A program made the translations under genes and the position numbers. Below are positions 1 to 64,000 of a stretch of DNA of 64,000 nucleotides, piece after piece (position 1 is the first letter of the stretch; every line of letters starts with the position of its first letter). The DNA is from Massilia sp. 9096 (GTDB taxonomy: Bacteria > Pseudomonadota > Gammaproteobacteria > Burkholderiales > Burkholderiaceae_D). Below the pieces are notes generated by a model. The model had not been told where the DNA came from. It saw only the letters and a program-made list of their open reading frames with translations, and searched no databases. The stretch lies in contig NZ_JQNN01000001.1 of the NCBI RefSeq assembly GCF_000745265.1, positions 4,216,001 through 4,280,000 of the forward strand. The letters run 5' to 3'.

Positions 1-156
1 CTGGCCCAGCTCGGCGCGCAAGGCGTCCGGCAACTGGTACGGGTTCTCCATCGCGTCCAGTTTGACGTAGCCGATCGAGTCCGGCACCTTGTAGCTCGAG
101 CCGGCGCGCACGTCGGCGCGGATCGTGTTGGCGATCAGCTTGTCGATGTCGGTCAT
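1..156 (-). CDS. hisC: Histidinol-phosphate aminotransferase, N-terminal fragment
   Basis: PLP-dependent enzyme of histidine synthesis that transaminates imidazole-acetol phosphate with glutamate. Only about 52 N-terminal residues lie in the window; the rest runs off the left edge. The translation begins [19 protein letters not shown] and continues with [12 protein letters not shown], the substrate-arm signature near the N-terminus of betaproteobacterial HisC. The start ATG (156-154) overlaps the stop of the upstream methyltransferase gene as ATGA, so translation is probably coupled. Its place after hisG and hisD fits a his operon. Assignment rests on this short N-terminal match and on context. 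Confidence 0.85.
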
Positions 157-983
157 GGGTCGATTTCCTCGGGGGCGGGCGTAGTCGCCTTGGCGGTGGT
201 CTTGCGCTTTTTGGCCACCAGCGCCGGCGTGGCGGGCGCGGCCAGGCGCTGGGCGATGATCTCGCAATAGGCCGGGTTCAGCTCGAAACCGGCGTAACGG
301 CGGCCGAGGCGCTGGGCGGCCAGCGCGGTGGTGCCGCTGCCCATGAACGGGTCGAGCACGACCCCGCCCGGCGGACACGAGGCCTTGATCATGCGCTCGA
401 TGATCTCGAGCGGCTTCTGGGTCGGATGATCCACCCGCTCGGCATGCTCGCGGTGCAGGCGCGACACGCTCCACAGGTCTTTCGGGTTGTAGCCGACCTC
501 GAGCCACTTGGCGCCCACGAAAATCGAGCGCGAGCGCGCCTTCTTGGTCGCGGCGTCGTACGGGATGCGCACGGCGTCGAGGTCGAAATAGTAATCCTTG
601 CGCCGGGCGAAAAAGCCGATCGTGTCGTGCACCGAGCTGAAGCTGCGGGTGCTGCCGCCCATCGAGGGCACGCGGCGGTCCCAGATGATCTCGTTCATCA
701 TCGTCATGCGCCGTTTCAGCATCACGAAGATCTCTGGAGCGTAGCGCCAGGTGAGAAAAATATACAGGCTGCCGTTGGCCTTCAGCTTCGGGACGGCGAT
801 GTCGATCCACTGCTCGGTCCAGGCCAGATAGTCTTCGACGCTTTGCTGGTCCGAGCCGTTGCCGTAGTCCTTGCCCAGGTTGTAGGGCGGATCGGTGAGG
901 ATCAGGTCGATGGACCCGTCGGGGATGCGCGCCATGCCGGCCAGCGCATCCTCGCAGAAGACCTTGTCGACCCAGTCAGCCAT
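153..983 (-). CDS. Orphan beta-class DNA methyltransferase inside the his operon
   Basis: A 276-residue SAM-dependent DNA amino-methyltransferase (N6-adenine or N4-cytosine; target unknown). Motif IV TDPPYN is at residues 30-35 and the SAM-binding motif DPFMGSGTT at 211-219, preceded by HPTQKP (186-191). The order IV, target-recognition region, then motif I defines the beta class and resembles E. coli YhdJ. The C-terminal tail (about 250-276) is Lys/Ala/Thr/Pro rich. No restriction endonuclease lies nearby, so it is an orphan. The start was chosen at MADWVDKV (983), where TGATG joins it to hisD; a longer frame upstream only shadows hisD. Its stop overlaps the hisC ATG. It is therefore coupled on both sides within the histidine operon. 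Confidence 0.93.
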
Positions 984-2302
984 CAGCTGCTTTTCAAGCG
1001 GAGTTCTGCACTGCGCGCGTGCGCCTGCAAGCCCTCGCCGTAGGCCAGCTCGGCCGCCACCTTGCCCAGCGTCTGCGCGCCGGCTTCGGACACGAACAGC
1101 ACCGACGAGCGCTTCTGGAAGTCGTACACGCCCAGCGGCGACGAGAAACGCGCGGTGCGCGAGGTCGGCAGCACGTGGTTCGGACCGCAGCAATAGTCGC
1201 CCAGCGACTCCGACGAGAAGCGGCCCAGGAACATCGCGCCGGCGTGGCGGATCCGGTCGGCCCACTGCTGCGGGTTCTCGGCCGAGATCTCCAGGTGTTC
1301 GGCGGCGATCGAATTGGCGATCGTGCACGCCTCTTCCATGTCGCGCACCTTGATGAGGGCGCCGCGGTCGGTCATCGAGGTCGCAATCGTCTCCTTGCGC
1401 GGCATGGTCGGCAGCAGTGCATGGATGCTGGCTTCGACTTTGGCGATGTAGTCCGCATCAGGGCACAGCAGGATGGCCTGGGCCAGTTCGTCGTGCTCGG
1501 CCTGCGAGAACAGGTCCATCGCCACCCAGTCCGGGTCGGTGGTGCCGTCGCACAGCACCAGGATCTCGGAGGGACCGGCGATCATGTCGATGCCGACCGT
1601 GCCGAACACGCGGCGCTTGGCGGCCGCCACGTAGGCGTTGCCGGGCCCGACGATCTTGTCGACCGCAGGGATGGTCTCGGTGCCGTAGGCCAGCGCCCCG
1701 ACCGCCTGGGCGCCGCCGATGGTGATCACGCGCGTCACGCCGGCAATGGCCGCCGCGGCCAGCACCATGCGGTTTTTCACGCCGTCCGGGGTCGGCACGA
1801 CCATCACGATTTCCTTCACGCCGGCGACCTGCGCCGGAATCGCGTTCATCAGCACCGAGGACGGATACGCGGCCTTGCCGCCCGGGACGTAGATGCCGAC
1901 GCGGTCCAGCGGCGTGACGCGCTGGCCCAGCACGGTGCCGTCCGGTTCGGTATAGGTAAAGCCGTTCAGCTCTTGCTTCTGGCGCTCGTGGAACACGCGG
2001 ATGCGCTCGGCTGCAGTTTGCAGCGCGGCGCGCTGGGCCTCCGGCAGCGCGGCCAGCGCCTCATCGAGTTCGGCCTGCGTGACGTCGAACGCGGCCATGC
2101 TGCTCGCGCCGCCCGGGATGCGGTCGAACTTGACCGTGTACTCGAGCACCGCGGCGTCGCCGCGCGCCTTGACGTCGGCCAGGATCCTGGCGACCGCCGA
2201 TTCGATCGCGTCGTCGGTCTCGGCCTCGAAGGCGAGCAGCGTGGTCAGCTGCTTCTGGAAATCGGAATCGTTGGAATCGAGCTTGCGGACGGTGATAGTC
2301 AT
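983..2302 (-). CDS. hisD: Histidinol dehydrogenase
   Basis: Zn- and NAD-dependent enzyme that oxidises L-histidinol in two steps to L-histidine, the last step of histidine synthesis. It has 439 residues, normal for the family. Visible signatures are [12 protein letters not shown] followed by [13 protein letters not shown], the metal/catalytic stretch [16 protein letters not shown], and the C-terminal GPNHVLPTS. It lies 3 nt downstream of hisG and its stop overlaps the methyltransferase start, so all belong to one transcription unit read leftwards. Confidence 0.98.
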
Positions 2303-2305
2303 TTC

Positions 2306-2980
2306 TTAGCCTTGACTCTGTGAAGCGCGTTCGAACGCCTCGATGATCGGTTGCAGGCGCTCGCGCTTGAGCTTGAGCGCAGCCTGGTTCACCACCAGGC
2401 GCGAGGAGATCTCCATGATCTTCTCGACTTCGACCAGGTTGTTGGCGCGCAGCGTGCCGCCGGTCGAGACGACGTCGACGATGGCGTCCGACAGGCCGAC
2501 CAGCGGCGCCAGTTCCATCGATCCGTACAGTTTGATGAGGTCGACGTGCACGCCCTTCTTGGCGAAGTGTTCGCGCGCGGTGTGCACGAACTTGGTCGCC
2601 ACGCGCAGGCGCGCGCCCTGGCGCACGGCGTTCTCGTAGTCGAAGCCGGCATTCACGGCCACCGACATGCGGCAGCAGGCGATGCGCAGGTCGACCGGCT
2701 GGTACAGCCCTTCCCCGCCATGCTCGAGCAGCACGTCCTTGCCGGCCACGCCGAAATCGGCGGCACCGTGCTGGACATAGGTCGGCACGTCGGTCGCGCG
2801 CACGATCAGCACGCGCACGCCGGGGTCGTTGGTGGCCAGGATCAGCTTGCGCGAGGTCTCCGGGTTTTCCAGCACCTCGATGCCGGCGGCGGACAGCAGC
2901 GGCAGCGTGTCCTCGAAGATGCGTCCCTTGGACAGGGCCAGGATCAGCTGCGAGCCGTCCTGGCGTGTTGTTGTGGTCAT
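2306..2980 (-). CDS. hisG: ATP phosphoribosyltransferase, short form
   Basis: Catalyses the first committed step of histidine synthesis, condensing ATP with PRPP. At 224 residues it is the short HisG type, which lacks the C-terminal ACT-like regulatory domain and in known systems needs the regulatory partner HisZ; no hisZ is present in this window. Recognisable parts are [16 protein letters not shown] at the N-terminus and the PRPP-binding stretch [18 protein letters not shown]. It is preceded by a purine-rich GAGAGAGAG segment as ribosome binding site and follows murA after 38 nt. Confidence 0.97.
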
Positions 2981-3018
2981 GACTCTCTCTCGGTCCCGCC
3001 TGCGCGGGAACGTCTGTT

Positions 3019-4281
3019 TTACTTGATGCGGACGATCTCTGCGCCCACCGCCGACAGCTTCGCTTCCATGCGGTCGTAGCCGCGGTCGAGGTGGTAGATG
3101 CGGTCGACCAGGGTCGTTCCCTCGGCGGCCAGGCCGGCGATCACCAGCGAGGCCGAGGCGCGCAGGTCGGTCGCCATCACCGGCGCGCCGACCAGGCGCT
3201 CGACGCCCTTGATGAAGGCGGTGTTGCCCTCGGTGAGGATGTGCGCGCCCAGGCGGTTCAGCTCCTGCACGTGCATGAAGCGGTTTTCGAAAATGGTCTC
3301 GGTGACGCGGCTCGCGCCGTTCGCGATGATGTTCACCGCCATGAACTGGGCCTGCATGTCGGTCGGGAAGCCCGGGTACTCGGTGGTGCGGAACGACACC
3401 GGGCTGGGCCGGGCGTCCATGCGTGCGCGGATGCTGTCGCCGTCGACGCTCAGTTGCAGGCCCATCTCGCGCAGCTTATCCAGCGCGACGTCGAAAATGT
3501 CGGTGCGGGTGCGCGTGATGCGGATATCGCCGCCGGCCGCGGCCACGGCGCAGAGAAAAGTCGCCGCCTCGATGCGGTCCGAAATCACGCTGTGCTTGGC
3601 GCCATGCAGCGATTCGACACCCTGGATCACCAGGCGGTCGGTGCCGATGCCCTCGATCTTCGCGCCCATCGCCACCAGCAGGTTGGCCAGGTCCGACACT
3701 TCCGGCTCGCGCGCGGCGTTTTCCAGCACGGTCTCGCCTTCGGCCAGGGTCGCGGCCATCAGCAGGTTCTCGGTGCCGGTGACGGTGATCATGTCGGTGT
3801 AGATGCGCGCGCCTTTCAGCTTCGCGCACTTGGCGTGGATGTAGCCGCCTTCGATCGTGATCTCGGCGCCCATCGCACGCAGGCCCTTGATGTGCTGGTC
3901 GACCGGACGCGAACCGATCGCGCAGCCGCCCGGCAGCGAGACCTTGGCTTCGCCGAAGCGCGCCAGCAGTGGACCGAGCACCAGGATCGACGCGCGCATC
4001 GTCTTGACCAGTTCGTACGGCGCTTCCAGCTTGTCGACGTTGGCGCCGTTAAGGGTGACGTTTTCGCTGTCGTTGCCACGGGGCTGCGTCACCTTCAGGC
4101 CGGTCTGTTCGAGCAGCTTGAGCATGGTGCGCACGTCGTGCAGGCGCGGCACGTTGGACAGTTCGACGTCGCCCGAGGTCAGCAGGCCCGCGCACAGGAT
4201 CGGCAGCGCCGCGTTCTTGGCGCCCGAGATCGGGATGTCGCCGGACAGGCGCTTGCCGCCGACGATCTGCAGTTTATCCAT
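3019..4281 (-). CDS. murA: UDP-N-acetylglucosamine 1-carboxyvinyltransferase
   Basis: Cytoplasmic enzyme that transfers enolpyruvate from PEP to UDP-GlcNAc, the first committed step of peptidoglycan precursor synthesis and the fosfomycin target. It has 420 residues. The N-terminus ([24 protein letters not shown], interrupted here only by line breaks in quotation: MDKLQIVGG then [10 protein letters not shown]) is typical. The catalytic cysteine loop reads [15 protein letters not shown], with the Cys that makes the enzyme fosfomycin-sensitive. The ibaG-murA neighbourhood next to mla genes is also found in E. coli. Gaps are 9 nt to ibaG and 38 nt to hisG. Confidence 0.98.
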
Positions 4282-4290
4282 GCTGAGCCC

Positions 4291-4527
4291 TTAGCCTTGG
4301 TATTCGTCGGGAGTGAGCGTCTTCATCGACAGCGCGTGGATTTCCTCGCGCATGCGGTCGCCGAGCGCGGCGTAGACGATCTGGTGGCGCTGGATACGGC
4401 TCTTGCCGGCAAACGCCGGGGAGACGATCACGGCGGAAAAGTGCTGGCCGTCGCCCTCGACTTCGAGGTGGGTGCACTCCATGCCGTTCTGGATGTAGCC
4501 GTGGATGAGTTCAGGGGTGGTAACCAT
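4291..4527 (-). CDS. ibaG: BolA-family protein (IbaG-like)
   Basis: A 78-residue BolA/IbaG-fold protein. This family binds [2Fe-2S] clusters with monothiol glutaredoxins and is linked to acid resistance and iron-sulfur trafficking. Diagnostic features are HLEVEGDGQHFSAVIVSP, the region SRIQRHQIVYAALGDRM, and the C-terminal EIHALSMKTLTPDEY. Position directly upstream of murA and downstream of mla genes matches E. coli ibaG (yrbA). A monothiol glutaredoxin candidate partner is encoded at 32785-33102. Confidence 0.93.
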   Translation of the reverse strand: MVTTPELIHGYIQNGMECTHLEVEGDGQHFSAVIVSPAFAGKSRIQRHQIVYAALGDRMREEIHALSMKTLTPDEYQG

Positions 4528-4542
4528 AGTCTTGCGAAAGTC

Positions 4543-5306
4543 TTAGTGGCGTAGTTTGTAGCCGCGGCGCAGCATGTTGATCGCGATGGCCGCCAGCGCC
4601 ACGAAGAACACGGCGACGATGGCCAGGCTGGTCCAGGGCGAGACGTCGGACTGGCCGAAGAAACCGAAACGGAACCCGTCAATCATATAAAAGAACGGGT
4701 TGAAATGCGAGACCACCAGCCAGAACGGAGGCAGTTTCTTTACGGAATAGAATACGCCGGCCAAAAATGTTGCAGGCATGATCAGGAAATTCTGGAACGC
4801 GGCCAGCTGGTCGAATTTCTCGGCCCAGATGCCGGCGATCACGCCCATGGTGCCGAGGATGGCCGCACCCAGGATCGCGAACACGACGATCCACAGCGGC
4901 GCCACGAAACTCAGGTGGGCGAACCAGGCGGTGACGATGAACACGCCCAGGCCGACCGCCAGCCCGCGCGCGATCGAGGCGGTCACGTAGGCCGAGACGA
5001 TTTCCCAGTGCGACAGCGGCGGCAGCAGGATGAACACCAGGTTGCCGGTGATCTTGGATTGGATCAGCGACGAGGACGAGTTGGCGAACGCATTCTGCAG
5101 CACGCTCATCATGACCAGGCCGGGGATCAGGAAGGCGGTGTAGTCGACGCCTTCGAGCATCTGCACGCGGCCTTGCAGCACGTGGCCGAAGATCAGCAGG
5201 TACAGCATCGAGGTCACCACCGGCGCGGCGATGGTCTGGGTCGCGACCTTCCAGAAACGCAGGATCTCTTTGTAGAACAGGGTGCGGAAACCCACCGAAA
5301 TAAAGC

Positions 5307-5310
<4 letters not shown>
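4543..5310 (-). CDS. ABC-2 type transporter permease
   Basis: A 255-residue inner-membrane permease with six predicted hydrophobic segments, of the ABC-2 family (YadH/NodJ-like). The start MSFISVGFRTLFYKEI at 5310 was chosen because it overlaps the stop of the ATPase gene as ATGA and removes an out-of-family arginine-rich extension. It pairs with the ATPase encoded immediately upstream. Such pairs export unknown lipids, polysaccharides or drugs; the substrate cannot be told from sequence. Location between mla genes and ibaG-murA hints at an envelope role, which is inference. Confidence 0.92.
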
Positions 5311-6245
<935 letters not shown>

Positions 6246-6292
6246 GCGTAGGGGCCGCGCTGGATGCGGGCCGTGCGAGGGGAAAACGAGCC

Positions 6293-6298
6293 ATTATA
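6293..6298 (-). promoter_or_regulatory. Candidate -10 box upstream of the ABC transporter pair
   Basis: Read on the minus strand the bases are TATAAT, a perfect sigma-70 -10 hexamer, about 48 nt before the ATPase start. No good -35 hexamer is visible at 17 nt; instead there is an imperfect GC-rich inverted repeat (about 6313-6334) which may be the 3' structure of the mla transcript. The gap 6246-6406 contains no other gene. Confidence 0.45.
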
Positions 6299-6406
6299 GA
6301 AGAAAACGCCATACCGGGCCGGACGCGGCCGGTTTATGCAGCGGGGATGCGAGGAAGGAGGCGGGAAGGCGATCGATGCCGCGGCGCCGATCGCCCGCCG
6401 CGATGC

Positions 6407-6682
6407 TTACGCCCGGCCGATCAGGCCGTCGACGCCGTACAGCCGCGCCAGCGCATCGACGCCGGCCGGCACGTTGATGAACTTCAGGCTGCGGCCCTCG
6501 GTCTGGGCGCGGCGCTCCCAGGCCAGCATCAGGGCCACCGCGCTCGAATCGACGGCCTTGACGCCGCCGAGGTCGAACACGGTCTCGCCGGCCGCCAGCG
6601 CGGCGCAGCCCTGCTTCAACGCCGCCTGCGCATTGTCGAAGGTCAGGGCCTCGAGCGAGAGCATGGAGCTGGATGCGGCCAT
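6407..6682 (-). CDS. mlaB: STAS-domain protein of the Mla system
   Basis: A 91-residue STAS-fold protein. MlaB binds the ATPase MlaF in the inner-membrane MlaFEDB complex and is needed for its assembly and activity. The sequence shows the conserved FDLGGVKAVDSSAVALML stretch, the STAS motif region around the conserved Asp-Ser. It starts 2 nt after the mlaC stop and is the last gene of the mla cluster. Length is usual for MlaB. Confidence 0.9.
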   Translation of the reverse strand: MAASSSMLSLEALTFDNAQAALKQGCAALAAGETVFDLGGVKAVDSSAVALMLAWERRAQTEGRSLKFINVPAGVDALARLYGVDGLIGRA

Positions 6683-6684
6683 GC

Positions 6685-7335
6685 TTACTTCTGCGGAGCC
6701 TGCAGCGGCTTGCTGGCCAGCTGCTGGTTGCGGTCGTGCAGCTTCTTGATCAGGCCGTCGACGCCGCTCTTGCCGATCTCGGAGGCGAAGGTGCTTTGAT
6801 AGGTCTGCACCAGCCAGGCGCCCAGCACGTTGATGTCATAGATCTTCCAGCCCTGCGGGGTCTTGGACAGGCGGTAGTTCAGGGTGATCGGCTCGCCGCG
6901 GGTCATGTTCACCTGCGACTGCACTTCGACGTCGGTGTCGGCCGGATCGGCGCGGAACGGCTTGAATTCGACGGTTTCGTTCTTGATCTGGGCCAGCGCA
7001 CCCGAGTAGGTGTAGACCAGCAGCGTGCGGAATTCGTCGGACAGCTGCTTCTGCTGTTCCGGCGACGCCTGGCGCCAGTAGCGGCCGGCGGCCTGCTGGG
7101 TCATCTTCTGGGCATCGACGTAGGGCAGGATCTTGCTGTTGACCAGGTCCATGATCTTGTTGCGGTTGCCGCCCTGGATGTCCTTGTCCGACTTGACGGT
7201 GTCGATCACGTCGGTGCTGACGCGCTTGACCAGCTGGTCCGGCTGCTCGGCGGCGGCAAAGGCCGGGGCGACGATGGCGCTGGTGGAGAAGGCCACGGCG
7301 GCGGCGGTCACGATCAGTTGTGCGATTGGCTTCAT
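6685..7335 (-). CDS. mlaC: Periplasmic phospholipid-binding protein MlaC
   Basis: A 216-residue exported lipid shuttle that carries phospholipid between the outer-membrane MlaA complex and the inner-membrane MlaFEDB complex. Residues 1 to about 27 form a Sec signal peptide ending VAPAFAAAEQ. The mature part shows the family stretch MTQQAAGRYWRQASPEQQKQL, split here as MTQQAAGRYWRQ and ASPEQQKQL, then YNWRL-like GEPITLNYRLSKTPQGW and KIYDINVLGAWLVQTYQ. It sits between mlaA and mlaB. Confidence 0.95.
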   Translation of the reverse strand: MKPIAQLIVTAAAVAFSTSAIVAPAFAAAEQPDQLVKRVSTDVIDTVKSDKDIQGGNRNKIMDLVNSKILPYVDAQKMTQQAAGRYWRQASPEQQKQLSDEFRTLLVYTYSGALAQIKNETVEFKPFRADPADTDVEVQSQVNMTRGEPITLNYRLSKTPQGWKIYDINVLGAWLVQTYQSTFASEIGKSGVDGLIKKLHDRNQQLASKPLQAPQK

Positions 7336-7418
7336 ACGCTTCCTTTTATGGTTTAGGGGCGGGCCGGGCGGCGCGGCGCACGTTTGCGCTTCTGCGGCCC
7401 TGGCCTGTCCGTCGTTAA

Positions 7419-8336
7419 CTACTTCTGCACCGGTTCGGATGACACCGGCGCCGGCGTCGGCGGATTATTCGGCGCCGAATCCTGGCTTTGCGGCGCGTTT
7501 TGCTCCGCGCCGGCGGCCGGTTCGGCGGCGCCGTCGTTGCCGTTGTCCACCTTCGGGGTCTTCACGTGCAGTTTCTGCTCCACCTGTTCCTGCACCTTGT
7601 CGATGCGGCCCTGGACCTTCTCGGCGCGTTCCTGCGCCTTGTCGGTATCCAGCACCTTGCTGGTGCGGCGCTGCAGGTAACCGTCGCGGATGAATTCGTA
7701 ACGGTCGAGGGCGGCGTCTTCCAGCAGGTTCGAGGCATCCAGCACGCTGGCGCGCTGGTCGACCGCGCGCACCACGATGCCGCTGGTACGCCACGGGATG
7801 TCGTTCAGGTGGGTCCATGGATCGGCCCACCAGTCGCCCGGCAAGGCCACGGTGTCACGCACCGTAGATGGGCCCAGAATCGGCAACATCAAGTAGGGAC
7901 CGCTGGGCACGCCCCAATAGCCCAGGGTCTGGCCCAGGTCTTCGTTGTGCTTGCGCATACCGGCCGGGGTCGCCAGGTCGAACACGCCGAGTACGCCGAA
8001 CGTCGAGTTGACCGCGAAACGGGTGAAATCGTTCAGGCCATCGTGGCCTTTGCCCTGGAGGAACTGGTTCACCGAGCTCCACAGGTCCGACATGTTGCTG
8101 AAGAAGTTGCCCACGCCCGTCTGCACGAAGCTCGGGGTGTAGTTCTTGTACACGGTGGCGGTCGGCTTGAGCGCGACGCGGTCGACCGTGTCGTTGAACG
8201 TGAACATGGACCGGTTGAACTTCTCGAACGGATCCTTCGGATTCGTGCTTGCGCAACCGCTCAGCAACAGGGTGGCGCCGGCCGCGGCCGCGAGGCCCCA
8301 GGCGCGCAGGCTGCCGGATGTGGTACGGGTGATCAT
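7419..8336 (-). CDS. mlaA: Outer-membrane lipoprotein MlaA (VacJ)
   Basis: A 305-residue outer-membrane lipoprotein that removes mislocalised phospholipids from the outer leaflet. The signal peptide ends in lipobox LLLSGC with lipidated Cys near residue 28. The VacJ domain follows (DPFEKFNRSMFTFND, then GVPSGPYLMLPILGPSTVRD). The last 60-70 residues form a family-atypical tail with a charged helical segment and an Ala/Asn/Pro/Gln-rich end. In E. coli mlaA is unlinked from mlaFEDCB; here it lies between mlaD and mlaC, as in many betaproteobacteria. Its ATG overlaps the mlaD stop (ATGA). Confidence 0.95.
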   Translation of the reverse strand: MITRTTSGSLRAWGLAAAAGATLLLSGCASTNPKDPFEKFNRSMFTFNDTVDRVALKPTATVYKNYTPSFVQTGVGNFFSNMSDLWSSVNQFLQGKGHDGLNDFTRFAVNSTFGVLGVFDLATPAGMRKHNEDLGQTLGYWGVPSGPYLMLPILGPSTVRDTVALPGDWWADPWTHLNDIPWRTSGIVVRAVDQRASVLDASNLLEDAALDRYEFIRDGYLQRRTSKVLDTDKAQERAEKVQGRIDKVQEQVEQKLHVKTPKVDNGNDGAAEPAAGAEQNAPQSQDSAPNNPPTPAPVSSEPVQK

Positions 8337-8806
8337 TTATTATTGTCCTTTCCGTCGGCGGCTTTGCTGTAGATGAATTGATTGATCAAATCTTCCAGCA
8401 CCGTCGCCGATTGCGTACGGGTGATGCGATCGCCGTTCGCCAGGTTGTTGGAGTCGCCGCCGGCTTCGATGCCGACGTATTGTTCGCCGAGCAGGCCCGC
8501 CGTCAGGATCTTCAGCGAGCTGTCTTTCGGGAATTTGTAGTCCGGGTTCATATCGAGACGCACCATCGCCTGGTAGGTCTTGTCGTCGAAGCTGATCGAA
8601 CCGACCCGGCCCACCACCACGCCGGCGCTCTTGACCGCGGCCTGCGGCTTCAAGCTGCCGATGTTGTCGAATTTACCGGTGACGGTGTAGGTCTTGCTGA
8701 ACGAGATCGTCGCCATGTTGCCGACCTGCAGGGCGAGGAACAGCAGCGAGATCACCCCCAGCAGCACGAACAGGCCGACCCAGACGTCAATAGATTTGCG
8801 ATGCAT
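8333..8806 (-). CDS. mlaD: MCE-domain lipid transport protein MlaD
   Basis: A 157-residue inner-membrane-anchored periplasmic MCE protein; MlaD forms the hexameric ring that receives phospholipid on the MlaFE transporter. Residues 1-28 contain the single N-terminal membrane helix (VWVGLFVLLGVISLLFLAL). The MCE domain follows, with SAGVVVGRVGSI and LLGEQYVGIEAGG. Length is typical. Downstream overlap of 4 nt with mlaA indicates translational coupling. Confidence 0.96.
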   Translation of the reverse strand: MHRKSIDVWVGLFVLLGVISLLFLALQVGNMATISFSKTYTVTGKFDNIGSLKPQAAVKSAGVVVGRVGSISFDDKTYQAMVRLDMNPDYKFPKDSSLKILTAGLLGEQYVGIEAGGDSNNLANGDRITRTQSATVLEDLINQFIYSKAADGKDNNK

Positions 8807-8846
8807 AATTTTTCCCGAGTTCTCTAATTTATCCTGCGCTTGTGTC

Positions 8847-9632
8847 TTAGGTATTAAACATCAGCGCCGTCATGATGAAATCCAGCGCCAGCACCATCAG
8901 CGAGGCGATCACCACCGTGCGCGTGGTCGCGCGCGACACGCCTTCCGGGGTCGGCTGCGCTTCGTAGCCCTGGAACAGCGCGGTGAAGGTCACGGCTACG
9001 CCAAAGATAACGCTTTTGATAACGCCGTTCAGTACGTCATGTCGCACATCGATGTTGCCTTGCATTTGCGACCAGAACGCGCCCGCGTCCACGCCGATCA
9101 GCTGCACGCCGACCAGGTAGCCGCCGATCACGCCGACCGCCGAAAACACCGCTGCCAGCACCGGCATGGCGATCACGCCGCCCCAGAAACGCGGCGCCAG
9201 CACGCGCTGGATCGGGTTGACCGCCATCATCTCCATCGCGCTGAGCTGCTCGCCGGCCTTCATCAGGCCGATCTCGGCGGTCAGCGAGGTGCCGGCGCGG
9301 CCGGCGAACAGCAGCGCGGTCACCACCGGGCCGAGTTCGCGCAGCAGCGACAGCGCCACCAGCTGGCCCAGCTTTTCCGAGGCGCCGAACTGGCTCAGCG
9401 TGTAATAGCCCTGCAGCGCCAGCACCATGCCCACGAACAGGCCCGACACCAGGATGATCAGCATCGAGTAGTTGCCGATGAAGTGGACTTGCTCCGAGAT
9501 CAGGCTTGGACGGCGCCAGGCGCCCGGCGCCCGGCCCAACAGTTTGAAGAAGGAACGCGTGACGAAGCCGATGCGGCCCAGCATCTTGTCGATCACGAAG
9601 CTGCCAATGGCGGCCAAGAAACGCTTGATCAT
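8847..9632 (-). CDS. mlaE: Lipid ABC transporter permease MlaE
   Basis: A 261-residue polytopic inner-membrane permease of the Mla phospholipid transporter. It has an N-terminal amphipathic/elbow segment and about five membrane helices. The family stretch ELGPVVTALLFAGRAGTSLTAEIG, quoted in parts as ELGPVVTALLFAGR and AGTSLTAEIGLMK, and the MEMMAVNPIQRVLAPR loop are diagnostic. Its ATG overlaps the mlaF stop by 4 nt; a 40-nt gap precedes mlaD. Confidence 0.96.
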   Translation of the reverse strand: MIKRFLAAIGSFVIDKMLGRIGFVTRSFFKLLGRAPGAWRRPSLISEQVHFIGNYSMLIILVSGLFVGMVLALQGYYTLSQFGASEKLGQLVALSLLRELGPVVTALLFAGRAGTSLTAEIGLMKAGEQLSAMEMMAVNPIQRVLAPRFWGGVIAMPVLAAVFSAVGVIGGYLVGVQLIGVDAGAFWSQMQGNIDVRHDVLNGVIKSVIFGVAVTFTALFQGYEAQPTPEGVSRATTRTVVIASLMVLALDFIMTALMFNT

Positions 9633-10432
9633 CGCTTGCCTCCCAGGCCCAGGTCGTCGGCCAGCGACTTGCCGGGATAATGGAACGGCACCGGACCGTC
9701 CGGCTCGGCGTGCACGAACTGGTGCACGTAGGGATCGGTCGAATTGCGCATGTCTTCAGGCGTGCCCTGGGCCACGATCTTGCCGGCGGACAGGAAATAC
9801 ACGTAGTCGGCGATGCGGAAGGTTTCTTCGACGTCGTGCGAGACCAGGATCGAGGTCGAGCCCAGCGCATCGTTCAGGTTGCGGATCAGGTTGGCGGTGA
9901 CGCCCATCGAGATCGGGTCGAGGCCGGCGAACGGCTCGTCGTACATGATCAGCCTGGCGTCGAGCGCCACAGCGCGCGCGAGCGCGACCCGGCGCGCCAT
10001 GCCGCCGGAGATTTCGTTGGGCTTGAGCTGGGCGGCATTGCGCAGGCCGACCGCGTTCAGGCGCATCAGCACCAGGTCGCGGATCAGCTCTTCCGGCAGG
10101 TCCGTATGTTCGCGCAGCGGAAACGCCACGTTCTCGAACACGGTCAGGTCGGTAAACAGCGCGCCGAACTGGAACAGCATGCCCATCTTGCGGCGCAAGC
10201 GGTACAGCCCTTCCGTGTCGAGCTTGTTGACGACCTGGCCGGCGACCGACACCGTGCCGCGTTGGGCACGGATCTGGCCGCCGATCAGGCGCAGCACCGT
10301 GGTCTTGCCCGAGCCCGAACCGCCCATCACGGCGATCAGCTTGCCGCGCGGGAAATCCATGCTCAGGTTCGACAGGATGGGACGATCTCCATACGAAAAA
10401 TGCAGATCGCGGATTTCGACGAGGTTGGGCAC
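9629..10432 (-). CDS. mlaF: Lipid ABC transporter ATPase MlaF
   Basis: A 267-residue ATPase that powers the MlaFEDB phospholipid transporter. Walker A GGSGSGKTTVLRL, signature EISGGMARRVALARAVAL, Walker B LIMYDEPFAGLDPIS and H-loop SHDVEETFRIAD are intact. It is the first gene of the mla-murA-his block; the minus strand upstream (10462-10467) offers a TACAAT -10-like hexamer. The gene after it, mlaE, overlaps by 4 nt. Confidence 0.96.
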   Translation of the reverse strand: MPNLVEIRDLHFSYGDRPILSNLSMDFPRGKLIAVMGGSGSGKTTVLRLIGGQIRAQRGTVSVAGQVVNKLDTEGLYRLRRKMGMLFQFGALFTDLTVFENVAFPLREHTDLPEELIRDLVLMRLNAVGLRNAAQLKPNEISGGMARRVALARAVALDARLIMYDEPFAGLDPISMGVTANLIRNLNDALGSTSILVSHDVEETFRIADYVYFLSAGKIVAQGTPEDMRNSTDPYVHQFVHAEPDGPVPFHYPGKSLADDLGLGGKR

Positions 10433-10689
10433 GGTGGATATTGGTATTTAGTGAATCTCGTATTGTAGTGCAGAAAGGGCAATCCCTGCAGGACACCGCC
10501 TATTTCGCGGTCTCTCATCGACGCGATATTACAACACTAATAACCTTTGGGTCAGATATTCCGGTTTGTAAGTGCTTGTTTTTACTAAAGTATGCATATG
10601 CACACCGTTTCGATACATGAGCATTTGGTAACAAATGCTACATGGAAACTATATTTTCGGGCATGCTGGAGCACGCCGTCAGAACTGGT
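10433..10689. other. Intergenic leader of mlaF, no gene seen
   Basis: AT-richer than its surroundings. It should hold the mlaF promoter on the minus strand (TACAAT at 10467-10462, no convincing -35). No open frame with family resemblance was found in its first 250 bases. Confidence 0.4.
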
Positions 10690-11070
10690 TTACGCTGATC
10701 CAGGTTGGGCATGTGCGCCCCATGCTCGAACTGCTCACGGCCGAGCAAGACCGCTTCTACGATACCCGCTTCGATATCGGCCTGCCGGCGCGGCGATTAT
10801 GCCGCGCTGCAAGATGGCTCGGTGAACAGGATGCGACCGCAATTTTGCCGCTCGGCCTGTCCCGCGCCAGCACCGGCGCGGCCGCCGCGCGGCGGCTGGC
10901 CCGACCTGCCGGGCCTGGGCATCCTGCATGCTGTCGCGGCGCCCACCCTTCTCATCGTCGGCGGCAATGATCACGATGTCATTACGCTCGATCGCCGGGC
11001 ATGAGCAGGTTTGCATTGGCCGAAAGACCTCGTCATCGCTCCCGGCGCGGGCCACTTCACCTACAACTGA
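10690..11070 (+). pseudogene. Decayed dienelactone-hydrolase/phosphoribosyltransferase-type alpha/beta hydrolase
   Basis: Fragments of one protein appear in order but in different plus-strand frames. About 10728-10800 reads MLELLTAEQDRFYDTRFDIG. About 10808-10890 reads ARWLGEQDATAILPLGLSRA then STGAAAA. About 10893-11001 reads GGWPDLPGLGILHAVAAPTL then LIVGGNDHDV. From about 11010 another frame gives LHWPKDLVIAPGAGHFT. This is the C-terminal half of the alpha/beta-hydrolase module often fused to phosphoribosyltransferases, where the last block supplies the catalytic His. At least two or three frameshifts and loss of the N-terminal half make it non-functional. Confidence 0.7.
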
Positions 11071-11244
11071 ATCGTCGCAGCCGAGTTGTATTTATACCGT
11101 GCGGGTTGCCCATATCGCGTAACGAGATCATCATTGTCGTGAATACCACAGGCGCGCACGATAGGAGTTAAATTTTTTTTATTCTGTTAGTATGAAGACA
11201 TTTTGTGCCTTGCAGCATTAATAATTGATGACCCAACAGCCCCG

Positions 11245-11658
11245 ATGAATAAAGACGTAGCCTACCCCAGCAGTTACATCGGGCGCCGCGCGCTCGGCGC
11301 CCAGTTCATGAAGTTCATTTTGTCCGGCGGCGCCGGCACGGTCGCGCAATATCTGGTGCTGATCGTCCTGGTCAAGCTGCTCGGGGTACCTCCGGGCCGC
11401 GCCTCGATGGCCGGCGCCGTTATCGGCGCCATCGTGGTGTACCTGCTGAGCCGCCGCTTCACCTTCGAGACCCAGCGCCGCCATCGCGAGACGCTGCCGC
11501 GTTTCGTGGTGATGGCCACCGCCGGCACGCTGATGAACGGCGCGCTGGTCGGCTATCTCAGCAAGATCGGTCTGTATTTCCTGTTGGCCCAGATGGTGGC
11601 CACGGTCGTCGTCCTCGTATTCAACTTCATCGTGAGCAAATTATGGATCTTCCGCTAG
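11245..11658 (+). CDS. GtrA-family membrane protein
   Basis: A 137-residue protein with four predicted membrane helices, GtrA/DPMS family. These proteins are thought to flip polyprenyl-phosphate-linked sugars across the inner membrane for O-antigen or glycolipid modification. The stretch FILSGGAGTVAQYLVLIVLV at the N-terminus and FNFIVSKLWIFR at the C-terminus are typical. The ATG at 11245 (MNKDVAYPSSY) was preferred to one 42 nt upstream because it gives the usual family length. It overlaps the downstream glycosyltransferase by 16 nt, the normal gtrA-gtrB arrangement. Confidence 0.88.
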   Translation: MNKDVAYPSSYIGRRALGAQFMKFILSGGAGTVAQYLVLIVLVKLLGVPPGRASMAGAVIGAIVVYLLSRRFTFETQRRHRETLPRFVVMATAGTLMNGALVGYLSKIGLYFLLAQMVATVVVLVFNFIVSKLWIFR

Positions 11659-12689
11659 CCTCCCAATCGCGTGCCCTCAGCCATCCCTCGCTGACGCCGC
11701 GTGCGCCCAGCGCCCTGCCGTCGATCTCGGTGGTGGCGCCTGCCTATAACGAACAGGAAGTGCTGGAAGAGTTCTACAACCGCGTCAGTGCAGTGCTGAA
11801 AGGAACCGGCGCCCAGTACGAGATCGTGCTGGTCAACGACGGCAGCCGCGACAACACGCTGGCCATGATGCATGCGCTGCGCGAACGCGACCCGCACATC
11901 ACCGTGGTCGACCTGTCGCGCAACTTCGGCAAGGAAATCGCGCTGAGCGCCGGCCTGGATCACACCAAGGGCGAAGTCGTGGTCGTGCTCGACTCCGACC
12001 TGCAGGACCCGCCGGAACTGATCCCGCAGATGCTGGACGGCTGGCGGGAAGGCTACGACGTGATCTACGGCATGCGCGCCGTGCGCGACGGCGAGACCTG
12101 GCTCAAGAAGGCCACTGCCAAGTATTTCTACCGCATGATCAAGAAGGTCAGCCGGGTCGACATCCCGAAGGACACCGGCGACTTCCGCCTGATGTCGCGC
12201 CGCGCGGTCGAAGCGCTGTCCAAGCTGCGCGAGGAACACCGCTTCATGAAGGGCCTGTTCGCCTGGGTCGGTTTCCCGTCGCGTCCGATCATGTACCGGC
12301 GCGACCCGCGCGCGGCCGGCGATACCAAATTCAACTATTGGAAGCTGTGGAACTTCGCGCTCGAGGGCATCACCTCGTTCACGGTGGCGCCGCTCAAGGT
12401 CAGCACCTATCTCGGCCTGGCCGTCGCCTCGCTCGCGCTGGTGTATGCGGTATTCGTGATCTGGAAGGCGATCATCTACGGCAACGCGGTGCGCGGTTAT
12501 CCGTCGCTGATGGCGGTAATGTTGTTCCTCGGCGGCGTGCAGCTGATCTCGGTCGGCCTGCTGGGCGAATACGTCGGCCGCATCTTCAACGAGGTCAAGC
12601 GCCGTCCCCTGTACCTGCTCAACCGCCTGGTCGATTCCGAGCTGCCGGGTGAGCACAGCGCAAAGAGCGGCGGCGGAGCCAATTCGTGA
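11643..12689 (+). CDS. GtrB-like family 2 glycosyltransferase
   Basis: A 348-residue polyprenyl-phosphate sugar transferase. The GT2 domain starts near residue 28 (ISVVAPAYNEQEVLEEF) and holds LVNDGSRDNT, the DXD-type VVVLDSDLQDPPELI and the GtrB signature DTGDFRLMSRRAVE. Two C-terminal membrane helices follow (about 240-320) and then ISVGLLGEYVGRIFNEVKRRP. The family moves a sugar from a nucleotide donor to undecaprenyl phosphate. It overlaps the flippase gene upstream and the membrane-protein gene downstream (GTGA), so the three genes form one operon. Confidence 0.93.
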   Translation: MDLPLASQSRALSHPSLTPRAPSALPSISVVAPAYNEQEVLEEFYNRVSAVLKGTGAQYEIVLVNDGSRDNTLAMMHALRERDPHITVVDLSRNFGKEIALSAGLDHTKGEVVVVLDSDLQDPPELIPQMLDGWREGYDVIYGMRAVRDGETWLKKATAKYFYRMIKKVSRVDIPKDTGDFRLMSRRAVEALSKLREEHRFMKGLFAWVGFPSRPIMYRRDPRAAGDTKFNYWKLWNFALEGITSFTVAPLKVSTYLGLAVASLALVYAVFVIWKAIIYGNAVRGYPSLMAVMLFLGGVQLISVGLLGEYVGRIFNEVKRRPLYLLNRLVDSELPGEHSAKSGGGANS

Positions 12690-14404
12690 GTGCAGGCGCG
12701 AGCACGCCTGCGCGCGCGCGCCTGGCGGGCGCAGCCTGCCTGCTCCTGCTGATCGCGCTGCTGTGGGCGCATCCGCTGCTCAGCGCCAGCCTGGCGCACC
12801 AGAACGACATCCCGGTCCACTTGCGCTGGGCCGAGCAGTTTCTGGACGCCTTCCGTGAAGGATGGGTCTTGCCGCGCTGGGCCTACGCGTCGCGCGGCGG
12901 CCTGGGCGACCCGACCTTCTTCTACTACCAGCCACTGTTCTATTACCTGACCACCGCGTTCGCGCTGCTCGGCGTGGACTCGGCGCGCGCACTGATGCTG
13001 GGCGCGATGGTGCCTTACGTGCTGCTGGCCGGCGTGGTCTACCTCGGCGTGCTGCGCCGCTACCCGAACCGCCACGCCCTGCTCGGCGCCATGTTCGTGG
13101 TGGCCTGCCCGCTGCTGTACTTCCTGTCGACCCACATGGCGGCCTTCCCCTGGTCGCTCAGCCTGCCGTTCAGCGTGCTGTTCGTCGCCGAGAGCAGCCG
13201 CGACGAGCCGCGTCCGCATCGTCTCGCCATCCTGCTGTGCCTGATCTGCCTGAGCCACCTGCTGAGCGGCCTGATGACCTTGCTGTGCACCGGCCTGGGC
13301 CGCCTGATCTTCGCCTTTCCGAATCGCCGCACGCTGCCGGGCAATATCGCCTGGGCCATCGGCGTGGTGCTGGGCCTGGCCTTGTCGGCGTTCTTCGTCT
13401 ATCCGGCCGTGACCCAGATGGGCCTGATCACGCCGACCGGCTGGACCACCGGCAGCTTCGACTGGCGCAAGTGCTTCATCTTCCCGACCTTCTCGCTGCT
13501 GCACCACCCGCTGCACTGGTTCGCGATCCAGTGGCCGCTGGCGCTGCTGGCGCTGACGATGGCCGTCATCGGCGTGATCCAGCGCCGTTTCGGCACGCTC
13601 AATGCGCGCCAGGTGCAGGCGCAGCGCATCGCCATCGTCGCGCTGGCGGCGGTGGCCCTGGGCACCGAGCTGGCTTACCCGCTGTACGCCGGCCTGGGCG
13701 CGATGCAGAAGCTGCAATTCCCCTACCGCTTCGTGTTCCTGTCCAGCATCCTCGGCAGCGTCGCCCTGGTGATCCACCTGTGCGAAGGCGCCTGGGCGCG
13801 TTGGGGCCGTATCGCCCGCGCGGTCGTGGTCCTGCTGGTGCTGGCCCAGCTCGGCCAGCTGGCGATCATGGAACGCAACCTGTACCGCGACGGCGAGCGC
13901 CTGATGGACCGCGCCCACTTCATGCAAGGCCTGTTCGGCCAGCCGGAATACCTGCCGGCGGTCAGCGGCCCGCACTGGGACAAATACATCGCCGACGGCA
14001 AGCTGGCCGGCGAATGCCAGCGCCTGGGCATCCGCTGCGAGCAGACCGGCCAGCACACGCACGCCGAGTCGTTCACGATCAACACCCCGCGCGCGGTCGC
14101 GGTGCGCCTGCCGCTGTTCGCCTTCCCGGCCTGGCGCTTGAATGTCGACGGCCAGCCGCAGGCCCTGGCCGCCGATCCGGACACCGGCACGGTGGTGGCG
14201 CAGCTGACGCCGGGACGCCACCAGGTCGAGCTGGCCTGGGCCGGCCTGCCCGCCGAGAAGACCGGGCGTATCATCACGCTGGTCGCGCTGGTCTTGCTGG
14301 CGCTGCTGGCGCTGCGCGCGCGCGTACATGGCGGCGCGCGCGCGCCGGCCGGCACCCTGGACGCGCCGGTGATGGGGACGGGAGCGCGCTCGGACCTGAC
14401 CTGA
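12686..14404 (+). CDS. Polytopic membrane protein, PTPS-related/YfhO-like family
   Basis: A 572-residue protein with about ten or eleven hydrophobic helices and an extracytoplasmic C-terminal domain. It resembles the membrane proteins annotated as 6-pyruvoyl-tetrahydropterin synthase-related, which look like GT-C glycosyltransferases. Note the early acidic loop QNDIPVHLRWAEQF and the soluble part FPAWRLNVDGQPQAL near residue 480. The start is GTG overlapping the upstream stop (GTGA). As the third gene after a flippase and a GtrB-like enzyme, it may transfer the lipid-linked sugar onto a surface glycan; that role is inferred, not shown. Confidence 0.8.
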   Translation: MSAGASTPARARLAGAACLLLLIALLWAHPLLSASLAHQNDIPVHLRWAEQFLDAFREGWVLPRWAYASRGGLGDPTFFYYQPLFYYLTTAFALLGVDSARALMLGAMVPYVLLAGVVYLGVLRRYPNRHALLGAMFVVACPLLYFLSTHMAAFPWSLSLPFSVLFVAESSRDEPRPHRLAILLCLICLSHLLSGLMTLLCTGLGRLIFAFPNRRTLPGNIAWAIGVVLGLALSAFFVYPAVTQMGLITPTGWTTGSFDWRKCFIFPTFSLLHHPLHWFAIQWPLALLALTMAVIGVIQRRFGTLNARQVQAQRIAIVALAAVALGTELAYPLYAGLGAMQKLQFPYRFVFLSSILGSVALVIHLCEGAWARWGRIARAVVVLLVLAQLGQLAIMERNLYRDGERLMDRAHFMQGLFGQPEYLPAVSGPHWDKYIADGKLAGECQRLGIRCEQTGQHTHAESFTINTPRAVAVRLPLFAFPAWRLNVDGQPQALAADPDTGTVVAQLTPGRHQVELAWAGLPAEKTGRIITLVALVLLALLALRARVHGGARAPAGTLDAPVMGTGARSDLT

Positions 14405-14432
14405 CGTCCGGATGCTCGAGATGTCGAGATAC

Positions 14433-14459
14433 AAAAAAGCGGCCTCGGCCGCTTTTTTT
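14433..14459. terminator. Bidirectional rho-independent terminator
   Basis: GCGGCC-TC-GGCCGC flanked by A6 on the left and T7 on the right. It sits between the convergent glycosylation operon (plus) and gltD (minus), so it can serve both strands. Confidence 0.92.
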
Positions 14460-14483
14460 GTCCTTGCTGTCAGCACACTCCGC

Positions 14484-15947
<1,464 letters not shown>

Positions 15948-15974
15948 TGTTTTTTCCTTGATTAGTGCCTGAAC

Positions 15975-20681
<4,707 letters not shown>

Positions 20682-20827
20682 GAGGGACTCCACGGCATTT
20701 TTTAAAGATGAAGGCCGAGAATAGAGCAGAGTCCCGTAAACATCAATCATAACAATTAGGGTCAGAGTTGATTTAATCGCTATGCCTTATCCTTTCCAAA
20801 TAAATGGGGACATGGTGCTAGCCGAGG

Positions 20828-21676
20828 TCAGCGTGCGACCGTCGTCATTCTCGACGGCTCCGCCAGCACCTCATGGATGGCCTTGATCACGGGTTCAGGC
20901 GTGCTCAACGCCATCTGGTGGTCCGAGTCCAGGATCACGGTTTTCGCTTTCGGATACATGTTGCGGACCAGCTCGATCGATGCCCGGTCGGTCCGGGTTG
21001 CGCCGAAGTCGACCGGGACCGGCGGCATCTCGCCCGGGTGCGGCTTGGGCACGTTCACCAGGCGCATGATCGGCATGGCATCGATGCCGGGCAGCGCCAG
21101 CACGGCTTCGCCGGTTGTGTCGATTTGTTCGATCTCGCGCCACACCGTGCGCGAGAACAGCAGCCGACCCGCCACACGCGTGGCCCACGGGAAGTCGTCG
21201 CTGCGCTTGACCGTGCGCGGATACAGCGCGTCGACCAGCACCAGTCCCTTCACCTCGTCCGGATGGGCCCGCGCAAACAATTGCATGTACAGCCCGCCGA
21301 GCGAATGACCGACCAGCACGTAAGGCGGCTGCAAGCCTTTGGCGTGTAGCAGCCGGCGCAGTTCCTCGACGATCGTGCGGCCGTCGCGCGAGGTCGCGAC
21401 CGGTTCGCTGTTGCCGTAACCGGGCCGGTTATAGGCAAACACTGTCGCCTCGCGGCTGACGTCTGTCAGCAGGGCGCCCCATTTGTCGAGGGTATTGCGT
21501 GAGCCGCCTTCGAACACCACCACGAAAGGCGAAGCCGGCTGGCGCAGGGTCAGCGATTCGACCTGGCGCTCGTCGATGGTCTCGACCGCCGGCGGCGTCT
21601 GCGCGTGTGCGCATGGCAGGGCGAGGCAAGGGGATGCCAGGGTCATCAGGAGCAGCGAGCGGGACGTCTTGGTCAT
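20828..21676 (-). CDS. Exported alpha/beta hydrolase
   Basis: A 282-residue putative hydrolase with a Sec signal peptide (about residues 1-26, ending PCAHA). The core shows an oxyanion-type start PFVVVFEGGSRNTLDKWG and the nucleophile elbow VLVGHSLGGLYMQLF with catalytic Ser. The acid is probably in GLVLVDALYP or nearby and the His in DSDHQMALSTPEPVI near the end. The substrate is not predictable. The gene ends 147 nt before the gltB start and is divergent from the next hydrolase gene. Confidence 0.85.
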   Translation of the reverse strand: MTKTSRSLLLMTLASPCLALPCAHAQTPPAVETIDERQVESLTLRQPASPFVVVFEGGSRNTLDKWGALLTDVSREATVFAYNRPGYGNSEPVATSRDGRTIVEELRRLLHAKGLQPPYVLVGHSLGGLYMQLFARAHPDEVKGLVLVDALYPRTVKRSDDFPWATRVAGRLLFSRTVWREIEQIDTTGEAVLALPGIDAMPIMRLVNVPKPHPGEMPPVPVDFGATRTDRASIELVRNMYPKAKTVILDSDHQMALSTPEPVIKAIHEVLAEPSRMTTVAR

Positions 21677-21906
21677 GGCGTTCTCATCATCGAGTTAAAA
21701 ATGCCAGCATCGCAGCAGCGCACACCAGGCACACGCGCGATGCGACAAATCGCCAACCGGTGCGATGAACGGCGCTTTCGTCTACTTGCGCCGCTCGCTT
21801 CCAGCTTGACTGCTGTCATGACGACCCACACCAGACTATCCACACTATCGTTTCCGCAAGGAAATATTAAACAGACGTTGTTACGCTTAACATTTGGGAG
21901 AATCAC

Positions 21907-22740
21907 ATGGTCTGGAAAACGATGGATCGGCGCTCTTTTGTCACCACCACGCTGGGCCTGCTGGTCGGCCAGGCCGCGGCTGCAAAGGCCGCGAACGTCA
22001 CCGTATCGACTGCGCCGCCCGTCAAGCCGAAGAATTTCGTGCTGGTGCACGGCGCCTGGTATGGCGGCTGGTGCTGGGACAAGGTCGCGCGCAACCTGCG
22101 CGCGCAGGGCCACACCGTGACCACGCCGACCTGCCCCGGCATGGGCGAGCATGCCCACATGCTATCTAAAGACATTTGTCTCTCGACCTTTATTACCAGC
22201 ATCAGCAACCACATCGCCTATCAAAACCTGAATGAGGTGGTGCTGGTGGGCAGCGGCTTCGGCGGCGTGGTGATCAGCGGCGTCGCCGACCATATCCCGT
22301 TCATGCTCAGGCATCTGGTGTATGTCGACGCGATGGTGCTGGAAAGCGGGATGTCGGCGTTCGAGAGGCAGCCGGCCGCGGTCACGCAAAAACGCCTGGA
22401 GCAGGTGGCCACCCAGGGCAAGGGCATCGCCATCCCGGCGCCGCCGGTCAACCCCGATTCCTACCGCGGCGCCGACAAGAAAACCCTGGCTTGGCTGGCG
22501 CAGCGCCTGACGCCGCAGCCGGTCGGCACCTACCAGGAAAAGCTGGTGCTCAACAATGCGCTGGGCAATGGCGTGCCGCGCACCTATGTCGATTGCACGG
22601 CGTCGCCGTTCGCGCCGCTGGTCGAGGTCAAGAAGCACCTCAGGCGCCAGGGCGGCTGGAACTGGGTCGAGCTGGCGAGCCACCATGATCCGATGATCAC
22701 CGAGCCGCAGATGCTCAGCGATTTTCTCGCGCGCGTTTGA
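21907..22740 (+). CDS. Tat-exported alpha/beta-hydrolase-fold protein lacking the nucleophile serine
   Basis: A 277-residue protein similar to the esterase/hydroxynitrile-lyase-like hydrolases (FVLVHGAWYGGWCWDKV near residue 44). The N-terminus has a twin-arginine signal (DRRSFVTTTLGLLVG). In the family the nucleophile elbow is usually GHSxGG; here it reads LVGSGFGGVVISG, so the Ser position is Gly while Ser occupies the preceding slot. The C-terminal His is kept (SHHDPMITEPQMLSDFL). Either the catalytic centre has moved or the protein is a pseudoenzyme. It is divergent from the neighbouring hydrolase with a 230-bp gap. Confidence 0.85.
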   Translation: MVWKTMDRRSFVTTTLGLLVGQAAAAKAANVTVSTAPPVKPKNFVLVHGAWYGGWCWDKVARNLRAQGHTVTTPTCPGMGEHAHMLSKDICLSTFITSISNHIAYQNLNEVVLVGSGFGGVVISGVADHIPFMLRHLVYVDAMVLESGMSAFERQPAAVTQKRLEQVATQGKGIAIPAPPVNPDSYRGADKKTLAWLAQRLTPQPVGTYQEKLVLNNALGNGVPRTYVDCTASPFAPLVEVKKHLRRQGGWNWVELASHHDPMITEPQMLSDFLARV

Positions 22741-22768
22741 AGCCCACGCGCCCTTGGCCCGGGCGGCG

Positions 22769-23494
22769 TCAAACCCCACGCGGTGGCGCGGCGCACTCGA
22801 CCGGCGCTGCAGCCTTGGCCGGCCGTCCGCGCTTGGCCGGCAGGATGCGGCGCTGGGTCTTTTTCTCGAGCTCGGCCATGAAGGCACGCGAACCGACCGG
22901 CGCGCCTTTGGCCAGCGCGGTATCGATCAGCGTCAATTCCTCGCTGTTCTGCCCCTGCTCCACCAGCGCGGTGTAGGCGGCCTCGCGCTGGAACGGCGTA
23001 TTGCCGAGTCCCCAATACAGCATGTGGTCGGTGATCAGCGCATCCGAGCGCGCGCCCGCATGGTGCGCATAGCTGGACCAGCGATAGTCGAGCGCGCCGG
23101 CCGCCAGCTGCGCGCGCACCGGCGCCAGCTCGATGTGGCGGCTGCAGGCCAGCATGTAATGCACGGCATCGACGATGGCGGTGCGAAAACGTCCCTGGAA
23201 CAGCGTGCCCGAGCGTCCATGCTTGTTGTTGAACCAGGGCACGTAATAGCGGCCGACCTTTTGCATCATCAGCGCCAGGCCGTCCTCGTCGGCAGGCGTA
23301 GCCAGGACGATCACGTGACTCGGCATCAGCACGTAGGCATGCACCGCCACCTTGTAAAAGCGCGCGCACTCCTTCAGCCAGCCGAGGAAGCGCTCGTGGT
23401 CTTCTTCGTCGCGAAAGATATGCTGATTGTCGTTGCCGCGCTGGATAACCAGGTGCGGCTGGTTCGGCAGGATGAGGCGGGGCTGGCGAGCCAT
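22769..23494 (-). mobile_element. REP-associated tyrosine transposase (RAYT, TnpA_REP family), altered HUH motif
   Basis: A 241-residue Y1/HUH-family protein. The start MARQPRLILPNQPHLVIQRG (23494) matches the family; a longer frame begins upstream without support. RAYTs cleave and join single-stranded REP hairpins. Typical landmarks are AYVLMPSHVIVLATP, YYVPWFNNKHGRSGTLFQGR with the candidate catalytic Tyr, and RWSSYAHHAG. The metal-binding HUH triad, usually HVH in this position, reads HVI, so one ligand is missing. The C-terminus is Lys/Arg/Pro rich. No classical REP hairpin array was seen beside it. It is probably a domesticated or dying element. Confidence 0.85.
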
Positions 23495-23543
23495 GGTAGG
23501 GTCGGGATACGTCGAGGACGCCAATTCTAGCGCAGCCGATTCG

Positions 23544-23595
23544 CTCTGTCCCTTTTTATTCCAAAAATCATCCAAATCCGGCTTGACTCTGTCCC
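23544..23595 (-). repeat. Two GGGACAGAG motifs upstream of the RAYT gene
   Basis: On the minus strand GGGACAGAG occurs at 23552-23544 and 23595-23587, 43 nt apart, in the leader of the RAYT gene. A related GGGTCAGAG is at 20759-20767. Similar short motifs often flank RAYT genes in this group of bacteria, from memory; function unknown. Confidence 0.35.
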
Positions 23596-23611
23596 GGATT
23601 ATGTGGCCTGC

Positions 23612-23869
23612 TCATGGAATCCGCTGGAACACGCCATCGAACGGTGGCTCGGGCCATACCAGCCGCCAGACTTCGCGGCTCATGACGTGCATGTACCAGA
23701 CTTCGACGACTTCGGCTTGCATCGGCGCGTGTCCGGCATAGGCCTGCTCGACCCGGACCTGGCGCGCCATGCCGGCGCTGACCTGGCCGGCGATCCAGCG
23801 CTCGAAACTACGGAATTCAACCAGGTTCTGGAACCGGTCGATCGCTTCCCAGGGACAAGCAAACCGCAT
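23612..23869 (-). CDS. Small protein of unknown function (85 aa)
   Basis: Not recognised. It reads MRFACPWEAIDRFQNLVEF at the start and is rich in Trp, Val and Arg, without signal peptide or membrane helix. GAGGTGAG lies 2-9 nt upstream of the ATG, an excellent ribosome binding site, which is the main argument that it is real. It lies between the RAYT gene and the response regulator on the same strand. The upstream gap to the response regulator stop is 93 nt, so it may be transcribed with the two-component genes. Confidence 0.6.
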   Translation of the reverse strand: MRFACPWEAIDRFQNLVEFRSFERWIAGQVSAGMARQVRVEQAYAGHAPMQAEVVEVWYMHVMSREVWRLVWPEPPFDGVFQRIP

Positions 23870-23962
23870 AGCTCACCTCGCAAACGCTAGGAGCAGGACA
23901 GTCTAACCCGAGGCACGTGGCGCGGTGTGCGGCGCCTGATGCAGATCAGCGCTGGTCAGTGC

Positions 23963-24646
23963 TCAGGCCAGCGTAAAGCCGGCCGACAGGCTGTAGCCTT
24001 CGCCGTAGGCGCTGCGCAGGGGCAAATCCTGGCCGAGGCCGGTGCGCGCCTTTTTGCGCAAACGATACACCAGCATGTCGACGCGGCGGCTGGCATCCGG
24101 GTCTTCGCCGCCCATGCCGGCCACGATCACCTGGCGCGGCACCGGCCGGGTATTGATCGTCAACAGGTGCAGGAAATTGCACTCTTTTTCGGTCAGGTCG
24201 ATCACCTTGCCCATCAGCTCGAGCTGGCGCGCCGAGACGCGCAGCGTCCACTTGCTGGTCGCGGCCGGCAGCGGCTCGGGCGGACGCACGCGGCGGTCGA
24301 GCGCTTCGATGTGCGCGGCCAGTTCCGGAAACTTGATCGGCTTGGTGAGATAGTGGTCGGCGCCGAGGCGCAGGCCGAGGATGCGGTTGTCGAAAGCGAC
24401 CCGGCCGGTCAACACCAGCAGGCCGATCTCCGGGTAGAGCTGGCGCATGCGCGGGATGACGTTGAAGCCATCCTCGTCGGGCAGGCCGAGGTCGAGCACG
24501 ACGACCGCGGCCGGCGTGCGCGTCAGCGCCGCCCACATGTCGCCGGCGGTGGTGGCGATGGTCACCTCGTGGCCCAGCTCCCGCAGGAAGTCGGCCATGT
24601 CGCCGGCATATTCGCCATTGTCTTCAACAATCAGTATTTGCGTCAT
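23963..24646 (-). CDS. OmpR/PhoB-type response regulator
   Basis: A 227-residue transcription factor. The receiver domain begins MTQILIVEDNGEYAGDM, with the phosphorylation site in VVVLDLGLPDEDGF and the Lys in YLTKPIKFPELAAHI. The C-terminal half is a winged-helix effector domain (LTEKECNFLHLLTIN, then RRVDMLVYRLRKKA). It follows the histidine kinase gene after 24 nt, so both form a two-component system. Its targets are unknown. Confidence 0.93.
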   Translation of the reverse strand: MTQILIVEDNGEYAGDMADFLRELGHEVTIATTAGDMWAALTRTPAAVVVLDLGLPDEDGFNVIPRMRQLYPEIGLLVLTGRVAFDNRILGLRLGADHYLTKPIKFPELAAHIEALDRRVRPPEPLPAATSKWTLRVSARQLELMGKVIDLTEKECNFLHLLTINTRPVPRQVIVAGMGGEDPDASRRVDMLVYRLRKKARTGLGQDLPLRSAYGEGYSLSAGFTLA

Positions 24647-24670
24647 GGGTTTGCCATGTTTCTCGTTATT

Positions 24671-25864
24671 TCATTGTCCCGGCGTGGTCATTGTCGGGTG
24701 GCGATCCCGTGCCTCGTCCCGATTATCACTGTTGGTTTGGTTCGAAGCAAGATTTTTTGCCGCTTCAAGCTGCACCGGCAACCACATCCGGAATTGTGCT
24801 CCGCCTTGTACAGACGCCACGCAAGCGAGCGAACCGCCGTGCACCTCGACGACCGAGCGCGCCATGTACAGGCCCAGGCCATTGCCCGGCAGCCCGGCGG
24901 CGTTGGCGCCGCGATAACCTTTTTCGAAAATGCGTTCGGCATCCTCGGGCGGCACACCGGGACCCATATCGCGCAGCGACAACTCGACCCCGCCGGCGAT
25001 GGGCACACCCGATACCGTCAGCGGCGTATGCGGCGGCGAATAGCGTAGCGCATTGTCCAGGATGAGCTTGAGCGCCAGCCGCAGCCCGGCCGGTTCGCAG
25101 CGCAGCGCCGCCGGCAGGTCGGCAGCATCGAAGGTGACCGGACGGCCGGCCACGCGCGCCTGCGCGACCACCTCTTCCAGCAGCAAACGCGGCGACACCG
25201 TGTTGGCCTGGCGCTCGCGGCCGAGCTCGGCCATGCGGTCCGGCGACAGGTAATCGTCCAGCATCCCGATCAGGCGATCGGTTGCGACCGCGATCTTGCG
25301 GTAGCGCTGGCGGGTCGGCTCGTCGGCGTTGGCGGCCGCTGCGGTCGCTTCCAGGCGCTGGATCGCGCCGTCGATGGTCGACAGCGGAGTACGGAATTCA
25401 TGGTTGAGCATGCTGGCAAAACGCTTTTGCTCGAGAGCACGGGCACGCTGCGCCGACTGGTCGCGCACCAGGCCGACCAGCGCCGCCGCCTGCCCCGACG
25501 CATCCAGCACGAGCGTCGAGATCACCTCGAGCGGGACCGTGCGCCCATCCGGCCGGCGCACTTCGAACGCGCGCGTCACGCGCAGGCGCGAACCGTCACC
25601 CTCGGCGAAGCGGCGCAAGCGCGCCGGCAAGCCGGCACACAACGCCGCCAGCGGCCCGGCTTCCTGGTTGATCAGCTGTTGTTGGATGTCAGCGCTACCA
25701 TAGCCCAGCAGGGCGTCGACGTTCGGGCTGACGTAGACCGGCAAGCCGGTTGCGCAATCGAGGATGAAGGCGATATCGCCGCTCAGTTCGGCGATGGTGC
25801 GGAAAGCCTCGGCCGTGGCCAGGGCCGCCTGGGCAGACTCTGGGACGGGACAATTGCGGATCAT
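24671..25864 (-). CDS. PAS-containing sensor histidine kinase
   Basis: A 397-residue kinase without obvious membrane helices, hence probably cytoplasmic. A PAS domain covers roughly residues 18-130 (AELSGDIAFILDC, NVDALLGYGSADIQ). The H-box is MLNHEFRTPLSTIDGAI with the phospho-accepting His; the ATPase domain shows N-box ILDNALRYSPPH, G1 DMGPGVPPEDAERIFEKGY and G2 GNGLGLYMARSVVEVHGG. The ATG at 25864 has GGAAGG 11 nt upstream; an alternative ATG at 25936 lacks a ribosome binding site. It is cotranscribed with the response regulator downstream. Confidence 0.88.
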   Translation of the reverse strand: MIRNCPVPESAQAALATAEAFRTIAELSGDIAFILDCATGLPVYVSPNVDALLGYGSADIQQQLINQEAGPLAALCAGLPARLRRFAEGDGSRLRVTRAFEVRRPDGRTVPLEVISTLVLDASGQAAALVGLVRDQSAQRARALEQKRFASMLNHEFRTPLSTIDGAIQRLEATAAAANADEPTRQRYRKIAVATDRLIGMLDDYLSPDRMAELGRERQANTVSPRLLLEEVVAQARVAGRPVTFDAADLPAALRCEPAGLRLALKLILDNALRYSPPHTPLTVSGVPIAGGVELSLRDMGPGVPPEDAERIFEKGYRGANAAGLPGNGLGLYMARSVVEVHGGSLACVASVQGGAQFRMWLPVQLEAAKNLASNQTNSDNRDEARDRHPTMTTPGQ

Positions 25865-26039
25865 GACGAGAGCGCCTTCCACTGAAAGATTCTGAACAAC
25901 AAGTATAGTGCCGGGATCGACAGTCTGTATAGACATTGCGGCATGCGGCGTTGCGCCGATCACGCATTTTGCATACGTGGCTCGCAAAAGACATCGCCCC
26001 GGGGGAATCGGGGCGACTAGGGCTGCTGAAACTGCTGGT

Positions 26040-26192
26040 TTATTCGTCCAGCGGGGCGAAGATCGCCTGCAGGTCTTCCTGTGTCAGCGCCATCTTCTGG
26101 GATTCGCCTTCGGCCAGGATCGACTGCGCCAGCTCCGACTTCTTCTGCTGCAGCAGCTGGATCTTCTCTTCCAGCGTACCTTTCGCAATCAA
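26040..26192 (-). pseudogene. Detached 3' end of the SNF2 helicase gene (frameshifted)
   Basis: After the premature stop at 26194, the expected family C-terminus continues in another frame: LIAKGTLEEKIQLLQQKKSE, then LAQSILAEGESQKMALTQED and LQAIFAPLDE before a TAA at 26042-26040. The junction on the minus strand reads TATAAATAAATTGATTGC, with TAAA present twice; removing one copy restores an uninterrupted frame. See the helicase entry. Confidence 0.88.
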
Positions 26193-26193
26193 T

Positions 26194-29154
26194 TTATTTA
26201 TACACGAACACCGGCTTGTCCTGCCCGATGCGCCAGGCGCGGTCGGTCGCCTGGTTTTCGGCCGCCGGGTTCCACCACGGGTCGTAGTGGATCACGGTGT
26301 CGGCCGCGGTCAGGTTCAGGCCAACGCCACCGGCTTTAAGGCTGATCAGGAAGATCGGTACGGCGCCCTGCTGGAAAGCCGCGACTTGCGCCGAACGGTC
26401 GCGCGTCTCACCGGTCAGCAATGCGTAGCGGATATTACGCGCGTCCAGCTCTTCCTCGATCAGGCCGAGCATGCTGGTAAATTGCGAGAACACCAGGATG
26501 CGGCGGCCTTCCTGCAGCAAGTCTTCGACCATCTGCATCAGGTCCATCAGCTTGGCCGACACCACCGCCGAATTCTTCTTGCCCGGCATGGCTTTGACCA
26601 GGCGCGGGTCGCAGCAGACCTGGCGCAGTTTCAGCAAGGCTTCGAGGATGACGATCTGGCTGCGCGCCACGCCCTTGCGATCGATTTCCTCGCGCACTTT
26701 CTTGTCCATCGCCAGGCGCACGGTTTCGTACAGGTCGCGCTGCGGGCCGGAGATTTCGATGCGGCGGATCATCTCCGTCTTTTCCGGCAGTTCCTTGGCA
26801 ACATTGTCCTTGGTCCGGCGCAGCAGGAACGGCTTGATGCGGCGGTTCAGCAGCGTGCGACGCACCGGATCGTCCTGGCGTTCGATCGGGTGGCGGAACT
26901 GACTGTTGAAGGTTTTCTCATCGCCCAGCAAGCCCGGCAGCAGGAAGTGGAACTGCGACCACAACTCACCCAGGTGGTTTTCCAGCGGCGTGCCGGACAG
27001 GCACAGGCGGTGGCGTGCATTCAGCGAACCGGCCGTCTGCGCCGCTTTCGAGCGCGTGTTCTTGATGTAGTGCGACTCGTCCAGGATCACCAGGTGATAC
27101 TCGTGCTCGCGCAGCTTTTCCTCGTCGCGCGGCAGCAAGGCGTAGGTGGTCAGCACGATGTCGGCACCGTCGATCTGGTCGAACAGGTCCATGCGTTCCT
27201 TGCCTTGCAGCAGCAGCACTTTCAGGCTGGGGGCGAAACGCGCCGATTCTTCCATCCAGTTCATCATGAGGCTGGTCGGGGCGATCACCAGCGCCGGCGC
27301 GGTCAGGCGACCGGCTTCCTTTTCGGTCAGGATGTGCGCGATGGTCTGCACGGTCTTGCCGAGGCCCATGTCGTCGGCCAGGATGCCGCCCAGGTCGTAC
27401 TCGCGCAGGAACTGCATCCAGGCCAGGCCGTCGAGCTGGTAGTCGCGCAGCGTGGCTTGCAAACCCTGCGGCGCGTCGACCTTTTTGACCTTGCCGAACT
27501 GGCTCAGCTTGCGGCCGGTTTCGCGCAGGCGCTCGCCGCCGGTCCAGTTGAACTCGGCGCCGCGCGCCAGTTCTTCCAGGCGCGCAGCGTCCAGCGTTGA
27601 CAAGCGCACTTTGTTTTTGATCTTGTCGTTAAAATACAACTCACCCAGTGTGGCCAGGATCGGTTTGACGCGCCCCCAGGGCAGCGCAACGCGCACGCCG
27701 TCCGGTAGCGTGGCCAGCATCTGGTCGGCCTCGCCGTGGAAAGCCAGCACTTCCGGATTGAAATCGCTCGGCGCGCTGCGGATCAGCTGCACCAGCACCG
27801 GCAGCAGCGGCACGCGCTTGCGGTTGACCACGATGCCGAGTTCCAGCTCGAACCAGGCGTTGCCGGCCTCGACCGGTTCGTCGATCTGCGCGTACCAGTC
27901 CTCGACCGGCACCACGTCGTAGCGGTACTTCGGCGACTTCTGCACGTGCCAGCCGATGTCCGACAGCGCGTCGAGTTCGTTTTCGGCAAAGCGCAGCCAG
28001 TGCGCCTGGCCGTCCAGCAGCAGCGCGCCGGGCAGCGCCGACAAGGGCGCCGTGGCCGGCTTGCGGAAGCCGATCTCGCTGAGCATGTCGAGCGCGGCGG
28101 CTTCGAACGCTTCGTTGCGCTGGATGACTTCGGTGACGTCGCCGATCTGGCGCACCACGCGCTGGGCCGGGTCGAACGAGATGCGCTGGCCGTCGTAGTC
28201 GAACGACAGGACCGCGAAGTCCTGCCAGCGCTGGCCCGTGCCTTCAGCCAGCGGCAGCGCGTCGAGCAGCAGGTGCGGCTGCGGCTTGACGTCGTCGCGG
28301 ATGCGCTGCGTGAGCGGCTGCGGCAGAGGCATCAGCTGCTGCAGGCCGTGCGCCAGCAGCAGCTGCGACACGCGTTTCTTGTCGGTGCCGCTCAGCGGCG
28401 GCGCTTGCGAGACCAGCGCCTGCAAGTCCGCCAGCGAGATGTCGATGCCGCCGCGGTTCAGGTCCAGCGGACCGCAGGACAGGTTGTCGATATACCAGGG
28501 CGGATCGGTCGGCAGCATGTAGTCGACCAAGTCGGCGCCGGCGTGGGTCGCGCCCTTGGAAGGCTCCACCGACCAGCCGAGCTTGGCCGTACGGCCCTCG
28601 TCGCGCCAGATCAGATTGGCCTTGCGCACCGGACCGCCCTGCAGCGGGTACAGCAGGCCATTGGTCATGTCCGACCACGAATTCGCCCACAGCAGCTTGC
28701 CCTGGTCGAGCAGGTGCTGCAGCAGGATGGCGCCCACTTTACCCTTCGGCTCGGTCGCGCTGGTGCTCTGGTTAGAACCGCTGCGCATGGCGATGAACAG
28801 GCGCACCAGGTCTTCGTCGTCGCCTTCGAGATAGCTGGGGGGCGCCGACAGCAGCGAGAACACTTCACTCACCGGGCTGGCCGCGGCCACGTCGCCGTTC
28901 GGGCGCAGGCGCGCCTTGCACAGGCAGACCGCCACGTGGCGGCCGCCACTGGTCGGCGCCATGACATAAACAAATTTGTACTGGGCAGCCTTGGGGTCGG
29001 CAACCTCGGCGGTCAGCTTGGGCTGCGGATGCGCTGCCGCTTCGACCCTTTGCAGCCAGCTCAACACAGGCGCAGGCAAGGCTGGAGCGCGGGCGGGCGC
29101 TCGAGCGGGCGGTGCGTCGCTGATGTCGTCACGAGGTAAATCAACTGTGTGCAT
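26194..29154 (-). CDS. SNF2-family DEAD/DEAH-like helicase, C-terminally truncated by a 4-nt duplication
   Basis: About 986 residues of a bacterial Swi2/Snf2 ATPase (HepA/RapA-like). The long N-terminal half is a variable SNF2-associated region. Motif I ILADDMGLGKTVQTIAHIL is near residue 595, motif II VILDESHYIKN near 690, and motif VI QATDRAWRIGQDKPV near 970. The frame stops right after VFVYK, 50 residues short of the family end, because of the TAAA duplication described at 26040-26192. All helicase motifs are retained. ATG 29154 was chosen; a GTG three codons upstream is possible. Such proteins remodel nucleic acid-protein complexes; the exact role is unknown. Confidence 0.9.
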   Translation of the reverse strand: MHTVDLPRDDISDAPPARAPARAPALPAPVLSWLQRVEAAAHPQPKLTAEVADPKAAQYKFVYVMAPTSGGRHVAVCLCKARLRPNGDVAAASPVSEVFSLLSAPPSYLEGDDEDLVRLFIAMRSGSNQSTSATEPKGKVGAILLQHLLDQGKLLWANSWSDMTNGLLYPLQGGPVRKANLIWRDEGRTAKLGWSVEPSKGATHAGADLVDYMLPTDPPWYIDNLSCGPLDLNRGGIDISLADLQALVSQAPPLSGTDKKRVSQLLLAHGLQQLMPLPQPLTQRIRDDVKPQPHLLLDALPLAEGTGQRWQDFAVLSFDYDGQRISFDPAQRVVRQIGDVTEVIQRNEAFEAAALDMLSEIGFRKPATAPLSALPGALLLDGQAHWLRFAENELDALSDIGWHVQKSPKYRYDVVPVEDWYAQIDEPVEAGNAWFELELGIVVNRKRVPLLPVLVQLIRSAPSDFNPEVLAFHGEADQMLATLPDGVRVALPWGRVKPILATLGELYFNDKIKNKVRLSTLDAARLEELARGAEFNWTGGERLRETGRKLSQFGKVKKVDAPQGLQATLRDYQLDGLAWMQFLREYDLGGILADDMGLGKTVQTIAHILTEKEAGRLTAPALVIAPTSLMMNWMEESARFAPSLKVLLLQGKERMDLFDQIDGADIVLTTYALLPRDEEKLREHEYHLVILDESHYIKNTRSKAAQTAGSLNARHRLCLSGTPLENHLGELWSQFHFLLPGLLGDEKTFNSQFRHPIERQDDPVRRTLLNRRIKPFLLRRTKDNVAKELPEKTEMIRRIEISGPQRDLYETVRLAMDKKVREEIDRKGVARSQIVILEALLKLRQVCCDPRLVKAMPGKKNSAVVSAKLMDLMQMVEDLLQEGRRILVFSQFTSMLGLIEEELDARNIRYALLTGETRDRSAQVAAFQQGAVPIFLISLKAGGVGLNLTAADTVIHYDPWWNPAAENQATDRAWRIGQDKPVFVYK

Positions 29155-29484
29155 GGGTCTCACGAGTCTGGTATTTGAAAAAACAACAACCGTTATTATC
29201 CTTCATGCGAACAAAACTGTTTTGTTCGGAATCGCACTTAGCGGATGAAACATTACAAGCCGAAAAGATCAAAAGTTACACTCTTCCGCGCCGTTTGACT
29301 ACCATGTCAGCAAGCAACAACGTTAGCTAGATAGGGTAAAAGCGTCAGAAAATCTTACAGTTCGCTGAGCTCATCAGTATTTCTTCAATCGGATCAGGCA
29401 CTTAGTCAGCTGGCACGATATTTGCTATTATTACAACGAATCGCAATCAAATTGCTGCCTTTGTAAGACCTATCTGGAGATGAA
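29155..29484. other. Divergent intergenic region between helicase and PEP-CTERM genes
   Basis: About 330 bp of AT-richer DNA without an open frame of note. It contains the palindrome at 29208-29228 and should hold the two divergent promoters; no clear hexamer pair was identified. Confidence 0.5.
29208..29228. promoter_or_regulatory. Perfect 21-bp palindrome, candidate operator
   Basis: Half-sites CGAACAAAAC and GTTTTGTTCG are exact reverse complements around a single T. It lies 54-74 nt upstream of the helicase start and about 257 nt before the PEP-CTERM start. The ends CGAAC/GTTCG recall the Gram-positive LexA/DinR half-site, but the 11-nt spacing does not fit that box. The cognate regulator is unknown. 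Confidence 0.6.
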
Positions 29485-30111
29485 ATGAACAAATTGCTTT
29501 TGGCCGCGCTCATCGCATGCTGCGCCAACGCGTCCGCCGCTGTTCTGACTTTCGACGACCTCCCGGCCGGTTTGAAGGCCGTGCCCGATGGGTATGGCGG
29601 TTTCAACTGGAACAAGGATGCTGAGCTCGACGTGTACAGCCGACGCGACATCGCGACCAATAGCTTACCGATGGGTTACTCCAACGGCATCACTTCCGGC
29701 AGCCAGGCAAGCGTCAATGCCGGCGGCGATGTGCCGGTCACCGTGACCACGGCGACTGGCGGCACCTTCACCTTCACCGGCGCCAACTTCACCGCCACGG
29801 TCGGTACCGAGACCCTGACCTTCCTCGGTTACCTCAACGGCGACTTGACCGCATCGAGTGCGCCTTACCTGATCACCGATGCCGCCGCAACGACCATCAC
29901 GCTGCCGGATTTTACGAACATCGACACGCTGCTGATCTTTAGCAAATCGCTCGGTTCCACCATGTTCGCCATGGACGACTTCGCCTTCACCGGCGGCAAT
30001 CCGGGCAACCCGCCCGGCAACGGCGGCAACCCGGTGCCGGAACCGTTCAGCCTGAGCCTGATGGGCCTGGGCCTGGCCGCCATCGGCGCGGTGCGCCGCC
30101 GCAAGGGCTGA
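29485..30111 (+). CDS. PEP-CTERM sorting-domain protein
   Basis: A 208-residue exported protein. The signal peptide covers about residues 1-19 (MNKLLLAALIACCANASAA). The middle is Thr/Gly/Asp rich with beta-strand character. After a GNPGNPPGNGGN linker comes the sorting tag VPEPFSLSLMGLGLAAIGAV ending RRRKG: the PEP motif, a membrane helix and a basic tail. Exosortase (EpsH) cuts such tags in species that make exopolysaccharide; none is in this window. The function of the mature domain is not known. Confidence 0.9.
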   Translation: MNKLLLAALIACCANASAAVLTFDDLPAGLKAVPDGYGGFNWNKDAELDVYSRRDIATNSLPMGYSNGITSGSQASVNAGGDVPVTVTTATGGTFTFTGANFTATVGTETLTFLGYLNGDLTASSAPYLITDAAATTITLPDFTNIDTLLIFSKSLGSTMFAMDDFAFTGGNPGNPPGNGGNPVPEPFSLSLMGLGLAAIGAVRRRKG

Positions 30112-30122
30112 ACCGGGCCTGA

Positions 30123-30147
30123 CCCGGCCGGCACGAGCCGGCCCGGG
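30123..30147 (+). terminator. GC-rich hairpin after the PEP-CTERM gene
   Basis: GGCCGGC-ACGA-GCCGGCC with additional flanking C/G pairs, 12 nt after the stop. There is no T-run, so it would be a weak or factor-assisted terminator or an mRNA 3' stabiliser. Confidence 0.5.
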
Positions 30148-30252
30148 CCGGGAGGCGCAGGCATCAGAACGTGAACGATGTCAAGACTGGCGCAATGGCC
30201 GCGATTGCGTATCATTGCCGGTCCGACTTATCGATTCACGTCTGCCCACGCC

Positions 30253-32628
<2,376 letters not shown>

Positions 32629-32642
32629 TCACCGGCCGGATA

Positions 32643-32678
32643 CGGAGCGCGCCGTGGCTTTGCACCCGGCGCGCTCCG
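32643..32678 (+). terminator. Hairpin after tex
   Basis: An 11-bp perfect stem, CGGAGCGCGCC paired with GGCGCGCTCCG around a 14-nt loop, 15 nt after the tex stop. It has no downstream T-run, so termination may be imperfect. Confidence 0.5.
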
Positions 32679-32784
32679 GCATCAAATAGCGCCCGGATTG
32701 ACGGGCGAAAGGGTCTTGCACCCCCATTCCGGTTTTCTTATAAAATGCCGGCATCCACCCTATTTCTCACCGAAGGCAAACCAA

Positions 32785-33102
32785 ATGAGCGACGTACAAA
32801 CCTGGATCAAAGAAACCGTGACCAATACGCCGGTCGTGCTGTTCATGAAGGGCACCGCCCAGTTCCCGCAATGCGGCTTTTCCGGCCGCGCCATCCAGAT
32901 CCTGAAATCGTGCGGTGTCGACAACATCGCCACCGTGAACGTGCTGGAAGATGCAGAAGTACGCCAGGGCATCAAGGAATTCTCGAACTGGCCGACCGTT
33001 CCGCAGTTGTACGTGAACGGCGAATTCGTCGGCGGTTCGGACATCATGACCGAGATGTACGAGTCGGGCGAACTGCAGACGCTGCTGAAAAAGAACGGCT
33101 GA
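32785..33102 (+). CDS. grxD: Monothiol glutaredoxin, Grx4 type
   Basis: A 105-residue glutaredoxin with the monothiol active site PQCGFSGRA (Cys30), the glutathione-binding [19 protein letters not shown] and normal Grx4 length. These proteins bind a [2Fe-2S] cluster with glutathione and hand it on, often together with BolA-type proteins such as the IbaG-like protein encoded at 4291-4527. The start [10 protein letters not shown] (32785) is family-typical; an earlier in-frame ATG adds 29 unsupported residues. It lies 6 nt before ubiX. Confidence 0.96.
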
Positions 33103-33108
33103 TAAAAC

Positions 33109-33702
33109 ATGGCTGACAACAGGCCGCGCCGGATCGTCGTCGCCATCACCGGCGCGACCGGCGCGGTCTATGGCGTGCGGCTGCTCGAGCACCTGCGCGC
33201 CATCCCCGGCGTCGAGACCCATCTGGTGATCTCCGACGCCGCGGTCCTCACGCTGCACCAGGAAGTCGGCCTGCAACGGCGCGACGTCGAAGCCCTGGCC
33301 CACGTCGTGCACAAGAACCGGGAAATCGGCGCCTCGATCGCCAGCGGTTCGTTCCAGACCGACGGCATGGTGATCGCCCCCTGCTCCATGAAGACGCTGG
33401 CCGCCGTGGCCCATGGTCTGGCCGATAACCTGGTCGCGCGCGCCGCCGACGTGTTTCTCAAGGAACGCCGGCGCCTGATCCTGATGGTGCGCGAAACCCC
33501 TTTTAATCTGGCGCACCTGCGCAACATGACCGCCGTCACCGAGATGGGCGGTATCGTCTTCCCACCGCTGCCGAGCTTTTACAACCGTCCGGCCACCATC
33601 GAAGAGATGGTCGACCACACGGTCGCGCGCGTGCTGGACCTGCTGGGCATCGAGAACAGCGTTGCGCCGCGGTGGAGTGGCCTGAAAGCCGCCGCCACTT
33701 AA
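33109..33702 (+). CDS. ubiX: Flavin prenyltransferase
   Basis: A 197-residue enzyme that attaches a dimethylallyl group to FMN, producing the prenyl-FMN cofactor of UbiD decarboxylases used in ubiquinone synthesis and aromatic acid decarboxylation. Markers are VVAITGATGAVYGVRLLEHL, the SGSFQTDGMVIAPCSMKTLA stretch, and ERRRLILMVRETPFNLAHLR. ubiD is not in the window. The stop codon TAA overlaps the first bases of the repeat at 33701-33821. Confidence 0.96.
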   Translation: MADNRPRRIVVAITGATGAVYGVRLLEHLRAIPGVETHLVISDAAVLTLHQEVGLQRRDVEALAHVVHKNREIGASIASGSFQTDGMVIAPCSMKTLAAVAHGLADNLVARAADVFLKERRRLILMVRETPFNLAHLRNMTAVTEMGGIVFPPLPSFYNRPATIEEMVDHTVARVLDLLGIENSVAPRWSGLKAAAT

Positions 33703-33821
33703 AAAGCCTTCAAAACCTACTGCGCGTTGCATTTCGGGTTTGCGATGCTCGCCGTACCGTAAGTACGGCTGCGCTTCTCAACCCGAACTGCGGCCGCTCG
33801 CTACGGTTTTGAAGGCTTTTT
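33701..33821 (-). repeat. Co-varying-arm repeat, copy A (full-length, terminator-like)
   Basis: Outer arms AAAAAGCCTTCAAAACC (33701-33717) and GGTTTTGAAGGCTTTTT (33805-33821) form a perfect 17-bp inverted repeat. Read on the minus strand the element starts with its arm and then AACCGTAGCGAGCGG, contains an inner stem TTCGGGTT/AACCCGAA and an innermost stem GCCGTAC/GTACGGC, and ends ACGCGCAGTAGG plus the second arm. The left arm uses two bases of the ubiX stop codon, and A5/T5 ends give it the look of a bidirectional terminator. Related copies are at 41246-41313, 42027-42127 and 57193-57324. Confidence 0.9.
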
Positions 33822-33875
33822 GAGAGCGCTACATTTCTCGAAAAGCATTCTATTTACTTGGGGATCGCTGCTTGA

Positions 33876-34046
33876 TCAGCGCTCGCCATACGGATCGCGC
33901 TCGGCGCGCTGCTGTTCGCGGGCATCTTCGATCTTCCTGCGCTGCTCATTACGTTTTCGCATGATCTCTGCATGCTGGGCCGCCGTCATCGGCGGGGCGG
34001 TCATCAGGTCTTTCAACTGCGCGGTATTGCTGTAGTTATTAATCAT
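33876..34046 (-). CDS. Small hydrophilic protein (56 aa), unknown
   Basis: An open frame beginning MINNYSNTAQLKDLMTAPPM and continuing with an Arg/Gln/Glu-rich helix (MRKRNEQRRKIEDAREQQRA). It is probably an alpha-helical charged protein. AAGGA lies 12 nt before the ATG, with a closer AGG, so the ribosome binding site is mediocre. Codon use has the GC-rich third positions of real genes here in its second half. It lies downstream of the HTH regulator on the same strand, but a strong terminator separates them. No family recognised. Confidence 0.45.
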   Translation of the reverse strand: MINNYSNTAQLKDLMTAPPMTAAQHAEIMRKRNEQRRKIEDAREQQRAERDPYGER

Positions 34047-34190
34047 CGGCCTACTGCATCCTTAGTGACTGATAACGGGTGCGATTGCCGGGAAATGTCC
34101 GGATGGTCTCCGAAATTTCGCTGGCGTATTGATTATGCGCGAGACTCGGCAATTTGTGCCGCTCAGTTGAACAAAATCGCTGACCGGCAG

Positions 34191-34229
34191 AAAAAGACAA
34201 CGGCCCGGTCGGGACATCCCGCCGGGCCG
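34191..34229 (-). terminator. Rho-independent terminator of the HTH regulator gene
   Basis: Stem CGGCCCGG/CCGGGCCG extended by CGGGA/TCCCG across a one-base bulge, followed on the minus strand by TTGTCTTTTT. It lies about 60 nt after the stop of the gene 34289-34735. Confidence 0.8.
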
Positions 34230-34288
34230 CACTGTTCTGTATCGTATGCGCCGTGCATTCGTCGACGCAGAGCGCTTATCTCAACTGC

Positions 34289-34735
34289 TTACTTCAGCTG
34301 CTGGTGATTCATGCGCACCAGCATGCGGATGAACTCGCGTGCCAGTTGCTTGTGGTGCTCGTCCAGGCGCTGCAGGTCGGCGATCAGCTTGACGTCGGCC
34401 GATTCGAAGCGCGCGGCGCCATCGTTGGCTGCGCCGCTGCCGGTCGCGTTCTCGGAGCCGCCGAAGCGCAGCCAGTCGGCCGGCACGCCCAGCCACTGGG
34501 CGATCATGCGCAGCTTTTCCTGGGTGGGGATGGCTTCCCCGACCAGCCATTTGCGTGCCGCGTGCACAGTGATCGGGCGGCCTTCGAAACGAATGTTGAA
34601 CTCGCGCGCCAGCCGCGTCGGGCTATCGGGCGAATAATGGGCGTTTCGCAAGGCCTGCTGCAGGCGCGAGCTGAAACTCTCCCTTTCGTTGGTCGAATTC
34701 ATGGGTGGTACTAATGGTTCGTGCAAAGCCGTCAT
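34289..34735 (-). CDS. Helix-turn-helix transcriptional regulator
   Basis: A 148-residue protein with an XRE/lambda-repressor-like N-terminal region (FSSRLQQALRNAHYSPDSPT, LAREFNIRFEGRPITVHAAR, KWLVGEAIPTQEKLRMIAQW) and a C-terminal helical part. Its gene targets are unknown. The start at 34735 (MTALHEPLVPPMNS) is backed by GGAG 6 nt upstream; the ATG 33 nt further in (MNSTNERE) is also possible, and a longer upstream frame has no support. The gene is monocistronic between a 280-bp upstream gap and its terminator. Confidence 0.8.
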   Translation of the reverse strand: MTALHEPLVPPMNSTNERESFSSRLQQALRNAHYSPDSPTRLAREFNIRFEGRPITVHAARKWLVGEAIPTQEKLRMIAQWLGVPADWLRFGGSENATGSGAANDGAARFESADVKLIADLQRLDEHHKQLAREFIRMLVRMNHQQLK

Positions 34736-35015
34736 GGTCGCTCCGTTAATCAGACCGTCTGTGACGGCTGAACAGGCTGGAAGTAACAAATGAGTGAGTA
34801 TTGACCAATCCTCACGTTGATGTCCAGCAATTCTCTGCCTTTTGAGGTAAGACAGACACAAGTGTGAAAAATATCCTACAGGAAAAAGAAATCGTTTGCT
34901 CGACTCATTTGCAGGTACAAAACAAAGAGGCACGTTGATCTATGTCCTGATGTACATCTTCACGATGTGCCTGACCTTAGCAGGATAACAATCGCGCTGG
35001 TCCGTTGCCGAGGTT

Positions 35016-36071
35016 TTATGCCTTATTTCTGAAACGCAAAATCGCGTCGTTGCCGGTTACACGCGCTAAACGACCGTCAAACCACAGCATATGCAGGTGA
35101 GCGAGCGCTTCGCCGATCGCAAAGCTGAGCTGGTGGGCATCGAGCTGGCGGCGGAACATGAGCGGCACGATATCGAGTGCGCTGCGCGGCGTCGCGCAGG
35201 CCGCGAGCACTTCTTCCAGTCGCGCAGCGTGGTGTGCGCGCAACTGTTCGATGCGGGTATGCAGGCCACGGAACGGCCGGCCATGCGCCGGCAGCACCAG
35301 CGCGTCCGCGGGCAGGTCGGCGAACTTGTCCAGCGAATCGAGGTAGAGCTGCAGCGGATTGCCTTCCGGTTCGACCGCAAACACCGAAACGTTGGTGGAA
35401 ATACGCGGCAGCACCATGTCGCCGGACAGCAAGATGTTGCACTGTTCGCTGTACAAGGAGACGTGCTCGGGCGAATGCCCAAACCCCGTGATCACGCGCC
35501 AGGCATGGCCGCCGATCGTCACCCGCTGGCCATCCTGCAGGCGCGTATAAGCAGCCGGTACCGACGGCACCAGCGACGGGTAGTAATTCTTGCGGCTCTG
35601 CATCTGCTCGAGCATGGCCGGGTCGGTCAAGCCGTGCTTCTGGAAGTGCGGAATCGCCGACGGACCGTCGACGCCCGGCAGCGCGGCCGCCATCATGCGC
35701 GCAAAAGCGAACTCGGCGGCGCTGGTCCAGAACGGCGCCTCGAAACGCTCGCACAGCCAGCCGGACAGGCCGACGTGGTCGGGGTGGCAGTGGGTGGCGA
35801 ACAGGCGCAGCAGCGGTCGATTCTCCATCGCGCCGCCGAACAATTGCTCCCATGCGTCGCGCGTGACCGTGGTACCGGCGCCGCTGTCGATCAGCGACCA
35901 GCCTTGCCGGCCATCGATCTCGTCGGCGATCAGCCATAAATTGATGTGATCGAGTGCAAACGGCAGCGGCATGCGCAGCCAGAGCAGGCCGGGCGCGACC
36001 TCGATTGTCTCGCCAAGCGGCGGCAGGGTGTCGGCGAAGGGATAGCTCAGCTGGGATTCGAGGGCATTCAT
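35016..36071 (-). CDS. Metallo-beta-lactamase-fold hydrolase
   Basis: A 351-residue hydrolase. The zinc motif THCHPDHVGLSG (HxHxDH) is near residue 90. Further ligands are likely in TGFGHSPEHVSLY and LPAHGRPFRGLHTRIEQLRA, followed by a C-terminal helical domain as in the LACTB2/glyoxalase II-like group. Substrate unknown; a thioesterase-like role would fit the neighbouring CoA catabolic genes, but this is inference. It is divergent from liuR across a 140-bp gap holding a LiuR-type operator, so it may belong to that regulon. Confidence 0.88.
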   Translation of the reverse strand: MNALESQLSYPFADTLPPLGETIEVAPGLLWLRMPLPFALDHINLWLIADEIDGRQGWSLIDSGAGTTVTRDAWEQLFGGAMENRPLLRLFATHCHPDHVGLSGWLCERFEAPFWTSAAEFAFARMMAAALPGVDGPSAIPHFQKHGLTDPAMLEQMQSRKNYYPSLVPSVPAAYTRLQDGQRVTIGGHAWRVITGFGHSPEHVSLYSEQCNILLSGDMVLPRISTNVSVFAVEPEGNPLQLYLDSLDKFADLPADALVLPAHGRPFRGLHTRIEQLRAHHAARLEEVLAACATPRSALDIVPLMFRRQLDAHQLSFAIGEALAHLHMLWFDGRLARVTGNDAILRFRNKA

Positions 36072-36120
36072 GATGGGACTTTTGATGTCGATACAGACGT
36101 CGCGCTACAATGCGCGGACG

Positions 36121-36143
36121 TTGACGTTAACGTTGACGTAAAC
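36121..36143. promoter_or_regulatory. Candidate LiuR operator between the MBL gene and liuR
   Basis: TTGACGTTAACGTTGACG followed by TAAAC, containing the palindrome ACGTTAACGT. It closely resembles the site upstream of liuA (36733-36752). Placement in the divergent gap suggests autoregulation of liuR and control of the MBL gene. Confidence 0.7.
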
Positions 36144-36211
36144 GGAAAACACGCAGAGTACGATTCTAAGCCATTCTCGACGTTGCCACTTTTTGACCGA
36201 GCATAAGCACC

Positions 36212-36676
36212 ATGGCCACCACCTACACCATTGCCGAACTGGCGCGCGAATTCGACATCACCGCCCGCGCCATCCGTTTCTACGAAGACCAGGGCTTGCT
36301 CAGCCCGATGCGCGAGGGCCAGGGCGGACGCAACCGGGTCTACACGCCGCGCGACCGCACGCGCCTGAAACTGACGCTGCGCGGCAAGCGGCTCGGCCTG
36401 ACACTGTCGGAGATCAAGAGCATCATCGACATGTACGAAACGCCGAAGGACACCGTGGCCCAGATCGACCGCTTCCTGGCCGTGCTGGCCCACCAGAAGG
36501 AAACCCTCGAGCAGCAGCGCGCCGACATCGAGATGTCGCTGGGCGAGATCGCCGTGCACGAAGACGAATGCCGCCGCTTGCTGGCCGAGGCCGGAATGCC
36601 TGGCGGTGTTCCCGCTGACGGCGCTGGCGATGCCGCTGGCAACGGCGGGCTGGCGGCCGAGCGCGACGCCGCCTGA
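36212..36676 (+). CDS. liuR: MerR-family regulator LiuR of branched-chain amino acid catabolism
   Basis: A 154-residue MerR regulator. The DNA-binding domain reads YTIAELAREFDITARAIRFY then EDQGLLSPMREG, followed by RDRTRLKLTLRGKRLGLTLS and a long dimerisation helix (about 75-125). In proteobacteria LiuR represses the leucine/isovalerate utilisation genes; the next gene here is isovaleryl-CoA dehydrogenase. Two operator-like TTGACGTTAACGT motifs, before this gene and before liuA, support the assignment. The C-terminal tail is Gly/Ala rich and probably disordered. Confidence 0.9.
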   Translation: MATTYTIAELAREFDITARAIRFYEDQGLLSPMREGQGGRNRVYTPRDRTRLKLTLRGKRLGLTLSEIKSIIDMYETPKDTVAQIDRFLAVLAHQKETLEQQRADIEMSLGEIAVHEDECRRLLAEAGMPGGVPADGAGDAAGNGGLAAERDAA

Positions 36677-36731
36677 CCCGGTTTCGCAGGCCCGGGCTGG
36701 GTTCGATCGATACGCGCAAGCCGCGTACGAC

Positions 36732-36766
36732 TTGACGTTTACGTTAACGTCACTCCGCGCTATCAT
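36732..36766 (+). promoter_or_regulatory. liuA promoter with overlapping LiuR operator
   Basis: The 20-bp inverted repeat TGACGTTTACGTTAACGTCA (36733-36752) pairs in 9 of 10 positions. A -35 TTTACG (36738-36743) inside it and a -10 TATCAT (36761-36766) are separated by 17 bp. The operator thus covers the -35 region. The liuA start is 42 nt after the -10 box. Confidence 0.75.
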
Positions 36767-36807
36767 GCATCTATTCAGCACAACACCAACACGAGAACGA
36801 GGACGAC

Positions 36808-37992
36808 ATGCTGCATCTGCCTGGCTTGAGCTTTGATCACGGCGACGACATCGCCGCGCTGCGCGAAGCGGTCCAACAATTTGCGGCCAGCGAAATCGCG
36901 CCGCGCGCGGCGGAAATCGACCGCACCGACCAGTTCCCGATGGACCTGTGGAAGAAGATGGGCGAGCTGGGCTTGCTCGGCGTGACCGTCAGCGAGGAAT
37001 ACGGCGGCAGCGACATGGGCTACCTGGCCCACATCGTCGCGATGGAAGAGATCTCGCGCGCCTCGGCTTCGGTCGGCTTGTCCTATGGCGCGCACTCGAA
37101 CCTGTGCGTCAACCAGATCAAGCGCAACGGTACCGCGGAACAAAAACAGAAATACCTGCCCAAGCTCATCTCGGGTGAACACGTCGGCGCGCTGGCGATG
37201 TCCGAACCGAACGCCGGCTCCGATGTGGTCAGCATGAAGCTGCGCGCCGAGCTGAAGGGCGACCGCTACGTGCTCAACGGCACCAAGATGTGGATTACCA
37301 ACGGTCCGGATGCCGACACCCTGGTCGTCTACGCCAAGACCGACGTCAATGCCGGCGCGCGCGGCATGACCGCCTTCCTGGTCGAAAAGGGCTACAAGGG
37401 CTTTTCGGTGGCGCAAAAGCTCAACAAGCTGGGCATGCGCGGTTCGCACACCGGCGAGCTGGTGTTCGAGGATTGCGAAGTGCCGGCCGAGAACGTGCTG
37501 GGCGGCGTCGGCAAGGGTGTCAACGTGCTGATGTCGGGCCTGGACTTCGAGCGTACCGTGCTGTCCGGCGGGCCGCTGGGCATCATGGCGGCCTGCATGG
37601 ACGTGGTGGTGCCCTACATCCACGAGCGCAAGCAGTTCGGCCAGGCGATCGGTGAATTCCAGCTGATGCAGGGCAAGATCGCCGATATGTACTCGACCAT
37701 GATGGCCTCGCGCGCATACGTGTACGCGGTCGGCCAGGCCTGCGACCGCGCCAAGACGCCGGAAGCGGTGCGCGCCTTGCGCAAGGATGCCGCCGGCGCC
37801 ATCCTGTACAGCGCCGAAAAGGCGACCTGGATGGCGGGCGAAGCGATCCAGACCCTGGGCGGCAACGGCTACATCAACGAAAACCCGACCGGCCGCCTGT
37901 GGCGCGACGCCAAGCTGTATGAAATCGGCGCCGGCACCAGCGAAATCCGCCGCATGCTGATCGGTCGCGAGCTGTTCGGCGAGACGGCATAA
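36808..37992 (+). CDS. liuA: Isovaleryl-CoA dehydrogenase
   Basis: A 394-residue FAD acyl-CoA dehydrogenase that converts isovaleryl-CoA to 3-methylcrotonyl-CoA in leucine catabolism. Family features: [55 protein letters not shown]. The stretch [20 protein letters not shown] includes the Glu in the position used as base by isovaleryl-CoA dehydrogenases (not the position used by short-chain enzymes), and [20 protein letters not shown] closes the sequence. No methylcrotonyl-CoA carboxylase genes follow directly; aceK comes next after about 150 bp. Confidence 0.95.
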
Positions 37993-38082
37993 GCGCTCTA
38001 GTAAGAACTTCACGCGGAGAGCGGGAGGAGACACGGGCTGGAAAAAGAGCCAACATATGGCCGTCCCAGTCCGCAGCTCGAA

Positions 38083-38110
38083 CGTCGTCCTGGTGCGTGC
38101 CGGGACGACG
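38083..38110 (+). other. Hairpin in the liuA-aceK gap
   Basis: CGTCGTCC and GGACGACG form an 8-bp stem with a 12-nt loop, ending about 34 nt before the aceK start. It could be a weak attenuator or an mRNA processing site; only the complementarity is seen. Confidence 0.35.
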
Positions 38111-38144
38111 ATCGGCGCTAACCATGACGGAGCGCAAACGACCG

Positions 38145-39980
38145 ATGACCCAGGCCAGCTTTCCCAAACTGCTATCGTCCCGGATCGCCTTCGACATCGC
38201 GCGCACCATCCTGGATGGCTTCGATCGCCACTATGCGCTGTTCCGCCATGCCAGCCAGATGGCGCGGACGCATTTCGAGCGCGGCGATTGGCACACGGCC
38301 CAGCAAGCCGCGCGCGAACGCATCGGCTTTTACGACACACGCGTGCAGGAATGCGTGCAAGCGCTGGAACAGGCGTACGCGCCCGCCGACCTGAACGACG
38401 CCACCTGGCGCGAGGTCAAGCTGCACTACATTGGCCTGCTGACCCACCACAAGCGCCCCGAGCTGGCCGAAAGTTTTTTCAATTCGGTCAGCTGCCACAT
38501 CCTGCACCGCAGCTATTACCGCAACGATTTTATTTTCGTGCGCCCGGCCGTCTCGACCGAATACATCGAGACCGACGAGCCGGCGCCGACCTACCGCGTC
38601 TACTACCCGGGCGTCGATGGCTTGCGCGTGGCGCTGCGCCGCATCGTCACCAATTTTCAGCTGGCGCCGCCGTTTGCCGATCTGGAGCGCGACGTGGCGC
38701 TGGTCGAAGCGCGCATGGTCGAATGCTTCGGCCTGGACAAGCCGGAACCGAACCTGCAGCTGCAAGTGCTCTCGAGCCTGTTCTTCCGCAACAAGGGCGC
38801 TTACATCGTCGGCCGCGCAATCAATGGCGCGCGCGAATATCCGTTCGTCATCCCGATCCTTTACGGCACTGATGAATCGCATGGCCGGCTGGTGCTGGAC
38901 ACCGTGCTGACCGACCAGGAGCAGGTAACGATTCTGTTCTCGTTCACGCGCGCCTACTTCATGGTCGACATGGAAGTGCCGTCGGCTTACGTGCAGTTCC
39001 TGTGCAACCTCATGCCGCACAAGCCGAGAAGCGAGATCTATACCGTGCTCGGCCTGCAAAAACAGGGCAAGACGCTGTTTTACCGCGATTTTTTGCAGCA
39101 CCTGAAGCACAGTTCCGACGACTTTCGCATCGCGCCCGGCATCCGCGGCCTGGTCATGCTGGTGTTCGAGCTGCCCTCCTTTCCTTACGTGTTCAAGGTG
39201 ATCAAGGATTGGTATCCGCCGCCGAAGGAAACCACGCGCGCCCAGGTCGAGGAAAAATACCTGCTCGTGAAATACCACGACCGCGTCGGCCGCATGGCCG
39301 ATACGCTCGAATACTCGGACGTGGCGTTTCCGCTGGCGCGTTTTTCCGAAGCCCTCCTCGACGAACTGAAACGCGATGCGCCGTCGCTGCTCGCCGTCGA
39401 GGGCGACCGCCTCGTCATCAAGCACGTGTACATCGAACGGCGCATGACGCCGCTGAACCTGTTCCTGCACGATGCCGACCGCGCCGGCGACGACGCCCTG
39501 CTCGCGCATGGCATGCTCGAGTACGGCAACGCGATCCGCGACCTGGTCGCCGCGAATATTTTTCCGGGCGATATGTTGTACAAGAACTTTGGCGTAACCC
39601 GCCACGGTCGTGTCGTGTTCTACGACTACGACGAGATCGAGTACCTCAGCGATTGCAACTTCCGCGACATCCCGCCACCCCGCAACGAGGAAGACGAGAT
39701 GGCCGCCGAACCGTGGTACCCGATCGGACGCCACGACGTGTTTCCCGAACAGTTCGACCGCTTCCTGCTCGCGAACCCGAAGATACGCGAACTCTTCATG
39801 CGACACCACGCCGCACTATTGACGCGCGTCTGGTGGCAAACGCACAAGGAGCGCATCTTGGCCGGCGAGGTCGAAGACGTGTTCCCGTATCCGCAGCACA
39901 TCCGGTTCTGCCGGCAGAACCGCACTATTCCGGCGACTTCATCGCCTTCTTATTACTTGGAGACCTTGCACAATGAATGA
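38145..39980 (+). CDS. aceK: Isocitrate dehydrogenase kinase/phosphatase
   Basis: A 611-residue bifunctional enzyme that phosphorylates and dephosphorylates isocitrate dehydrogenase, sending carbon into the glyoxylate shunt during growth on acetate or on acetyl-CoA-yielding substrates. Markers are [20 protein letters not shown] at the N-terminus, [20 protein letters not shown], and [20 protein letters not shown]. Its start could be 38145 or the in-frame ATG 38124. It overlaps the thiolase gene by 8 nt and follows liuA, so its control may be tied to leucine catabolism. Confidence 0.95.
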
Positions 39981-41172
39981 TCCAGTCGTTATCGTCGGCG
40001 CCGCCCGCACTCCGATGGGCGCCTTCCAGGGCGATTTTTCCTCGAAGTCCGCCAGTGACCTGGGCGCCGTCGCGATCAAGGCCGCGGTCGAGCGCGCCGG
40101 CGTCGACCCCAGCCTGGTCGAGCACGTCTACTTCGGTAATTGCCTGATGGCCGGCCAGGGCCAGGCCCCGGCGCGCCAGGCCCTGATCAAGGCCGGCTTG
40201 CCGGTTTCGACCGGCGCCGTCACGCTGTCCAAGATGTGCGGCTCGGCGATGCAGGCGGCGATCTTCGCGCACGACGTCCTGAAAGCCGGCAGCGCCGACG
40301 TGGTCGTGGCCGGCGGCATGGAATCGATGACCAATGCGCCCTACCTGATCCCGAAGGCGCGCGGCGGCTACCGCATCGGCCACGCGCCGATGTTCGACCA
40401 CATGATGCTCGACGGCCTCGAAGACGCCTATTCGCGTAACGAAAAGACCGGCGAGGGCCGCTCGATGGGCACCTTCGCCGAGGAGTGCGTCAGCAAGTAC
40501 CAGTTCACCCGCGAGCAGCAGGATGCCTACGCGATCGAATCGGTCAAGCGCGCCCAGGACGCCACCGAAGGCGGCGATTTCAAGTGGGAGATCGCGCCGG
40601 TCGCGGTCGCCAACCGCCTGGGCGAAACCATCATCGAAAAGGACGAAGGCCCGGTCAAGGCCAAGACCGACAAGATCCCGACGCTGCGCCCGGCCTTCAA
40701 AAAGGACGGCACCATCACCGCGGCGTCTTCCTCGTCGATCAATGACGGCGCCGCCGCGCTGGTCATGATGCGCGAGTCGACCGCCAGGGAACTGGGCCTC
40801 ACTCCGATCGCGCGCATCGTCGCCCACACCACGCACGCGCAGGCGCCGGACCAGTTCACCACCGCGCCGATCGGCTCGCTGCAAAAGCTGTTCAAGAAGA
40901 CCGGCTGGACCCCGAAAGACGTCGACCTGTTCGAGATCAACGAAGCCTTCGCGACCGTGCCGATGGCAGCCATGCACGAGCTCGACATCCCGCACAGCAA
41001 GGTCAACATCCACGGCGGCGCCTGCGCGCTCGGCCACCCGATCGGCGCCTCGGGCGCGCGCATCGTCGTGACCTTGCTCGGTGCGCTGAAAAAGACCGGC
41101 GGCAAGCGCGGCGTGGCCTCGCTGTGCATCGGCGGCGGCGAAGCGACGGCGCTGGCGGTCGAAATGGTCTGA
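39973..41172 (+). CDS. Acetyl-CoA C-acetyltransferase (thiolase)
   Basis: A 399-residue thiolase that joins or cleaves acetoacetyl-CoA. The acyl-accepting Cys is in [17 protein letters not shown]; other landmarks are [26 protein letters not shown] and [20 protein letters not shown] with catalytic His, and [15 protein letters not shown] at the end. In this context it would handle acetoacetyl-CoA or related end products of leucine breakdown. Its ATG lies inside the aceK end (8-nt overlap). Confidence 0.95.
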
Positions 41173-41245
41173 TCCGCGGCCCGTCCGACGTGAAGGCAGA
41201 TTTCGCGTTAGGCTAAAGGATTCCGTTCAATTTAGTTAGCTTATC

Positions 41246-41313
41246 GGGGCCTCGAAAACCGTAGCGAGCATCGCAGACCGAAGCTGCAACGTGCAGTCGG
41301 TTTACGAGGCCCC
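41246..41313 (+). repeat. Co-varying-arm repeat, copy B (minimal form)
   Basis: Outer arms GGGGCCTCG (41246-41254) and CGAGGCCCC (41305-41313) are exact complements. Inside are AAAACC and GGTTT, the invariant AACCGTAGCGAGC, then ATCGCAGACCGAAGC and CAACGTGCAGTCGG. The inner stems of copies A and D are absent, as if lost by deletion between their two GCGAGC direct repeats. It lies 16 nt upstream of the SDR start at 41330; CAGGAG is between. Confidence 0.85.
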
Positions 41314-41329
41314 CTTTCAGGAGATTCAC

Positions 41330-41998
41330 ATGCCTACTGCTCTGATTGTCGGCGCTTCGCGCGGCATCGGTAACGAACTGGTCCGTCAATACCGCGCCGA
41401 CGGCTGGCGCGTGATCGCCACCGCGCGCAAGTCCGAAGATTGCGATGCGCTGCGCCAGCTCGGCGCCGAAGCACACCCGGTCGACGTCACCAACGCCGAG
41501 TCGATCGGCGGCCTCGGCTGGAAACTCGACGACGAGAAGATCGATGCCGCCTGGATCGTTGCCGGCGTCTACGGTCCGGACCACACGGGCTTTCCGACCG
41601 AGCAGGAGTTCGACCAGGTCATGCACACCAACGTGCTGGCCGCGATGCGCCTGCTGCCGATCGTCGCGCCGCTGGTGGCGCCCACGCGCGGCAAGGTCGC
41701 CGTGATCTCGTCGCGCATGGGCTCGATCGGCGAGCGCGACAATACGCAGGGCTCGCTGTACCGCGCCAGCAAGGCGGCGCTCAATTCCGTGCTGGCCGAT
41801 GCCGCGCTGACCTACGGTCCGCAAGGCGCCACCTGCCTGACGTTCCACCCGGGCTGGGTGCAAACCGACATGGGCGGCGCCGGCGCCACGCTCACCGTGC
41901 AGCAAAGCGTCAGCGCCTTGCGCGCCACGCTGGCCAAGGCCACGCATGCGCAGAACGGCGCATTCCTGAATTACGACGGGGCGAACATCCCCTGGTAA
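41330..41998 (+). CDS. Short-chain dehydrogenase/reductase
   Basis: A 222-residue classical SDR. The nucleotide-binding motif is ALIVGASRGIGNELVRQY at the N-terminus and the catalytic Ser-Tyr-Lys set appears in VISSRMGSIGERDN and SLYRASKAALNSV. The start MPTALIVG has CAGGAG 6 nt upstream. The substrate is unknown. Leader contains repeat copy B; it lies between the thiolase and an acyl-CoA dehydrogenase, so a role in acyl or hydroxyacyl oxidation is conceivable. Confidence 0.9.
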   Translation: MPTALIVGASRGIGNELVRQYRADGWRVIATARKSEDCDALRQLGAEAHPVDVTNAESIGGLGWKLDDEKIDAAWIVAGVYGPDHTGFPTEQEFDQVMHTNVLAAMRLLPIVAPLVAPTRGKVAVISSRMGSIGERDNTQGSLYRASKAALNSVLADAALTYGPQGATCLTFHPGWVQTDMGGAGATLTVQQSVSALRATLAKATHAQNGAFLNYDGANIPW

Positions 41999-42026
41999 TC
42001 CCTTTTCAATAATCCAACAATATAAA

Positions 42027-42127
42027 GGACCTTCCAGAACCGTAGCGAGCGGCAGCAGTTTGTCGGAGCATCGCCGGCCTCGGCGACCCCGACGAAAATG
42101 CAACGCGCAATAGGTTTTGGAAGGTCC
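42027..42127 (+). repeat. Co-varying-arm repeat, copy C (intermediate form)
   Basis: Outer arms GGACCTTCC (42027-42035) and GGAAGGTCC (42119-42127) are exact complements. Then AGAACCGTAGCGAGCGG, an inner stem TTTGTCGG/CCGACGAA with one U-G wobble, an apical stem TCGCCG/CGGCGA, and the 3' core ATGCAACGCGCAATAGG. The GCAGCYGTAC hairpin of copies A and D is missing. It ends 12 nt before the acyl-CoA dehydrogenase start; the right arm carries a purine-rich GGAAGG. Confidence 0.88.
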
Positions 42128-42139
42128 GACCGAGACACG

Positions 42140-43267
42140 ATGATATTGACCGAAGAACACCAGATGATCCGCGACGCCCTGCGCAACTTTGCGCAGGAGC
42201 GTCTGGCCCCCAACGCCGCGCGCTGGGACCGAGAGCACCATTTTCCGCAGGACGAACTGAAGGAGCTGGCGCAGCTGGGCGCCTTTGGCGTCGCGGTGCC
42301 CGAGGAATACGGTGGGGCCGGCCTCGACTACGTGGCGCTGGCGCTGGTGCTGGAAGAGATCGCGGCCGGCGACGGTGGCGTGTCCACCATCATCTCGGTC
42401 AACAATTGCCCCGTGTGCTCGATCGGCATGAGCTACGCCAACGCGGCGCAGAAGGAAAAATGGCTGCGTCCGCTGGCCCAGGGCGAGATGCTGGGCGCGT
42501 TCGCCCTCACCGAGCCGCACACCGGCAGCGATGCCGCGGCGCTGCGCACCACCGCCACCCGCGATGGCGATCATTACGTGCTCAACGGTTCCAAGCAGTT
42601 CATCACCAGCGGCAAGAACGGCGACGTCGCCATCGTCATGGCGGTCACGGATAAAACGGCCGGCAAGAAAGGCATCAGTGCGTTCTGGGTGCCGGTCGAT
42701 ACGCCCGGCTACATCGTCGCCGGCATTGAAGACAAGATGGGCCAGCATTCGTCGGACACTGCGCAGATCGTGTTCGACAATTGCCGCATGCCGGCCGAGA
42801 ATCTGATCGGCGAAGAAGGACAAGGCTACAAGATCGCGCTGTCCGGACTGGAGGGCGGACGCATCGGCATCGCCTCGCAATCGGTCGGCATGGCCCGCGC
42901 CGCGTTCGAGGCGGCACTGGCGTACTCGAAGGAGCGGACCAGCTTCGGTGCGCCGATTTTCGACCACCAGGCCGTGCAGTTCCGCCTGGCCGAGATGGCG
43001 ATGCAGATCGAGGCCGCGCGCCAGCTGATCCTGCATGCGGCCTCGATGAAGGATGCGGGATTACCCTGCCTGAAGGAAGCGGCGATGGCCAAGCTGTTCG
43101 CCTCCGAGATGGCCGAGCGCGTGGTGTCGAGCGCGATGCAGGTATTCGGCGGCTACGGCTACGTGTCCGACTTCCCGATCGAACGCATCTACCGCGACGT
43201 GCGCGTCTGCCAGATCTACGAAGGCACCAGCGACATCCAGAAGATCCTGATCGCGCGGGCGCTCTAG
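42140..43267 (+). CDS. Acyl-CoA dehydrogenase
   Basis: A 375-residue FAD-dependent dehydrogenase of short/medium-chain acyl-CoA type. It begins MILTEEHQMIRDALRNFAQE. Signatures: GAFALTEPHTGSDAAALRTT, SKQFITSGKNGDVAIVMAVT, and the C-terminal QVFGGYGYVSDFPIERIYRD then IYEGTSDIQKILIAR, whose Glu is the catalytic base in the short-chain class. The precise acyl chain is unknown. The leader is repeat copy C. Its stop overlaps or abuts the downstream GNAT gene. Confidence 0.93.
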   Translation: MILTEEHQMIRDALRNFAQERLAPNAARWDREHHFPQDELKELAQLGAFGVAVPEEYGGAGLDYVALALVLEEIAAGDGGVSTIISVNNCPVCSIGMSYANAAQKEKWLRPLAQGEMLGAFALTEPHTGSDAAALRTTATRDGDHYVLNGSKQFITSGKNGDVAIVMAVTDKTAGKKGISAFWVPVDTPGYIVAGIEDKMGQHSSDTAQIVFDNCRMPAENLIGEEGQGYKIALSGLEGGRIGIASQSVGMARAAFEAALAYSKERTSFGAPIFDHQAVQFRLAEMAMQIEAARQLILHAASMKDAGLPCLKEAAMAKLFASEMAERVVSSAMQVFGGYGYVSDFPIERIYRDVRVCQIYEGTSDIQKILIARAL

Positions 43268-43278
43268 TGAGTGATGCG

Positions 43279-43857
43279 ATGAATGCCGTGATGAATCCGG
43301 TGACGCAGCAGGCGCCGAAGTCGACGATCCGCCCGGCTCTCGAGGCCGACCTGGCGCCCTTCTTCTCCTACCTCGACGACCACCTGCGCGACAACGGCGC
43401 CGGCGGCACGCCGCTGTTCCAGCCGATCGGGCGTGAGCAGCCGCGCCTGCCGGCCGGCTTGCGCATCGGTTTCATCAAGGGCATCGAGATCCCGGTCGGC
43501 CAGCCGGGCTGGCGGCGTCTGTGGCTGGCGCTCGGGCCGACCGGCAACATCGCCGGCCACATCGACCTGCGCAGCCGCCCGGAGCCGGCGGCCACGCATC
43601 GCGCCATGCTCGGCATGGGCGTGCACCGCGCCTGGCGCAGGCGTGGGCTGGGCCGGCAGCTGCTCGCGCACGCGCTCGCGTGGGCGCGTGCGGAGACCGA
43701 ACTGGCCTGGATCGACCTGGAAGTGCTGTCAGATAACCTGCCCGCCGTGACGCTGTACGCGCGCAGCGGCTTTACGACGCTGGCGCGCATTGCGGACATG
43801 CTGCAGATCGATGGGGTGAGTCACGACCTCAGCTACATGAGCTACCGGTTGCGTTAG
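43279..43857 (+). CDS. GNAT-family N-acetyltransferase
   Basis: A 192-residue acetyltransferase. The CoA-binding segment is LGMGVHRAWRRRGLGRQLLA, followed by ALAWARAETELAWIDLEVLS and LYARSGFTTLARI. Substrate unknown. The start could be GTG 43267, overlapping the preceding stop by one base, or ATG 43279; the latter is listed. It is probably cotranscribed with the acyl-CoA dehydrogenase. Confidence 0.85.
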   Translation: MNAVMNPVTQQAPKSTIRPALEADLAPFFSYLDDHLRDNGAGGTPLFQPIGREQPRLPAGLRIGFIKGIEIPVGQPGWRRLWLALGPTGNIAGHIDLRSRPEPAATHRAMLGMGVHRAWRRRGLGRQLLAHALAWARAETELAWIDLEVLSDNLPAVTLYARSGFTTLARIADMLQIDGVSHDLSYMSYRLR

Positions 43858-43871
43858 AGCACCTGCCGATA

Positions 43872-44921
43872 TCACCCGTTCGGCCCTGCGCCGGCATCGA
43901 TACGAACGACGCTGAGCTTGACTGCATGCAGATGCTGATCGTGGGGTGTGGCATGAACGTCAAGCTGCTCGGTCCAGAAACGGCCCTCGGTATCCGCAAA
44001 TGTCCACTGGTGACGGGAAGAAGCGGCATAAGGCGGATTCATGTTCATCTTTTTGCGTTCCCCCGCCAATACCTGATCGATGCGATTGGCCAGTTCACTG
44101 CTCTCGAGGTCGGAGCGTACATACCAGACGTAGCTCCAGTGGCGCGCGTCGCCGCTGGTACTGAACAGCTTGTCGAGATGCCCGAACCCGGCCAGATCGT
44201 CGTCGTCGATGGTCTGATGCATGACGTGAAAAGCATTCTGCGCAGGGAGAAAACCGCCTTCAGGCACCCAGTTATATTCCATTACCTGGGCGACCCGTTG
44301 CGCATTACCCATCCCTTTCAATCGCGAGACGAGATGCAAGGCGCCGTCGATTCCCGCTGACAGGCCACCCGTCGTGATGATCGGGCCATTGTCCACGACA
44401 CGCGCATCCGCTACCACATTCAGATCGGGATGCCGGCTACGCAGCGCATCAATATTGCCAGCGGTGGTCGTGACACGCATTCCCTTCAACAAGCCGGTAT
44501 TCGCGAGCGTAAAAGCACCATTACACACCGACATCAAATAATTGCCGCGCTCGCGTCGCTGTCTGATCCAGGACAGTGTCGCAACATCGTCCTGCACCTT
44601 GTGCGTATCGCCTCCGGGGATCAGTACGGCATCCGCATCGGGTGCCGTCGCATAGCTGTAGTCCGGCACGACTTTCATGCCGCCTGTCGTCGTGATCGGC
44701 TTTCCTTCGGCACTGACGGTGAATACGTCCATTTCCGCGCTCACGAAGACATCGTATGGGCCGCTGAAATCGATGATGTCAGCACCATCGAACAACAATA
44801 TCGCGACTTTCTTGTGCGGCACCTTAGCGACGGTCTCGGCGAGCGACATATTGCTGGAGAAGATTGCGAGAAAAAGAATGAACGGCAAAAGACAGCGGTA
44901 TGAGCGCACGTGACTCTCCAT
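43872..44921 (-). CDS. Exported DJ-1/PfpI-family protein
   Basis: A 349-residue protein with a Sec signal peptide (about residues 1-28, ending SNMSLAETV). A DJ-1/PfpI (class I glutamine amidotransferase-like) domain follows: VAILLFDGADIIDFSGPYDV, then LIPGGDTHKV and the nucleophile elbow LMSVCNGAFTLANTGLLKG with Cys. The domain ends near residue 210 and a further 140 residues of unknown type follow, including DDDDLAGFGHLDKL. Such enzymes include isonitrile hydratases and glyoxalases; the reaction here is unknown. It is next to two other DJ-1-fold genes. Confidence 0.85.
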   Translation of the reverse strand: MESHVRSYRCLLPFILFLAIFSSNMSLAETVAKVPHKKVAILLFDGADIIDFSGPYDVFVSAEMDVFTVSAEGKPITTTGGMKVVPDYSYATAPDADAVLIPGGDTHKVQDDVATLSWIRQRRERGNYLMSVCNGAFTLANTGLLKGMRVTTTAGNIDALRSRHPDLNVVADARVVDNGPIITTGGLSAGIDGALHLVSRLKGMGNAQRVAQVMEYNWVPEGGFLPAQNAFHVMHQTIDDDDLAGFGHLDKLFSTSGDARHWSYVWYVRSDLESSELANRIDQVLAGERKKMNMNPPYAASSRHQWTFADTEGRFWTEQLDVHATPHDQHLHAVKLSVVRIDAGAGPNG

Positions 44922-45025
44922 GGTTAATCGAGCGGTTCATCGTAAAGGCCGCTTCCTATGGGTCACAATGACATTCGACGGGCGATTTCTGCCAAGCCCG
45001 ATGCCGCATCGGCGACATCGTCCAG

Positions 45026-46009
45026 TCATTCCTGGCCGGGCGAGGCGCTATGGTGCATTTCGCGAAATAAGCCTGGGCTGACGCCGAAGCGACGCACGAA
45101 TGCCTTGGAAAATTGCACCTGATTCGCAAAACCGATTTTTGCCGCGATCTCTTTCAACGACGCGGCCGTTGCCAAGAGATGACGGGCATGGTCGAGCCGT
45201 AATGTCTCGACGAAACGGGCTGGCGTTTCGCCAACCGCTTCCGTGAAGCGGCGATGAAAATTGCGGGGCGACATGGCCGCACGCTCGGCGAGGCACGTCA
45301 CGTCCAGACGCTCGCCGATATGCGCGACCATCCAGTCAAGCAAGGTCGAAAACGACGACTCCACCTTGGCCTGGGCCGCCAGCACGGGACTGAACTGCGT
45401 CTGGTAGCCGGGGCGCCGCGCATACAGCACCAGGCGCTTGGCGATGGCGTTCGCCACCGCGTCCCCGAGGTCGCGCGCGACCAGCGCCAGGCACATGTCG
45501 ATGCCGGTCGTGACCCCGGCCGAGGTCCATACCCGCCCGTCTTCGACGTAAAGCGCATTGGCGTCCACCTGCAGCTCGGGATGACTGCGGCTCAGGATCG
45601 ATGTCGCTTCCCAGTGGGTGGTCACGCGTTTTCCCCGCACCAGTCCAAACGCGGCCAGGACCAGGGCCCCGGTGCAAACGGAGCCGTAGCGGCGCGCCCC
45701 GGCGCTCGCCTGCACCAGCCAGTCCCGTACCGTCTCGTCCTGCGCTACCGCCTTCAAACCGATGCTGTCGCCACCCACGATGAGGACCGTATCGGCCGCC
45801 TCAGGCGCAAGGCTCGCCAGCGGAGCGGTATCCAGCACGATTGCGCTATTGCTGGTCACGAGGCCGCCTTGGGCGGACAGGATATGGACTTGATAAAACG
45901 GCTTGCCAAACGCATCGTTGGCAGCCGCAAAGACCGCAGCCGGCCCCGTGACATCGAGTACCTGAATCCCGTCGAAGACCAGTAGGGCGACATGCCGAAT
46001 TGTTTTCAT
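45026..46009 (-). CDS. GlxA-family AraC-type regulator with DJ-1/PfpI domain
   Basis: A 327-residue transcriptional regulator. The N-terminal DJ-1-like sensor domain reads HVALLVFDGIQVLDVTGPAA and contains the elbow YGSVCTGALVLAAFGLVRG. The C-terminal AraC DNA-binding domain has two helix-turn-helix motifs (DVTCLAERAAMSPRNFHRRF and LKEIAAKIGFANQVQFSKAF). GlxA-type regulators are often next to the catabolic gene they control. It is divergent from the DJ-1 gene at 46093 across 83 bp and upstream of the exported DJ-1 protein gene. Confidence 0.93.
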   Translation of the reverse strand: MKTIRHVALLVFDGIQVLDVTGPAAVFAAANDAFGKPFYQVHILSAQGGLVTSNSAIVLDTAPLASLAPEAADTVLIVGGDSIGLKAVAQDETVRDWLVQASAGARRYGSVCTGALVLAAFGLVRGKRVTTHWEATSILSRSHPELQVDANALYVEDGRVWTSAGVTTGIDMCLALVARDLGDAVANAIAKRLVLYARRPGYQTQFSPVLAAQAKVESSFSTLLDWMVAHIGERLDVTCLAERAAMSPRNFHRRFTEAVGETPARFVETLRLDHARHLLATAASLKEIAAKIGFANQVQFSKAFVRRFGVSPGLFREMHHSASPGQE

Positions 46010-46092
46010 TGGCAGGATTTAACCAGAACTTGGCTTTGCTGCCAATGGTGAGTGTTCCTAAAATGGCATTACCCTCTTTCCACGGACCTGCC

Positions 46093-46782
46093 ATGAATGA
46101 CGCGCTCCACATCGGCTTTCTGCTTTTTCCTCAGGTGACGCAGCTGGATTTGACCGGGCCCGCGCAAATGCTGGCGCGCGTCCCTGGCGCACAGGTGCAT
46201 TTGCTGTGGAAGTCGCTCGATCCGGTGCCGACCGACGTCGGCTTCACCATCAACCCGACGACCACCTTCGCCGATGCCCCGCAACTGGACGTCCTGTGCG
46301 TGCCCGGCGGATTCGGCATCGAACACCGGCTCGACGATGAAGCCACACTCGCTTTCCTGCGGCGGCAGGGGGCGCATGCGAAATACGTCACGTCGGTGTG
46401 CAATGGTGCGCTGCTGTTGGGTGCAGCAGGATTGCTGCGCGGTTACCGCTCGGCCTGTCACTGGATGTGGCGCGACCTCTTGCCGCTCTTTGGGGCGGTG
46501 CGTGTGGACCAGCGGATCGTGCGCGACCGCAACCGGATTTCCGGCGGCGGTGTCACGGCCGGGATCGATTTCGGCCTGGCTCTCGCCGCCGAACTGGCCG
46601 GCGACGAAGTGGCAAAGCTGTTGCAGCTGGCGTTCGAATATGACCCGCAACCGCCATTCGATTGCGGTTCGCCCGAGACGGCGGGGCAGGAGCGGGTGGC
46701 ACGCCTGCGGACGCTGCAGGCCGACACGATCGCCAGGGTGAGGCGGAAGATCGAGTCGGCGCACGCCGCGACAGCGCTGTAA
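46093..46782 (+). CDS. DJ-1/PfpI-family protein, isonitrile hydratase-like
   Basis: A 229-residue cytoplasmic protein similar to isonitrile hydratase InhA: IGFLLFPQVTQLDLTGPAQM, LCVPGGFGIEHRLDDEATLA, and nucleophile elbow VTSVCNGALLLGAAGLLRGY with Cys, then SGGGVTAGIDFGLALAAELA. InhA converts isonitriles to N-substituted formamides. Substrate here unproven. The start MNDALHIG (46093) excludes an unsupported 31-residue extension. It is divergent from the GlxA-type regulator. Its stop codon lies inside the hairpin 46768-46800. Confidence 0.88.
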   Translation: MNDALHIGFLLFPQVTQLDLTGPAQMLARVPGAQVHLLWKSLDPVPTDVGFTINPTTTFADAPQLDVLCVPGGFGIEHRLDDEATLAFLRRQGAHAKYVTSVCNGALLLGAAGLLRGYRSACHWMWRDLLPLFGAVRVDQRIVRDRNRISGGGVTAGIDFGLALAAELAGDEVAKLLQLAFEYDPQPPFDCGSPETAGQERVARLRTLQADTIARVRRKIESAHAATAL

Positions 46783-46800
46783 TCGCTACAGCGCTGTCGC
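46768..46800. terminator. Perfect 14-bp inverted repeat at a convergent gene boundary
   Basis: GCGACAGCGCTGTA and TACAGCGCTGTCGC with a 5-nt loop. It begins inside the last codons of the DJ-1 gene, covers its TAA stop and ends 8 nt before the convergent alcohol dehydrogenase stop. No T-run follows, so it is probably a bidirectional, non-canonical terminator or RNA end stabiliser. Confidence 0.65.
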
Positions 46801-46808
46801 CTGCCCGA

Positions 46809-47825
46809 TCAGAACCCCGCCAGCACCACCTTACCGCGCGCCTTGTGCGACTCGATCATCGCATGCGCACGGCGCAGGTTCTCGGCGTTGATGGCGCCGT
46901 AGTTCTCGTTGGCCGTGTGGCGGATTTTGCCGGCGTCGACCAGGTCGGCCAGGCTGTTCAGGATGTTGTGCTGCTCGATCATGTCGTCGGTCGTGAACAG
47001 CGCGCGCGTGAACATCAGTTCCCAGTGCAGCGAAATCGCCTTGCGCTTGAACTTCATGATGTCGATCGGCGTGGCCGGGTCGTCGATCAGGCTGTACTTG
47101 CCCTGCGGCGCGATCGCTTCCACCACCTGGTCGAAGTGCGCATCGCTGTGGGTCAGGCTGGCGACGTATTCCGGTGCCGGCACGCCCAGCTTCTTGATCT
47201 CGTCGGCCAGCGGCTTGCTGTGGTCGATGACGTGGTGGGCGCCGAGCTCGCGCACCCAGTCCTGGGTCTCCGGACGCGAAGCGGTGCCGATGATGGTCAG
47301 CTGAGTCAGCTGGCGCAGCAGCTGCACCATGATCGAGCCGACGCCACCCGAGGCGCCGATCACGAGGATGGTCTTGCCCTTGCCTTCGGCGCCGGTCGGC
47401 ACTTCCATGCGGTCGAACAGCATTTCCCAGGCGGTCAGGCCGGTCAGCGGCAGCGCAGCGGCCTGACCGAAGTCGAGCGAGCTCGGCATGCGGCCGACGA
47501 TGCGCTCGTCGACCAGGTGCAGCTCGCTGTTGCTGCCGGCACGCGCGATCGAGCCGGCGTACCAGACGCGGTCGCCCGGCTTGAACAGGGTCACGTCCGG
47601 ACCGACGGCCTTGACGATACCGGCCGCGTCCCAGCCCAGCACCTTCCAGGCGCCCGCTTCCGGCTTGGCGCTCTTGCGCACCTTGGTGTCGACCGGATTG
47701 ACGGACACGGCTTGCACCTCGACCAGCAGGTCGCGGCCTTGCGCGACCGGGTCCGGCAGCGTGATGTCGACCAGCGATTGCGGATCGTCGGCGGGAAGGT
47801 TGTTCTGGTATCCGATGGCTTTCAT
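46809..47825 (-). CDS. Zinc-type alcohol dehydrogenase/quinone oxidoreductase family protein
   Basis: A 338-residue NAD(P)H-dependent MDR-superfamily oxidoreductase. N-terminus MKAIGYQNNLPADDPQSLVD, GroES-like region LLVEVQAVSVNPVDTKVRKS, and nucleotide-binding ILVIGASGGVGSIMVQLLRQ. It lacks the structural-zinc cysteine lobe, as expected for the quinone-oxidoreductase subgroup. The start was taken at 47825; the longer frame is spurious. It is divergent from a LysR regulator that likely controls it. Confidence 0.92.
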   Translation of the reverse strand: MKAIGYQNNLPADDPQSLVDITLPDPVAQGRDLLVEVQAVSVNPVDTKVRKSAKPEAGAWKVLGWDAAGIVKAVGPDVTLFKPGDRVWYAGSIARAGSNSELHLVDERIVGRMPSSLDFGQAAALPLTGLTAWEMLFDRMEVPTGAEGKGKTILVIGASGGVGSIMVQLLRQLTQLTIIGTASRPETQDWVRELGAHHVIDHSKPLADEIKKLGVPAPEYVASLTHSDAHFDQVVEAIAPQGKYSLIDDPATPIDIMKFKRKAISLHWELMFTRALFTTDDMIEQHNILNSLADLVDAGKIRHTANENYGAINAENLRRAHAMIESHKARGKVVLAGF

Positions 47826-47953
47826 GCTTTCTCCTGCGGTGAAGGTTGAAGTCGATGCATGGCATTCTGACCAGCTCCGGCTTTTTGATAAACTGGGTAA
47901 TCGCGAAATCAATTTCAAAAAACGTTTGAAAATCCTGCCGTGAAGATCACTCA

Positions 47954-48862
47954 GTGAAGATCCGCAATCTGCAAGACCTGGAAACCTTCGTCGCCACCGC
48001 CGAGCAGGGCAGCCTGTCGGCTGCGGCGCGCCTGCTGGAAACCTCACCGGCCGTCGCCAGCGCCAGCCTGAAGCGGCTCGAAGCCGACCTCGGCACGCCG
48101 CTGTTCATCCGCAGCACGCGCAGCATGCGCCTGACACTGGCCGGCGAGCGCCTGCTCGGGCGCGCCAAGGCGCTACTGGACGGCCTGCGCGAAGCCGAAG
48201 AGGAAGTGCGCGCCGGCCAGGACGACATCGAAGGCCAGTTGCAGATTTCGATGCCGTCCGACCTCGGGCGCCACGTGGTGTTGCCCTGGCTGAACGAATT
48301 TCAATCTCGCTATCCGGGCGTCAAGCTGCGCCTGCAGCTGACCGACCGCCTGGCCAATATTTATCGGGAACCGGTCGACATCGCGCTGCGCTTCGGCGTA
48401 CCGCCCGACTCCAGCATGGTGGCGCTGCCGCTGCTGGAGGATAACCGGCGCGTGCTGTGCGCGGCGCCCGCTTACCTGGCGCGGCACGGGGTGCCGGCCT
48501 CTCCGCGCGAGCTCGACGATCACAACTGCCTGTGCTTCATGCTCGATGAAACCATCAACGACCGCTGGCGCTTCCGCAAGGGAAACGACGAGGTCGAGGT
48601 GACCGTGCACGGCGACCGCGTCGCCGACGATTCCGAGGTGGTCAAGCGCTGGGCGCTGGCGGGCCTGGGCATCTGCTACCGCTCGCGCATCGACGTGCAC
48701 GACGACTTGGCCAGCGGCCGCCTGCGCCTGCTGTGCCCGGACTGGGAAGGCGTCAACGCGCCGCTGTACATGCTGCTGGCGAACCGCAAGCAGGTGTCGC
48801 CGGCGGTGCGCTTGCTGCGCGAGTTTTTATCCAGCCGGATGCAGGCGCTAGGGGCGAGCTGA
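47954..48862 (+). CDS. LysR-family transcriptional regulator
   Basis: A 302-residue LysR protein starting with GTG (MKIRNLQDLETFVATAEQGS). The HTH reads LSAAARLLETSPAVASASLK and the effector domain follows from about residue 90 (GQLQISMPSDLGRHVVLPWL, shown from IEGQLQIS). It is divergent from the oxidoreductase gene 46809-47825 with a 128-bp gap, the usual arrangement for regulation of that gene. The inducer is unknown. Confidence 0.93.
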   Translation: MKIRNLQDLETFVATAEQGSLSAAARLLETSPAVASASLKRLEADLGTPLFIRSTRSMRLTLAGERLLGRAKALLDGLREAEEEVRAGQDDIEGQLQISMPSDLGRHVVLPWLNEFQSRYPGVKLRLQLTDRLANIYREPVDIALRFGVPPDSSMVALPLLEDNRRVLCAAPAYLARHGVPASPRELDDHNCLCFMLDETINDRWRFRKGNDEVEVTVHGDRVADDSEVVKRWALAGLGICYRSRIDVHDDLASGRLRLLCPDWEGVNAPLYMLLANRKQVSPAVRLLREFLSSRMQALGAS

Positions 48863-48931
48863 TCACGCGTCAGCGCAGCCAGCCAAAGCTGGGCATAATG
48901 CCCGATCGTGACCCCAATCGAAGGAGATCGC

Positions 48932-49471
48932 ATGCCAGATACCACCATTGCCCAACAATGGGAACAGCAGATGCGCGACATCCGCGCGCGCGTGGCGCAG
49001 GCGGGCGGGCGCCCGGGCGTGGTGCCACGCGAGGCGGCGCGTTCGATGGACGGCCTGGCGATCATGCAGGCGCTGCTGGAAGGCCGCTTTCCGTATGCGC
49101 AGATCGCCGAGACGCTCGATTTCTTCCTGGTCGAAGTCGACAAGGGCCGCGCCGTGTTCCAGGGCACGCCACAGGAAAAGCACCTCAATCCGATGGGTAC
49201 GGTGCACGGCGGCTGGTATGCGACGCTGCTCGACTCGGCGGTCGGCTGCGCCGTGCAGACCATGCTGCCGCCCGGCCAGGGCTACACCACGGCCGAGCTG
49301 AGCGTGAACCTGGTGCGCGGCGCGCGCCTGGACGGCGGCCCGCTGCGCGCGATCGGCACGGTGCTGCATTGCGGACGCCAGCTGGCCACCGCCGAAGGCA
49401 AGATCGTCGACGCCGACGGCAAGCTGTACGCGCATGCGACCACCACCTGCCTGGTGTTCGAGGCGCGCTAG
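48932..49471 (+). CDS. PaaI-type hotdog thioesterase
   Basis: A 179-residue protein with a hotdog-fold thioesterase domain from about residue 60. The family motif is NPMGTVHGGWYATLLDSAVG followed by CAVQTMLPPGQGYTTAELSV. It presumably hydrolyses an acyl- or aryl-CoA. GAAGGAG lies 6 nt upstream of the chosen ATG (48932). It is convergent with the SDR genes to its right. Confidence 0.9.
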   Translation: MPDTTIAQQWEQQMRDIRARVAQAGGRPGVVPREAARSMDGLAIMQALLEGRFPYAQIAETLDFFLVEVDKGRAVFQGTPQEKHLNPMGTVHGGWYATLLDSAVGCAVQTMLPPGQGYTTAELSVNLVRGARLDGGPLRAIGTVLHCGRQLATAEGKIVDADGKLYAHATTTCLVFEAR

Positions 49472-49474
49472 CCT

Positions 49475-50269
49475 TCAAATAATATCGTCCACCACCCCGC
49501 CATCGACGCGCAACGCCGCGCCGGTGGTCGCCGAGGCTTGCGGCGAGCACACGTAGACGATCATGTTGGCCACTTCCTCGACCGTCGCGGCACGGCGCAG
49601 GATCGAGCTCGGGCGCTGGGTGCGCACGAACTCGGTCATGGTGTCTTCGACCGACTTGCCGGACTGCGCGGCCACGTCCTTGAGCATGTCGCGCACGCCT
49701 TCGGACAGCGTCGGTCCGGGCAGCACGCTGTTGACGGTGACGCCGCTGCCGGCCGCCAGCTTGGCCAGCCCGCGCGAGACCGCCAGCTCGGCGGTCTTGG
49801 TCATGCCGTAGTGGATCATGTCGGCGGGAATGTTCAGCGCCGACTCGGACGAGATGAACACCACCCGGCCCCAGTTTTTCTCCAACATGCCCTTCAGGTA
49901 ATGGCGCGACAAGCGCACGCCGGCCATCACGTTGACCTGGTAAAAGCGTTCCCAGGTGGCGTCGTCGATGTCGAAGAACGACTGCGGGCCGAAGATGCCG
50001 GCATTGTTGACCAGGATGTCGGCCGCCGGCGCGGCCGAGGTCAGGGCGGCGGCGCCGGCCGCATCGGACAAATCGGCGGCCACGCCGCGCACCCGGGCAT
50101 TCGGCACGGCCGCCTGCAGCGCGGCGATGGCGCGGTCGACCGAGGCTTGGCTGCGCCCGTTGACGACGACCGTCGCGCCCGCGCGTGCGAGGCCGGTGGC
50201 GGTGGCCAGGCCGATACCGGCGGTCGAGGCGGTGACCAGGGCGGTCTTGCCGGATAAATCGATGTGCAT
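49475..50269 (-). CDS. Classical short-chain dehydrogenase/reductase
   Basis: A 264-residue SDR with cofactor motif ALVTASTAGIGLATATGLAR, NNAGIFGPQSFFDI and the catalytic set VFISSESALNIPADMIHYGM then TKTAELA (Tyr-x-x-x-Lys). The C-terminus TTGAALRVDGGVVDDII is typical. Product unknown. It is 19 nt downstream of another SDR gene on the same strand, so the two are probably cotranscribed. Confidence 0.92.
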   Translation of the reverse strand: MHIDLSGKTALVTASTAGIGLATATGLARAGATVVVNGRSQASVDRAIAALQAAVPNARVRGVAADLSDAAGAAALTSAAPAADILVNNAGIFGPQSFFDIDDATWERFYQVNVMAGVRLSRHYLKGMLEKNWGRVVFISSESALNIPADMIHYGMTKTAELAVSRGLAKLAAGSGVTVNSVLPGPTLSEGVRDMLKDVAAQSGKSVEDTMTEFVRTQRPSSILRRAATVEEVANMIVYVCSPQASATTGAALRVDGGVVDDII

Positions 50270-50288
50270 GTGCGCGCTCCCCCGTTGA

Positions 50289-51014
50289 CTAGGCGATGGT
50301 GCCGCCGCCGTCGACCAGCACGGTCGAGCCGGTCGCGTAGCCATTGGTGGCCAGGTAAAGCACGGCCTGGGCCACGTCTTCCGGCTGGCCGATGCGGCGC
50401 GCCGGCAACTTCGCAGCGGCGGCATCGAACATGGCCTGACGCGCGCCCGCATCCATCTGGTCCCACAGCGGCGTCTGGATCGTGCCGGGCGAGACGGTGT
50501 TCACGCGCACCGGCGACAATTCCAGCGCCAGTCCGCGCCCGAGCGCCTCGACCGCGGCGTTGATCGCGCCTTGCAGCACCGAATTCTTATTCGGGCGCAC
50601 GGCCAGGTAGCCGGACACGAAAGTCAGCGAGCCGCCCTGGTTGATGCGCACCGCGCGCGCGACCTTGTAGGCGCCCCAGAACTTGCTGTCCATGGCCTTG
50701 CGTGCATCGTCCAACGGCAGCTGGCGCGCAGGGCCGGTCGGGGTCTGCGCGGCCGAGATCATCACGTGGTCGAACGGCCCGGCGCCGGCCAGGTAGCGTT
50801 CGACGCCGGCGTCGTCGGTGATGTCGAGCACGGCGGTGCTCACGTCACGGCCGGTGGCCTGGCGGATCTCATCCGCGACCTTGGCCAGCTTTTCCTGGCT
50901 GCGCGCGGCGATGGTGACCTGCGCGCCTTCCTGTGCGAACAGTCGGGCGGTGGCGGCGCCGATGCCGGAACTGCCGCCCACTACGAGGACGGCCTGCTTG
51001 TCGAGTCGGGTCAT
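50289..51014 (-). CDS. Atypical SDR lacking the Tyr-Lys catalytic pair
   Basis: A 241-residue SDR-fold protein. The cofactor motif is normal (AVLVVGGSSGIGAATARLFA). Where active SDRs have YxxxK, the aligned segment reads SVLQGAINAAVEALGRGLAL, so Tyr is replaced by Gln and Lys by Asn. That matches a divergent Lin1944-like subgroup known to lack these residues, not a random mutation. It may bind a cofactor or perform another reaction. It is upstream of the second SDR gene by 19 nt. Confidence 0.88.
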   Translation of the reverse strand: MTRLDKQAVLVVGGSSGIGAATARLFAQEGAQVTIAARSQEKLAKVADEIRQATGRDVSTAVLDITDDAGVERYLAGAGPFDHVMISAAQTPTGPARQLPLDDARKAMDSKFWGAYKVARAVRINQGGSLTFVSGYLAVRPNKNSVLQGAINAAVEALGRGLALELSPVRVNTVSPGTIQTPLWDQMDAGARQAMFDAAAAKLPARRIGQPEDVAQAVLYLATNGYATGSTVLVDGGGTIA

Positions 51015-51091
51015 GTCGTTTTCCTTGTTGGCTGCATCGATGGCCTTGCAGTGTGCCAGAACCGGAAAACGCGGCGCGCCCGCTCGGCGCA

Positions 51092-52177
51092 TCAACTCAC
51101 CGCCGCCTCCAGCAACGTCACCGTCTGCGCCTGCGTATCGAGCCGCGCCCGCACCCCCATCGGCAGGGTGAACTGGTGGCGGATGTGGCCGAAGGAATAG
51201 CCGCTCACCGCCGGCACGTTCAAGCGGGCCAGATGCGTCGCCAGCGCCTGCTCGAGCGTGGTGCCGGGCCCGCCCGCGGGCTCGCATTTCTCGCAGATGC
51301 CGATCATGACCCCGGCCGTCCGCTCGAAGCCGATGGCCAGGTCGAGCTGGGTCATCCAGCGGTCGATGCGGTAGGGCTCTTCGTTGACTTCTTCCAGGAA
51401 CAGCAGGCTGTCGCGGAAATCGGCGGCGTACGGCGTGCCGGCCAGCGCGCTCACCAGAGACAGATTGCCGCCGATGAGCGGCCCGGTCGCCACGCCGCCA
51501 TGCACGGTCTGCACCGCATACACGGGCGCCTCGCGCGCGTGCGCGGCGTTGTCCGGCGACATCGGAATGACGTAGCTCGGCTGCGGATCGGTCAGCACGG
51601 CCAGCATGTGCCGGTTCGAGTATTCGTCCGGCGTCGACAGCGCCACCGGCCCGTGGAAGGTCACCAGGCCGGCTTGCTTCTGGATCGCCAGGTGCAGCGC
51701 GGTGATGTCGGAATAGCCGAGCAGGATCTTCGGGTGGCTGCGGATCAGGCCGTAGTCGATGTGGCGCAGCAGGGAGATAGCGCCGGAACCGCCGCGGATG
51801 CACCAGATCGCCTTGACCTCGGGGTCGAGGAACATGCGGTGCAGGTCGGCGAGCCGTTGCTCGACCGAGCCGGCGTAGTTGCCCTGCACTTCCTTCAGGT
51901 ACAGGCCGAGCCTGGCGCGAAAGCCCAGCGCCTCGACGTGCTGGACCGATTTTTCGATGGCGTCGTCGTCGATGCGGCCGGACGGCGCGATCAGGCCGAT
52001 GACGTCGCCCTGGGACAGGCGCGGCGGTTTGATCAGGGGGTGATGGGTCATGGGTGTCGACGGAGACGGGGCGGACCGCGCGGGCAGCGCCGGCAGCACG
52101 GGCAGCGTGGCGGCAGCCGCCAGCATCCTGGCGAATCGGCGGCGGCTGATCGTGTTCGTGCGTGGCATCGGGCGCAT
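51092..52177 (-). CDS. LD-carboxypeptidase (peptidase family S66)
   Basis: A 361-residue exported serine peptidase that cuts the L,D bond of murein tetrapeptides (LdcA/MccF family). A twin-arginine-like N-terminus (TISRRRFARMLAAAATLPVL) suggests Tat export. The catalytic Ser is in ILLGYSDITALHLAI, the glycine-rich WCIRGGSGAISLLRHIDYGL is typical, and the Glu/His pair is in LFLEEVNEEPYRID and SFGHIRHQFTLPMG. In other species the enzyme serves muropeptide recycling. It lies 3' of a TonB receptor gene on the same strand, separated by a strong terminator. Confidence 0.92.
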   Translation of the reverse strand: MRPMPRTNTISRRRFARMLAAAATLPVLPALPARSAPSPSTPMTHHPLIKPPRLSQGDVIGLIAPSGRIDDDAIEKSVQHVEALGFRARLGLYLKEVQGNYAGSVEQRLADLHRMFLDPEVKAIWCIRGGSGAISLLRHIDYGLIRSHPKILLGYSDITALHLAIQKQAGLVTFHGPVALSTPDEYSNRHMLAVLTDPQPSYVIPMSPDNAAHAREAPVYAVQTVHGGVATGPLIGGNLSLVSALAGTPYAADFRDSLLFLEEVNEEPYRIDRWMTQLDLAIGFERTAGVMIGICEKCEPAGGPGTTLEQALATHLARLNVPAVSGYSFGHIRHQFTLPMGVRARLDTQAQTVTLLEAAVS

Positions 52178-52198
52178 CCGGCAATGATTTCAAGGAAT

Positions 52199-52240
52199 AA
52201 AAAAGCCCGTGCCGGGAAGCGGATCCTTCCCGGCACGGGC
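52199..52240 (-). terminator. Strong rho-independent terminator of the TonB receptor gene
   Basis: A 15-bp perfect stem, GCCCGTGCCGGGAAG paired with CTTCCCGGCACGGGC, followed on the minus strand by T6. It lies 28 nt after the receptor stop and just before the LD-carboxypeptidase start. Confidence 0.93.
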
Positions 52241-52267
52241 GGTCATCGTACAGCAGCCGTCAAGCGA

Positions 52268-55027
52268 TCAGAACTTGTACTTGATGTCGAAGTTCAGCGA
52301 ACGCAGGCGCGGATCGGCCACGCGCGGATCCCAGCCGGCACCCACGACCTCGTCGACGTTGTGCGCGGTGAACGACGGCTGGCGGTCGAACAGGTTCTGG
52401 ATGCCGACGTCGATCGAGGTGTTCTTGATGCCGGTGTACGACGCGGTCAGGCCCCAGGTCGTGTAGCTGGCCACGCGCGGATTGAAGCCCGGCGGCGGCG
52501 CGCTCTTGCCGCCATCCGGCAGCTCGTCGTTGTAGCCGCTGCGGAACAGGTTGTTCACCATCACGCTCCAGTCGCCCTTGCTGACCGCGAAGGTCGCATT
52601 GGTCTTCCAGCGCAGGTAGATGTCGCGCGTATAAAAACTGCCGACTTCCTCGGTGTAGGCCATGCCCGGGATCTCGGACACCTTGTAGCTCTGGGTCCAG
52701 GTGCCGTCCAGCATCGCGTTCCACTTGAAGCCGCCCGGCAGGTTGCCACGCCCGCGCAGGCCGAGGTCGGCGCCGCGCGTCTTGATGCCGCCCGCATTGA
52801 TCCAGCCGGCATTGACGTAGTCGATGGTGTCGTCGGTGTTGCGGATGATGTCTTCCGCCAGGAACGCCGAGTTGGCCAGCACGACTTGCGGCGTGCGATT
52901 CAGGATGTGGTCCTTGGTGTTGATCGCCCAGTAGTCGACCGAGGCCGAGAAGTTGGCGGTGGGTTCGATCACGAAGCCCAGCGTGCCCTGCTTCGAGGTT
53001 TCCGGACGCAGGTTCGGGTTGCCGCCGGTGAAGTAAGAAAGGCGCTCGATCGCGCAGAAGCGCGGGTCGTTCGGGTGCGATGCGCAGCCGACCGGGTCGG
53101 TCACGCCGTTCGGCAGTTCCTGGTCCAGGCGGCCGGAGTACAGTTGATTGAAGCTCGGCGCCAGGAAACCCTTGTTGGCCGAACCACGCAGCATCAGCCA
53201 GTTGACGGGGCGGTAGCTGAAGGCGATCTTTGGATTGGTGGTCGAGCCGATGGTCTGGTATTTGTCGGTGCGCAGCGCCAGCTGCAGTTCCAGGTTCTTA
53301 ATGACCGGCACCACCAGTTCGGCGTACAGCGCGGTGATGCTGCGGTGCGCAGTCGGGAAGTTGGCATTGCCCGGGGCCAACAGGATCTGGGTGGCATCGA
53401 CGTTTTGCGCGAAGCCATAGCCTTCCTGGCGCAGGTCGGTGCCGATCGCGCCTTGCAGGTCGCCGGCCGGGAGCGTCCAGATCGGACCGGAGATCGACGC
53501 GTTGATCTGGTCGAGCGTGGTCTTGCCGTGCTGGAACTCACCATAGAACTTTGTCGCGTTCAGCGCTGCCATCGCGGCATCGCTCTGGCCCTGCGACGGC
53601 GCCGCGAACGGGTTCACGATACCGCTGCCCAGCACCTTGTAGAACGGGGTGGTGTAGGCGTAGCCGTCGAGCAGGTCGGTGGTCGCGTGGCTTTCGCTGT
53701 GGCCGTAGTTTATCTTGTAATCGTACTTGCCGGCGATGGTGCCGACGGCGCCGAGCGACACGCGCACGGTGTTGGCGACGTTCTGCTGGGTACGGTTGCC
53801 GAGCGGCCAGGCGCGCCATTTGTACAGGATCGGCTTGGTCGGATCGAAGCTCGGGATGTACGGCTGCAAGTTCTGGTAGTACGGGCCGCCGGCCGGGTAG
53901 GCGTTGCCGGCCGCGAGCGTGGCCGACACCTGCACCGGGGTCAGGATCGACAGCGAACGGGTGTTCGCGCCGATGACTTCGGCGTAGACCTGGTTGTCCG
54001 GATTGATCTGGTAGGTCGCGCGCGCGACGCCGTTGGTGCGCTCGACCGGCAGCTGCATCACGTAGTCGGCGCCGTAGTCGTAGGCGCAGGAATAGGTCGA
54101 GCGCAACGGCGAGGTCACGTCTTTCCACAGCGCCGTGTTGTACTGCATCATGCCCGGCACGCTGTCGCACTTGCCTTGCAGGCTGAGCAGGCCGGCCTGC
54201 AGGTATTTGTTGGGGTCGCCCGGGCGCGTGAAGTTGACGCCGAGTGCGCTGCCGGCGCCGGTCAGCTGGTTGGCGACCGGGGTGCCGGTGGTGTCCGGCG
54301 ACAGGCCGCGCGCCGGCTGGTAGCCGTTGGCGAACGAGCGCTGGCGCGAATCGAGTTCCTGGTTCTGGCTGTGGCTGATCGCCGCCATCACGTTGAAACC
54401 ATCGCGGTCCAGGTTTCCCTTGCCCGCGAGCAGCTGCAGACGGCGGGTGTCGCCGCCGCCGTGCTGGGTCCAGTTGCCCGTGAAGCCGGCCTGGATGCCT
54501 TCGAAGTCGGTTTTCAAGATGAAGTTGATCACGCCGCCGACCGCATCGGTACCGTAGATCGCCGAGGCGCCATCCTTCAGGACTTCGACGCGCGCGATGG
54601 CTGCCAGCGGAATCGTGTTCAGGTCGACCGCCTTGGCCGACATGCCGTAGCCGGAGATGCGCTGGCCGTTGATCAAGACCAGGGTCGCGGTCGGGCCGAG
54701 GCCGCGCATCGACGCGAACGAGCCGCCGCCGCTGACGCGGTCGGCATCGGCGCCGAACACGTTGTTGCCCGAGGTCATGTTGTCGGCGCCGGTGCCGTTC
54801 GACGAGATCAGGCGCAGCATTTCCTCGGCGTTGGTGACGCCCTGCTTGTCCATCTGGTCCAGCGTGATCGTCTGTACCGGCAGCGCGCCCTCGGTGGCGA
54901 GACGGCGGATGCTCGAACCCGTGATTTCGACGCGCTGCATCGGCGCATCCGGCTGCGCGTTCTGTGCGGCTGCCGGACCGACCACGCCGATCAGGGCCAT
55001 CAAATGGACTAACTTCTTCAGTTTCAC
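52268..55027 (-). CDS. TonB-dependent outer-membrane receptor
   Basis: A 919-residue gated porin. The signal peptide ends near residue 21 (GPAAAQNAQ). A TonB-box-like QRVEITGSSIRRL precedes the plug (residues about 45-170: LRLISSNGTGADN, SMRGLGPTATLVLINGQRIS, VEVLKDGASAIYGTDAVGGV). The long beta-barrel ends LNFDIKYKF with the terminal Phe needed for outer-membrane insertion. The class is used for varied large substrates as well as siderophores, so the ligand is not deducible. Murein-peptide genes surround it, hence a peptide ligand is plausible. Confidence 0.95.
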   Translation of the reverse strand: MKLKKLVHLMALIGVVGPAAAQNAQPDAPMQRVEITGSSIRRLATEGALPVQTITLDQMDKQGVTNAEEMLRLISSNGTGADNMTSGNNVFGADADRVSGGGSFASMRGLGPTATLVLINGQRISGYGMSAKAVDLNTIPLAAIARVEVLKDGASAIYGTDAVGGVINFILKTDFEGIQAGFTGNWTQHGGGDTRRLQLLAGKGNLDRDGFNVMAAISHSQNQELDSRQRSFANGYQPARGLSPDTTGTPVANQLTGAGSALGVNFTRPGDPNKYLQAGLLSLQGKCDSVPGMMQYNTALWKDVTSPLRSTYSCAYDYGADYVMQLPVERTNGVARATYQINPDNQVYAEVIGANTRSLSILTPVQVSATLAAGNAYPAGGPYYQNLQPYIPSFDPTKPILYKWRAWPLGNRTQQNVANTVRVSLGAVGTIAGKYDYKINYGHSESHATTDLLDGYAYTTPFYKVLGSGIVNPFAAPSQGQSDAAMAALNATKFYGEFQHGKTTLDQINASISGPIWTLPAGDLQGAIGTDLRQEGYGFAQNVDATQILLAPGNANFPTAHRSITALYAELVVPVIKNLELQLALRTDKYQTIGSTTNPKIAFSYRPVNWLMLRGSANKGFLAPSFNQLYSGRLDQELPNGVTDPVGCASHPNDPRFCAIERLSYFTGGNPNLRPETSKQGTLGFVIEPTANFSASVDYWAINTKDHILNRTPQVVLANSAFLAEDIIRNTDDTIDYVNAGWINAGGIKTRGADLGLRGRGNLPGGFKWNAMLDGTWTQSYKVSEIPGMAYTEEVGSFYTRDIYLRWKTNATFAVSKGDWSVMVNNLFRSGYNDELPDGGKSAPPPGFNPRVASYTTWGLTASYTGIKNTSIDVGIQNLFDRQPSFTAHNVDEVVGAGWDPRVADPRLRSLNFDIKYKF

Positions 55028-55079
55028 GGGTCTCTCCTTGGGGGGCTTGCGTGGGCTACGCTCGGATTTCTAATTAGCT

Positions 55080-55099
55080 CGTAATGTCTTTGCATTACG
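55080..55099. promoter_or_regulatory. Inverted repeat upstream of the TonB receptor gene
   Basis: CGTAATG and CATTACG separated by 6 nt, 53-72 nt before the receptor start. A candidate operator, unassigned. Confidence 0.4.
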
Positions 55100-55208
55100 A
55101 TTTTGTTATTCCAAAGGTAAGCGCACTCGCAAGCCGCCAGCCAATGAATAATCCGGCGCTGAGTATAACTACAGGGAATGTTTTACTTAGGAAAATCTCA
55201 CCAAAACA

Positions 55209-57008
55209 CTACTTCGCTCTAGCGGTGCGTGCTCTTTGTGCAACATCGACATCCAGATAACGCCATTGCGTGAGTTCGACAGGGTGGCGCTTGTAGTTTT
55301 TGAGCCACGGTTGCTGCAAATCGGCCGATAACAGCTGGGTCAGCGTCACCCATGGGTTGTAGGCGTGGATCAGCTGGTTCATCTCGCCATACAGTTTGTC
55401 GCGGGCGGGACCGTCGCTGAGCAGGCGCGCCTGCTCGTAGCGCACGTTATAGGCGGGGAGATTGAAACGCGCATAGTTGGCGCGGCCGGCGTTGGGACCG
55501 TACAGCAGCTGGTAGAAATTGTCGCCGTCGGGGAAGTCCGCAACCCAGTTGGTCTCGAACATCTGCACCTTGCCCAGGCGCGAGGCCTTGATGATCTCGG
55601 TCTTCTTGTCCGACTTGAACACGACGCGCAAACCGACCGCGTTCAGGCATTTACGCCAGAACTCGTCGCGCAGGCGGCCGCTGACGGTCGCTTCGCTGCT
55701 CATCTGCAAGGTCAGCGGTACAGTGCCGCCGGCGCGTACCGGCATGCGCCGGTACCCATCCGGATCGCGCTTGCCGTAGCCGAAGCGGTCGAGCAAGGCA
55801 TTGGCCAGCGCCGGATCGTAGGGCACCGGGCTGCGGTAGTTCGGGTCGTAGCCGAGCACGCCGGGCGCCAGCGGCGACTCGGCCTTGATCGCAAACCCCT
55901 TCTTGAGCAGGGCGATGTCCTCGGCGCTGTTGTAACTGAGCTCGATCGCGCGGCGCAGCGCCACCTTCTCCTTGTCATAGCCGCCGATGACCGGGTCGTC
56001 CATGTTCATCCACATGTAATAGGTCTGCAGCACCGGGAAGCGCGTCAGCCGGATGCCGCGCGCGGCCAGTTCCGGTTTCAGCTGGCCGTTGCGGATGACC
56101 ATTTCCGTCATCGATTCCGGCACCTGCTCCAGATAATCGTATTCGCCATTGAGGAAGCCCAGCATGCGGCCCTGGAATTCCTCGGCGATTTTCACTTCGA
56201 CCCGGTCCACGCGCGGCAGCTTTTGTCCCTCGAGCGCGGCGTCGATGGCGCGGTCGGCCGGATCGGCACCCGGGGTCGCGTGGAACACCGCGCTGGAATC
56301 GGGATTGGCCACCAGCACCATGCGGTCGCTGTGCTTCCATTCGCTCAGGATGAAGGGACCGGTGCCGACCGGGTGGTTGCCGGCCTGGCCCGGATAGGCG
56401 TCGATCACTTCGCGCGCGACCACGCTCGTGGCCGGCATCGCCATATAGAACAGGAAATTGTTGTCCGGTTCGCTCAAGCGGATGCGCAGCGTGTAGCGGT
56501 CGACCGCTTGCAGGCCGGGGATGTCGGTGTCGATGTTGAACGCGGTTTTCAGGGCCGCATCGCCGAGCAGCTTGCCGTCGAACAGGTAAGCCCACGGCGA
56601 TTTCAGCGCCGGATCGTACAGGCGCTTGAAGCTGTAGACGTAATCCTGCGCGGTCAGCTCGCGCTGCCTGCCTTTGAAGGCCGGGTCCGGCGTGAAGTGG
56701 ATGCCGGGCCGCAGGTGAAAGGTGTAGGTGCGGCCATCGGCGGAGATCTCGGGCAGGCCGGTCGTGGTGTTGCCCTGCAATTTCACGGGACGCGCCAGGT
56801 AGTCATAGCGCAGCAGCGGATCGAACAGGTTTTCCAGCAGCGACAAGGTGGCCAGGTCGGAGCCGATCGCCGGGTCGAGGCTGGCTTCGCTGGTCGAGAG
56901 GAACATGTGCAGCACCTTGGGCGCGTGCGCGGGCGCGTCGGCGGTATGCGCGGACATGGACAGCAGGGAGAACGAGAGCGCGGCGGCGAGGGTGCGAAGT
57001 GGCGGCAT
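55209..57008 (-). CDS. Family 5 extracellular solute (peptide)-binding protein
   Basis: A 599-residue periplasmic binding protein of the peptide/nickel ABC class. The signal peptide spans about residues 1-22 (MPPLRTLAAALSFSLLSMSA). The family core shows LLENLFDPLLRYDYL, YTFHLRPGIHFTPDPAF, LTAQDYVYSFKRLYDP and NHPVGTGPFILSEWKHSDRM. No permease or ATPase genes lie beside it, so it must work with components elsewhere or has another role. It is divergent from the SpmAB gene. Confidence 0.9.
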   Translation of the reverse strand: MPPLRTLAAALSFSLLSMSAHTADAPAHAPKVLHMFLSTSEASLDPAIGSDLATLSLLENLFDPLLRYDYLARPVKLQGNTTTGLPEISADGRTYTFHLRPGIHFTPDPAFKGRQRELTAQDYVYSFKRLYDPALKSPWAYLFDGKLLGDAALKTAFNIDTDIPGLQAVDRYTLRIRLSEPDNNFLFYMAMPATSVVAREVIDAYPGQAGNHPVGTGPFILSEWKHSDRMVLVANPDSSAVFHATPGADPADRAIDAALEGQKLPRVDRVEVKIAEEFQGRMLGFLNGEYDYLEQVPESMTEMVIRNGQLKPELAARGIRLTRFPVLQTYYMWMNMDDPVIGGYDKEKVALRRAIELSYNSAEDIALLKKGFAIKAESPLAPGVLGYDPNYRSPVPYDPALANALLDRFGYGKRDPDGYRRMPVRAGGTVPLTLQMSSEATVSGRLRDEFWRKCLNAVGLRVVFKSDKKTEIIKASRLGKVQMFETNWVADFPDGDNFYQLLYGPNAGRANYARFNLPAYNVRYEQARLLSDGPARDKLYGEMNQLIHAYNPWVTLTQLLSADLQQPWLKNYKRHPVELTQWRYLDVDVAQRARTARAK

Positions 57009-57192
57009 GGCGGGGTCCTGGAGGCGTTGCGTATCATAGGCCGAGGCTTATGCGCAGGCAATACACCACGGTGCCAATGTCTTGTTTGCTCGGCAAGGCG
57101 CATAACTTTTTTGTATAGCCACGCGGCATTCTTTCATCAATGCAGTGTGCTCAGCGCCTATACTCTGTCCGCTGAACATTCACGAAATATCC
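57009..57192. other. Divergent intergenic region, no gene
   Basis: Leader of the solute-binding-protein gene (minus) and of the SpmAB gene (plus). Apart from repeat copy D beginning at 57193, no distinct signal was found. Confidence 0.5.
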
Positions 57193-57324
57193 GGGTCCCT
57201 GAAGAACCGTAGCGAGCGGAAGCAGTGTTGGGCGAGAAGCGCAGCTGTACGCGTAGTACAGCGAGCATCGCAGGGCTCGGCGCCCCACCGACAATCCGAC
57301 GCGCAGCAGGTTATTCAGGGATCC
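57193..57324 (+). repeat. Co-varying-arm repeat, copy D (full-length)
   Basis: Outer arms GGGTCCCTGAA (57193-57203) and TTCAGGGATCC (57314-57324) pair over 11 bp with one G-U wobble. Within: AACCGTAGCGAGCGG, stem TGTTGG/CCGACA, the apical hairpin GCTGTAC/GTACAGC, then ACGCGCAGCAGG. Compared with copy A (GCCGTAC/GTACGGC) the apical stem shows a compensatory C-G to T-A change. It ends 8 nt before the SpmAB start. Confidence 0.9.
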
Positions 57325-57332
57325 TCTCAGAC

Positions 57333-58571
57333 ATGGCTCTCAATTACATCTGGATCGGCTTCTTCCTGGTCGGTTTTATTGCGGCATTGGCCCAATGGAT
57401 CTTCCTCGGGGACACCGAGATCTTCAAGCGCATCATCGACGGCACCTTCGACTCCGCCAAGAGCGGCGTGATGGACATCGCCCTGCCGCTGGCCGGCGTG
57501 ATGACGCTGTGGCTGGGCATCATGAACATCGGCGAAAAGGCCGGCGCGATCGGCTGGCTGGCAAAAATCATCGCGCCCTTCTTTTCGCGCATTTTTCCGG
57601 ACGTGCCGAAGGACCACCCGGCCACCGGCCACATGGTGATGAATTTCTCGGCCAACCTGCTCGGCCTGGACAACGCCGCCACGCCGTTCGGCCTGAAGGC
57701 GATGGAAAGCCTGCAGACCCTGAATCCGAACAAGGACACGGCCAGCAACGCCCAGATCATGTTCCTGGTGCTGCATACGTCGGGCCTGACCCTGATCCCG
57801 CTGGCGATCATGGCCCAGCGCGCGATCCTCGGCGCCAGGGACCCGTCCGACATTTTTATCCCATGCATGATCGCGACCTACGTCGCCACGGTCGCGGGTA
57901 TCATCGCCGTGTCGATCCGCCAGCGCATCAACCTGTTCGACCGCGTCGTGCTCGGCTGGCTGGGCGGCATGACGGCGGCGATCGCCGGCGTGATCTGGTA
58001 CTTCACGCAAGTCCTGACGAAAGCGGAAATCGAAGGCGTGTCCAAGCTCGTCAGCAACCTGGTGCTGTTCTCGATCATCGTCGTGTTCATCGTCGGCGCC
58101 GTGCTCAAGAAGGTGAACGTGTACGAAACCTTCATCGAAGGCGCGAAAGGCGGCATCCAGACCTCGCTGACCATCATTCCATACCTCGTCGGCATGCTGG
58201 TGGCGATTTCCGTGATCCGCAATTCGGGCGTGCTCGGCTTCGTGGTGCATGGCATGGACTGGGTGTTCACCCAGGCCGGCCTGGACACGCGTTTTACCCC
58301 GTCGCTGCCCACTGCCCTGATGAAACCGCTGTCCGGCAGCGGTTCGAAGGCGATGATGATCGACGCCATGAAGACCTATGGCGTCGATTCCTTCGTCGGG
58401 CGCCTGGCCTGTATCTTCCAGGGCTCGGCCGACACCACCTTCTACATCGTCGCGCTGTACTTCGGCTCGGTTGGGGTGCGCAAGACGCGCTATGCGATTT
58501 CCTGCGGGCTGATCGCCGACCTGGCCGGCATCGTCGCCGCGATCGCCGTGGCCTATGTGTTTTTCGGATAA
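57333..58571 (+). CDS. Fused spore maturation-type protein SpmA-SpmB (nucleoside-recognition Gate domains)
   Basis: A 412-residue inner-membrane protein with two Gate-domain halves corresponding to SpmA (about 1-200) and SpmB (about 230-412). Examples are MNFSANLLGLDNAATPFGLK, and in the second half ALMKPLSGSGSKAMMIDAMK and GSADTTFYIVALYFGSVGVR. In Bacillus the separate SpmA and SpmB affect spore cortex and core dehydration; this organism group does not sporulate, so the job here is unknown. The gene is immediately followed by a D-Ala-D-Ala carboxypeptidase gene, echoing the B. subtilis dacB-spmA-spmB order. Confidence 0.9.
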   Translation: MALNYIWIGFFLVGFIAALAQWIFLGDTEIFKRIIDGTFDSAKSGVMDIALPLAGVMTLWLGIMNIGEKAGAIGWLAKIIAPFFSRIFPDVPKDHPATGHMVMNFSANLLGLDNAATPFGLKAMESLQTLNPNKDTASNAQIMFLVLHTSGLTLIPLAIMAQRAILGARDPSDIFIPCMIATYVATVAGIIAVSIRQRINLFDRVVLGWLGGMTAAIAGVIWYFTQVLTKAEIEGVSKLVSNLVLFSIIVVFIVGAVLKKVNVYETFIEGAKGGIQTSLTIIPYLVGMLVAISVIRNSGVLGFVVHGMDWVFTQAGLDTRFTPSLPTALMKPLSGSGSKAMMIDAMKTYGVDSFVGRLACIFQGSADTTFYIVALYFGSVGVRKTRYAISCGLIADLAGIVAAIAVAYVFFG

Positions 58572-58601
58572 ATGGATTTAAGGATGGATTCAAGGAGCCG
58601 C

Positions 58602-60287
58602 ATGGCGCGCCGTTTTTCTTTCGTCTCCCGTCCGGCTCGGTCGGTCACGCAGTCGGCCGCGCAGTCGGCCATGCTGCTGGCTGCCCTGCTGACGACGCTG
58701 CCCGCCCACGCCCAGTTGCCCGAGCCGGTCGCGTATGTGATGCAGGCCAACCACATTCCCGAGGATGCGCTCAGCGCGCTGGTGCTGCGCGACAATCAAA
58801 CCATCCTGTCGCACCTGGCCGACCATCCGATGCAGCCGGCCTCGACGATGAAACTGGTCACCACGCTGGTCGGCCTCGAGCGCCTGGGTCCGGTATTTCG
58901 CAGCCGCACCGAATTGCGCAGCGCCGGCGAGCTGCATGGCGACATCCTGGCCGGCGACCTGTATTTGCGCGGCGGCGCCGACGCCGATTTCACCACCGAG
59001 ACCTTGACCGGCATGCTGCGCAAACTGCGCAACGCCGGCATCCGCAAGATCGACGGCCGCCTGGTCGTCGACCGCCAGGTGTTCAACCCGGCGCGCCTGG
59101 ACCTGAACGCGCCGCCGTTCGACGATTCGCCCGAGGCGGCGTACAACGTCATCCCCGATGCGGCCATGGTCAACAAAAACCTGCTGCAGATCGACATGCG
59201 CTCCACCGGCGGCAAGCTCAAGCTGGCGCTGCAGCCCGACTTGCAGGGCGTGACCATCGATTCCGACATGAAGCTCGTCAACGCCGCCTGCGTCGATTGG
59301 GAAAGCGGCTGGAAACCGCCCGAAGCCGTGCCGCAGCCCGACGGCGGCATCAAGATCATGCTGCACGGGACCTTCCCGAAAAACTGCGAGACGGTCAATG
59401 CGATCAGCGTGATCGACCGCCAGACCTACCTGGACCGCCTGTTCCGCGCGGCGTGGCAACAGCTGGGCGGCAGCATCAGCGGCGACACCACTGAAGGCAC
59501 GACGCCGGCCTCGACCCGGCTGCTGGCCGACCATCTGTCGCGCGCGCTGCCGGAAATCGTCCGCGACACGAATAAACCTTCCGACAACACGCTGGCGCGC
59601 CTGATCTTCCTGAGCCTGGGCGCGCTGGAAGCCGATCCGCTGCTGGGCAGCCGGCCGCAGGTGTTCAAGCCTGCGTTGGCGGGCGGCACCGCAGGCCTTG
59701 CCATGGGCGCGGGCGCCGGTACGGACAGCGCCAGCGCGGTGCCGACCCTCGCGCGCGCGGACGCGGCCGTGCGCGCGTGGATGAACCAGCACGGCATCGA
59801 CGACCGCGGCCTGGTGCTGGACAACGGCTCCGGCCTGTCGCGCCTGGAACGCATCACGCCGATCCAGATGGGCGCCGTGCTGCAGGCCGGTTTGCGCAGC
59901 AACTGGGCGCCGGAATTCCAGTCCAGCATCCCGATCGTCGCGGTGGACGGGACCATGCGCCGCCGCCTGCACGAGAGCCCGGCCGCCGGCCGCGCGCGCC
60001 TGAAGACCGGCACGCTGCGCAACGTCACGGCGATCGCCGGCTACGTGCCCGATGCCAGCGGGCGCCAGTGCGTGGTGGTCGCCTTCGTCAACAGCGAACT
60101 GGCTGCCAACGGCCACGGCCGCGCCGTGCTCGACAGCCTGGTCGACTGGGTCGCGCGCCTGAACCCGGCGCCGGGTTCCAGCGCGCCGGTATCGGCGCCG
60201 CAACAACCGCAGCCTTTGCAGCCGCAGCCCTTGCAGCCGCTGCCGCCGAGCGCACCGGCTCCGGCCTCGGCCGTGAGCGGCGCATGA
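58602..60287 (+). CDS. dacB: D-alanyl-D-alanine carboxypeptidase/endopeptidase (PBP4, family S13)
   Basis: A 561-residue periplasmic penicillin-binding protein of DacB type, trimming or cleaving peptidoglycan cross-links. Signal peptide about residues 1-37 (LLTTLPAHA). Active-site motifs: SxxK in QPASTMKLVTTL, SxN in KPSDNTLARL and KTG in RLKTGTLRNVTAI. The ATG at 58602 is preceded by AAGGAG; ATGs at 58572 and 58584 are in frame but weaker. The C-terminus is a Pro/Gln-rich tail. It follows the SpmAB fusion by 30 nt and overlaps the GNAT gene (ATGA). Confidence 0.94.
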   Translation: MARRFSFVSRPARSVTQSAAQSAMLLAALLTTLPAHAQLPEPVAYVMQANHIPEDALSALVLRDNQTILSHLADHPMQPASTMKLVTTLVGLERLGPVFRSRTELRSAGELHGDILAGDLYLRGGADADFTTETLTGMLRKLRNAGIRKIDGRLVVDRQVFNPARLDLNAPPFDDSPEAAYNVIPDAAMVNKNLLQIDMRSTGGKLKLALQPDLQGVTIDSDMKLVNAACVDWESGWKPPEAVPQPDGGIKIMLHGTFPKNCETVNAISVIDRQTYLDRLFRAAWQQLGGSISGDTTEGTTPASTRLLADHLSRALPEIVRDTNKPSDNTLARLIFLSLGALEADPLLGSRPQVFKPALAGGTAGLAMGAGAGTDSASAVPTLARADAAVRAWMNQHGIDDRGLVLDNGSGLSRLERITPIQMGAVLQAGLRSNWAPEFQSSIPIVAVDGTMRRRLHESPAAGRARLKTGTLRNVTAIAGYVPDASGRQCVVVAFVNSELAANGHGRAVLDSLVDWVARLNPAPGSSAPVSAPQQPQPLQPQPLQPLPPSAPAPASAVSGA

Positions 60288-60955
60288 GCCGCGACCAAGG
60301 CACCCTGCCGCCGTCAGCGGTGTCCACCACGACACCGGAACTGCCACCCGCGCCGGCACCGGCAGCGATGTCCACGTCCACCCCAGCGCCCGGCATGACG
60401 ATCCGCCGCCTGCTGGCCCGCGACTGGCCAGCCTATCGCGCCCTGCGCCTGCGTTCGCTGGCCGATGCGCCCTACGCCTTCGGCAGCTCGCTGGCCCTGG
60501 AAGAATCCTGGCGCCCCGAGCTCTGGATGGCGCGCCTGACCGCCGCCGAAATCTCGGGCCGCGACTACCCCCTCATCGCCGAAGACGCCAGCGTCACCGC
60601 AAGCGCCGACGGCACGGACGAGGCGCCGACAGCATCAGCCGCCCCGCTCGGCTTGGTCTACGCCAAGTGCGACCCCGAACGAGCCGGCGTGGTGAACCTG
60701 TTCCAGATGTGGGTCGCACCGGAAGCGCGCGGCCGCGGCGTGGCCCTGGCGCTGCTGCAGGCATCGATCGACTGGGCCAGGTCGATCGGCGCGCAGCGCG
60801 TGCGCCTGGGCGTCGTGTGCGGCAACGATGCGGCGGCGCGGCTGTACCGACGCGCAGGTTTTCGCGACGTCGGCGCGCCCGAACCGCTGCGCCCTGGCGC
60901 GGCGGCGCTCGAACAGACCATGGAACTGGGGCTCGACGCCGCGGCGCAGACCTGA
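60284..60955 (+). CDS. GNAT-family acetyltransferase
   Basis: A 223-residue GNAT protein. An N-terminal Ser/Thr/Pro-rich stretch (about 1-37) precedes the domain MTIRRLLARDWPAYRALRLR; the acetyl-CoA loop is VAPEARGRGVALALLQASID and the C-terminal LYRRAGFRDVG is typical. A translation start at an internal ATG (near 60392, MTIRRLL) is also possible. It overlaps dacB by 4 nt. Substrate unknown. Confidence 0.82.
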   Translation: MSRDQGTLPPSAVSTTTPELPPAPAPAAMSTSTPAPGMTIRRLLARDWPAYRALRLRSLADAPYAFGSSLALEESWRPELWMARLTAAEISGRDYPLIAEDASVTASADGTDEAPTASAAPLGLVYAKCDPERAGVVNLFQMWVAPEARGRGVALALLQASIDWARSIGAQRVRLGVVCGNDAAARLYRRAGFRDVGAPEPLRPGAAALEQTMELGLDAAAQT

Positions 60956-60997
60956 ACCCGCACGCGAATTACGGCCGCTTAGACTGCTCGGGGCTGC

Positions 60998-61939
60998 TTA
61001 CGGCTGCTTGCTGGTCGACGCAGTTGCCCGCGCACCCGATTGCACGCCCGGCTGCACCCCGTGCTGCGCAGCCGCTGCGGTTGACGGCGCAGGTGACGTT
61101 ACGGGTAATGTCACGGGCGACGTCACTGGTGACGTGACTACGGGCGAAGGCGTGGTTTCCGATGCCGGCGCCGGGGCAGCTGAAGGCGCCGGTGCTGCCG
61201 GAGCAGGCGCAGATGCTAGTGCGGATGCTGGTGCAGATGCAGGCGCCGCAGCCGGCGCAGCCGGCGTCCCAGCCGAGGCCGTCGTGTTCTCCAGCCACGG
61301 CGTGCCGGCCAGCGCCGGCTTGGCCTCGACCAGCGTCACCTGCGCACCGGTGCTGCCGTGAATCGAGCGCACCACGTCGACCATCGTGTTTTCCGTGAAT
61401 TTTTCGGGCGTGCCGACGATCGCCCCGCCCAGCCGGCGCGGCCAGGCCAGCCAGCCGCCTTCGGGCTTGGTGAACACCGCGTACATGTCGAGGTGGTAGC
61501 CGCTCTTGTAGGGGAACAGGCAGGCGACCATGTTCATGTTGTCGCCGCCGCGCACCTGCGGCGCCGCCTTGGCCGTCCAGGCGGCGCCTTCGCAGGTCGG
61601 GCCCTTGCCGGCGACCGGCGCGGATGCCGCACCCGGCGTGGATGCCGCCGTGGATGCCGTTGCTGCAGCCGGATCGGCCATCTTGAAGTGGCCCGGCAAT
61701 TCCGTCACGTCGACCGTGGCCGGTGTCGAGATCACGGCGTCCCTGACGTTGCGGTTGATGCCCTCGCTCGCGGCCTTGGCCAGCGCCTGGGCGCCGGCGT
61801 CGGTCCGGATGTCGAACACCCGGTAGTACTCGACCGTCGTGTCGCGCGCCGCGAACTGGTTGTTGCCGTCGGCGCTGCATCCCGCCAATGCGGCCGCGGT
61901 GCACGCCGCGGCGGTGCAAGCCATCATCGCGCTTCTCAT
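60998..61939 (-). CDS. Putative lipoprotein with low-complexity tail
   Basis: A 313-residue protein of unknown function. GAGGTGAAG precedes the chosen start MRSAMMACT (61939). The lipobox LAGC near residues 20-23 gives a lipidated N-terminus. The middle (about 30-205) has no recognised family but is folded-looking (GYHLDMYAVFTKPEGGWLAW, ENTMVDVVRSIHG). The last 100 residues are Ala/Pro/Ser/Thr repeats, including SPVTSPVTLPVTS from the 12-nt tandem array at 61092-61139. Its own operon; convergent with the GNAT gene. Confidence 0.75.
   Translation of the reverse strand: MRSAMMACTAAACTAAALAGCSADGNNQFAARDTTVEYYRVFDIRTDAGAQALAKAASEGINRNVRDAVISTPATVDVTELPGHFKMADPAAATASTAASTPGAASAPVAGKGPTCEGAAWTAKAAPQVRGGDNMNMVACLFPYKSGYHLDMYAVFTKPEGGWLAWPRRLGGAIVGTPEKFTENTMVDVVRSIHGSTGAQVTLVEAKPALAGTPWLENTTASAGTPAAPAAAPASAPASALASAPAPAAPAPSAAPAPASETTPSPVVTSPVTSPVTLPVTSPAPSTAAAAQHGVQPGVQSGARATASTSKQP
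61092..61139. repeat. Four tandem 12-nt units inside the lipoprotein gene
   Basis: Units GGTGACGTTACG, GGTAATGTCACG, GGCGACGTCACT and GGTGACGTGACT follow each other without gap. On the coding strand they give SPVT-type tetrads. Copy-number variation would change tail length without altering the reading frame. Confidence 0.75.
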
Positions 61940-62076
61940 CTTCACCTCGCTATGTTGAGTGAATACCTGTCCTGCATCGATGGGCCGATTTTCCGGTCTG
62001 GACAAGCAAGGTGAATGAGCTTGCTCAAGCGTTCACGCGAGGCGTCGGCATGACGCCACAGGAACGCGGTGAGCGA

Positions 62077-62736
62077 TCAGAGTACGCGGCGGAAGGTCTG
62101 GCGCACACGGCCGCGGTCGCCGCAATCGAAGTGCCACCATTCGGTGTTGATGCCGACGAAGCCGGCCCCGTTCATCGCGCTGCGCAGCAGGCGGCGGTTG
62201 GCCACCTGGGCCTCGCTGAGCCCGCCGCTGCGCAGGAAGCCTTCTTCCAGCGCCGGGTGCGACAGTTCGGTCATGTCGTCGAAGCCGGTGCCCATGTCGA
62301 GCTCGCGCCCGATCGCGTCGACCAGCGTGATGTCGAGCGCCATCCCGTACGAGTGGATCGAGCCGCGCGCCGGGTCGGCCAGGTACATTTGGAGGCCGGT
62401 GCCGGCCAGCGTATTCCACAGCTGCTGCTGCACGCGCTGCGGGCGCAGGGCGTCCAGCACCAGCGGCGTCAGGTCGGGCCGGCGCGCGCGCAGCCACGCG
62501 ACCACGCGCGCGAGGGCGTCGGCGGCCTCGACGTGCAGCCAGGCGCAGTCATACGGCGAATACAGGTCGCGTCCGACGAAGTTGTCCGGCGTCGCGTAGC
62601 GCAGGTCGACCTTGACCCCGGCGATGCGCGACAGGTGGCGGAACTCGGGGTGGCCGGCGATCTCCTCGCTCGGGATGCCCGGCGGTGGCTCAGGTGGCTC
62701 AGATGGTTCAGGCAGGGTCGACCCGTTGATGCTCAT
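62077..62736 (-). CDS. D-alanyl-D-alanine dipeptidase (VanX/DdpX type)
   Basis: A 219-residue zinc dipeptidase of the VanX family that splits D-Ala-D-Ala. The zinc/catalytic motifs SIHSYGMALD (SxHxxGxAxD) and INTEWWHFDCGD (ExxWH) are complete, together with DLRYATPDNFVGR and LDALRPQRVQQQLW. The first 25 residues are Pro/Glu rich and not conserved; the start could lie further in. The gene overlaps the LysR gene upstream by 29 nt. In a non-pathogen such enzymes usually serve peptidoglycan turnover, not vancomycin resistance. Confidence 0.92.
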   Translation of the reverse strand: MSINGSTLPEPSEPPEPPPGIPSEEIAGHPEFRHLSRIAGVKVDLRYATPDNFVGRDLYSPYDCAWLHVEAADALARVVAWLRARRPDLTPLVLDALRPQRVQQQLWNTLAGTGLQMYLADPARGSIHSYGMALDITLVDAIGRELDMGTGFDDMTELSHPALEEGFLRSGGLSEAQVANRRLLRSAMNGAGFVGINTEWWHFDCGDRGRVRQTFRRVL

Positions 62737-63637
62737 GGCTTCCTTTGTCCAGCAGGCTGCGCGCGGCGGCGCCGATGCAATTGGCCAGCTCGCGCGCGCC
62801 GTGCGACAGCGGCGCGTGGCTGGCCGTGAGGAGATACAGCTGGACCGGGATCTGCGGCGCCCACAGGCGGCACTGCACCTTGGCGGACGCGGCCGAGGCG
62901 GCCGTGAACGGATCCAGCACCGCGGTGCCGGCGCCGGCTTCGACCAGCGAGCGCGCGATCTGGTAGGTTTGCACCACGGTGTGGAAGACCGGATGCACGT
63001 CCTGGTCTTCGCAGGCGGCCACCACCAGTTCGCCGAGCGGGTCGCCGTCCGCCAGGCCGATCAGTTCGCCGGTGAGCGCGTGCGGCGTGACCGGCTGCCG
63101 GCATTCGGCCTCGCTCCAGGTGCCGCTTGGGGCCATCACGGTCAGGAAGCCCTGCGCGATCGGCTCGGCTTCGATGCCGGGATGGCGCGGGTCCTGCAGC
63201 GACAGCGCCAGGTCGGCTTCGCCCAGGCGCAGCGCGTTGACGATCTCGCTGGTATGAAAGGTCGCCAGCTCGCAGCGCGTCTGGGCGTAGTCGCGCCGCC
63301 AGGCGGTCAATGCGGCGGGCAGCACGCTGATCGCGATGGTCGGGGTCGACACCAGGCGCACCGTCTCGCCGGCGCGGCTTTTGAGCGTCGCGGCCAGGCG
63401 GCGGATGCCTTGCAGGTCGCGGTGCAGCTTTTCGGTCTCGGCGAACAGGCGGTGCGCTTCCGGCTTCGGATACAGCTTGCCGCGCACGCGTTCGAACAGC
63501 GGCATGCCGAGCTGCAGTTCGGCGTGCTGCAGCACCTTGGTCACGGCCGGCTGGGAGATGTGCAGCACTTGCGCGGCGCCGCTGATGGTGCCGACTTGCA
63601 TGATGGCGTGGAAGACTTCGATATGGCGCAGACGCAT
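62708..63637 (-). CDS. LysR-family transcriptional regulator
   Basis: A 309-residue LysR protein: HTH RLRHIEVFHAIMQVGTISGA then AQVLHISQPAVTKVLQHAEL, then an effector domain from residue 90. Its 3' end overlaps the VanX-type dipeptidase gene by 29 nt, so the two are cotranscribed and the regulator probably responds to a related metabolite. That link is inference. Confidence 0.92.
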   Translation of the reverse strand: MRLRHIEVFHAIMQVGTISGAAQVLHISQPAVTKVLQHAELQLGMPLFERVRGKLYPKPEAHRLFAETEKLHRDLQGIRRLAATLKSRAGETVRLVSTPTIAISVLPAALTAWRRDYAQTRCELATFHTSEIVNALRLGEADLALSLQDPRHPGIEAEPIAQGFLTVMAPSGTWSEAECRQPVTPHALTGELIGLADGDPLGELVVAACEDQDVHPVFHTVVQTYQIARSLVEAGAGTAVLDPFTAASAASAKVQCRLWAPQIPVQLYLLTASHAPLSHGARELANCIGAAARSLLDKGSHEHQRVDPA

Positions 63638-63719
63638 CGCTTCAAGTTCCTGGAAAGGTCCGCGCCCTGGTGGACGCGGATTTTTGCAGCATAGCCGAAA
63701 CCTGTGCGCCTACCAACGC

Positions 63720-64000
63720 TCAGCGCTGGATGGTGGCCGGCGGTGTTGCGGGAATGGCAGTCGGGCTGTCGGCGGCCGGCGGCGTGGTCGGCGTCGGCGG
63801 CGGCGGCGCTGGCGCCGGGGGCGCCGGTTGCACCGCCGGTTCAGCCGGCACCGGCACCGTGATCACCGGCGTCGGCGGCAGCACCGGCGGGATCGGGCCG
63901 CGCGGATTGGTCAGCGCTTCCAGCAGCGACGCCGTTTCGGCGTCCGGGTTGCCGTCGATGTTGGCCGGACGGTATTTCATCTGGAAGGCCGACAGCACGG
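63720..64000 (-). CDS. Probable N-acetylmuramoyl-L-alanine amidase, C-terminal fragment
   Basis: Only the last 93 or so codons are in the window; the gene enters from the right edge. The visible start, AFQMKYRPANIDGNPDAETA then SLLEALTNP, resembles the C-terminal part of AmiD-type amidases. About 60 residues of Pro/Ala/Thr-rich tail follow (PAPPAPAPPPPTPTTPP). Partial evidence only; a different peptidoglycan-binding protein is possible. It lies upstream of the LysR-dipeptidase pair on the same strand. Confidence 0.5.
   Translation of the reverse strand, partial: VLSAFQMKYRPANIDGNPDAETASLLEALTNPRGPIPPVLPPTPVITVPVPAEPAVQPAPPAPAPPPPTPTTPPAADSPTAIPATPPATIQR

Follow-up and report, generated by a model that had tools for sequence, protein, structure and literature searches.

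The intergenic repeat described here, found in Massilia sp. 9096 and in many of its relatives, forms a long hairpin, and it is well supported that this fold is under selection. Selection acts on the fold of one strand and does not depend on how the locus is transcribed. The explanation that we prefer, with slightly less than an even chance of being right, is a dispersed, non-autonomous, mobile or once mobile hairpin of ~119 nt that is read as one folded strand by a trans-acting protein. Covariation together with fixed loops, the one-strand bias of G.U pairs, patchy copy number, empty orthologous sites, a burst of copies in one genome (G022), the lack of target duplication with a sharp helix end, and the paired double changes at shared sites were counted for it. 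The absence of linkage to RAYT genes, the failure to see an autonomous parent, the maintenance of copies in place, the unpaired changes at shared sites, the GNRA tips and the lack of a demonstrable replication-strand bias were counted against it.

The window, a stretch of 64,000 nt of the Massilia sp. 9096 genome, contains four copies, whose boundaries were set by the covariance model (Table 1). All four contain AACCGTAGCGAGC exactly, as the sequence-only reading had stated, and the folds of the copies agree with its claim that the arms of each copy are complementary to one another. The same reading held the outer arms to be unrelated between copies. This has to be given up, because with 28 to 54 copies compared the arms are seen to be drifted forms of a single consensus, about GGGGCCTCGA...TCGAGGCCCC, and GGCACCTCGAA-like arms are common to many copies in G022. 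In genome G010 (G010:C22), the site orthologous to that of the 33702 copy is occupied by a different long hairpin with 16-bp arms, GCGTCTGACAAAGCCT / AGGCTTTGTCAGACGC (L449 ~920-1110; L258), which sits shortly 3′ of the stop codon of the same gene. A second family of hairpins may share this niche.

Table 1. Copies of the hairpin repeat and associated features in the window (window coordinates).
Feature	Position	Strand	Details
Full-length hairpin-repeat copy	33702-33820	minus	Arms AAAAGCCTTC / GAAGGCTTTT; antisense to gene 33109-33702 and abutting its stop codon; starts on the last base of the TAA
Gene, Pfam Flavoprotein	33109-33702	+	TAA at 33700-33702, abutted by the 33702-33820 copy
Internally deleted copy, 70 nt	41245-41314	+	Deletion between two GCGAGC repeats; ATG at 41330, 15 nt on
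Copy with altered core, 103 nt	42026-42128	+	ATG at 42140, 11 nt on
Copy with extra GC-rich insert in inner helix	57193-57324	+	ATG at 57333, 8 nt on
Left outer arm of the 57193-57324 copy	57193-57202	+	Partner is 57315-57324
Invariant AACCGTAGCGAGC	57205-57217	+	Spans the AACC clamp, the GUA bulge and the first GA belonging to the GA/GCA loops

The element measures ~119-120 nt, and its AACCGTAGCGAGC strand folds into one long hairpin. An outer helix of ~10 bp is free in sequence. Inward of it follow, in order, the AACC/GGTT clamp, a GUA/A bulge, two pairs, a GA/GCA loop, GCG/CGC and a small loop. Further inward lie the inner helix, which has a single mismatch of the G.A type, then the second GA/GCA loop and four pairs with an A.A mismatch, and the apical end consists of a third GA/GCA loop in reverse orientation and then the GCYGTAC tip. 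The clamp is fixed and the inner helix is variable. Exact GA/GCA is present at the three loops in 90, 83 and 73 per 100 copies. An extra 15-nt hairpin stands beside the third loop in at least 10 of 100 copies; this insert (e.g., in L051, L056 and L336) differs in presence within about half of the shared-site pairs, as if it were often gained, lost or exchanged. Short forms of 60-70 nt, such as the second copy of the window, look by eye as if the stretch between two internal repeats, GCGAGC or GCGCAG, had been deleted. Full-length copies have a loose unpaired leader 5′ of the outer helix, about AACGTATC, stronger in the own genus than elsewhere, and this leader may belong either to the element or to its target.

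The first covariance model was built from alignment A1 (28 copies), with a structure set by hand from the folds. Changes on both sides were found in 24 of 42 pairs in these 28 copies and in 27 of 42 pairs in 100 copies, while 96.1% and 96.4% of the cells, respectively, were paired. None of 500 shuffles reached the observed covariation values, and slid structures brought pairing down to 31-42%. Column pairs, ~6,600 in number, were ranked in three alignments by APC-corrected G, an R-scape-like score, and the ten top pairs were helix pairs in ten cases out of ten both in A2 and in the MAFFT realignment of the same 100 copies, and in nine out of ten in A1. G.A/A.G swaps occur at two unpaired positions (47 and 17 at one, 29 and 29 at the other, per 100 copies), the remainder being mostly G-C and A-T pairs. 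The co-varying stems noticed in the window are confirmed by the double changes and the ranking. From these stems it had been argued that an RNA fold is selected, in contrast to mobile MITEs, which keep their terminal repeats constant. Selection on the fold stands, but the contrast with mobile elements fails in view of the patchy copy number, the empty orthologous sites and the sharing of arms in G022.

Four copies had been taken as a repeat family in the window. All four exist, but far more copies are present: the model based on A1 gave 64 rows, or 63 distinct places, in the own genome at E 0.01. AACCGTAGCGAGC alone has 36 exact copies there, against none for its reversed control pattern. The repeat was detected with the covariance model in 30 of 37 genomes of the same genus, and copy number ranged from 0 (seven genomes) to the 77 rows, or 75 places, of G022. 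Across the family, the covariance model matched in 105 of 195 genomes and 32 of 44 genera at E 1e-6. A 15-mer scan of named genomes followed by the covariance model placed the repeat, among the matches listed, in Janthinobacterium, Massilia, Duganella, Telluria, Pseudoduganella, Herbaspirillum, Variovorax, Zoogloea and Azoarcus. A longer form of ~140-155 nt was present, again among the matches listed, in Thiobacillus, Curvibacter, Chromobacterium, Xanthomonas and others; the 12 long-form copies compared fold alike, with double changes in 30 of 50 predicted pairs. Nine Xanthomonas plasmid records matched the long-form query and none matched a window copy used as query, and phage records gave no match to either query. 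In the viral collection none of 43 15-mer stretches was confirmed by the covariance model. Among the papers brought up by literature searches, titles and abstracts name no such repeat.

If the repeat is mobile, then we can ask: What occupies the orthologous sites in other genomes? At the 42026 site 23 of the 24 relatives shown have only a short gap, and one, G013, has a copy, in which the changes of the left arm relative to the Massilia sp. 9096 copy are, by eye, all matched on the right arm. Flank matches between the copy sets of three genomes numbered 28, and 18 of these are shared sites with the element in one orientation. In four further flank matches the element is inverted within the same gap, which indicates that independent insertion also happens; part of the shared sites may be independent insertions too. 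Both-side changes occupy 43 of 288 arm positions at the 18 shared sites, against 14.7 expected. Of these, 31 are still paired, against a mean of 3.9 and a maximum of 11 in 2000 permutations, and 12 are unpaired; the 44 one-side changes comprise 20 that are still paired and 24 that are not. Copies common to different species stay paired while their arms drift, and their pairing equals that of the other copies (90% each). The keeping of copies in place at shared sites suggests selection beyond transposition.

The concerted arm changes at shared sites also fit an explanation with no selection at all, in which template switching by DNA polymerase corrects the arms of a palindrome. Such correction is strand-symmetric and yields Watson-Crick pairs, so that the asymmetry between G.U and A.C described below misfits it, as do the G.A/A.G swaps and the GA/GCA loops, which have stayed uncorrected; we regard it as very improbable.

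The end of the helix is sharp, and pairing stops at the given element boundaries. Direct repeats at the ends are no more frequent than in shuffled pairs (mean 3.6 vs 3.5), which gives no sign of target duplication. No autonomous parent was seen between neighbouring copies, where the listed ORFs look by eye like ordinary genes. The many G022 copies sharing arms represent a burst, which we counted towards mobility. In G022_L358 and G033_L340 a copy of the same orientation lies between two genes that by eye resemble sdhA and sdhB.

Which strand does selection read? On the AACCGTAGCGAGC strand G.U pairs outnumber A.C pairs by 198 to 46 in A2 and by 263 to 44 in A3, a ratio that may be raised somewhat since both alignments were fitted to a model of this strand. 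The excess, about 4:1, agrees with the earlier remark that the G-U wobbles favour this strand, and the ratio stays between 3.6 and 5.5 in every gene-context class. The 36 copies that have their folded strand antisense to the genes on both sides contain 44 G.U and 11 A.C, and the 45 copies sense to the left gene contain 78 and 17. The bias persists in the doubly antisense copies, so selection does not read the neighbouring mRNAs; in these 36 copies its target is neither the leader of a gene that follows nor the 3′ end of the gene that the copy abuts. With equal bias in the two groups, an RNA that would serve as leader of the next gene is not supported.

A structured RNA could also be read, transcribed from the AACCGTAGCGAGC strand by its own or pervasive promoters and bound by a protein through the repeated GA/GCA loops. 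RNAs of this kind usually tolerate G.U, swap G.A with A.G and conserve their internal loops; in 79 of 100 copies the RNA of the + strand is more stable than that of the other strand, and the shared copies are kept in place. The four-base tip loops point in the same direction, with GNRA in 21 of 72 and GNYA in one of 72, and this excess leans towards RNA; 15 further tip loops (GAAG, GAAT, GGAT) fit what we take to be a stable DNA tetraloop class. Against an RNA stand the undiminished bias in the 36 copies antisense to both neighbours and the position of Rfam sX9, which derives from a reported Xanthomonas sRNA, on the opposite strand. We consider the structured RNA unlikely, though far from negligible, and as the polymer that is read, single-stranded DNA is favoured over RNA. 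The replichores were not placeable because the GC skew of the loci is too flat, and no replication-strand bias is shown.

The position of the copies relative to genes was evaluated with a home-made codon-based gene finder. The setting before a start codon holds for three window copies, at 15, 11 and 8 nt from the ATG, but as a rule it fails: it is a minority setting, and the most frequent one has the copy antisense to a gene whose stop codon is ~0-1 nt away. An opposite-strand gene lies on the 3′ side of 130 copies (71 in G000, which is the own genome, G033 and G022, and 59 in other taxa). In 72 of them (38 and 34, respectively) the stop codon of this gene is -1 to +2 nt from the element, with the mode at +1. 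Comparable closeness to a same-strand gene on the 5′ side was seen in only 6 of 105 copies (4/62 and 2/43). A stop-like target motif was considered and rejected, as the 53 full-length copies preceding a same-strand gene are not enriched in stop-like words at the 3′ edge; the rule therefore concerns gene ends and not a short target word. The mobile hairpin gives no account of the frequent contact between its 3′ end and a stop codon, and offers no mechanism for it.

The stop-codon rule would be expected of an mRNA 3′-end element, in which the opposite strand, following the abutting stop codon, forms a protecting or processing hairpin, and sX9 would be such an RNA. The sX9 family (Rfam RF02228, 76 nt, gathering cut-off 44 bits), whose strand is taken here from Rfam, scores 45 to 95 bits in L126, L090 and L145 (Xanthomonas, Thiobacillus), where its match lies on the opposite strand and covers the 5′ half of the long form. 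Its strand is the one that a 3′-end element needs, and several sX9 genes are reported, in excerpts of PMC10924375, to be copper-induced in Xanthomonas. But the G.U bias lies on the other strand even in copies antisense to both neighbours, in which mRNA would come from the opposite strand alone (44 vs 11), and sX9 includes only half of the hairpin, so that the 3′-end element seems improbable. At only 76 nt, on the opposite strand and in the 5′ half, sX9 also has a drawn structure that is not the hairpin found here. The window has no sX9 match at the gathering threshold, and the 57193 copy scores 14.3 bits against 44. The claim that the repeat belongs to no named family thus holds for the window copies, which are far below the sX9 cut-off, and fails in part for distant relatives, in which sX9 covers half of the element on the other strand.

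The hairpin repeat resembles REPIN and REP sequences in being a dispersed intergenic hairpin of ~100 nt with strand-specific features, compensatory stem changes and long persistence; for REP/REPIN systems, strand-specific reading of bulged single-stranded DNA hairpins, compensatory changes and long persistence are described in excerpts of PMC8266576, PMC3116915 and PMC8049555. GTAG, the REPIN tetranucleotide, is found 5′, next to a bulged stem, in ~54 of 100 copies, and the other ~46 have mostly GTCG and otherwise another word. Unlike a REPIN, the repeat is not an inverted REP doublet, as the two sides of its core are not inverted copies of one REP, and it flanks no RAYT gene; a different repeat, GTAGGGTGG, does. 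Pfam PF01797 (Y1 transposase) had no match in the own genome at E 1e-5. The supposed absence of a Y1 transposase was dropped after NCBIfam NF047646 revealed a clear RAYT there (G000:C1:4394872-4395336, 149.9 bits). In the window, 23075-23479 (-) is a weak match to a REP-associated tyrosine transposase (43.6 bits, cut-off 80).

At least two RAYT family matches are present in every one of the 37 genomes of the genus, the seven that lack the repeat among them, so the presence of RAYT alone is uninformative. G055 and G056, which match the covariance model of the repeat weakly, have no RAYT match. No hairpin-repeat copy was found in 32 RAYT-centred loci, and RAYT was rejected as the cognate mobiliser for this lack of linkage; the nearest copy, common to G000 and G033, is 2.2 and 3.6 kb from their RAYT genes. 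GTAGGGTGG words number 48 in 107 kb of RAYT-centred loci vs 24 in 302 kb of control loci, and they lie beside RAYT genes of the genus in 22 of the 32 loci, a set that comprises L440-L442, L451-L472 and others. None occurs in the loci fetched from G000, G033 and G022, the genomes richest in the hairpin repeat (some G000 stretches overlap), and an inverse relation of the two repeats across genomes is possible. The hairpin repeat is REPIN-like in behaviour and by test not a REPIN.

The attC sites of integrons carry AAC/GTT triplets and are positioned after a stop codon. In the folded strand of our repeat AAC and GTT are nearly invariant, and this strand is antisense to the abutting gene. In attC one strand of an imperfect palindrome with drifting arms is used folded, and the choice of strand by features of the folded site is described in excerpts of PMC8946536. 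These likenesses would suit an integron recombination site of the attC type that stands alone. However, the repeat occurs as single dispersed copies with a long and fixed sequence core, no cassette arrays were seen, and no integron integrase scored above the cut-off in the 23 same-genus genomes searched, which leaves this the most improbable reading of all.

ERIC-like and other MITE repeats are likewise short dispersed intergenic palindromes. MITEs have constant terminal repeats and target duplications. Unlike them, the hairpin repeat has arms that drift and covary (constant within a G022 subgroup) and no target duplication.

In the mobile hairpin that we prefer, the trans-acting protein would read the folded single strand by its loops, and this strand would most likely be single-stranded DNA exposed during replication. 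The stems would need only to pair. The protein would copy or insert the hairpin without target duplication, and the copy populations might then persist long, as those of REPINs do. A bolder version is a new class of mobile single-strand hairpins in this bacterial family and beyond, in which an unknown protein reads the three identical GA/GCA loops, the hairpin settles with its 3′ end against the stop codon of an opposite-strand gene, the copies are then kept there by selection, and sX9 is a by-product. We offer this version tentatively, as possible but on the unlikely side.

The comparison of G.U and A.C counts between sense and antisense copies is a simple test of one-strand against local-message selection and is usable for other repeats. 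The stop-codon rule provides a testable link between the repeat and gene ends, and the dozens of natural variants per genome are a resource for finding the loop-reading protein. A review places sX9 among the 20 most prevalent bacterial sRNAs (excerpt of PMC9029176). Should sX9 prove to be one half of a mobile hairpin, seen on the opposite strand, many annotations and expression claims would need re-examination.
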